A stretch of DNA of 32,184 nucleotides from a virus. The notes below the pieces were generated by a model. That model was not told where the DNA came from. It did not search any database and saw nothing but the letters and a program-made list of their open reading frames with translations. The stretch lies in the IMG/VR virus record IMGVR_UViG_3300000116_000069, positions 1 to 32,184 of that record; one strand, given 5' to 3'. Both the position numbers and the translations under genes were made by a program. Each line of letters begins with the position of its first letter. The first letter of the stretch is position 1. Below are positions 1 through 32,184 of this stretch, in pieces.

Positions 1-97
1 CTTTCCATTCATGCTTTGGATATAATGTGCCTATTGATAACTTTTTGTTATGTATTATATCGGCAGCATGTTCTGGTATAAACGGAACAATTTTCAT
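1..97 (-). CDS. Partial gp13-like internal virion / acyltransferase-like protein (N-terminus only)
   Basis: The first 32 codons of a gene run off the left edge. Its ATG overlaps the stop codon of the gp12-like gene in an ATGA arrangement, so it is translationally coupled to it. The visible start reads MKIVPFIPEHAADII. T7-like phages place gp13 (internal virion protein A, DUF2833, GNAT-like) directly after gp12, and marine podoviruses often start the protein at this place with a similar I-x-P-F-x-P-x-H pattern. Assignment rests on position and this short motif; too little is visible to test the fold. Confidence 0.5.
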   Translation of the reverse strand, partial: MKIVPFIPEHAADIIHNKKLSIGTLYPKHEWK

Positions 98-2619
98 TTA
101 TTTTGTATGTCTACAGAAGCGTATATACTTACAATTGTCATAGGTAATGGTTGTGATTGTTCAACTATAATACTGCCTTCTGTGTCCCAATTAGGTTGCG
201 CTTCAATATTTTTATCGCCTGTAAATAATGGTACCGCTGTGTCCATTGCATCCGAACTGTCTCTAAATGGTATTACATCTAAATTATCAGAACGTGTACC
301 AACCGAGGCTCCAACTGTTCTAAAAAATCTAACAGTTACATTGTAAATCTTTTTAATCTTACCTTGTATAGTGCCTGTAGCCATTGGCACTTCCATACGA
401 GGCGTTTCTAATGTTGACGTATAACCTAACCCTACATGCGCTTTAGTAGTAGCCCTGTCTAATGTTATAGCTCCTGATGCTACAGTTTTTGTAGGATGTG
501 CTGATCCTTCTTCTAAAACAGAAACCGTTTGACCAATTAAATGATCTAAACCACTTATTGTTGATGCACTAGAACCAGAATAGGTTAATCCGCTATCGAC
601 AAAAAAAGCATCGGTAACATCTGAACCAAAATCTGATAACGATAAAAATTCTACAAAACGTCTGGTTACACTATTAATAGTACGTTTAACAACTATGTAT
701 AAATTGTCTTGGTTAAGTTCCCCAGGAATAGTTGCAATGTTTTCTACAAACCCATAATTGTAAGTAGTGCTTCCATCTACCCAAGTACCCCCTAATTTAT
801 GTTGATGCCACGCTACTACGTTTTCTTCTCTACGATATGTTAACCCTAATAACCTACCATCGCCTGTTACAGCCCATACTATGCTGTCTGGCTCTTGTTG
901 ATACGCTAATTCTATAATGCCATTTTCTGTTACATGATCGGCAAGTATTGTTAAATCTGTTGCTTGGTAACTATCCGTATCATACACATAATGCAATTCT
1001 CTTATTTTGCGTTTTGCTCTTTGCACAAATAATGTATATCCGCCTATTTGAGCAGGCTGTGTATCAGCGCTACCATAACTGGCTTGTTTTTTAACTTGTG
1101 CATTTTCTGGATTTAACGGTTCATCTGTTCCAGAAGCTCGCACCACAAACTCACCGCCTGTTGTTCCTACTAATAAAGAACTGGCACTAGCCAAATATAC
1201 AATACGGTTTACTTGGTTAGAACCAATAGTGTAATTTAATGCACTAGCGTCTGTATCGCCTTCAGTAAAATTCTCAAAATCACCTGCTACACTAAAGTAT
1301 AACGATTGCGGTTGTGTTGCTGTTCCTGCAAACACTAATCTTTGTTCATAAAAAGCGCAGGCTCTTGGATAACCTGTTGTCTCACTAAAAGCGCCTAATG
1401 ACCAATCTTTTGTAGCTTGTAATTTACCAACTATTGTAATGCTATTACTCGCTGATTCAGCTATAACATCATCAACTGGAACAAGTGTTATTTCATCGCT
1501 TGTTACTTTAACAATTTCATAGTCTTTATTGTTACCACTATTACTAGCACCTGTCATTGTTATAGTCATGTTTTCCTTAAAACCTTGTTCTATAAATTGC
1601 TTAGTGCTGTCTCTTATAAAGTCATTGTGTGATTTACCTGTAGCGTCTGGATCGCCTTCTACTAAACTTATAGTACTAGCTGTGTATGATGGCAATAATT
1701 CGGCTTGGCCTATTTCGTCTGTTTGCACAGTACATACAACAACTGTTGCATTAGTACGGGCTGTTATTTTAGCATAACCTTCGTATATTTTAATAGTACG
1801 ACCAACATCCGTACTTACAAATAAATCAGCCGATGCTGTAATTGTGCAACTGCTACCAGTTCGTGCATTAGCTGTTAATGTAGTTGTTGTACTGTTTTCA
1901 TCTAAATACGGGCCATTAACAAAACTTGGTGTGCTTAATGTCCATGTTGTATGTGCTGTTCGTGTTAATTTTCTTGGATCATGGTCAACGTGTGTTAAAT
2001 ACATAACATCCGCTGATTGTGTAAATTTTAAATCTGCTACTTGCGCTGTTGTGTACGGTGTTGTTACTTCAAATATTCTTGCCGATGTACCGCCAGATGT
2101 ATAAGTAGTAAATGCTGATGAATTAATATTTGTTCCATCAACATTTTGTATTTCAAAAGTATTTGTTGTTTTGCTTTTTACAACAAAAGTTCCGCCATTG
2201 ACTTCTGTCATTCCTGCAACGCTATTAATAATAACGTGGTCATCATTAGAATAACCATGACCGTTTGCTGTAACAACGGCTGGGTTAGCTTTAGTAATGC
2301 CTGATATAGTAACATTTGATTCTGTTACAATACCACCATCTCGAAATACTCTAAAATATAAATTACCAAATTCTAGTATATAAGTATTAGCTGTAGTTGT
2401 ATTAAACTCAAAAGGTACTAAACGCACCGCTGCTGCACTTGATTTTACTTCATGTATAAACTTTGTACCTGGACGTCTTGCTGCACCACCTGCAGGATGC
2501 ACCATAAAATTTGTTAACCTTTTAGCGGCATTAGTGTACCGTGTTAAATCCGTACGACCATCTAATAAATCACTTATTTCGCCAGAAGTAAAATTTGTAA
2601 AAGCAGTAGTAGCTCGCAT
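94..2619 (-). CDS. Tail tubular protein B / nozzle protein (T7 gp12-like)
   Basis: 841 residues. The N-terminus carries the pattern typical of podovirus nozzle proteins: FTSGEISDLLDGRTDLTRY, then residues about 36-55 with NFMVHPAGGAARRPGT. The rest is long and beta-rich (many T, S, V, G), as in the gp12-type protein that closes the tail tube below the adaptor and contacts the fibres. Length is close to that of T7 gp12 (794 aa). The ATG overlaps the stop of the gp11-like gene by one base (TAATG), and the pair gp11-gp12 in this order is the usual arrangement. Start is supported by the coupling; no frameshift seen. Virion structural protein, expressed late. Confidence 0.85.
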   Translation of the reverse strand: MRATTAFTNFTSGEISDLLDGRTDLTRYTNAAKRLTNFMVHPAGGAARRPGTKFIHEVKSSAAAVRLVPFEFNTTTANTYILEFGNLYFRVFRDGGIVTESNVTISGITKANPAVVTANGHGYSNDDHVIINSVAGMTEVNGGTFVVKSKTTNTFEIQNVDGTNINSSAFTTYTSGGTSARIFEVTTPYTTAQVADLKFTQSADVMYLTHVDHDPRKLTRTAHTTWTLSTPSFVNGPYLDENSTTTTLTANARTGSSCTITASADLFVSTDVGRTIKIYEGYAKITARTNATVVVCTVQTDEIGQAELLPSYTASTISLVEGDPDATGKSHNDFIRDSTKQFIEQGFKENMTITMTGASNSGNNKDYEIVKVTSDEITLVPVDDVIAESASNSITIVGKLQATKDWSLGAFSETTGYPRACAFYEQRLVFAGTATQPQSLYFSVAGDFENFTEGDTDASALNYTIGSNQVNRIVYLASASSLLVGTTGGEFVVRASGTDEPLNPENAQVKKQASYGSADTQPAQIGGYTLFVQRAKRKIRELHYVYDTDSYQATDLTILADHVTENGIIELAYQQEPDSIVWAVTGDGRLLGLTYRREENVVAWHQHKLGGTWVDGSTTYNYGFVENIATIPGELNQDNLYIVVKRTINSVTRRFVEFLSLSDFGSDVTDAFFVDSGLTYSGSSASTISGLDHLIGQTVSVLEEGSAHPTKTVASGAITLDRATTKAHVGLGYTSTLETPRMEVPMATGTIQGKIKKIYNVTVRFFRTVGASVGTRSDNLDVIPFRDSSDAMDTAVPLFTGDKNIEAQPNWDTEGSIIVEQSQPLPMTIVSIYASVDIQNK

Positions 2620-3203
2620 TAGAACCTCGAATTAATAAAGGTATTAGAGTGTATTACTCCATGATCGACACCTTCTGTTCCAGGCATTCCTTCAGTAGCG
2701 TCTACAAAGCGTGCTTCGCTTAATTTTTGGCCATACATTTCCCACATAGTCGCTGTTAATGCATTATTGTTTGTAATTGCATACGCTATATCAGCTGCTA
2801 ATCGTGCAGACAAACATTCAATTAATAACATGTCATATTCATTAGGATCTGTTATTCGTCCTATATATTTTATTTTCATAGTAGCATTATTGGAAGCTAT
2901 TGTTCTTCCTTCTACTTTAAAATCTGTATCTAAATCTTCTACTCGTAAAACACGCAAACAATAAGGATCTGTTGGTAAATTAAAAGCATAGGTATATTCC
3001 CAATCAGGCGCTGTAGTGTTTTGCGCTAATGATGCTCTTTTTACTAAACAATTCCAAGGATGCGCTCTAAATACAGAATCACGGACAAACTCGTAGCGTT
3101 GGTTACAGATACGGGCTGCTACACTATCTTCTGTTAACGCATTAATGTTAGATGCGCCTAAATTATTTAATGCACTATTTGCTATATCAACGTCTGAAGC
3201 CAT
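2619..3203 (-). CDS. Tail tubular protein A / head-tail adaptor (T7 gp11-like)
   Basis: 194 residues, the usual length for gp11-type adaptors. Diagnostic features are the N-terminal DVDIANSALNNLGASNI, the RICNQRYEFVRDSVFRAHPWN stretch around residues 31-51 (the xRDxVLRxHPWNF signature), and a C-terminal helical region with a conserved A-Y-A-I-T type segment. It forms the ring connecting portal to nozzle. It starts just downstream of the terminator at 3213-3253, so it may depend on read-through or on its own promoter; I see no convincing promoter in the 58-bp gap. Confidence 0.88.
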   Translation of the reverse strand: MASDVDIANSALNNLGASNINALTEDSVAARICNQRYEFVRDSVFRAHPWNCLVKRASLAQNTTAPDWEYTYAFNLPTDPYCLRVLRVEDLDTDFKVEGRTIASNNATMKIKYIGRITDPNEYDMLLIECLSARLAADIAYAITNNNALTATMWEMYGQKLSEARFVDATEGMPGTEGVDHGVIHSNTFINSRF

Positions 3204-3212
3204 TATTTTTTC

Positions 3213-3253
3213 CTAAATAAAAGGGAGAGAGCAGCATAACGCTTGCTCTCTCC
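3213..3253 (-). terminator. Rho-independent terminator after the capsid/decoration block
   Basis: Read on the minus strand: GGAGAGAGC, a 12-nt loop, GCTCTCTCC (nine perfect pairs, with three further possible AGC/GCT pairs inside), followed by CTTTTATTT. It lies between the 152-aa gene and the gp11-like gene. Because tail genes follow on the same strand, it probably reduces rather than stops transcription, giving more capsid than tail protein. Confidence 0.85.
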
Positions 3254-3261
3254 AATTTGTA

Positions 3262-3720
3262 TTAATCAATAACGTAAAGCATTTTAAGTTCTATTAAACC
3301 AGTACCATTGGCACCAGAAACACTTACAGTAACAGGAAGCCCATCACCGTTTGCGTCAACAACAGAATTTCTGCCAAGCGCTGCCGTTGCTGCTATATCA
3401 ACTGTAGTAATTGATGTAGAAGCGGCTGCTGCTTTATACTCGTCAACGTCAGCTGCTACCGCAGTTCCCGCTGCATTTGTATAAGCTGCATGGCCTACAG
3501 ATGCTGTTGTAGAAGAACCTAAAGCCACATGTACTAATTCACCAGACAATATTCTTGCACCGTTTGGTAAATTAAACATATGAATGTCTGATTGTTCAGC
3601 AGATGCGGTATAAGAACCGTATGCTACACGAACACGACCAGCCATCTCAATAGGCTTAATTGCTTCAGTCGGATTATTTTGATCCCATTTAGTCTTTTGA
3701 TCAGAATAAACTGTACCCAT
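3262..3720 (-). CDS. Probable head decoration/stabilisation protein
   Basis: 152 residues, not matched to a named family with certainty. It has a short charged start and then Ala/Thr/Val-rich sequence predicted to be beta structure (for example AGRVRVAYGSYTAS and VTVSVSGANGTGLIELKMLY). It lies 14 bp after the major capsid gene, upstream of a strong terminator, so it is made at capsid-like levels. A small, acidic, beta-rich protein cotranscribed with the capsid gene suggests a decoration or cement protein. An alternative is another abundant head protein. Start ATG follows a clear AGGGAGG Shine-Dalgarno. Confidence 0.55.
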   Translation of the reverse strand: MGTVYSDQKTKWDQNNPTEAIKPIEMAGRVRVAYGSYTASAEQSDIHMFNLPNGARILSGELVHVALGSSTTASVGHAAYTNAAGTAVAADVDEYKAAAASTSITTVDIAATAALGRNSVVDANGDGLPVTVSVSGANGTGLIELKMLYVID

Positions 3721-3734
3721 TATATAATCCTCCC

Positions 3735-4592
3735 TTACTCGTTACAAGCTATTTGCACAACTTTTTCTTCTTCCATGCGGGTTGCCCCAATAGACATGCA
3801 ATAGTAAACTTGTGTGCTGTAGCTTTTGTCCGCTCTTTCCGTAATTTGAGCGTTGACATCTTTGCCAATTCCTAATTTAACGCCATCTTCAACCCAAGCA
3901 GGGCATAATCTGGATGTACCATCGTCAGTTAGACGATTAGTAACGATAAATTTAAAACCAACAAAAGTGTCTATATCACCCTGAACAAGAGCTTTAACAG
4001 TATTAAAGTCTGCATTGGTTACTGTTGTATTATTTAACAGATCCTCAATTTGTTCTGGTGATACCGCTATGTATCTCGGAATAGACGGATCGATTGAATT
4101 AGCGTCAAGAATTTTCTTAGCGCTTACTAATTTAGCAATAGTCAAACCTGCGGAACCATGAGCAACTTTTTGCCCTGCTGGTAAAGCTGTAGCTGTTGTG
4201 CCTGCTTTGCCTGTTTGTGCATTGCCGTTCATTGCTGCGATTAGAACATCATCCATTGATCTTCCCATCGCTGCTGCTGCTGCTCTTGCATAAGTAGAAG
4301 TAGGGTCTGCAAGCATTCTGACTTTATCGACAGAATCTATAAGGTCTGCCCATTCATAATCAGAAAGTGATACCATTCTACGCGTATGTGGAGTTTCCAT
4401 TAATGGGGTATCTCCATGTCGTGTAGTACGCACCACAGCGGCTGCTTTTCCGACTTGGTCGAAAAATGCTTTCTCTCCAGTAATAGTCTCTGAATCTACA
4501 CCACCACGCAAAAGGGAACCCATTTGCTGTGATAACATAGTAATATTCGAAGAAAACTGCTGGACGAAAGCTGTACTTACTTGTGTAGACAT
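3735..4592 (-). CDS. Major capsid protein
   Basis: 285 residues; a HK97-fold phage capsid protein of the short type seen in marine podoviruses. Typical features: N-terminal helix STAFVQQFSSNI, GEKAFFDQVGKAAAV around residue 39, the RHGDTPLMETPHTRRMV motif near residues 58-74, YEWADLIDSVDKVRML, and a C-terminal TRMEEEKVVQIACNE strand. The ATG is preceded by a strong GGAGG at good spacing, expected for the most abundant virion protein. It sits between two terminator hairpins (4614-4652 upstream, 3213-3253 downstream), which isolate the capsid transcript. No N-terminal scaffold fusion; the scaffold is a separate upstream gene. Confidence 0.88.
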   Translation of the reverse strand: MSTQVSTAFVQQFSSNITMLSQQMGSLLRGGVDSETITGEKAFFDQVGKAAAVVRTTRHGDTPLMETPHTRRMVSLSDYEWADLIDSVDKVRMLADPTSTYARAAAAAMGRSMDDVLIAAMNGNAQTGKAGTTATALPAGQKVAHGSAGLTIAKLVSAKKILDANSIDPSIPRYIAVSPEQIEDLLNNTTVTNADFNTVKALVQGDIDTFVGFKFIVTNRLTDDGTSRLCPAWVEDGVKLGIGKDVNAQITERADKSYSTQVYYCMSIGATRMEEEKVVQIACNE

Positions 4593-4613
4593 ATAAGCCT
4601 CCGTGTTATAGGT

Positions 4614-4652
4614 TAAAAAAAATCAAGTGCTACCCTGTATTACAAGACACTT
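4614..4652 (-). terminator. Terminator-like hairpin between scaffold and capsid genes
   Basis: Minus-strand RNA: AAGTG, inner CTTGT-AAT-ACAGG, CACTT, then GA and eight U. The stem has internal loops, so it is weaker than the one at 3213-3253, but the U tract is long. It lies in a 121-bp gap that also holds a second dyad, TTAAGT...ACTTAA. Probably an attenuator or processing site setting the scaffold:capsid ratio. Confidence 0.7.
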
Positions 4653-4713
4653 TAACATTAAGTATGCTACCTCCAACTTAACGCTGTTGGCTCGGTAGGG
4701 GCTTACGCTTATC

Positions 4714-5559
4714 CTACTCCTCGACTTCTGGATGTAAATATTCCATTAGTCGTGAAACCTCTGCGACAGCTGCTGCATGATCTGGATGTTTATTGTTCCA
4801 GTACGGGCCTTTATCTTTAGGATCGCCACGCAACATTGCTATTTCTTTTTCTGCATCTTGTGGTGTAAGAGATGGCGTTTGTTTAGCGCCAATAATCTTA
4901 TCTTCTCCTACTTTAGAATTTATATAATTACCTATGTTGGCCATAGTTTTTATAAACTCTGGAGAATTACCTAATGCAACACCGTCTTTTGTCATTATTT
5001 CTGCAAAACCTTCTGGGGCAAATTGCTCTAATATGCCTTTTGCTTCGTCTAATTTCTGATCAAACGCCTTACCCCATTCTTTTTTAAGGGTAACTTCGGT
5101 TTCGCTTTTTTGTATTTCTATATCTTGTTCTGTTAATTCTTCATTTACAGGAGCCATTTCGCCTGTTTTAGCTATATACGCTTCATATATCTTTTGCGCT
5201 TGGCGGTTATTTAATCCTGCATCATGTGCTAAATCTTGGTACCAACTTTTAATATCGCCATCTACACTTTGAGCGCCTTCAGGATTTTTTAACTCATATC
5301 CTTCTGCTGCTTCTGGACGGCCTAGTTTAGTGTACACTCCATTCCAATCATCATCATTAGCCCAGTTACCAGGAATAGCTATTTTCTCGGCACCAACCAT
5401 AGATTGTGCATGGATTGCTGTTTTGGCTAATGTTTCCACATCATCCATATTGTGTATTAAACTGTTATTTTTTATATCGTCTGGGAGACTTGCTTTCCAA
5501 TCAGACGGTGCTTCCCCAGTTTCAACTACTGGAGCATCCGCTACCTGTTCTTCCGCCAT
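4714..5559 (-). CDS. Capsid scaffolding protein
   Basis: 281 residues, acidic, largely helical. The N-terminal third (residues 18-85) has the arrangement common in podovirus scaffolds: DWKASLPDDIKNNSLI, then DVETLAKTAIHAQSMVG, then IPGNWANDDDWNGVYTKLGRPE. The C-terminal part repeats charged helices and ends in a GPYWNNKHPDHAAAVAEVSRL type region that usually contacts the capsid. It lies between portal-side genes and the capsid gene, as expected. It organises procapsid assembly and leaves the head before maturation. Confidence 0.85.
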   Translation of the reverse strand: MAEEQVADAPVVETGEAPSDWKASLPDDIKNNSLIHNMDDVETLAKTAIHAQSMVGAEKIAIPGNWANDDDWNGVYTKLGRPEAAEGYELKNPEGAQSVDGDIKSWYQDLAHDAGLNNRQAQKIYEAYIAKTGEMAPVNEELTEQDIEIQKSETEVTLKKEWGKAFDQKLDEAKGILEQFAPEGFAEIMTKDGVALGNSPEFIKTMANIGNYINSKVGEDKIIGAKQTPSLTPQDAEKEIAMLRGDPKDKGPYWNNKHPDHAAAVAEVSRLMEYLHPEVEE

Positions 5560-5565
5560 GTGTTA

Positions 5566-5799
5566 TTATCCTTCCGCTATTGTTTGTTGGTTTTGTTTTT
5601 CTTCTTTTAATAAATGCAGTACATATAAGACCACACTTCTTTGCCCCTCATGGACAAAAGTTAATTCCCGGTTGTTATCCACAAACGTCATTGTATCAAT
5701 ATGGAACCGTTCTTTTAAATCTTCTAAGACTTGTTTGCCATCATCGGTTGCAAACATTCTTTTATAGGTTTCTAATCTATCGGTGTCTGTTTTAAACAT
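5566..5799 (-). CDS. Bbp19-like small phage protein
   Basis: 77 residues. Composition and order, a short helix with MFATDDGKQVLEDLKERF, then NNRELTFVHEGQRSVVLYVLHLL, resemble the Bbp19-type domain (F-x-T-x-x-G-x-x-V-L-x-x-L ... E-G-x-R-x-V) found between portal and scaffold genes of many podoviruses. Function is not established; position suggests a morphogenesis accessory role. One base separates it from the 52-aa gene upstream and six bases from the scaffold gene downstream. Confidence 0.6.
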   Translation of the reverse strand: MFKTDTDRLETYKRMFATDDGKQVLEDLKERFHIDTMTFVDNNRELTFVHEGQRSVVLYVLHLLKEEKQNQQTIAEG

Positions 5800-5800
5800 A

Positions 5801-5959
5801 TTATATTAATGTCTTTTTCTTAGCAGTTTTAGCACTTCTCTTAAAATTAGCAGAAGTTGGAGCGCCTTTACTTCCGGGCTTACGCATACTTTCACCAGAA
5901 CCTGCTTTTATTCTTTTACGTTTAGCATGAATATTTGCATATAAACCTTTTTTAGCCAT
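5801..5959 (-). CDS. Small basic virion-region protein, 52 aa
   Basis: ATG at 5959, TAA at 5801-5803. It reads MAKKGLYANIHAKRKRI, then KAGSGESMRKPGSKGAPT, and ends in a Lys/Ala-rich tail. The strongly basic sequence with GLYANIHAKRxRI and MRKPGxKGAPT is a pattern I recognise from T7-like marine phages next to portal and scaffold genes, where it has no assigned function. It may bind DNA or RNA in the head. The gene was missed by length cut-offs but has intact start, stop and tight packing with its neighbours. Confidence 0.75.
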   Translation of the reverse strand: MAKKGLYANIHAKRKRIKAGSGESMRKPGSKGAPTSANFKRSAKTAKKKTLI

Positions 5960-5968
5960 GTTACTCTC

Positions 5969-6223
5969 CTACCATTTAACCTTGTTAGCCCAATAAGCGG
6001 CACTCATCTTACCTTTTTTTATATTACTTCCGTGTCGTGCTTTAAAAGCGTCTGAACGTGGTGTCTTTTTTTTATCGCCACTAACACCTTGTTGGCCAAA
6101 ACGTATAAGTTTTATGTCTGTTCCTGTTTTTGCTAACACCGCATGGGACTTTGTTTTATGTCCAGGAGTACGTTTTGCTTTGTTATACCCAGAAAATGTT
6201 TGTCCACGATAATTTATAGCCAT
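5969..6223 (-). CDS. Small basic conserved phage protein, 84 aa
   Basis: 84 residues, very basic. It carries YRGQTFSGYNKAKRTPGHKTKSHAVLAK, KLIRFGQQGVSG, and a C-terminal SDAFKARHG...KGKMSAAYWANKVKW. The R-F-G-x-Q-G-V and S-A-A-Y-W-A-N-x-V-K-W motifs are familiar from podovirus genomes, where the protein follows the portal gene; function unknown. The ATG overlaps the portal stop by one base (TAATG). Lys/Arg content and position suggest a minor head protein contacting DNA. Confidence 0.75.
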   Translation of the reverse strand: MAINYRGQTFSGYNKAKRTPGHKTKSHAVLAKTGTDIKLIRFGQQGVSGDKKKTPRSDAFKARHGSNIKKGKMSAAYWANKVKW

Positions 6224-7830
6224 TATTGTTGTATCGCTTTAATCATAGGAGCGGCATCACCCATAGCCTGTGCTTGGTTTGCTATTTGTTGTTGTTCCGC
6301 CATTTGTGCTTGTTGATCGGCTTTTTGTTGGCGTTCTTGACCAACTTGCTCATCGGACTTCACAACTGTTGCTGGAACACCCAACACTCTAATAATATGT
6401 TTAGCTAATCCATCCATATCAACATAATCAAATACACCCGGATTAATTTGTGATAACGGAGCCAGACTTTCAAACAAACGCATAGCGGATTGTATATCGC
6501 CAAAGCGTTGTGCTTTTGCTAACGGTGATACATATTCAATCTCAACATCGCTTTCTTGTAAAAATTCTGGTGGCGGTGCAAACATTTCTTGGCGTGTTAA
6601 TACTGAATATACTCTTTCAATTAATGGTTGTAATAATTCAGCCTGCAGCCTACCTAAAACTGGGCCTAGTAAGCGCATTTTTTCTTCCGTTCTCTGTATA
6701 ACCTCGGTAGCTGTCATTTGTGGGCCTTGCCCTAGTATTAATTGGTCAACATAAAACGCTGCACGAATAGCTTGGCGTCTTTGTTCTTCCATTTGTAGGC
6801 CTAAAGGGTTGTTTGCCCCGGTATTTAGAGGCTCAATACGGTCTCTTGTACCACTTCTATAGAAGTTTAATCCTCCTGGAACCGTACGAATAGGCATCAT
6901 AAAACCGTCATCAGGCAGCATAAGCGGGGGATCAACTTGCTTTTGTGCTGCCCGAATGGTTACTTCTGACATTTTTGACAACATTTTTGTGTCTGCAAGC
7001 GCAGTCATAGCAGGGGAGCGCCCATAACCACGTTCAAAGCTGGCTTTTAACCAACGAGGACACAAATAGGGAAGTTCATCAAATCCGCCTTCCGAAATAA
7101 TTTGTTTATCTTCTGGATCAATATAGATAGATGCATACGGTTTATTAAGACTATCTACCTTATTAGGATCATAATTCTCTCTTGGATGGACAATATGACA
7201 AAATTCTACTTCTGTATACGGCTCTTCTATAGCTTTTTTCTGCATACCAGTTGGCAACGCTTCTACGCCAAAGATTTCTTTAGCCGCAATGCAGGTCATT
7301 TTAAATTTACGGTATACCGTATTAACACGGCCTTGTGCATCTTCGGAAATAAAACATTCCCCAATATGACGTGTTGAAAAACGTAAGTTTGTAGACGCAT
7401 CTCGCTCTACCATCATTACGCCTGTACCAAATACAACTAAGTCCGAATACAATTCATGCACGGCTTCTGCAAAGTTTGATCGATTAAATGCAGAATACAT
7501 AACTTCTGTTACGCCCTGCAGCCATTCTTTTGCTTCATCATTACCATCTAGGTTACGATCTTTAAACTTTAAACTAAACCACGGTGTAGACGGATTAGTC
7601 AGCATACCATGTAAAGACGCTGCTAACATTTCCGCTGCATGAATAGCGGTACCATCAAAGATTAATTCAGACCGTTTATCGCCAGCGGTTCTTCGTTTTG
7701 TAATATCCGCTTTCCGTGGACAAATATAATCGGCTAATTCTTGCCAATGATTTTCCCATACAGAACGCTGATTTTCTAAAACGCTTAACTGACTTAAATA
7801 GGCTACTGCTTTTTTATTGGCAATAGGCAT
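6223..7830 (-). CDS. Portal protein (head-tail connector, T7 gp8-like)
   Basis: 535 residues, matching podovirus head-tail connectors (Head-tail_con family). Features: the N-terminal helix with WENHWQELADYICPRKADI (residues about 24-42), LIFDGTAIHAAEMLAASLHGMLTNPSTPWFSL (around 55-85), a central region with RGYGRSPAMTALADTKMLS, and QMTATEVIQRTEEKMRLLGP near 370-390. The C-terminus is Gln-rich (QQKADQQAQMAEQQQ), forming the barrel/crown coiled part. It makes the dodecameric portal through which terminase packages DNA. It follows the two small Pro/Gly-rich genes and precedes the small basic protein. Confidence 0.9.
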   Translation of the reverse strand: MPIANKKAVAYLSQLSVLENQRSVWENHWQELADYICPRKADITKRRTAGDKRSELIFDGTAIHAAEMLAASLHGMLTNPSTPWFSLKFKDRNLDGNDEAKEWLQGVTEVMYSAFNRSNFAEAVHELYSDLVVFGTGVMMVERDASTNLRFSTRHIGECFISEDAQGRVNTVYRKFKMTCIAAKEIFGVEALPTGMQKKAIEEPYTEVEFCHIVHPRENYDPNKVDSLNKPYASIYIDPEDKQIISEGGFDELPYLCPRWLKASFERGYGRSPAMTALADTKMLSKMSEVTIRAAQKQVDPPLMLPDDGFMMPIRTVPGGLNFYRSGTRDRIEPLNTGANNPLGLQMEEQRRQAIRAAFYVDQLILGQGPQMTATEVIQRTEEKMRLLGPVLGRLQAELLQPLIERVYSVLTRQEMFAPPPEFLQESDVEIEYVSPLAKAQRFGDIQSAMRLFESLAPLSQINPGVFDYVDMDGLAKHIIRVLGVPATVVKSDEQVGQERQQKADQQAQMAEQQQIANQAQAMGDAAPMIKAIQQ

Positions 7831-7831
7831 A

Positions 7832-8062
7832 TTAATCTCCTAATAAAGATTTTGTTGATTTGCTTTCGCCAGATGTTGTTAACCCTTGTGTCCCTGTCAA
7901 CATTGTTGCTGCTTCGCCAGAAACCATTTTTTTCTTTTTCTTTTTTCCTGATTCTTGTTCATCCGAACGAATAGCTTTTGCTGGTTGCACATATGGTTTT
8001 GACGGTTGCATTGGTGTTCCACCACCGCCTCCGCCGCCTCCGCCTCCAAAAAATCCACCCAT
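7832..8062 (-). CDS. Poly-Gly small protein, paralogue-like partner of the poly-Pro protein
   Basis: 76 residues: MGGFF, ten glycines, a proline/lysine linker, then a basic stretch KKKKKK and MLTGTQGLTTSG...KSLLGD. The C-terminal pattern T-x-L-T-G-x-x-G-L-x ... S-L-L/T-L-L is shared with the 71-aa protein just upstream. Such small proteins between terL and portal genes of marine and enterobacterial podoviruses are usually left as hypothetical; T7 gp7-type ejection functions are one possibility. RBS GGGAGAAAAT precedes the ATG. One base separates its stop from the portal start. Confidence 0.65.
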   Translation of the reverse strand: MGGFFGGGGGGGGGGTPMQPSKPYVQPAKAIRSDEQESGKKKKKKMVSGEAATMLTGTQGLTTSGESKSTKSLLGD

Positions 8063-8081
8063 AATTTTCTCCCTTTGTTAT

Positions 8082-8297
8082 TTATTTTAATAAAGTTGGT
8101 TTGTAAGTGCTTGATGCACCTGCTTCTTGTGTTAATCCAGAACCTGTTAAAATAGTATCTTGCACACCTTTACGTCTTTTTAATCTTTTTTCTTCTTGCG
8201 CTATTTTTCCTTTATCCGCACCTTCAATTCCCGGAGGAGGTGGAGGTGGCGGTGGAGGAGGGGGCGCTGGTGGCGCTTTAGGACTTAAGAAACCCAT
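8082..8297 (-). CDS. Poly-Pro small protein
   Basis: 71 residues: MGFLSPKAPPAPP followed by a run of prolines, then a charged helix (KGKIAQEEKRLKRRKG) and DTILTGSGLTQEAGASST ending KPTLLK. The I-L-T-G-x-G-L motif and short basic helix match the neighbouring poly-Gly protein, so the two look like diverged duplicates with opposite low-complexity heads. The start overlaps the 3' end of terL by 13 bases. The proline run would need host EF-P for efficient translation. Function unknown; virion assembly or DNA ejection is suggested by position only. Confidence 0.65.
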   Translation of the reverse strand: MGFLSPKAPPAPPPPPPPPPPPGIEGADKGKIAQEEKRLKRRKGVQDTILTGSGLTQEAGASSTYKPTLLK

Positions 8298-9583
8298 TGG
8301 GAATCTCCTTTATGTGTAAAAGGGTTATAATCACTTGACGCAATCCTTTGCGGTGGATGCGACCAATCTTTTTGTTCTTTCAATCCGACAGCAAAATACC
8401 GAAATGCATCCGCTGCATGACTGGAGAAGTCGTGAACTGGACTTGCTCTAAAACTTCGTGTTCTTTCATTATACGCTCTATGATAATGCCTCAAGGCCTC
8501 TAAACCTATTTTACATTTATCCTGGTCAAACCAACACCGAGGTATTAACATCTGTGCGGCGTGTATACCATCTTCAATCGGTAACTTCGGTGTTACCCGG
8601 AAGTTCAGCCCCAAGTCCCATGCAACTTCCCTGCGACTTTTGCCGCTTCCAAGTTCCCTCACTTCAATATCATGGGGCGCCCAATGGTCTCCGTATAAAT
8701 ATCCTTTTCTCTGCAACACACTTACATAATGGGGTAAGCCCTCATTACGTGCTTCATAATAATCTATTACATTTAACGCTCTACCATGAACCTGCACAAA
8801 CCATATAGCCGTAGAATCGCCAATTCCTAAATCCCAAAACGTCAATACTTTCAATGCCGGGTCATACGGAACTTTAGTAATTCTATTTTCTTCTAACGAA
8901 GCTTGTAATTCTTTACCATAGATCGCACCGGGGACATTCGCTACCCAACTACACTCAAACTCCTGGTCATACTGATCCGTTGTCATCATAGTCTTAGCAG
9001 CCGTTAATTCTTCATCATCTACAATCTTTGTCTCCGATGCCTTATAAACAATATTATACCAATCATCCAACTGATTAGCCTGTTCATACAACTCGAAAAA
9101 CATATTATGGCCACGGGGTGTTCCTATAAAATAACAAAATCCTTTTCTATCCGATAACGCTGGACGAATAATTTCTGGAAATACCGTCTCTGGCATATCC
9201 GCAACCTCATCCATTACACATCCATTTAAATAAATACCTCGTAAACTGTCTGGGTTCTCAGCACCAAGAAGCGTTAATCTTGCACCATTAGGAAGATCCG
9301 CCCTCAACTCCGTCTCATGAAACTTTACTCCGGGTATCGCTCCAGAGAACTGCTTGAGATAATCCCATGCAACAGCCTTCGCTTGTCGATACGTAGGCGC
9401 TAGGTACGCAAACCTTGGGGAACGGTCTGGACACATTATAGCAGCCCTTAACAAGTGGTTTATAGCCATCACAGTCTTGCCAAACCTTCTATGGCATACG
9501 ATTACTGCCCAGCGGTTTTTATCAAGCTGTGTGTGCAAGTCTGCTTGTAGTGGTCTGGGTGTGTAAGGTATCTCGATGTGCAA
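8285..9583 (-). CDS. terL: Terminase large subunit (packaging ATPase/nuclease)
   Basis: 432 residues. Walker A is HRRFGKT at 31-37, the motif at 123-128 (VMDEVA) is Walker B with catalytic D125-E126, and IGTPRGHN near 153-160 is the coupling motif. The C-terminal nuclease has the RNase H-like FWDLGIGDST (first Asp D251) and a final HAADAFRYF segment near residue 405. It powers DNA translocation into the procapsid and cuts concatemers. The only start giving a full N-terminus is TTG at 9583, with AGGAG about ten bases upstream; a non-ATG start may keep its level low. A 282-bp noncoding gap separates it from terS. Confidence 0.92.
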   Translation of the reverse strand: MHIEIPYTPRPLQADLHTQLDKNRWAVIVCHRRFGKTVMAINHLLRAAIMCPDRSPRFAYLAPTYRQAKAVAWDYLKQFSGAIPGVKFHETELRADLPNGARLTLLGAENPDSLRGIYLNGCVMDEVADMPETVFPEIIRPALSDRKGFCYFIGTPRGHNMFFELYEQANQLDDWYNIVYKASETKIVDDEELTAAKTMMTTDQYDQEFECSWVANVPGAIYGKELQASLEENRITKVPYDPALKVLTFWDLGIGDSTAIWFVQVHGRALNVIDYYEARNEGLPHYVSVLQRKGYLYGDHWAPHDIEVRELGSGKSRREVAWDLGLNFRVTPKLPIEDGIHAAQMLIPRCWFDQDKCKIGLEALRHYHRAYNERTRSFRASPVHDFSSHAADAFRYFAVGLKEQKDWSHPPQRIASSDYNPFTHKGDSQWVS

Positions 9584-9637
9584 GGGTCAGACACTCCTAT
9601 CTAGTAACACACACACATCCTACCAGCGCCCGTTTCT

Positions 9638-9653
9638 GGGGGGTGGTGGGGGG
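9638..9653 (+). other. G-rich tract with quadruplex potential
   Basis: GGGGGGTGGTGGGGGG, two six-G runs flanking GG. It is the longest G run outside coding repeats in an AT-rich sequence. It could fold as a two- or three-layer quadruplex, or bind a packaging protein. Confidence 0.5.
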
Positions 9654-9755
9654 TCAAGTTCTCAAAAAAAAGAAATAAATGTGCATCAATTAATTAATTA
9701 TTGTCCACATCCTGTCCACTATGTTTAATAAACGGGAGGAGACTGCCAAAGTTCT

Positions 9756-9772
9756 ATCGGTTACAAACCGAT
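9756..9772 (-). other. Perfect dyad resembling a tRNA-Thr(UGU) anticodon arm
   Basis: ATCGGTT-ACA-AACCGAT, seven-base arms. On the minus strand it also reads as a 5-bp stem ATCGG/CCGAT with a seven-base loop TTTGTAA, the loop of a tRNA with anticodon UGU, preceded by GGTAGAG as in a tRNA D arm. No acceptor stem or T arm (GTTCRA) can be drawn, and D-arm spacing is two bases too long, so it is not a functional tRNA. It may be a tRNA-derived remnant, an att core, or simply an operator/hairpin. Confidence 0.4.
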
Positions 9773-9865
9773 TGACCTCTACCTATTGCAAATGATTCTT
9801 AGTTGCATCTACTCATGCGCGTAGCTGTGTCTATACACAGACGTAATCCTCCCCCTCCTAACACA

Positions 9866-10297
9866 CTAACCTACAGTCTCTGCCTTCACTTCACCATTAG
9901 CCCAGGTCAATGTAATACCACCAGCATTAACATCAGCATTCTCTTTCTTGTCTCTCAACCCATAAGGTTGTATGCGAGCCAATGACCACTTCAAGCTATC
10001 TATCTCAAGCCTTCTGCGCTGCACTTCTGCATTCATAAACCTTGGGTCTCCATCTTTATCAAGAGGCTGCTGTGCTAACTCTGCTATGTGATCACTATAA
10101 TACTCCGCCTGCATTACTCTACCTTTACGATAGATCTCATACAACTCTGGATCTTTCTGAACAACACGAATGATCTGCCTATAAGAGGGACACCAATCAT
10201 TCTTCTTTACAATCTGAACAAGACTAACCCCATTGGCCATCTCTTCTGCTATCTTCTCCAATAGCTCAACTGTAATGATACTCTTCTTCTTTGTCAT
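9866..10297 (-). CDS. terS: Terminase small subunit
   Basis: 143 residues from the ATG at 10297 (MTKKKSIITVELL). A longer in-frame version reaching 10336 would begin inside the upstream hairpin and is unlikely. The N-terminal half is a helix-turn-helix of the small-terminase type: ELLEKIAEEMANGVSLVQIVKKNDWCPSY followed by a second helix. The middle carries KDPELYEIYRKGRVMQAEYYSDHIAELA, typical of these proteins. The C-terminus ends in GGITLTWANGEVKAETVG. It binds the packaging site and regulates the large subunit. First gene of the late operon; a terminator-like hairpin lies 12 bases upstream of its start codon. Confidence 0.82.
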   Translation of the reverse strand: MTKKKSIITVELLEKIAEEMANGVSLVQIVKKNDWCPSYRQIIRVVQKDPELYEIYRKGRVMQAEYYSDHIAELAQQPLDKDGDPRFMNAEVQRRRLEIDSLKWSLARIQPYGLRDKKENADVNAGGITLTWANGEVKAETVG

Positions 10298-10308
10298 AGT
10301 GGTTCCAT

Positions 10309-10341
10309 AAAAAAAGACTAGAGCAAGGGGTCTCACTCTAG
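10309..10341 (-). terminator. Terminator/attenuator hairpin in the terS leader
   Basis: Minus-strand RNA: CTAGAG, 12-base loop UGAGACCCCUUG, CUCUAG, UC and seven U. It is oriented to stop transcription entering terS, with no minus-strand gene upstream whose end it would serve. The plus strand lacks a T run after the stem. This is the arrangement expected if late transcription is started upstream and released by an antiterminator. Confidence 0.7.
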
Positions 10342-10423
10342 CCTATCTATTTTCAAACTTTAACTAAACTTAATGCGATTTCGTGTCATTGGCAACTAAT
10401 AAAAAAGAATTAATGTAAATACC

Positions 10424-10452
10424 TTGACACTTTATGTCATAGACCCCATATT
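10424..10452 (+). promoter_or_regulatory. Sigma70-type promoter with operator-like dyad
   Basis: A perfect -35 TTGACA (10424-10429) is followed after 17 bp by CATATT (10447-10452) or after 19 bp by TATTAC, each 4/6. Overlapping the -35 is an inverted repeat TGACA-CTTTA-TGTCA (10425-10439). The leader then holds a hairpin TTGAGAG/CTCTCAA (10457-10480) and the RBS AAAGGGGTCA before the ATG at 10499. It drives the two small rightward genes; the dyad suggests repressor control. Confidence 0.6.
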
Positions 10453-10498
10453 ACTATTGAGAGGGAATTAACTCTCTCAACAACAAAGGGGTCAAATA

Positions 10499-11014
10499 AT
10501 GAGTACACGTTCAACATTAACAATCAAAACAGACACAACAGCAATCAACTTCTACAGACATATGGATGGTTATGTAGCAGAAGCTGGACAGACACTTGTT
10601 CAGCTAATGGACAAAGTTAACGCTAACAATAATGATTGGGTAAATGCACCACCAAGATTTATAAAAGAAATAATGAAACAAGAGTATAAATCTGCAACCT
10701 ATCCTTCTATCTATGAACTAATAGATAATCCAGAAAGACATGGCGATAGACAATTTCATTATGCAGTTACTTTTGGTATAGTTGGTCATGTAAAGATTAC
10801 TGTAACAGAATGGAAGTTAAACCTTGATGAGAGATCAGAACGTAAAGAAGTAATATTTTCAGGTATATACCAGGAATACAAAGACTTTGTAGCCAAAGAA
10901 GTAGAAATAATGGATCAACGTAGACAGGCTATAGATGCTTTACATGAAAACAAAAAGAATCCTATCGTTATAGAAACTAATAAATCCTTTCGTATGAGAA
11001 AGGTAGGTGTTTAA
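10499..11014 (+). CDS. Unidentified phage protein, 171 aa
   Basis: 171 residues, soluble. It begins STRSTLTIKTDTTAINFYRHMDGYVAEAGQTL. The S-T-R-S-T-(I/L)-x-(I/V) start with Y-R-H-x-D-G-Y recurs in small phage and plasmid proteins of unknown function; I do not know a biochemical role. The C-terminal half is charged and helical (LNLDERSERKEV and FVAKEVEIMDQRRQAIDAL). It has its own promoter and a strong AAGGGG RBS shared almost word for word with the integrase leader (17182-17198), and is transcribed away from the late operon. Expression early or in the lysogen is plausible. Confidence 0.75.
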   Translation: MSTRSTLTIKTDTTAINFYRHMDGYVAEAGQTLVQLMDKVNANNNDWVNAPPRFIKEIMKQEYKSATYPSIYELIDNPERHGDRQFHYAVTFGIVGHVKITVTEWKLNLDERSERKEVIFSGIYQEYKDFVAKEVEIMDQRRQAIDALHENKKNPIVIETNKSFRMRKVGV

Positions 11015-11184
11015 TGAGAAATCATCAGGCATCTATCCGCAAGTCAGCAAACACAAACTCTCTTAAAGCCTATTTCTTAGGAGGGTTTGAATTAGCCGAC
11101 AAAAAGAAACAAGAAGAAACACGAAAGTTTTTAGATAACCATATTCTTGTTGTTGATTTAACTGAAGAACAAAACAAAGAATAA
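11014..11184 (+). CDS. Unidentified small protein, 56 aa
   Basis: The ATG at 11014 overlaps the upstream stop (TAATG), so it is translationally coupled. It begins MRNHQASIRKSANTNSLKAYF, followed by a charged helix and a hydrophobic strand NHILVVDLTEE. No motif recognised. It ends eight bases before the stop codon of the convergent DUF6362-like gene with no terminator between them, so the two transcripts probably overlap. Confidence 0.6.
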   Translation: MRNHQASIRKSANTNSLKAYFLGGFELADKKKQEETRKFLDNHILVVDLTEEQNKE

Positions 11185-11191
11185 TGCAATA

Positions 11192-11596
11192 CTAATTCTC
11201 TTTCAAATAGTAATAGAGACGAATAAGAGCTTGCTCATACCGTCTCTTAACTGTCCTCCCATCACAATGATACACCTTCGCTAACTTCCTCCATTGAGGC
11301 CCTCTCTCTCTAAATACACTACTCATTCCTACACGCCACAAGAGTTGATTATCCTCTCTCGCTATCTTTAGCCCTACCTCTAAAGCAAACTCTAGTCGTG
11401 TTACTTGTCCAGTTGTTGGTGTTATCCTCACCATCCCAACATCATGGTAGTTATAAACATCCCAATAACTCTGTTGTGTGTCTGGCCAATAGTTTAACTT
11501 CTGCTTTCTAATAGCTCCAGGCAACAAACGTAGTGTTTGTGCAGCTTCTTTAAATAATCCATCAAGATCTGTAACGCTCCAATTACCTTGTTGCAT
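11192..11596 (-). CDS. DUF6362-like HTH protein, candidate late-gene regulator
   Basis: 134 residues. The pattern, a leading helix with LRLLPGAIRKQKLNYWPD, a middle RLEFALEVGLKIAREDNQLLWRV, and a C-terminal HTH (RKLAKVYHCDGRTVKRRYEQALIRLYYYL), fits the DUF6362 family, whose C-terminus looks like a sigma-factor region 4 or phage late regulator HTH. The family has no firm function. Last gene of the leftward early operon and next (across a small rightward unit) to the terS leader hairpin, so a role in late transcription or antitermination is reasonable inference. Its ATG overlaps the upstream gene by 14 bases; GGGGG lies seven bases before it. Confidence 0.65.
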   Translation of the reverse strand: MQQGNWSVTDLDGLFKEAAQTLRLLPGAIRKQKLNYWPDTQQSYWDVYNYHDVGMVRITPTTGQVTRLEFALEVGLKIAREDNQLLWRVGMSSVFRERGPQWRKLAKVYHCDGRTVKRRYEQALIRLYYYLKEN

Positions 11597-11978
11597 CTTC
11601 CATCCCCCTTAACCAGTCATCTCTCTCCGTCAATGTAGATTGTGATAACACTTTCAGTAAACTGACAAAGCGGTCAGCACTATACGTTCTTCTTAATGAA
11701 TTTAACATCTTATCATAACGATATTGAAAGGGATCACGCTGCCTTTTTTTTACAGCTGCATAGTAGAACGGGTTGTTCATTTTGGTGGTTTGAGCAAGAA
11801 CTTGCTTGGCCTTTGCTACATCAGCATCCGACACTCTAGTATACTCTAGAGTAGTCTCTTGAGTAAACTCTTGTGTAAGTTTATTATTTGGAAAGTTAAG
11901 TTGTTTGAATGTTACATCAAGGGTATACTCTAGAGTATACTCTAGTGTTTTGCTTGCTTGCTTGTAGATTATATGCAT
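11583..11978 (-). CDS. Unidentified basic protein with repeated N-terminus (start uncertain)
   Basis: 131 residues if the first ATG is used. The first 45 residues are low complexity and repeat TLEYT three times; the rest (from M67, MNNPFYYAAVKKRQRD) is a basic helical domain ending DDWLRGMEDATR. A consensus promoter has its -10 inside codons 2-4 and would start RNA at about 11961, downstream of this ATG. A transcript from that promoter would use an internal start (M67 or a GTG near 11829), leaving the repeats as leader DNA. A transcript from farther upstream could use the first ATG. The gene is coupled to the DUF6362-like gene. Function unknown; replication or regulatory role possible. Confidence 0.55.
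   Translation of the reverse strand: MHIIYKQASKTLEYTLEYTLDVTFKQLNFPNNKLTQEFTQETTLEYTRVSDADVAKAKQVLAQTTKMNNPFYYAAVKKRQRDPFQYRYDKMLNSLRRTYSADRFVSLLKVLSQSTLTERDDWLRGMEDATR
11839..11853. repeat. 15-bp palindromic repeat, copy 2
   Basis: GTATACTCTAGAGTA, identical to 11923-11937 and 84 bp (about eight helical turns, 28 codons) away. Two CTAG tetranucleotides lie 10 bp apart here. Confidence 0.75.
11923..11940. repeat. 18-bp perfect palindrome, operator- or iteron-like, copy 1
   Basis: GTATACTCTAGAGTATAC is its own reverse complement. It begins about 20 bp downstream of the expected transcription start of the promoter at 11968-11997 and its first 15 bases recur at 11839. A binding site for an autoregulator or a replication iteron fits better than chance. 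Confidence 0.75.
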
Positions 11979-11997
11979 CGCTTTTCTTTCTTGTCAA
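11968..11997 (-). promoter_or_regulatory. Consensus sigma70 promoter, leftward
   Basis: On the minus strand TTGACA (11997-11992), 18-bp spacer, TATAAT (11973-11968): both hexamers are perfect. Transcription would start near 11961 and run through the palindromic repeats toward the DUF6362-like gene. It is the best promoter match in the window. Confidence 0.75.
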
Positions 11998-12006
11998 TAC
12001 CTTGTG

Positions 12007-12180
12007 TCAGCTACTGTCAGGGTATTTTCGTTTCCAGTTGTTTGGTCGCTCATAAATCTTGCGTTCTTTCTCCCAGCACTCCGCACATAATGCTCGCTTT
12101 CCGTCTTTCAATGTCATGGTTTCTCCACATAAAGCGCAACACTCATAAAATGTTCCGACTCCATCATGATGTTTTTTCAT
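12007..12180 (-). CDS. Small zinc-ribbon protein, 57 aa
   Basis: The ATG at 12180 overlaps the stop of the 69-aa gene (ATGA). It begins MKKHHDGVGTFYECCALCG and contains two Cys pairs, C-A-L-C (residues 15-18) and C-A-E-C (32-35), separated by 13 residues: a four-Cys zinc ribbon or knuckle. The C-terminal half is basic (KERKIYERPNNWKRKY). Likely a nucleic-acid-binding or adaptor protein in the methyltransferase operon. Too short for most gene callers but intact and coupled. Confidence 0.7.
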   Translation of the reverse strand: MKKHHDGVGTFYECCALCGETMTLKDGKRALCAECWEKERKIYERPNNWKRKYPDSS

Positions 12181-12386
12181 TCGCCCTCCATCCTATTCTT
12201 ATGCTGTTTCCACCAGCTCGCCATGTTAGCCACAACAATAATCCAGCTACTGCTTGTCTTACTCTTATTAAAATCTCGCATAATATCCTGGGGCTTTGCT
12301 CCGCTCTTAACTAATCTCCGGGCTTCGTCTAATGCTCCTTCAATGCAATCTAATTCTTGCAGCGCTGTAAGTTGCTCCTTATTCAT
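12177..12386 (-). CDS. Unidentified small protein, 69 aa
   Basis: 69 residues, amphipathic helical: TALQELDCIEGALDEARRL, then AKPQDIMRDF, and a C-terminal Trp-containing hydrophobic segment SSWIIVVANMASWW. Its ATG overlaps the methyltransferase stop (ATGA), indicating translational coupling to that reading frame rather than to the alternative frame. No family recognised. A weak membrane association through the final hydrophobic segment is possible. Confidence 0.6.
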   Translation of the reverse strand: MNKEQLTALQELDCIEGALDEARRLVKSGAKPQDIMRDFNKSKTSSSWIIVVANMASWWKQHKNRMEGE

Positions 12387-13503
12387 CTGTCTTGCTCAAT
12401 GATGATGGCTCTGGCGATTTGTGCAACGACTTGGGGGACAACTGCGTTGCCAAGCGCTTTGAGTCTTTGCGTTCTTCCAACTTGATTTGTTGTAACTCTT
12501 GGGATGTCAGGTTCGTCCATCCAAGTGGGAACCCCATCAACCATTCCACCCAGTCTGCGTTCAATGCTCCGTTCCCCGTGTTCCGTACCTCCGGGCTGTT
12601 CCCCAACATCTTCTGCATCTTGGTTCCCGGTCTGCCCGCTGCATCCTCGTTCGCTGATGGTGTCAGAAACATCTCCTTCGCTACTATGCTCATCAAACTT
12701 TCTTGATGTTTTTTTTCCGCTAATTTCTCTATCGATCCGCTGTCCTTCCAATCCCTCGACATTGGTGTTGGGTACATTTTTACTGTTCCCCTCAGATTGC
12801 CCTTCGCCACATCGTGCGGAACGCCCTGATTGTTTTCCTTCATGTGCGCTGAGTACATGTCCGATGTCTTGGGTGTTGGCCACATCTTCTGCTTCTCCTC
12901 GTAATCCACCGCATCCTGTAGCCTCACTCCCCACCGTACTCCCTGCTTGTTCTTGCGGCTGTAATTTCCGTTCTGCTTCTCCACTCCCTCTGGTATTCCC
13001 CCTTGCTTTGCTGTCGGTGTTGGCCACGATGAAAAGTCTTTGCCTTCTATGCGGGGCGTCAACGGCCACAGCTCCCAATACAATCGTTTGCCAGGAGTAA
13101 CCTTCACTTTCCAAGTCAAATAACACTTGGTCGAGGCCCAAGTTGACATGACCAGACACGTTTTCGCAAAGAACCCAAGTGGGTCTTTTGTGCTTAATAA
13201 TTTCAAACATTCTCGGCCAGAGGTGGCGGTCATCTTCTGCGCCTTTTTGCTTCCCGGCAACGGAGAAGGGCTGACAGGGATATCCTCCACAGATAAGGTC
13301 GATGTCTCCGCAGCTGTCTGGATCAAAGGTTTTGACGTCTCCCCAAATAGGAACATCTGGCCAATGTCGTCTGAGTATGTGTTGGCAGAATCGCTCGTAC
13401 TCAACGAACTGGACGGTTTCAAATCTTCCTGTGCTTTCCAATCCGAGGTCGATACCTCCGATGCCTGCAAAGAGTGATAGTACTTTGATTTTTTCTTTGT
13501 CAT
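12379..13503 (-). CDS. Second full-length ORF overlapping the methyltransferase (W-P-T-P repeat protein)
   Basis: 374 codons open in another minus-strand frame of the methyltransferase gene. The sequence is protein-like: aromatic residues throughout, [WYF]-[PL]-T-P motifs at 160-163, 208-211, 244-247 and 279-282, and NADWVEWLMGFPLGWTNL at 315-332. The ATG (13503) directly follows the TGA of the VRR-NUC gene. The alternative frame of the same stretch in the methyltransferase (residues 168-312) is hydrophobic-poor, while this frame is not. From memory, proteins with these motifs are annotated beside C5 methyltransferases in other phages. It could be a true overprinted gene or a conserved shadow of the V-A-N-T repeats; I cannot tell which from one sequence. 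Confidence 0.45.
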   Translation of the reverse strand: MTKKKSKYYHSLQASEVSTSDWKAQEDLKPSSSLSTSDSANTYSDDIGQMFLFGETSKPLIQTAAETSTLSVEDIPVSPSPLPGSKKAQKMTATSGRECLKLLSTKDPLGFFAKTCLVMSTWASTKCYLTWKVKVTPGKRLYWELWPLTPRIEGKDFSSWPTPTAKQGGIPEGVEKQNGNYSRKNKQGVRWGVRLQDAVDYEEKQKMWPTPKTSDMYSAHMKENNQGVPHDVAKGNLRGTVKMYPTPMSRDWKDSGSIEKLAEKKHQESLMSIVAKEMFLTPSANEDAAGRPGTKMQKMLGNSPEVRNTGNGALNADWVEWLMGFPLGWTNLTSQELQQIKLEERKDSKRLATQLSPKSLHKSPEPSSLSKTDE

Positions 13504-13513
13504 TCAAGGACAC
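12383..13513 (-). CDS. C5-cytosine DNA methyltransferase
   Basis: 376 residues transferring methyl from SAM to cytosine C5. Motif I FAGIGG (15-20), motif IV GGYPCQPFSVAG with the catalytic Cys80, motif VI ENV (117-119), motif VIII APHRRQRLF (153-161) and the final RLKALGNAVVPQ (350-361, motif X) are all present. The target-recognition segment between VIII and X (about 168-330) is low complexity and has four V-x-[ND]-T repeats and no Trp or Tyr. The first codon is GTG only two bases after GAGAAG; TTG at 13507 sits eight bases after it and is the better start. Likely protects phage DNA from host restriction. It precedes a coupled 69-aa gene and follows VRR-NUC. Confidence 0.88.
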   Translation of the reverse strand: MSLNDKEKIKVLSLFAGIGGIDLGLESTGRFETVQFVEYERFCQHILRRHWPDVPIWGDVKTFDPDSCGDIDLICGGYPCQPFSVAGKQKGAEDDRHLWPRMFEIIKHKRPTWVLCENVSGHVNLGLDQVLFDLESEGYSWQTIVLGAVAVDAPHRRQRLFIVANTDSKARGNTRGSGEAERKLQPQEQAGSTVGSEATGCGGLRGEAEDVANTQDIGHVLSAHEGKQSGRSARCGEGQSEGNSKNVPNTNVEGLEGQRIDREISGKKTSRKFDEHSSEGDVSDTISERGCSGQTGNQDAEDVGEQPGGTEHGERSIERRLGGMVDGVPTWMDEPDIPRVTTNQVGRTQRLKALGNAVVPQVVAQIARAIIIEQDR

Positions 13514-13905
13514 ATCTTCTCAATTATTTGCATCCGTGGGTTTTTCTTTAACTCCACTAATGTATTGAGCCACAGCTTTACTTGCTGTAGGCTGTAACAC
13601 GTTTCAATATGTTCTCCAGTCATACGCAAGCACCGCTGAATCGCTTTCTGATTCTCCGTCATGCGCCCCTTCTTGGCTTTTAGCTCTATGAATATCCCGG
13701 CTTTCTCTAATGGATGTATCCATCCTTCTCTAGGTACAAAGATTTCAATGTCAGGCCAACCGCTAACCATACCCATAGCCTTTAACTTGCGCCTAAATGC
13801 TACATGCCGCACACCTTCATTAGGCGAATGATGATAGAGTGAGTTATCTGGCAAAGCTATTTCTAACCATTGAATGACATACTTCTGTAAATCATCTTCT
13901 AACAT
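13504..13905 (-). CDS. VRR-NUC domain nuclease
   Basis: 133 residues, the usual size of stand-alone phage VRR-NUC proteins (PD-(D/E)XK superfamily). Active-site elements: N-terminal LEDDLQKYVIQWLE (Glu3), SGWPDIEIFVP with the catalytic Asp, and FIELKAKKGRMTENQ supplying E-x-K and the downstream Gln. It cuts structured DNA such as branches or joints. The ATG directly follows the stop of the Cro-like gene, and its TGA abuts the ATG of the alternative ORF. Membership of the repressor/methyltransferase operon suggests a role in genome processing or in a modification-linked nuclease pair. Confidence 0.85.
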   Translation of the reverse strand: MLEDDLQKYVIQWLEIALPDNSLYHHSPNEGVRHVAFRRKLKAMGMVSGWPDIEIFVPREGWIHPLEKAGIFIELKAKKGRMTENQKAIQRCLRMTGEHIETCYSLQQVKLWLNTLVELKKNPRMQIIEKMCP

Positions 13906-14112
13906 TTATTCTCTGTAAAAATCGTTGGGCATAACTGCACTTTGTGTGTAATTAATTATGTTATCCATATACTTTTCTGATGGAATCATACGTTGCTTGT
14001 GGCCTTTAGGTAAACACCATCGTCTAACAATCGTAGCATGGTTTGCACCTAATCGAGACGCAAGTTGCCCGTAGCTTAATTTCTTATTGGATCTAAATTG
14101 CTCTAATTTCAT
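13906..14112 (-). CDS. Cro/repressor-type HTH regulator (leaderless)
   Basis: 68 residues from ATG at 14112 (MKLEQFRSNKKLSYGQLASRL). The HTH is KLSYGQLASRLGANHATIVRRW, and the tail ...AVMPNDFYRE matches the Cro-like family ending in x-V-x-P-N-D-F-(Y/F). An upstream in-frame ATG at 14130 is unlikely because it lies in the promoter. The -10 TACTGT (14119-14124) places the start point at or within a base of the ATG, so the mRNA is probably leaderless, as for lambda cI from PRM. It is divergent from the recombination operon and should control it by binding the intervening operators. Confidence 0.78.
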   Translation of the reverse strand: MKLEQFRSNKKLSYGQLASRLGANHATIVRRWCLPKGHKQRMIPSEKYMDNIINYTQSAVMPNDFYRE

Positions 14113-14118
14113 AACAGC

Positions 14119-14147
14119 ACAGTATGGCATTTGTCATAATTCGTCAA
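14119..14147 (-). promoter_or_regulatory. Leftward promoter of the Cro-like gene
   Basis: Minus strand: TTGACG (14147-14142), 17-bp spacer, TACTGT (14124-14119), then six bases to the ATG. Half-sites TGTCA and CGTCA, ten bases apart, cover the -35. The short distance to the ATG predicts a leaderless transcript. Confidence 0.6.
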
Positions 14148-14196
14148 CTCCTATGTTATAATTTATTTGTATGTCATTAAAAGATATTAATAAAAC

Positions 14197-14211
14197 AATA
14201 TGTTCCATATT
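14197..14211. promoter_or_regulatory. Operator-like palindrome in the divergent region
   Basis: AATATG-TTC-CATATT, perfect six-base arms, midway between the two divergent promoters. A dimeric Cro-like repressor site is the likely meaning. Confidence 0.5.
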
Positions 14212-14232
14212 AAACCTATTTAAACATAAGTG

Positions 14233-14261
14233 TTGACAGCATAGCATAATTAAAATACTGT
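14233..14261 (+). promoter_or_regulatory. Rightward promoter of the recombination operon
   Basis: TTGACA (14233-14238), 17-bp spacer, TACTGT (14256-14261). The -10 is identical to that of the leftward promoter, supporting both. The start would be near 14268, leaving a short leader with GGGGG before the ATG at 14290. A second AT-rich element, TATAAT at 14157-14162, may also serve rightward transcription, but no well-spaced -35 is seen for it. Confidence 0.55.
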
Positions 14262-14289
14262 TTTGTTTATAAAATTAATTGGGGGAATT

Positions 14290-15246
14290 ATGACATTTAT
14301 AAAATATCCAGATTATGCAGAAAAGAATAACTATTTTCACCACAGCAATCCATCTATGCCAGACGGCTATACCCTGTGGAATAAATGTTGGGTAAGACCA
14401 CAAGTTAATACAGCGTGGAAGATTGTTAAGAAAGAAATTAAAGGCGATATACAAAAAGCCCAACACATTATTAACATAAACAAAAATGAAAATCCAAACA
14501 TGACATCGGGTGTTGTGGTGCAAGAATATTGTGATGATATTTTATTGAATGAGATTAGTCCAGGAGATGCTTACCGTAATGCTGTAGCAAAATTGCAACA
14601 TTTTAAACCTTTAGAATGGCATGATAGTGAGAAAGAAAATGCTGTTATTAAGCATAGGACAGAGCCTAAGTACGCATTAAAGACCTATAAAGACGAGCCA
14701 ACTTATAGGAAAGATGCTGATGGAGAGTTCTGTGAGTTAGAATTAGTATGCAAGCACGCTTTAGATGGATTAAATATAGCTGCTCAAGGGATTAATGATT
14801 TAGAAGGAGAAATAAATCTCTTTAAAGCTTTACCGGGCAATGAGCTACAATACAATGGCCGTCCAGACTACCATCAAAGAATAGAGTTAAAGACTATGTG
14901 GGATCAGATGGCTTATAGCGATAGCCCTAAAGCAAATAGTATACCTAAAGAACCACGCTTTAGCCATCTTACACAGATTGCAGGCTACTGGCATTTGTCT
15001 GGTCAGCTGCCAACAATAGTTTATGCCAATAGAAATACTTTTAAAGTTTTTAAACCGTCAGAAGATGAGCTTCGTGTTGCTTTAGATTTTCTGATGGAAG
15101 CATGTTCCAGAAGGGAACGTCTGCTTAAAGTTGCAAGCAACACAGAAGAACTACTACGACTATGTGATCCGCAATGGGATCATATGTTCGCTTGGAAAGA
15201 CCTTCATCCTGAAGTCTTGAGCGAAGCTAAGAAAATATGGAGATAA
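14290..15246 (+). CDS. PD-(D/E)XK exonuclease (RecB/lambda-exo-like)
   Basis: 318 residues from the ATG at 14290, preceded by GGGGG; the longer TTG reading from 14263 lies in the promoter. The nuclease core is GRPDYHQRIELKTMW (D193, E199, K201 by this start), with the upstream TSGVVVQEYC helix and LTQIAGYWHLSGQ after it (Gln-Tyr motif). Such nucleases resect double-strand ends to give 3' single strands. It shares an operon with the annealing protein at 15757, so the two form a Red-type recombination pair. Used in replication, recombination and concatemer formation. Confidence 0.8.
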   Translation: MTFIKYPDYAEKNNYFHHSNPSMPDGYTLWNKCWVRPQVNTAWKIVKKEIKGDIQKAQHIININKNENPNMTSGVVVQEYCDDILLNEISPGDAYRNAVAKLQHFKPLEWHDSEKENAVIKHRTEPKYALKTYKDEPTYRKDADGEFCELELVCKHALDGLNIAAQGINDLEGEINLFKALPGNELQYNGRPDYHQRIELKTMWDQMAYSDSPKANSIPKEPRFSHLTQIAGYWHLSGQLPTIVYANRNTFKVFKPSEDELRVALDFLMEACSRRERLLKVASNTEELLRLCDPQWDHMFAWKDLHPEVLSEAKKIWR

Positions 15247-15248
15247 TT

Positions 15249-15470
15249 ATGGAGACAGTTACAAAAAAAACTGCGAATGAAGAATCAAAAGGGTCAAGAC
15301 TTTTCACCGATACACTCGCAGTTCATATGATGCACGCTAATAAAGACGTACAACCTCTTGTATGTGATTTTACTAAAAAAAACAAGAGTATCTTTTTTAA
15401 CATATTAGTACCAGCTGCCACATTACTAGGGTGTTGGTATCTTGTAGTAATAGCAATGAGTTTAATATGA
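15249..15470 (+). CDS. Small single-pass membrane protein
   Basis: 73 residues from the ATG at 15249, preceded by GGAG; an ATG at 15237 overlaps the exonuclease more and is less likely. The N-terminal 45 residues are hydrophilic; the C-terminus (SIFFNILVPAATLLGCWYLV and on) is one transmembrane helix, ending almost at the stop codon. Tail-anchored topology with cytosolic N-terminus is likely. Not matched to a family. In an early recombination operon, a membrane-tethering or exclusion role is possible. Confidence 0.6.
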   Translation: METVTKKTANEESKGSRLFTDTLAVHMMHANKDVQPLVCDFTKKNKSIFFNILVPAATLLGCWYLVVIAMSLI

Positions 15471-15757
15471 GTGAAGGCCAACAACAATTAGAATTAGTAA
15501 TGGAGCGCTTAGAGGAAGTTCGAGCAGCTTATTTAGAACAAGCACGTTTTGCAGCAGACCAGTTGTATCATGGTGGTAAGAAAGAAATAACCATTAATGA
15601 TATAAGAGATGTTTGTCCACCACCAGATAACATAGACCCTAGAACATTAGGCGCTGTGTTTAGAAGGAAGGAAGATAAGTGGCAATTTGTTGGTTATGAA
15701 CGTAGCAAGCGAGCGCACATGAGACCTATCTCTGTGTTTACAAAGAAGGAAGAGTAA
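15467..15757 (+). CDS. Unidentified small protein with HTH-like fold
   Basis: 96 residues from the ATG at 15467 overlapping the previous stop (ATGA). The N-terminus is a helical segment (MERLEEVRAAYLEQARFAADQL); the C-terminal part reads ITINDIRDVCPPPDNIDPRTLGAVFRRKEDKWQFVGYE, where DPRTLGAVFR..W looks like a small winged-helix segment. Proteins of this shape occur in phage recombination operons without a known role. Its TAA abuts the annealing-protein ATG, in strict operon spacing. Confidence 0.6.
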   Translation: MSEGQQQLELVMERLEEVRAAYLEQARFAADQLYHGGKKEITINDIRDVCPPPDNIDPRTLGAVFRRKEDKWQFVGYERSKRAHMRPISVFTKKEE

Positions 15758-16512
15758 TGGAACAAACAATTAAACCGCACAAAGATATTATGGCTGAAGC
15801 GGATAACATGACGGCTACGGCTGGTGTACGACAGAAGGGTAATAAGATGTACCTAGAAGTTAAACACCGTATTACTATACTCCGTAGGAACTATGCTTTA
15901 GCATTAGGAATAGACACAACACTACTAGAAGCAAATGATAAGTATGTTCGTGTAATAACAAAGATAACTGATCCTGAAGGACGTATCTTAGCAAGTGGTA
16001 TGGCTGAAGAGATTCGTGGTAAAGGATTAGTTAATACGACAAGCGCTTTGGAGAATGCAGAAACCAGCTCGATAGGACGGGCCTTGGCTTCATTAGGTCT
16101 ACATGGTGGAGAATATGCTAGTGCTAATGAGATGGATGCTGTTGTACGCAAGACAGAAATCCAGAAGAATCATGAAAAAGCATATAAAGAAATCCCAGAA
16201 AAACCAACAAACAGACCACCAAACACAACACCATTTGTTGAAGCACCTATGGCGGAAGATAAGATACCAGACCCGTTTGATGGGCCACCAGTATCTAATA
16301 GTAATGCAGCGGAGTTTCATCCAAGCGCTAACTGGGATGCTTGGATTGATATAGCTAAAGCAGACATAGAAAAGTTTTCATCATCAGGAGATACGATGTC
16401 CTGGTTTGAAAAAAACAGAGAGTATTTAAGTGAATTACAAACCCACGATAAAGCAAAGCATTTACAACTTGCGGAACTTTGGAGTGATAAACATGAGAGG
16501 ATGAACAAATGA
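15757..16512 (+). CDS. Erf/Sak-like single-strand annealing protein
   Basis: 251 residues. The conserved core lies within residues 25-130: an alpha/beta segment with YLEVKHRITILRRNYALAL, then IRGKGLVNTTSALENAETSS and SIGRALASLGLHGGEYASA. The N-T-T-S-A-L-E-N-A-E-T-S-x-I-G-R-A-L-A motif is characteristic of Erf/Sak-type annealing proteins. The C-terminal half is a disordered acidic tail and a helical end (WDAWIDIAKADIEKF), often the partner-binding part. It anneals ssDNA produced by the upstream exonuclease. One-base overlap with the preceding gene; the next gene starts inside its stop (ATGA). Confidence 0.78.
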   Translation: MEQTIKPHKDIMAEADNMTATAGVRQKGNKMYLEVKHRITILRRNYALALGIDTTLLEANDKYVRVITKITDPEGRILASGMAEEIRGKGLVNTTSALENAETSSIGRALASLGLHGGEYASANEMDAVVRKTEIQKNHEKAYKEIPEKPTNRPPNTTPFVEAPMAEDKIPDPFDGPPVSNSNAAEFHPSANWDAWIDIAKADIEKFSSSGDTMSWFEKNREYLSELQTHDKAKHLQLAELWSDKHERMNK

Positions 16513-16799
16513 GACCTGAATTTGCAAACAGTAAAGTAAGAATGCTTGGAAATATAACTATGGACGATCATGTAGAAGCCGCATGTTGGCTTAATATTAG
16601 CGACCCAGAATTACACCAACGATTAGTAGACTATATAAAGAAAGAAAGAAAGAACATGAACGTCCATTTATCTAGGCGTACTGGACAAGGGTATGAAAAA
16701 ACTAAAGTGGCTACGTTTAATTTGTTTCTGAATGAGCCTAGAGAAGAACAATCTACACAACCAACAGAGGAGAAAACTTATGGTGGCTTCCCTGAATAG
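16509..16799 (+). CDS. Unidentified small protein, 96 aa
   Basis: 96 residues, basic N-terminus and acidic Gln/Thr-rich tail. It begins MRPEFANSKVRMLGNITMDDHVEAACWLN and contains YIKKERKNMNVHLSRRTGQGYEKTKVATFNLFLNEP, a short alpha-beta segment. No family recognised. Overlaps the annealing-protein stop by four bases and the following wHTH gene by 20 bases. Its operon suggests it serves recombination or DNA binding. Confidence 0.55.
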   Translation: MRPEFANSKVRMLGNITMDDHVEAACWLNISDPELHQRLVDYIKKERKNMNVHLSRRTGQGYEKTKVATFNLFLNEPREEQSTQPTEEKTYGGFPE

Positions 16800-16998
16800 T
16801 GCTTTATTAGACAGCAGACAAGCTATTAAAGAATTGTTTAATGAAGAGTATAACGATACAACCCGGAAAAAGTTACGTAGGCTAATTAATGCCGGGCATA
16901 TTAAAGTTATAAGAGTGGGAGAGAGGGGAGATATATATGTCCCAGCAGGAGAAATTACCAAGTTCCACCAAACTATTGATCTGGACAACAGCAACTGA
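16780..16998 (+). CDS. Winged-HTH protein, excisionase-like
   Basis: 72 residues from ATG 16780, preceded at eight bases by GAGGAG. The pattern ...LLDSRQAIKELFNEEYNDT...LRRLINAGHIKVIRVGERGDIYVPAGEITKF is that of a MerR/excisionase winged helix (L-x-x-G-x-I-K-x-I-R-x-G-x-R-x-x-Y-x-P). It sits just upstream of the integrase, where excisionase genes usually lie. It may direct excision or regulate the int promoter. Confidence is moderate because such wHTHs also serve as repressors. Confidence 0.65.
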   Translation: MVASLNSALLDSRQAIKELFNEEYNDTTRKKLRRLINAGHIKVIRVGERGDIYVPAGEITKFHQTIDLDNSN

Positions 16999-17110
16999 AT
17001 TAAGCGTTATGGTTGATGATAGTAAGTATTATAGGAGGAAAATAAGTAGGGAGGAACTCATAAGACTAGCCGAGCATTTTCTTAGCAAAGCATTAGAGAG
17101 GGAGCCATAG
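16937..17110 (+). CDS. Small overlapping ORF, 57 aa
   Basis: Begins MSQQEKLPSSTKLLIWTTATE, 62 bases inside the wHTH gene in another frame, after an AGGGGAG RBS at ideal spacing. The C-terminal half is charged helix (REELIRLAEHFLSKALERE). It ends inside the terminator stem at 17100-17124. No homology recognised. Start, RBS and stop position make it more likely than not real, but it is short. Confidence 0.4.
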   Translation: MSQQEKLPSSTKLLIWTTATELSVMVDDSKYYRRKISREELIRLAEHFLSKALEREP

Positions 17111-17124
17111 TAGGTTCCCTTTTT
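17100..17124 (+). terminator. Rho-independent terminator of the recombination operon
   Basis: GGGAGCC-ATAGTA-GGTTCCC followed by TTTTT; seven pairs, one G-U. It separates the recombination operon from the integrase, which therefore has its own promoter. Confidence 0.85.
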
Positions 17125-17125
17125 A

Positions 17126-17153
17126 TTTACCTCTTGTAATTATAATTTATAAT
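17126..17153 (+). promoter_or_regulatory. Integrase promoter with operator-like direct repeats downstream
   Basis: TTTACC (17126-17131), 16-bp spacer, TATAAT (17148-17153). The 42-base stretch to the ATG holds GTCATACA twice (17173-17180 and 17188-17195), 15 bp apart, with AAAAGGGGTC as the RBS. Repeats around an RBS could be an operator or an attP-type arm site. Confidence 0.5.
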
Positions 17154-17195
17154 GCCTATATTAACAGTAAGTGTCATACAAAAAGGGGTCATACA

Positions 17196-18191
17196 ATGAA
17201 AGTAACTACATACACAGGGCAATCTGCTATTAACGAATGGATTAAACAACAACAATTAAAAGAACGTATAGGCGAATCAGAGCGTAAACATAAAATTGCT
17301 GCTGCAAAGCTTCTTGCTAAAACTAAAATTGCTGGTAAAGAATTTGCAAAATGGAACTTAGCTACTCTTATTGCACCGCCTATGCGAACACCAATAACAA
17401 TTACAAACAATATTCTTTCTGGCCCTATGACAATTAATCGTAGGCAAGGTGGAAAAACTTCTATTAAAACAAGAAATAATTATCTTTCTCACTTTAAAGA
17501 AATATTTAAATTTTGTGTAGCAAGTTCTTATTTGTCTGTTAATCCAATAGACCATGCTAAAATAGATGCGCCTCAAGAATATAAAAAAGATTTTAAAGCA
17601 GAAAAAATTAATCCACAGGTTATTTACAAAGTTATGGATGCTGTAGACAATACTTTTAGTCTTGTGTATTACACAGCAATAGCTACGGGTATGCGCCAAG
17701 GAGAGCAAAGAGCATTGATGTGGAAACATATTAATTTTGAAGAGGGAATTATTAGAATAGAGCAAGCTGTTAAATTAGCTAAGTGTGGAGAGGAGATAGG
17801 TGTTCCCAAAACTAGAGGATCTACAAGAGAAATACCTATGAGTGAAAAACTTTCTAAATCTTTAAAGAAAGAATATTTAAAACAAGGAAGGCCACAAGAC
17901 AACAAATTTGTTTTTTCTAATAGAAACAACGCTCCAATACAGGGAAAAGTTTTCCGTAAAAATTTAAAGAAAGCTATAGAAAAAAGTAATGTTGATGTTT
18001 TTACATGGCATGATCTTAGACACTTCTTTGCTTCTATATTGTTTGATAAATTTGGGAGTGATTATTATATTGTTAGCCAATTACTAGGCCATGAGTCTGT
18101 AGAATTTACTAAAAAACAATATGTGCATTGGTTTAAAGACGGAGATAGAGACAATCGTATAAGACAAGGCATGGCACAAGCGGGTATTTAA
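17196..18191 (+). CDS. int: Tyrosine-type site-specific integrase
   Basis: 331 residues. An N-terminal SAM-like DNA-binding region (about 80-125: TSIKTRNNYLSHFKEIFKF) is followed by the catalytic domain with R167 (TGMRQGE), K205, H272 and R275 (WHDLRHFF), H299 (LLGHES) and nucleophile Y309 (TKKQYVHW). It catalyses integration and excision between attP and attB. Complete, so integration is potentially functional. ATG follows GGGG at nine bases. The gene is convergent with the lysozyme gene, overlapping by four bases, with no terminator. The attP core was not identified. Confidence 0.9.
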   Translation: MKVTTYTGQSAINEWIKQQQLKERIGESERKHKIAAAKLLAKTKIAGKEFAKWNLATLIAPPMRTPITITNNILSGPMTINRRQGGKTSIKTRNNYLSHFKEIFKFCVASSYLSVNPIDHAKIDAPQEYKKDFKAEKINPQVIYKVMDAVDNTFSLVYYTAIATGMRQGEQRALMWKHINFEEGIIRIEQAVKLAKCGEEIGVPKTRGSTREIPMSEKLSKSLKKEYLKQGRPQDNKFVFSNRNNAPIQGKVFRKNLKKAIEKSNVDVFTWHDLRHFFASILFDKFGSDYYIVSQLLGHESVEFTKKQYVHWFKDGDRDNRIRQGMAQAGI

Positions 18192-18637
18192 GTAAGCAGT
18201 TGACCAGTTCGCATGATCTTCTCTAATCTTTGCGCTCTGGTTTTAACTTGTTTAGCCCATCGGCTATCCATCATTTCATCAGCAGCTTTAGGCCAGTTGC
18301 TTTCTTTTAATCGTGCTTTAAAATTCTTAAACTTATTGAAACGTGTTAAGCCAAGATTAAATAACATATTAGCAACACATATTTTTCTAGCTTCGTTTAA
18401 ATAATTCCACCATTCAAATGCTTCCGCTTCTTTTAATACTCGTTGTATGTCATTCATTAACAAGTACCGGGCTTCATCTTCTGTTATACCAAACATACTT
18501 AGTTCTCTACCGATTCCTAAAGTTGGTTGTGCTATAACAGTATAACCCTTTTTTATAAACTCACCATTATGATCGTCATAAACCTTTAAGCGCAAACCTT
18601 CGTCTGCTGTAAGCATGTCAGCTAGTTCTTCAAGCAT
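18188..18637 (-). CDS. Endolysin, GH24 muramidase (T4-type lysozyme)
   Basis: 149 residues. Catalytic triad of the family: E13 (ADEGLRLKVYDD), D22, and T39 in PTLGIGREL, with the E-x8-D spacing conserved and a longer loop between D and T as in many phage GH24 enzymes. C-terminal lobe has NMLFNLGLTRFNKFKNF. Hydrolyses MurNAc-GlcNAc links to release virions. No signal peptide or SAR domain, so export depends on a holin, several of which are candidates just upstream in this operon. Overlaps the neighbouring gene by eight bases. Confidence 0.88.
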   Translation of the reverse strand: MLEELADMLTADEGLRLKVYDDHNGEFIKKGYTVIAQPTLGIGRELSMFGITEDEARYLLMNDIQRVLKEAEAFEWWNYLNEARKICVANMLFNLGLTRFNKFKNFKARLKESNWPKAADEMMDSRWAKQVKTRAQRLEKIMRTGQLLT

Positions 18638-18818
18638 GTGTTCGTCCTAACTTCTTTTCAAGCTGTTTAACTAATTTATGTTTCATTAACCTGCGGTCTA
18701 ACTCTATGCCTACTTCCCGGCCTTTAGCTTCTAGCTCAAGCTTAGTCATTTCTGATAGCTCTTTGTTTGGCTTGCCGACAAATATTCTACTCAACCATTG
18801 ACCAAAAGATTCTGACAT
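18630..18818 (-). CDS. Small LEM/SAP-like helical protein
   Basis: 62 residues from ATG 18818, preceded by AAGGAG; a longer in-frame reading to 18863 is less likely. The C-terminal 45 residues, EMTKLELEAKGREVGIELDRRLMKHKLVKQLEK, match the helix-extended-loop-helix/LEM pattern (T-K-x-E-L-E-x-x-G-R-x-x-G-I-E-L-D-R-R) seen in many phage proteins. It likely binds DNA or a virion partner. Function in the lysis block is unknown. Overlaps the lysozyme start by eight bases. Confidence 0.65.
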   Translation of the reverse strand: MSESFGQWLSRIFVGKPNKELSEMTKLELEAKGREVGIELDRRLMKHKLVKQLEKKLGRTHA

Positions 18819-18865
18819 ATTTTTTTCTCCTTTTAATACTTCTACAATAACTTTACCCATCATTG

Positions 18866-19249
18866 TTATACCCAGGGTTCTTTAGTGCCACCAAAGTAGG
18901 GGCGAGCGTGTCCTTCATCTATAAGCTGTTGGCATATATCTACACCATCAACTATAGGCACAGCTAATATCCTCCCAAATTTTCCTGTGGATTTTTTCAT
19001 AGTTCTTATAATAAATTGTTTAGGAAGCAATTCTTTAAGACGGGCTTTAGCTGCTAAACCTCTTTCTTTTTCAGAGGTTCTTTCAGGAAATCTTTTTAGA
19101 TTTATTCTAGACTCACAGGTATCTATACCATTAAGACGTAATGTTTCATTTCGCAACCAAACAGAAAAACCTAATGACACAGATATTTTAATTGTATCTC
19201 CATCCACTACTCTAATAAGTTCACATTTATATTCATAAGTCATTCGCAT
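18866..19249 (-). CDS. Staphylococcal nuclease-like (SNase) domain protein
   Basis: 127 residues, the length of a bare SNase domain. Key residues are present: Asp16/Asp18 in VVDGDTI, R38 and D43-T44 in LRLNGIDTCE, E46, and R93 in GKFGRILA, corresponding to R35, D40-T41, E43 and R87 of micrococcal nuclease. It should be a Ca-dependent DNA/RNA endonuclease. No signal peptide visible, so it acts in the cytoplasm or virion, perhaps degrading host nucleic acid. Starts at ATG 19249; an alternative ATG at 19243 overlaps the lipoprotein stop as ATGA. Confidence 0.85.
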   Translation of the reverse strand: MRMTYEYKCELIRVVDGDTIKISVSLGFSVWLRNETLRLNGIDTCESRINLKRFPERTSEKERGLAAKARLKELLPKQFIIRTMKKSTGKFGRILAVPIVDGVDICQQLIDEGHARPYFGGTKEPWV

Positions 19250-19458
19250 AGCCGATCATAAATTTCATTATGTACTAACAAGTCATCAACCAAATCATCA
19301 GAAATAACTTCTATATCTGATTCAGTAGGATTAATAGGCGATGCTATTAAGCAGTAACCTTTATTTCCGCTTGACATACTTAGACAGCCGCTTACGTTTA
19401 TTAACAACGCTAGTAGCATTAATCTGCTTAGTAACTTCGTTTTTAAGATGTAAGTCAT
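19240..19458 (-). CDS. Lipoprotein, outer-membrane spanin-like (o-spanin)
   Basis: 72 residues. N-terminal signal with basic start KLLSRLMLLALLINVSGC; the lipobox V-S-G-C gives lipidation at C25 and a 48-residue mature lipoprotein with a Cys and an acidic SDDLVDDLLVHNEIYDRLCE tail. The A-S-P-I-x-P-x-x-x-D ... D-x-x-x-x-x-x-L-x-H-N pattern is common to phage lysis lipoproteins. It overlaps the upstream ORF by 98 bases in another frame, as Rz1 does inside Rz. Probably links inner and outer membrane during lysis; identity as spanin is inference. Confidence 0.65.
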   Translation of the reverse strand: MTYILKTKLLSRLMLLALLINVSGCLSMSSGNKGYCLIASPINPTESDIEVISDDLVDDLLVHNEIYDRLCE

Positions 19459-19567
19459 CTAATTGATCCTTCATTACGTCTGCTTGTACTGCTTTACGCA
19501 TAAGCATAAAGCCAAACAGCTTACTTGCTAGTTTGGCTATGCCTCCTAATGCTGACAACCAGCCCAT
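19361..19567 (-). CDS. Inner-membrane spanin-like partner (i-spanin candidate)
   Basis: 68 residues. N-terminal weak hydrophobic segment (GWLSALGGIAKLASKLFGFML), then a helical, polar, basic tail (AVQADVMKDQLDDLHLKNEVTKQ ... KRKRLSKYVKRK) suited to coiled-coil interaction. Short for an i-spanin and the hydrophobic part is marginal, so the role is uncertain; a membrane-associated coiled-coil lysis protein is the alternative. The overlap with the lipoprotein and place between holin-like and lysozyme genes support a spanin pair. ATG overlaps the preceding stop (TAATG). Confidence 0.5.
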   Translation of the reverse strand: MGWLSALGGIAKLASKLFGFMLMRKAVQADVMKDQLDDLHLKNEVTKQINATSVVNKRKRLSKYVKRK

Positions 19568-19761
19568 TACTGATCGTCTTTATTACGATTTTTACCTATG
19601 TTTCCTGATAAAAGATTAAGTATTTTTAAAACAAAATTAATAATTTTATCATCGCTTTGTGTGGGTGTTAATGCTGTAACTGCTGTGCAAGCTGTAACTA
19701 TACCCGTTACGGCTGCTATCCAACCAGGCCCAGAATTAAAAAATCCAACAATCATATCCAT
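19567..19761 (-). CDS. Small membrane protein, holin candidate
   Basis: 64 residues. One clear hydrophobic helix, GWIAAVTGIVTACTAVTALTPT (about 13-34), then an amphipathic helix (INFVLKILNLLSGNIG) and charged end. The W-I-A-A-V-T-G-I-V-T-A-x-T-A-V-T-A-L-T-P-T pattern recurs in marine phages beside lysis genes. It may be the holin that releases the lysozyme, but no experimental family member is known to me. One-base overlap with the next gene. Confidence 0.55.
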   Translation of the reverse strand: MDMIVGFFNSGPGWIAAVTGIVTACTAVTALTPTQSDDKIINFVLKILNLLSGNIGKNRNKDDQ

Positions 19762-19777
19762 ATTTTTTCTCCCATTA

Positions 19778-19978
19778 TTAAATTACAAGTCCATAAACAA
19801 TGGCACACAACCCTGCAATAATACTTCCGCTTGTACCTATTACGATCCATTCCAATCTTCTTAATTGAAACTTCACTTCAATATGCGATTGTTCGCAAAG
19901 ATATTCATGCGACTTAAATCGTGTTGATAATTCTAATAGTTCTGCACTTACAGTATTTATACTCTTAGGTCTTGCCAT
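19778..19978 (-). CDS. XhlA-like tail-anchored membrane protein (lysis accessory)
   Basis: 66 residues: a helical, Leu/Glu-rich N-terminus (VSAELLELSTRFKSHEYLCEQSHIEVKFQLRRLE as two short helices) and a C-terminal transmembrane helix WIVIGTSGSIIAGLCAIVYGLV ending at the stop. This architecture matches haemolysin XhlA and related lysis accessory proteins, which anchor at the membrane and help holin function. Sequence similarity is low, so the call is by architecture and place. Confidence 0.5.
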   Translation of the reverse strand: MARPKSINTVSAELLELSTRFKSHEYLCEQSHIEVKFQLRRLEWIVIGTSGSIIAGLCAIVYGLVI

Positions 19979-19981
19979 TTT

Positions 19982-20614
19982 TTATTCCTTTAAAAGCGGG
20001 TTCTTGAAATAGCGCTCTAATGTTTTGTTAATGCGAGATTCCATCTCAAGTAGCTTTGTGTCTATGGCTTCGCTTTTGCGAACAAAGTCGCTCTCTATCT
20101 GGGTGCGTGCTGCAGCAAATCTTGTGCTACTTGCGTCAACCAAATTTGATATTCGAGTAGCATTATTAGCTATGATATTTCTAATAGTGTTCTCGGAATT
20201 TCTAATACTTAGTCTTAGCTCTTGGCTAACTTCTCTTACTCTTTTATCAGACACAGCAATTTCATCAAGGACGGTATGTAGATCCTCTCTTATCTCTGAT
20301 TTAATAGATCTGGCATCATCTAACGCTGTACCAGCTACATCTTTTAAAGCTCCTACTTCTATAGTAATAGCTTCTAATTGTGTTTTAACTATGCTTTCTA
20401 AACTGTTAATACGTTCATCAGTTACTGATATTTGTTCTTGTATTGAAGATAAATCTGGAGCCGTATAGTTTAGCATAATTTCTTTCATGTCCATATAATC
20501 TTTGTACACAATAAATACGCCATAACTACCGCTAATCAGCGTACTTAAAGCAACTATTATACCTAGGAGTTTTCCTCCTTTAAAAGTAATTCCTGCAAAA
20601 TGTAACTCACTCAT
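19982..20614 (-). CDS. Membrane-anchored coiled-coil protein
   Basis: 210 residues. Transmembrane helix near residues 16-36 (LLGIIVALSTLISGSYGVFIV), then about 160 residues of almost continuous heptad-like helix (for example ISVTDERINSLESIVKTQL). It would extend a long rod into the periplasm or cytoplasm. Comparable proteins sit in the same cassette in marine phages with no function assigned. Candidates are an ejection-related scaffold, spanin-like fusion protein, or superinfection barrier. Overlaps the secreted protein gene by eight bases. Confidence 0.6.
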   Translation of the reverse strand: MSELHFAGITFKGGKLLGIIVALSTLISGSYGVFIVYKDYMDMKEIMLNYTAPDLSSIQEQISVTDERINSLESIVKTQLEAITIEVGALKDVAGTALDDARSIKSEIREDLHTVLDEIAVSDKRVREVSQELRLSIRNSENTIRNIIANNATRISNLVDASSTRFAAARTQIESDFVRKSEAIDTKLLEMESRINKTLERYFKNPLLKE

Positions 20615-22178
20615 ATTGTGCCTCGATCATACGTTCCATTACCACTCCATCTATGAGACCTATGTATTGGCCTAATGGATCTGTAATATATAAGTCTGTG
20701 TAAATTTGTTTTTCTTCATACCAAGCAACAGCATCTTCAAAAGTTTGGTTCTGATAATTATCTATGTTGCTTCCTAAAGCATTTATAATAGCAAGAGTTG
20801 CAGTTTGATTAACGACATCAAAGTTATCTCCCTTTAAATTAGAAATAATTTTTTCTGCTTTTGCTTGCTTTCTTTCTTCAACAGATTTTAATACTTTCTT
20901 TTCTGCGGTTTCGGTTTGCTTGGGCTTTTCTTCTTCTTTGCTTTTAACGGTTTTGGGCTTGGGCTTTTCGGATATTTCTTCATCTTTAACAACCTCCTTA
21001 GTTTCAGGTTCAGGTTCAGGCTCTGGTTTAGCTTCTGCTATTTCAGGTTCTGGCTCTGGTTCTGGTTTAGCCTCAACAACTTTAGGCTCTGGTTCTGCCT
21101 CCGTAGAAGGCTCCTCAACAACTTTAACTTCTTCCGTGGTAGATGGTTCATTAATTTCTATTACTGTTTCTATAGGCTCTTCTATGACGGCTACAGATTC
21201 TACATTTACTGGTGTTGTTTCTATTTCTATTTCAACAGGAGTATCAACAGTAATATTATCAATTTCTGATACATAGGTATCAACTGTTTCCATAATTTCT
21301 ACTAGCGCTTCTGGTGCAGCTATTTCTGGAATTTGTATATCTACTTGAATAATCTCTGGTTCATAAGCATCAGGAACATTAATTGTTGTAACAACATCAA
21401 ACTGCTGCATCTCAATATCTAATTGTTCTTGTTGCTCAACAGGCAAAGATTGAAATTCTTCTTCACTCATAATACTATTGTATTCTATAAGAGGTTGAAC
21501 TACCTCCATCCACGTATTAGTAATTGTAGATATCTGATTGTAATTAATCGTGTAACTTACATTGTCTACGTAATACTGATTGTATCCACCTACAGAAATA
21601 AAGACACGATCTAAACCTCCTGCAAAATCATGTGTACCACTATAATAGGCTGGCGCTCCTGTATCTTCTAATGCAATCTGGTTTGTAACCCATTGCTCAA
21701 CACCGTTATTATATCCTTTAGTTTCAAAATATCCTGTCGTGTTGTTCTGTTTAAAATGAAAATCTAATCCCCAGGCAATCTGTCCGCCATCGTTTATTGT
21801 AAAAGGTAGGTCAATGTACTGTTGGAATGTAGTTAGTTGACTTCCGTTTGATAGCCCACACTTCCCGGTATCTTCTCCAAAAAACTCTGTGCAATCAACC
21901 ATTCCGCTTATGGGGCCAGCGCCTCCCCAGTCAATTTCTAGCGTTCCAGCCTTGTTAGCACCTACAACATCATTAGTAATATCTAATATATTACCCGTTG
22001 TAGCATGTTCTATTGTAGTTGTTACTTCTGTGTACGTATCTATATGACCTTCACCAAGATCTTCTGTTTCTACTGTTGTTTCTGTAGTACTGCCTTCATC
22101 TTGCATCTGTCCAAATGAATCAAAGGAGTAAAAGCAAGAACAGCAAACCACCAATACCAATACCAGTAAGTTCTTCAT
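20607..22178 (-). CDS. Secreted acidic Pro/Glu-repeat protein
   Basis: 523 residues. Signal peptide LLVLVLVVCCSCFYSFDSFG; then a beta-sandwich-like domain (about 80-235: FTINDGGQIAWGLDFHF ... RVFISVGGYNQYYVDNV); then a 200-residue acidic, Pro/Glu-rich stretch with PEPEPEPE repeats; then a short globular C-terminus ending PLGQYIGLIDGVVMERMIEAQ. The N-terminal domain looks like a carbohydrate-binding or LamG-type fold. The repeat could be an extended periplasmic spacer. I recognise the arrangement from marine phages but no function. Its signal peptide is coded over the 3' end of the upstream gene in another frame. Confidence 0.6.
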   Translation of the reverse strand: MKNLLVLVLVVCCSCFYSFDSFGQMQDEGSTTETTVETEDLGEGHIDTYTEVTTTIEHATTGNILDITNDVVGANKAGTLEIDWGGAGPISGMVDCTEFFGEDTGKCGLSNGSQLTTFQQYIDLPFTINDGGQIAWGLDFHFKQNNTTGYFETKGYNNGVEQWVTNQIALEDTGAPAYYSGTHDFAGGLDRVFISVGGYNQYYVDNVSYTINYNQISTITNTWMEVVQPLIEYNSIMSEEEFQSLPVEQQEQLDIEMQQFDVVTTINVPDAYEPEIIQVDIQIPEIAAPEALVEIMETVDTYVSEIDNITVDTPVEIEIETTPVNVESVAVIEEPIETVIEINEPSTTEEVKVVEEPSTEAEPEPKVVEAKPEPEPEPEIAEAKPEPEPEPETKEVVKDEEISEKPKPKTVKSKEEEKPKQTETAEKKVLKSVEERKQAKAEKIISNLKGDNFDVVNQTATLAIINALGSNIDNYQNQTFEDAVAWYEEKQIYTDLYITDPLGQYIGLIDGVVMERMIEAQYE

Positions 22179-22662
22179 CTGAAATTTCCTCTACAGGTTT
22201 AACATATCCTGGTATTTCTTCTGGGTGGTTATCCCAATATTCTTTTGCAGCAATACCAATTACCGCTTTCTCTCCTGTGTTAGCAGGGCAGTAACTTCCA
22301 GCTCTATACATCGCCATAAACACATCTCTACTGCTATGACACAAAAGGCTAACACTTGCGACCTTTAAACCTAGTGAAAACAATAGTTTAACTGATTTTC
22401 TTACAGAACATGCTTCATCAATTTTTACACCACCAGCAGCTAAACCAAAGAGACTTGTGGATATTCCACCAGCACCATAACTCACCATACAAGAATCAGA
22501 TTGATTGACCATAATGTTTGGGCCAGAACTTGCCATAGCAGGGGCTTTATCTACTGTTACAGTTGAGGCAACGGTAGACGAAGTATTACTTTGCGCCCAA
22601 GCATTTACACATAAAAAAACCGCCATGACAGCGGTTAGCAAAAAGTATGATAGTTGTTTCAT
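22120..22662 (-). CDS. Secreted Cys-containing protein with C-terminal membrane segment
   Basis: 180 residues. N-terminal signal peptide LLTAVMAVFLCVNAWAQ (likely cleavage after AWA), Ser/Thr-rich spacer, then CMVSYGAGGISTSLFGLAAGG, and a Cys/helical domain with EACSVRKSVKLLFSLGLKVASVSLLC and YCPANTGEKA. It ends in a hydrophobic GGLLFLLLLL tail that can be a membrane anchor. Five cysteines suggest disulphides in the periplasm. Similar proteins accompany the acidic secreted gene in marine phages; role unknown. ATG overlaps the upstream stop (ATGA). Confidence 0.6.
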   Translation of the reverse strand: MKQLSYFLLTAVMAVFLCVNAWAQSNTSSTVASTVTVDKAPAMASSGPNIMVNQSDSCMVSYGAGGISTSLFGLAAGGVKIDEACSVRKSVKLLFSLGLKVASVSLLCHSSRDVFMAMYRAGSYCPANTGEKAVIGIAAKEYWDNHPEEIPGYVKPVEEISDEELTGIGIGGLLFLLLLL

Positions 22663-23312
22663 CGTCTGTATGCTTTAACTCCGCTATCGTCTGTCCATCT
22701 GTTGACACGGGCCACAACATCTACAACTTGTTCGTCATCTACAGTTTTATAAGTGTCATTGTGCAATGCAATAAACGCATCTAGGTCTGAAGCTCCATCT
22801 AAGGCGCTTTGAATGTCATTACAATCTTTGCGAATTGCCGCCATGTAAGTAACTACGGCTGAAGGTATAGCTGTATCAGCAGTAACTTTACGTTGTATTA
22901 ACCAGTCAAAACCTTGTAAATACCCATTAGCTTGTGTAGTTGCTTTGTTTTTAGCATTAGATTTTAATCCTAATGTAACAACTTGCACACCATCATCATC
23001 TAAAAGAGGATCACCATCTTCATCTACTTCATTAGTATCAGTAAGTTTTCTGTCAGCGGCTTTAACTCCAATAGTTCTAACAACACTATTCTTATCACTT
23101 GCTATAGCAAATGCTTCATCTACTTCTATGTAATAAGCACTATTAAGAGATGTACCACTTGTTGTAACTGGTACTATACCTACTGCTTTTAATTCACTTG
23201 TACTCCATTGAAACATCTGTCTTGGGTATGTTGTGCCACTAATGACCATAGTCTTTGGATGTTGAATCAACTCCTCTATGGTATCTTCTGCATCATTTAG
23301 TTTAGCCCACAT
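22659..23312 (-). CDS. Tail-fibre-associated / chaperone-like protein
   Basis: 217 residues. It begins MWAKLNDAEDTIEELIQHPKT, a form shared by several fibre-assembly proteins, followed by ISGTTYPRQMFQWSTSELKAVGIVPV and a helical C-terminal half (IPSAVVTYMAAIRKDCNDIQSAL). It follows the fibre genes directly and has a good AAGGAG RBS. Fibre trimerisation chaperone is the likely role; it could alternatively be a distal fibre subunit. No catalytic motif. Confidence 0.5.
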   Translation of the reverse strand: MWAKLNDAEDTIEELIQHPKTMVISGTTYPRQMFQWSTSELKAVGIVPVTTSGTSLNSAYYIEVDEAFAIASDKNSVVRTIGVKAADRKLTDTNEVDEDGDPLLDDDGVQVVTLGLKSNAKNKATTQANGYLQGFDWLIQRKVTADTAIPSAVVTYMAAIRKDCNDIQSALDGASDLDAFIALHNDTYKTVDDEQVVDVVARVNRWTDDSGVKAYRR

Positions 23313-23334
23313 GTTGTTCTCCTTTATTAATTAA

Positions 23335-25848
23335 TCACCTAGCTGTAGCAAAAGCAAACGGGTTTTCAGCTATTGCTAAGTACACATAAGGGTTTTGAGC
23401 TGCCTCTCCCAAAACTTGATTATCTGTGCGTATCTTAAAACCATTAGCTAACAGGTCTGCAAAATCTGTTGCATTTGTACGAGAAGCATTAGACCTATCT
23501 GCATCTAATGATTCTGGTTGTGGATTAAATCCATTTCTTTTATTGTCAATTAGTTGCCAATGACCTGATCCTGTGGCTTTCACTAGCAAAAATGCTGGTC
23601 TGAATCCAGTATAGACGAAGGCATTATCTGAAGCTTCAGTATTAGAATTGTATGATCCTGCTTTAATATAACCTTCTATATTAGCAAAACAATAAGCTAC
23701 ATAATTTTTAGTATTTTGATTTAGTGCATCACCAGTTCCTACTGTAAAAACTGAACTTGTTGGACTTGTACTATTCCAATATGCACTACTTGTTACTTGA
23801 GCAGCATTAGTATCTAATGCAAGATGAATTGTATTACCAAGAGATGAAGAATATACTGCCCACGAATCAACTGAACTTCTATTCTTTATCATAATCATGT
23901 CTGGTGTTGTTGATAATCCATGTCCTATTGTATCTCCTGCTGTTCCAGAACCTGTATAAGTAACTATAGAAAAACCACCAGAAGGGTCAGCTTGTGTTAC
24001 ACTAGCTATATCTCCATTACCATTACTAGCTGTAGTCCCACCATTGGCTCTCCAATTCCAAGCTACATAAGTATCAGAACTATTATTATAAACAGCATCA
24101 GAACCTACAGTAAAACCATCAGTTCCAAAAGCTGTTAAACCATTTGAATCTGTTGTTTGTGCTACTTGTGTATTAGACTCTATAGCTTTAGTAACTCCTC
24201 TTGTTGAGTCTGTAAGTTTATGGTCATTAGCACCACCTCTTTCTTTAATCCATGTCCAATCTGGTTTAAACCCTACTCCTGTTAATGCATTAGAAGAGCC
24301 TGTTCCTGTGTATAGTTTAGTATTAAACAATTTTTGTGGATAATTGTCGTCAGTTTCGGCAGGTGAAATTGCATCTGCTGTTGGAAGGTTGGCGGAATTT
24401 AATGCTAATACTCCAGAAGGAGGAGAATAATAAAAATCTCCATATCCATTTTCGTCAGCATTTCCTTGTGCTGTTTTTTCACCAGCAAAAGAACTGTCTT
24501 GTCCAAAATTAAATATACCTATTTCTTGATTTGATGCACCACCCATTCCTACAAATGGAAACCATTCTTTTGCCTGTTGAGCAGTAGTTAAAGATATATC
24601 ACCTTGCCAACTACCATTTTTACTAAAATTAATTGTTCCATTATCAGCATCAAACTCAACTCCAACAATATCACCTTCTGCCCACCCAGTTCCATAGGAT
24701 GCAGTAGAATCAGCTTCAACAGATTTCCCACCATTATAAGAAGCATAAGTAATACCCGTACTTCTACCACCTCTATCACTTCCATCTATATCAACTGATG
24801 CAATATTAACACCAACATTATGAGTTTCATTACCACCAGGATTATGAAATGCAACTGAAAGATGTTCCCAATACCACTTACCAGTCTTGGGTATTGCTAT
24901 GTTACACATAACACCTCTATTATTGGTACTTGTTGAATGTTTTAAATTACCTTCGGAAAATGTCATATCTTCATGTGGAAATAAAGGATTTAATGTAGGA
25001 AAATTGCCAGAACTAGAACTTCCAAAGGTAGGACTATCTAACATTTGATCGTGTGCAGAAAGATTAGAGCTAGTCCAATCGTTTCCTTCTCCACTTGTAT
25101 CATCACCTAAAGCACTAGAATCTTGAAACATTAATAAATGTCCTGCACTTCCCCAAGTAATACCACTACTTAAATCTTTAGGAATCCAAACTCCATTTTT
25201 TTCTTCTGCAAAAACAGTAGGAGCTAATGTGCTTCCGTCAACATACGCCCATTGTGCAAGGTAACTTTGAATAGGATAACCATAATTATAATAATCTCCT
25301 ATTGTCCAAGCACCTGCTACAATACCTGCCATAGAAGAATATGAACTTCTATTATCTACATTGTAAGATGCTTCTGTGCCATTTACAAATATTTTTAATT
25401 TTTCACTAGCTGTTCCATTATCAAGGTCTGCTTGTATATGGATATTGTACCATGCAGCAGTATCACGAAATAAATTATTAGTAGATAAAATATATGTACC
25501 ACTATTTGTATTAGTTATAGCAAAAGCATCTCCTGCTCCATAAGAACCAGTAGCACCAAATTGAAATTCATGTAAAACAGAACCGCTTGTACTACTTCTA
25601 GGAGTAAATACTGTTAATGGTCTTGCACTTGAAACTGGATTGTTTCCTTCTATTGCTGATCTTTTAATCCAAAAGTTTAAAGTAAAATGCACATTAGAAT
25701 CAACTGTACTAAATGTTTGTGTTAATCTAGCATTACTTGATGACGTACTACTAGGAGCAACCATTCTAACTGAATTAGCTATTTGATGCTCATAGAAATC
25801 AGTTGCACCTGCTGTAGGTATAGCATTGCTATTTTGTAATAAACTCAT
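23335..25848 (-). CDS. Tail fibre / receptor-binding protein with LamG- and SPRY-like domains
   Basis: 837 residues. Residues about 40-220 form a concanavalin/LamG-type sandwich (FTLNFWIKRSA, WYNIHIQADLDN, AQWAYVDGS). Around 300-440 is a SPRY-like region (GKWYWEHLSVAFHN, DIVGVEFDADNGTINFSKNG). The last 300 residues carry DUF7483-like repeats with GFKPDWTWIKERGG, SIVTYTGSGTAGDTIGHGL and FLLVKATGSGHW. Such proteins in marine podoviruses and cyanophages bind host surface glycans. Follows the T7-type fibre gene by one base, so it probably attaches to that fibre. Confidence 0.72.
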   Translation of the reverse strand: MSLLQNSNAIPTAGATDFYEHQIANSVRMVAPSSTSSSNARLTQTFSTVDSNVHFTLNFWIKRSAIEGNNPVSSARPLTVFTPRSSTSGSVLHEFQFGATGSYGAGDAFAITNTNSGTYILSTNNLFRDTAAWYNIHIQADLDNGTASEKLKIFVNGTEASYNVDNRSSYSSMAGIVAGAWTIGDYYNYGYPIQSYLAQWAYVDGSTLAPTVFAEEKNGVWIPKDLSSGITWGSAGHLLMFQDSSALGDDTSGEGNDWTSSNLSAHDQMLDSPTFGSSSSGNFPTLNPLFPHEDMTFSEGNLKHSTSTNNRGVMCNIAIPKTGKWYWEHLSVAFHNPGGNETHNVGVNIASVDIDGSDRGGRSTGITYASYNGGKSVEADSTASYGTGWAEGDIVGVEFDADNGTINFSKNGSWQGDISLTTAQQAKEWFPFVGMGGASNQEIGIFNFGQDSSFAGEKTAQGNADENGYGDFYYSPPSGVLALNSANLPTADAISPAETDDNYPQKLFNTKLYTGTGSSNALTGVGFKPDWTWIKERGGANDHKLTDSTRGVTKAIESNTQVAQTTDSNGLTAFGTDGFTVGSDAVYNNSSDTYVAWNWRANGGTTASNGNGDIASVTQADPSGGFSIVTYTGSGTAGDTIGHGLSTTPDMIMIKNRSSVDSWAVYSSSLGNTIHLALDTNAAQVTSSAYWNSTSPTSSVFTVGTGDALNQNTKNYVAYCFANIEGYIKAGSYNSNTEASDNAFVYTGFRPAFLLVKATGSGHWQLIDNKRNGFNPQPESLDADRSNASRTNATDFADLLANGFKIRTDNQVLGEAAQNPYVYLAIAENPFAFATAR

Positions 25849-28403
25849 TACGCATACACCACACTATTTGTTAAATAAGCATTTGTTCCATCTGAGAGAT
25901 AACTAACTAGATACGTTCCTGCCGTAGTTAAAGTTGCCGCTGTAGTAGCAGAACCTTTAGTGTTTGCATGTAAACTTAGTGTATGACCACCACTATTGAT
26001 TAACAATATGTATCCAGATTGACCATCTGCATGATTAGTAAAAGTTATAGCTAAATTTCCAGCAGGAGTGCATTTAAAATTATTGTTAGCGTTCATGTCA
26101 AACGAGCCGTCATTATCTGCCGTCAAAGCATTACGTTGTGGCGCAGTATAAATGTTTGTTTCATCTGTTTTAGGAACTGCCGCTTCTAGTGTTACTGCTC
26201 CAGAAGATACGGCAAAGTCTGCACTAGCAAATGATGCTATACCTTTTGCGCTAGTACTTGCATCGGCTACTGCTACGGTAGCTGTTCCACTTGAATAACC
26301 AACACTTACTGGAGATGTACCTGCTACTATTACAGCACCTTTTGTACTTGCAGCACTATCGGCTATACTTACTGTAGCTGTTCCAGAACTATATCCAATA
26401 CTAGCTGGTGCATTACCTGCTACAATAACTGCGCCTTTTGCACTTGCAGTTCCATCATCAGCATTAATAGTTACGGTGTCTGTTGCTCCTACAACTGTCG
26501 TTATAGAATTTCCACCAGCAATATCGACTGTATTACCGTCAGCAACAGTTTGATTGCTTCCGCTATCTGCTGTTAAAGTAAAGTTATTAAATGTGCCATC
26601 GCCATCAGCGCCATCAGCTCCATCAGCGCCACTATAATTAAAATGTACGCCTATGCCATCGTTGTTTGTAAATGATCCGTTACTTACAACATGCGTTACA
26701 GGAACTTTAGTATAACCACTTGCATCTGTAACAGCGCCAGACACTTTAAACAAAGCATACGTTGCTGGTGTACCTTCCTTAGTTATAGTAACAATACCTC
26801 TTGAATTAGCATTGCTAATATCATCCCACGATTGCACAAATCCAGATATATCAGCAGAAGCATCATCAGCATCGTCTACATATAAAATAGATACACTTGA
26901 TACAGTTCCGTGATTAAATGCTATTTTACCGCCTCCGGGGTCTGCGTCAGATGTACTACTATTCCATGTCATAGCTAATTGTGAGTTTGTTCCTAAAGCC
27001 CCAGTTGCCCCGGTAGCACCTGTTGGTAATCCAAAAGTAAAGTTAAAGTTAGCAGCACTTGAACTACCTGCATTTGCTACAGCAGCTGTTGCACTACCAC
27101 CAGCAGAAACAGTATTGGCTGTTACAGAATTTACAGCTATAGTTGCTGCATCTCCTGCATTACCACTTTGTGAAAAGTGAACAGACAATTCATCGGCTGC
27201 ACTAAATGTATTATTAGAAGCTAAATGCACAACAGTTAATTCATTAAAACCTGATTCATCGGATGCCGCAGCCGTAACTTTAAATCTGGCATACGTTGTT
27301 TCATCGTTAATATCTACAATATGTAGAAATCCTTTAATAGTTGATGTTGAACTACCCCATGTTGCTGTATCAGCTTGTGTTGTTACACCATGACTGTCTG
27401 CATCATCTATACATATTTTTGTTACATTAGCATATGTTGCATTATTAAATGATAACTCACCTGCTCCGGGATCGGCCTTAGAAGTTCCTGTATCAAACTT
27501 ATAAAAGTAACCCGGTATTGAGCCATCTTCACCAGACGCTACAAAACTTATAAACACTTTATCGTTATTAGCTAATGTGCCTGCACCATCTATATATGTT
27601 AACGCTATTTTAGAATAACCTGACGCATCCGTAACAGCGCCCGACACTTTAAATACATGCCAAGTATCTAGGGTATTAGATTTACTTACACGAATGCGAC
27701 CACGATTTGTGTCATTCCCAGAAACATCGTCAAACGATTGCACCCAGGCAGATACGTCTGTGCCAGCTGCATCTAAGTCATCTATATACGCAATAGTTGC
27801 ACTACCAATAGTGGAGTTATTAAACCTTACAACACCTGAACCTGGGTCGCTATCGGTTGTTGTTGTGCTGTACGTAAACTGTGCGCTATCGCCACCTTTA
27901 GGTAAAAAGTCTGCAACTGTTGTTAAATTACCATCGCTGTCAAAACCAAGTGTTTTACTTGCTCTCGTTGCAGCACTATCGGTAAATTCAGCAGAAGTGA
28001 TAGTATTTGTTTGTGATACTTTAAATGAACGGTCTACTTCTTCTTGTATCTCAATCATTTGGTGCGTTACTTTATCTAAGCTATCCTCAAAACTACCAGA
28101 CAAGAAAGGATCATTTTCCACTAAATCAAGACTTTGTGTTAATGCTGTATCTCTTATTAACACGACAGTCTCTGTAGCAGCTGGTACACTTCCTGATTCA
28201 AACACAACATTACCGCCTGATGCGTTACCTATGTTTGTAAGAGTGTAGTGGGTCGTAAGTGTCTTTAATGTCTCTGTGCCTGCAGCACTACGTATAAATA
28301 CTTTAATTTCAGAACTCGCAAAAATCTTAAATCCATAGGCGAAAGTTGTAGTACTTGCGTCTCCTGAATAACTATTTTTGGTGGTTAACGATGATACAGT
28401 CAT
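25848..28403 (-). CDS. Tail fibre protein with T7 gp17-like N-terminus and repeated beta domains
   Basis: 851 residues. The N-terminal 150 residues (FAYGFKIFASSEIKVFIR, VLIRDTALTQSLDLVENDPF, KVTHQMIEIQEEVDRSFKV) match the virion-anchoring domain of T7 gp17-type fibres. Then come three related beta domains of about 120 residues, each opening with D-x-D-P-G-x-G-x-x-x-F-N and carrying FxVSGAVTDASGY or a variant; a collagen-like GADGADGADGDG; and a 32-residue repeat with KGAVIVAG. The C-terminal region is beta-rich, ending LVSYLSDGTNAYLTNS. One-base overlap with the LamG fibre. Anchors to the tail, with the repeats forming a shaft. Confidence 0.78.
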   Translation of the reverse strand: MTVSSLTTKNSYSGDASTTTFAYGFKIFASSEIKVFIRSAAGTETLKTLTTHYTLTNIGNASGGNVVFESGSVPAATETVVLIRDTALTQSLDLVENDPFLSGSFEDSLDKVTHQMIEIQEEVDRSFKVSQTNTITSAEFTDSAATRASKTLGFDSDGNLTTVADFLPKGGDSAQFTYSTTTTDSDPGSGVVRFNNSTIGSATIAYIDDLDAAGTDVSAWVQSFDDVSGNDTNRGRIRVSKSNTLDTWHVFKVSGAVTDASGYSKIALTYIDGAGTLANNDKVFISFVASGEDGSIPGYFYKFDTGTSKADPGAGELSFNNATYANVTKICIDDADSHGVTTQADTATWGSSTSTIKGFLHIVDINDETTYARFKVTAAASDESGFNELTVVHLASNNTFSAADELSVHFSQSGNAGDAATIAVNSVTANTVSAGGSATAAVANAGSSSAANFNFTFGLPTGATGATGALGTNSQLAMTWNSSTSDADPGGGKIAFNHGTVSSVSILYVDDADDASADISGFVQSWDDISNANSRGIVTITKEGTPATYALFKVSGAVTDASGYTKVPVTHVVSNGSFTNNDGIGVHFNYSGADGADGADGDGTFNNFTLTADSGSNQTVADGNTVDIAGGNSITTVVGATDTVTINADDGTASAKGAVIVAGNAPASIGYSSGTATVSIADSAASTKGAVIVAGTSPVSVGYSSGTATVAVADASTSAKGIASFASADFAVSSGAVTLEAAVPKTDETNIYTAPQRNALTADNDGSFDMNANNNFKCTPAGNLAITFTNHADGQSGYILLINSGGHTLSLHANTKGSATTAATLTTAGTYLVSYLSDGTNAYLTNSVVYA
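26247..26438 (-). repeat. Tandem 96-bp repeat in the fibre gene
   Basis: Two in-frame copies of 32 codons each starting KGAVIVAG and containing GYSSGTATV, with a diverged third start (AKGIASFASADF) after them. Copy number can change by recombination and alter fibre length. Confidence 0.75.
26610..27896 (-). repeat. Three degenerate copies of a ~120-residue fibre domain
   Basis: Approximate spans 27541-27896, 27175-27540 and 26610-26985, separated in one place by a short GATGATGA collagen-like linker. Shared elements are D-P-G-x-G-x-x-x-F-N and A-x-F-K-V-(S/T)-(G/A)-A-(V/A)-(T/S)-D-(A/E)-S-G-(Y/F). Boundaries are by eye. Confidence 0.6.
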
Positions 28404-28418
28404 TGTCTTTCCTTATTG

Positions 28419-31400
28419 TTATTGATTTTGTTGTTGGTATGCTTCTAATTCTTCTTCAGCTTTTTGATCTAAACCTCTTTCATAATCTTCTAATTCTTTT
28501 TCATATTTTTCCATTAATTCGTTTTGTGCAATATTTCTTGCTGTTCTAAATGCTTTTAAAATTCTCATATTTCCCCAATCAGGGCTAGTAGCTATTCCTT
28601 CTTGCCAATCTCTATTTAAAGATTTGCCATTAGGCGTTAACATTTCTTCTGATAATATTTCAAAAGCCAACTCACCCGCTCTTTTATCAAAAAAATCTTT
28701 TTTTTCTGGGCTTAATTTAATAGCATCATGTTTTTTAAATAATTTTAATTTATCTGGATGCGGTGATACATTTGTTCGCAAACGTATAATTTCATCATTT
28801 ACAGGGTTTGTTTCTATAGCTGACATTGTAATAGGTGATATAATGTCTGGCCCTAATGCAGGATCATACATAATTTTTTTACCCCAGATATTTCTTCTAG
28901 GTGGTAATGTTTTACTATATACTGGAGTACGAGATTTTATTCTGTCTAACAAACTGCGCGTATGTCGAATTGTATCATCTACATAAGTACGATTTACTTG
29001 ACCAACTACAGAAGGCACAACGCTTCGTGCAAAATCTTCTAACACTTTAGGCCCATATTTACTTGGATCACGCACCGCATCCATAAAAGTTGCTGTGCCT
29101 TGTAGCATTGTTTTATTAGTTAACATATACCCCATAGAAGCTGCTGCTCCTGCAACAATTTCCCATGCTTCATCATCAGTTGCTTCTCCTGTTTCCATAA
29201 CTTCGTGTATTTCAGCAACCAAAGAGAATAATGTTGCCATAGGTTCAGCACCTGTATAATTGTAATAAGTATTGCCAAATTTAATAGAATATGGGCGCCA
29301 GTCATTGTCCATCATAAATTGTCGCATTTCAGCATCTCTAGGCCCACCACCTGTAATACGACCTTCCATAGCTAACGCCATACCTGCCATCATAACAGAA
29401 CTGCCCATAGCTATTCTACCTCTTGCCATATCACCGTCAGCACCACCTTTTTTTAGCATAGCTTTAGTATCACCCAATAAAGCGCCAACAGGCGAATGGT
29501 CAGATACATATTTTACCATGTTTACAGGTGTTTTAAAAAACGGAACAAACCAACGCATAATAGGAACACGCGCTGCTTTACCTATTGTTTTTCCGTATTT
29601 ACCTAAATCTGCTTGTAACGCTACATATTTAGCAACGGTCTCTCCTTGATCAATAGCATTAGCAGGAGGATTTATAAGAAAGTCTGATATATGTTCTGCA
29701 AAAGCATCTGGGTTTTTATCTAACCCTTTAGTTAATCCATCACGATACGCTAACTTATATAACTCCATGCGATTAGCCATAACTTTCCAATACGCATCTT
29801 CAAATTGTAACGCTCTTGTAGGCGCTCTACCTATAGTAACAACATTACCTAAAACATTAACAGCTTGACCTGTTAGACCTGATGCGCCAAACGCTTCCGC
29901 AGAAAACGAATTTTCTCTTTGTTTATGATAATCTATTTTACTACCGCTTAATAAACTTGATGTGTCTGATGGATTAGTAAAACTACGACCAGCTAATTGC
30001 CATGCTTCTCTTTGCACCGTCATAGCTGCAAACATAGATGCTTGTACTTCTCCCCAACGCACACCATCTGTTGCACCTGTTAAACTTCTACGAACTGATC
30101 CAAAACCTGCTGCTATTGCAGTATTAGGAACTGTAGCAAATGTTGTTACAAAAGTTCCTACTGTATTTCTAAAATGTGTAACAGGGCTACTTAATAAAAT
30201 ATTAATCCACGCTTCATAAGCAGCATTAGTAAATTTTTTAAATTTACCAATATCTTGTGCATATCGTAATCTTTGCGCTGTTCCTGAAGGCAAATCTAAA
30301 TAAGCTGATATTGCAGCATCTAAATGTTCTTCTCCTCCAAATTCATCTGCTAATCCAGTTAAATCTTTATTAATAAGTTTAGCGCCTTCTTCACCTTCAA
30401 CATTTCGAGCCGCTATATTAAATTGCCCTAATGCTCTAGCAATTTCTGTTTGCGATCCTTTAATTTGTGCTTGTAAATTACCTACTAAAGTTAATTGTCT
30501 TTTAAAATTTAATTTTTCTGCTTTTCCTCCTTCACTAGCAATTTTTGCTAATTTGTCTAATTTAGCAGCTTCTGTTACTAATAAATCTCTTGCAGACAAC
30601 ATAGTTTCGGCTAAACCCATGCCTTCAATATTAATAGTGCCGCCCATTTTTCTATTCAAAATAGCTTGCGTTAATTTTTCAGGTCTCATTCCAATTAGTT
30701 CTGCTAACTGTCTTTGAGCTTCTTGAGTAACAACTCCTCTATTTTCTTTAGTTATTTTGCCTTTATAACGCTGACTTGTTGCTTCTATGCCTGCAACTAC
30801 ACTATCTTCATTAGGTAAATTTTTTGCATTAAAATCTGTTAACCCACCAGATATTAAATCGGTGCGTTTAGGTTCTAATAAACTTGTTATAACAGTAGCT
30901 GTATCTTTATCATTAGCATTAAATATACGAGTTGTATTTTGTTCGTCTATGCCAAAACTATTAACTATTTGTTGTGTTTCAATATCTTCTGCAGCTTGTC
31001 CTAAAATTGGCTGTTCTTCAACATCTGGTTTAGGCCGTATTTCCTGAAATCTTTTATTTGCGTCTTTACGGTTAGTAAATGTTTCTAATGGTTTATTTGT
31101 TTTTGTGTCTATAATAGCAAATTCTTTTTTATTTATTCTTTCAACTTTAAAAGGTTTTTTATCGCTATCTATTACTTTAGTTGTAATAACATCTTTAACA
31201 GGTTCACCTGTTTCTATTCGTTTAGCTTTTTCTCTGCGTTTTATTTCCGCTTGTTCTAATATGTTGCCACGGCTTACTTTTTGTCCAGCTTCATCTACTA
31301 ACGATCCACCTAAACGGTTTGTAATCCACTCACCAGAAAAAAAATTACTTATTTGTTTGCTGCCCCATATTCCTAAATTTCTGGTTGCACTATTAGCAAT

Positions 31401-31529
31401 ATCAAATTCTTCTGGTTGTGGAGATGAAGGTGTTATTAAGTCAAATGGATTTTCTTCTACTGTACCATCTTCCATACCAGTTTTTTCGTCAGGAGCAATT
31501 TCCTGCGCGTTTAATTGATTTATAGCCAT
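28419..31529 (-). CDS. Internal virion / DNA-ejection protein
   Basis: 1036 residues. The central part is hydrophobic and helical, with FFKTPVNMVKYVSDHSPVG and MAGMALAMEGRITGGGPRDA; the N-terminus is charged and the C-terminus a long charged helix (ENELMEKYEKELEDYERGL-type). The order, fibre gene downstream and large virion gene upstream, is that of T7-like internal core proteins (gp15/gp16 class), which are ejected and form a conduit through the envelope. The F-F-K-T-P-V-N-M and P-R-D-A-x-x-R motifs recur in internal core proteins of marine podoviruses by my recollection. ATG preceded by GGAAAAATT. Confidence 0.65.
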   Translation of the reverse strand: MAINQLNAQEIAPDEKTGMEDGTVEENPFDLITPSSPQPEEFDIANSATRNLGIWGSKQISNFFSGEWITNRLGGSLVDEAGQKVSRGNILEQAEIKRREKAKRIETGEPVKDVITTKVIDSDKKPFKVERINKKEFAIIDTKTNKPLETFTNRKDANKRFQEIRPKPDVEEQPILGQAAEDIETQQIVNSFGIDEQNTTRIFNANDKDTATVITSLLEPKRTDLISGGLTDFNAKNLPNEDSVVAGIEATSQRYKGKITKENRGVVTQEAQRQLAELIGMRPEKLTQAILNRKMGGTINIEGMGLAETMLSARDLLVTEAAKLDKLAKIASEGGKAEKLNFKRQLTLVGNLQAQIKGSQTEIARALGQFNIAARNVEGEEGAKLINKDLTGLADEFGGEEHLDAAISAYLDLPSGTAQRLRYAQDIGKFKKFTNAAYEAWINILLSSPVTHFRNTVGTFVTTFATVPNTAIAAGFGSVRRSLTGATDGVRWGEVQASMFAAMTVQREAWQLAGRSFTNPSDTSSLLSGSKIDYHKQRENSFSAEAFGASGLTGQAVNVLGNVVTIGRAPTRALQFEDAYWKVMANRMELYKLAYRDGLTKGLDKNPDAFAEHISDFLINPPANAIDQGETVAKYVALQADLGKYGKTIGKAARVPIMRWFVPFFKTPVNMVKYVSDHSPVGALLGDTKAMLKKGGADGDMARGRIAMGSSVMMAGMALAMEGRITGGGPRDAEMRQFMMDNDWRPYSIKFGNTYYNYTGAEPMATLFSLVAEIHEVMETGEATDDEAWEIVAGAAASMGYMLTNKTMLQGTATFMDAVRDPSKYGPKVLEDFARSVVPSVVGQVNRTYVDDTIRHTRSLLDRIKSRTPVYSKTLPPRRNIWGKKIMYDPALGPDIISPITMSAIETNPVNDEIIRLRTNVSPHPDKLKLFKKHDAIKLSPEKKDFFDKRAGELAFEILSEEMLTPNGKSLNRDWQEGIATSPDWGNMRILKAFRTARNIAQNELMEKYEKELEDYERGLDQKAEEELEAYQQQNQ

Positions 31530-31552
31530 AATTTTTCCGTTATTTTTTTAAT

Positions 31553-32184
31553 TTATTTAGATTTTTTTTTAAACTCATCTGATCTTATAATATCTTCTGG
31601 TTCAAAAATAACTGTTTCATCTCCAAGAGTTGCGCCTTTGTAACCCCTTTTTTGTAATGCTTTTGTTAATTTGTCAGCATTATCTCCACGCCCACCTTGT
31701 CTAATATAATCAGTAAAAGAATAATCCGCAGAATCGTTAAGGCCTTTAAATTCAGGGGATATATTATTATCTATTAATTTGCTTTCATTTCTTAATTCAG
31801 AAATAAATCTATCGTAGGCATTATCAAAAGCCTCTTTTTTTGTAGTAGGAACATTACCAGCATATGATATATAATTTTCAATATATGTGTCTTTATAATG
31901 TATTCCATCTTTAAAAGTTTCTATTCTATACAACCATCCATCAGTTCCATCTGAATTTTGAAATGGCATATATTTACCTTTATTTTTAATATGTTTGTCA
32001 GCTTTTTTATGTATTTCTAATGCTTTAGTATTAATATCATCTAACATACCTATTTTTTCTAATTTATCAGCCCATTGAATATATTGCTCTCCGCCCATAA
32101 AAGCTGATGAAGTTCCTTCTTTTTTGTTTAAATCAAATATTTTTCCTTTTTTATAATATTCATTTACATTTTTTCCATAATAAC
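31553..32184 (-). CDS. Partial large virion protein with ART-like C-terminal domain
   Basis: The frame is open to the window edge (32184), continuing upstream of the first ATG at 32098 with codons for GKNVNEYYKKGKIFDL, so it is the 3' end of a larger gene. The C-terminal 60 residues (RQGGRGDNADKLTKALQKR, GYKGATLGDETVIFEPEDI) resemble the terminal part of ADP-ribosyltransferase-like PolyVal domains (G-Y-x-G ... x-x-x-F-x-P-x-x-I). Such domains occur in ejected polyvalent proteins. The catalytic N-terminal part of an ART domain would lie outside the window, so activity cannot be judged. Confidence 0.5.
   Translation of the reverse strand, partial: YYGKNVNEYYKKGKIFDLNKKEGTSSAFMGGEQYIQWADKLEKIGMLDDINTKALEIHKKADKHIKNKGKYMPFQNSDGTDGWLYRIETFKDGIHYKDTYIENYISYAGNVPTTKKEAFDNAYDRFISELRNESKLIDNNISPEFKGLNDSADYSFTDYIRQGGRGDNADKLTKALQKRGYKGATLGDETVIFEPEDIIRSDEFKKKSK

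Follow-up and report, generated by a model that had tools for sequence, protein, structure and literature searches.

A phage locus very probably encoding a single C5 cytosine methyltransferase in the form of two polypeptides, read from overlapping frames

In classical C5 cytosine methyltransferases motif IX is followed by motif X, and the multispecific enzymes of the SPbeta / phi3T type are single chains. In M.EcoHK31I, the small gene was reportedly found by Lee et al. in 1995 to lie inside the large one in another reading frame, both being required for activity. A published account (PMC3404938) names this enzyme (recognizing YGGCCR) and M.AquI (CYCGRG) as the two natural C5 methyltransferases of two chains that have been characterised. 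The large subunit of M.EcoHK31I harbors motifs I-VIII and X together with the predicted TRD, the small one having only motif IX; the two chains of M.AquI are split inside the variable region, part of which stays in alpha (PMC3404938). In the multispecific phage enzymes of the SPbeta / phi3T type, a TL motif is located 10-50 amino acids from motif IX (PMC2413257).

The locus described here was found in a stretch of viral DNA of 32,184 nucleotides (hereafter the window), which is part of the 36.7 kb IMG/VR record IMGVR_UViG_3300000116_000069. This record encodes an integrase, a tail tubular protein, a head-tail adaptor and internal virion proteins, and the source virus is most likely a temperate podovirus.

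Contents of the two overlapping frames

A first inspection of the DNA, made without database searches (the sequence-only reading), had pointed to two ORFs fully overlapping on one strand; both were found, with 376 (frame A) and 374 (frame B) amino acids, in near-complete same-strand overlap on the minus strand (Table 1). The junctions described at that time also stand: the ATG of frame B (13503) comes exactly after the TGA of the upstream gene, frame A may begin at either GTG 13513 or TTG 13507, and the gene downstream of it is coupled to its stop through an ATGA overlap at 12386-12383. No family was matched by the product of this small downstream ORF (12177..12386) in Pfam and PHROG profile searches. 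The TGAATG junction of the VRR-NUC gene and frame B is common to the window and two related loci (L009 and L010), and termination-reinitiation is possible there.

Table 1. Features of the overlapping-frame locus and its neighbours in the window
Feature	Coordinates	Strand	Basis or remarks
Frame A ORF, putative alpha subunit (C5 cytosine methyltransferase, motifs I-VIII + X)	12383..13513	-	376 aa from GTG 13513 or TTG 13507; PF00145 profile search, E 2.1e-49
Frame A residues 1-167, large catalytic domain (motifs I-VIII)	13013..13513	-	predicted model, pLDDT mostly 71-97
Frame A residues 168-343, predicted unstructured connector keeping the frame open to motif X	12485..13012	-	pLDDT of about 40-50 in the greater part
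Frame A residues 344-376, motif X helices RLKALGNAVVPQ	12386..12484	-	pLDDT 93-94 over residues 361-376
Frame B ORF, putative beta subunit	12379..13503	-	374 aa, +1 to A; phrog_1008 match, codon-position test
Frame B residues 1-65, N-terminal extension, likely not under constraint	13309..13503	-	free variation at third positions of A
Frame B residues 66-157, conserved N-terminal section (PGSKKAQKMTATSG ... CYLTWKVKVTPGKRLYWEL) sharing its DNA with motifs IV-VIII of A	13033..13308	-	alignments; A third-position divergence halved
Frame B residues 158-313, TRD-like, WPTP/WPTP/YPTP/FLTP units	12565..13032	-	B constrained, 35/35 pairs; unit statistics; exchange between relatives
Frame B residues 314-330, motif IX-like LNADWVEWLMGFPLGWT	12514..12564	-	register with classical LTPxECxxLQGFPDW
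VRR-NUC nuclease gene, upstream of frame B	13504..13905	-	PF08774, E 6.6e-06
Small ORF downstream of frame A	12177..12386	-	ATGA overlap with frame A stop

Frame A harbors the PF00145 motifs GGYPCQPFS, CENV, HRRQR and LGNAVVPQ, including the catalytic PCQ and ENV, and also matches phrog_363 (E 1e-76). Its profile aligns to residues 13-175 of M.HhaI (E 2.3e-33) and, only faintly, to residues 299-319 around motif X; the small domain of M.HhaI (176-298) has no counterpart in this profile alignment. Frame A had been considered a complete C5 methyltransferase, which proved incorrect, as it lacks motif IX and a folded TRD; motif IX was sought in frame A of the split loci and was absent from all of them. 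The region involved is mostly disordered in the predicted model (residues 176-343), and a residue count agrees with the earlier remark that residues 141 to 331 lack W and Y.

Frame B belongs by profile to phrog_1008 'DNA methyltransferase' (E 2.5e-31, residues 65-337). Its homologues have in common the stretches PGSxxARKMTxTSG, CxLTWKxKxTPxGRLLFQL and GxLNPxWVEWLMGYPxGWT, as well as one to seven [W][PA]TPxAxD units spaced by about 34 residues, the last of which is located about 40 residues before GxLNPxWVEWLMGYPxGWT. LNPxWVEWLMGFPxGW is in register with the classical motif IX, LTPxECxxLQGFPDW, and in the window LNADWVEWLMGFPLGWT is in register with LTPKECQKLQGFPDW; hhalign of frame B against classical C-termini matched this motif IX segment alone, at a weak E of 0.13. 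The N-terminal half of frame B has no counterpart in monomeric C5 methyltransferases, no family or model for frame B was found in Pfam, NCBIfam or PADLOC, and a PDB profile search returned nothing credible. Structure prediction, one of the checks proposed beforehand, gave a model of poor quality (pLDDT 62.8 and pTM 0.26, from an input alignment leaving out rows from phage records) with PDB structural matches up to Z 3.4, too low to be meaningful, and none above 5. We infer that the WPTP units represent the TRD, reading the DNA target. The V-A-N-T words of frame A and the W-P-T-P words of frame B had been described as one DNA word repeated four times: GTGGCCAACACC is exact only twice, the other two copies having diverged to GTACCCAACACC and GTTTCTGACACC, and a tandem repeat search found none.

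Codon-position divergence and the extent of dual coding

Loci from viral and bacterial collections were compared as 51 independent pairs, each locus being used once, and pairs were aligned as DNA and scored only at stretches where both sequences were in phase. Divergence at the first, second and third positions of frame A is.110/.056/.311 at motifs I-III and.087/.048/.280 after motif IX, the third position being the most variable in both, as expected for a single gene. At motifs IV-VIII, third-position divergence is down to about half (.111/.044/.173). The pattern flips from motif VIII to motif IX (.252/.092/.070), where the first position of A, corresponding to the third of B, becomes the most variable; motif IX itself gives.163/.035/.046. 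First-position divergence of frame A exceeds that of the third position in none of 49 pairs at motifs I-III, and in 35 of the 35 informative pairs from VIII to IX. The sequence-only reading had recommended measuring synonymous constraint per frame; the codon-position test designates B as the constrained frame from VIII to IX. Along frame A, coding is single below about residue 75 and dual above it, and third-position variation comes back at motif X (12386..12484).

Amino-acid identity from VIII to IX is.873 in frame B,.692 in frame A and.696 in the unused third frame. As frame A is no better conserved there than a frame that is not used, its VANT words are a by-product of the WPTP units of frame B, and not the reverse. 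Judged by these divergences, both frames are under selection, and the overlap is not a by-product.

The openness of each frame was considered in the same loci and by simulation. In 20,000 shuffles of the synonymous codons of frame A, frame B acquired a mean of 8.7 stops (25.3 with the codon usage of the window), the longest open stretch reached 350 codons and none of the shuffles (0/20,000) attained 374, so that frame B is open far beyond chance, another point that had been proposed for verification. An origin of frame B in codon bias was ruled out by these shuffles together with the codon-position test. The sequence-only reading would have given up dual coding if frame B accumulated stops or frameshifts in close relatives while A was kept, with no excess synonymous constraint and no peptides; the reverse was seen for the frames, A closing while B stays open in three loci (L018, L024 and L089). 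Frame A has zero stops across the TRD against about 900 expected, a count that is partly ascertained, the set having required frame A to reach motif X. Since A closes just after motif VIII where motif X sits in frame B, reaching motif X is the sole reason for which frame A stays open over the recognition region.

The possibility that the whole 374-codon frame B is functional was rejected. Over its first ~64 residues the window clade shows A-only variation (0.219 divergence at A third positions vs 0.060 at first positions), and openness of this part is not significant (P(open) 0.06-1.0); these residues look unconstrained, and the functional overlap is therefore shorter than the ORF. Three start candidates are present in the window (ATG 13503, ATG 13356 and ATG 13233), none of them preceded by a strong Shine-Dalgarno sequence. 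If the alpha chain of the window begins at TTG 13507, ATG 13503 is located 4 nt after the alpha start codon in 5/5 clade members. At most homologue B starts, AAGGAG or another sequence of the Shine-Dalgarno type precedes the ATG, as a rule by 7 nt, and third-position divergence of A falls at the assigned B start. These two features favor an initiation of B on its own over its production by frameshifting.

Motif placement, apparent recognition-region exchange and distribution

In 221 loci, 74 of which were retrieved by querying with frame A, motif IX is confined to the +1 frame. Natural controls are provided by 20 bacterial genomes carrying a split locus. In the 12 ordinary C5 methyltransferases that they encode, motif IX is in frame and no more than 68 codons are open in +1; their 9 split enzymes have it in +1 with 181-298 open codons, and no enzyme among these 12 and 9 has motif IX both in frame and in +1. 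In L018, L024 (same contig as L094) and L089, motif IX and then motif X are found in frame B, and frame A ends just after VIII; L018 and L024 keep an ATG of frame B upstream of the frame A end. This AquI-like distribution within the same family shows that motif X has moved between frames.

Other arrangements were recorded. In L005 (1577-2605 and 1890-2420; Candidatus Megaera plasmids), the catalytic frame holds the motif IX segment immediately ahead of motif X, and the WPTP region, which remains in +1, ends before motif IX, an apparent intermediate or decayed state. L131 shows a switch of both frames at a single position, of the kind that a one-base indel would leave, which may reflect a sequencing error or a decayed copy.

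The stretch from VIII to IX (12565-13032 in the window) differs at about 40% of sites between the window and four relatives (L009, L010, L011 and L013), and its flanks are much more alike than the region itself, the differences at motifs IV-VIII being about 2-5% for L009 and L010 and about 20% for L011 and L013. This suggests a modular exchange of the recognition region between close relatives.

At least 520 confirmed candidate loci were collected from the viral collection and 380 candidate loci from the species-level genome collection. According to record titles, they are distributed among Bacillota, Bacteroidota, Pseudomonadota, Chlorobiota, Acidobacteriota, Spirochaetota, Chloroflexota and other phyla, and split loci also occur in Mycobacterium, Microbacterium and Microcystis phages and in Salmonella and Klebsiella elements. 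The split locus is rare in genomes from one phylum (2/199, one being the seed). Both ORFs carry a methyltransferase annotation in several records of Paenibacillus phages; most of the phage records examined, that of Mycobacterium phage SG4 among them, have an annotation for frame A only. This latter locus (L280) is very divergent, as are those of a Salmonella plasmid (L282) and a Klebsiella plasmid (L006), and all three have the same frame arrangement with only the catalytic frame annotated.

Among the papers available for searching, none was found to describe an overlapping-frame C5 methyltransferase in phages. The methyltransferase passages of the GeneTack frame-transition survey were not about cytosine DNA methyltransferases. 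The ShiLan methylase paper was discarded as a precedent, as it concerns an inserted HNH endonuclease, and nothing usable was found in the literature on BsuMI YdiO/YdiP, considered because one record carries the name YdiP.

Readings of the locus and relation to known enzymes

The locus would, with high probability, encode one C5 methyltransferase made as two polypeptides from the same DNA, with alpha as large domain and beta as small domain, forming an obligate pair. Motifs I-VIII of alpha would ensure AdoMet binding and chemistry, and its motif X, past the unstructured connector, would pack back onto the large domain. Beta would consist of the conserved N-terminal part, the WPTP TRD-like region reading the target, and motif IX. 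Both chains are predicted to assemble into the active enzyme, neither of them working alone. In most homologues beta is probably initiated separately, from its own Shine-Dalgarno and ATG inside alpha, and in the window clade possibly from the ATG 4 nt after the alpha start. The enzyme is most likely a solitary methylase shielding phage DNA from host restriction.

Could frame B instead encode a separate phage protein (regulator, anti-restriction or DNA-binding) that is translated and overprinted, and is not the small domain? The missing Pfam family, the low pLDDT of the model and the N-terminal half with no monomeric counterpart are in keeping with such a protein. It is nevertheless improbable, given that A is devoid of motif IX and TRD whenever B is present, that the motif IX-like sequence of B is rightly placed and, in some loci, fused in frame to motif X, and that the region is swapped between relatives as TRDs are. 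Programmed frameshifting would produce a single chain, one ribosome reading A up to motif VIII, shifting +1 into B for the TRD and motif IX, and returning to A for motif X, an order that is indeed collinear with the classical enzyme. We regard this as quite improbable: two opposite shifts would be required, the constraint on B begins well upstream of VIII, at a start preceded by a Shine-Dalgarno, which a shift after VIII cannot account for, A is kept stop-free over the TRD though its residues there are not conserved, and in L024 and L018 frame A ends just after VIII with B having its own ATG upstream. As to the two explanations offered by the sequence-only reading, overprinting is borne out by the codon-position test and the A-closed loci, and the idea that B is open merely because A carries VANT repeats and is rich in G/E/S/R can be dismissed, even though VANT and WPTP are the same DNA and A is compositionally biased there, because A is unconstrained from VIII to IX in 35/35 pairs, B remains open where A closes, and no synonymous shuffle yields the open frame. 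What B is had escaped the sequence-only reading: rather than an additional gene on top of a complete enzyme, B supplies the motif IX and TRD-like region missing from A.

With a two-chain enzyme as the favored reading, it seems reasonably likely, if well short of assured, that these loci constitute an undescribed large class of obligate two-subunit methyltransferases with overlapping catalytic and recognition frames, in which the middle of alpha serves as a stop-free connector, the WPTP units as swappable and possibly multispecific modules, and motif X is mobile between frames. To our knowledge, long same-strand overlaps with both frames under selection have rarely been demonstrated in bacteria and phages. 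Here dual coding is visible by position, changes frame along one gene and recurs across many bacterial phyla, making the locus a tractable case of how two overlapping genes share one sequence. As mostly only A is annotated, and there is no Pfam or NCBIfam model for B, anyone cloning such an enzyme would leave out its recognition subunit and record it as inactive. The division into large and small domains matches the artificial separation made by engineers for split or targeted methylases (PMC3404938, PMC5944983), and the split family would represent a natural source of such domain pairs.

Among known systems, M.EcoHK31I is the closest precedent, alpha in the window likewise having motifs I-VIII and X and beta motif IX. 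Unlike in M.EcoHK31I, the TRD region of the window is constrained only in the small frame (a distinction drawn from the published description of M.EcoHK31I), beta in the window family includes a long conserved N-terminal section as well as WPTP units in tandem, and family members occur in phages and prophages of many phyla. L018, L024 and L089 resemble M.AquI, with motifs I-VIII in alpha and the TRD, IX and X in beta (PMC3404938); in contrast, motif X of the window is in frame A, as in most loci, and beta of the split family starts near motif IV, inside alpha. The phrog_1008 entry, of which frame B is a member, has a generic label and does not mention the overlap with a catalytic frame, the subunit role or the motif split. 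As in the SPbeta / phi3T type, tandem TRD-like units precede motif IX, the last WPTP unit being about 40 amino acids away, but the enzyme of the window is predicted as two chains and not as one. Taken together, the split in the window is of the known two-chain kind with new features, widespread and mostly unannotated.
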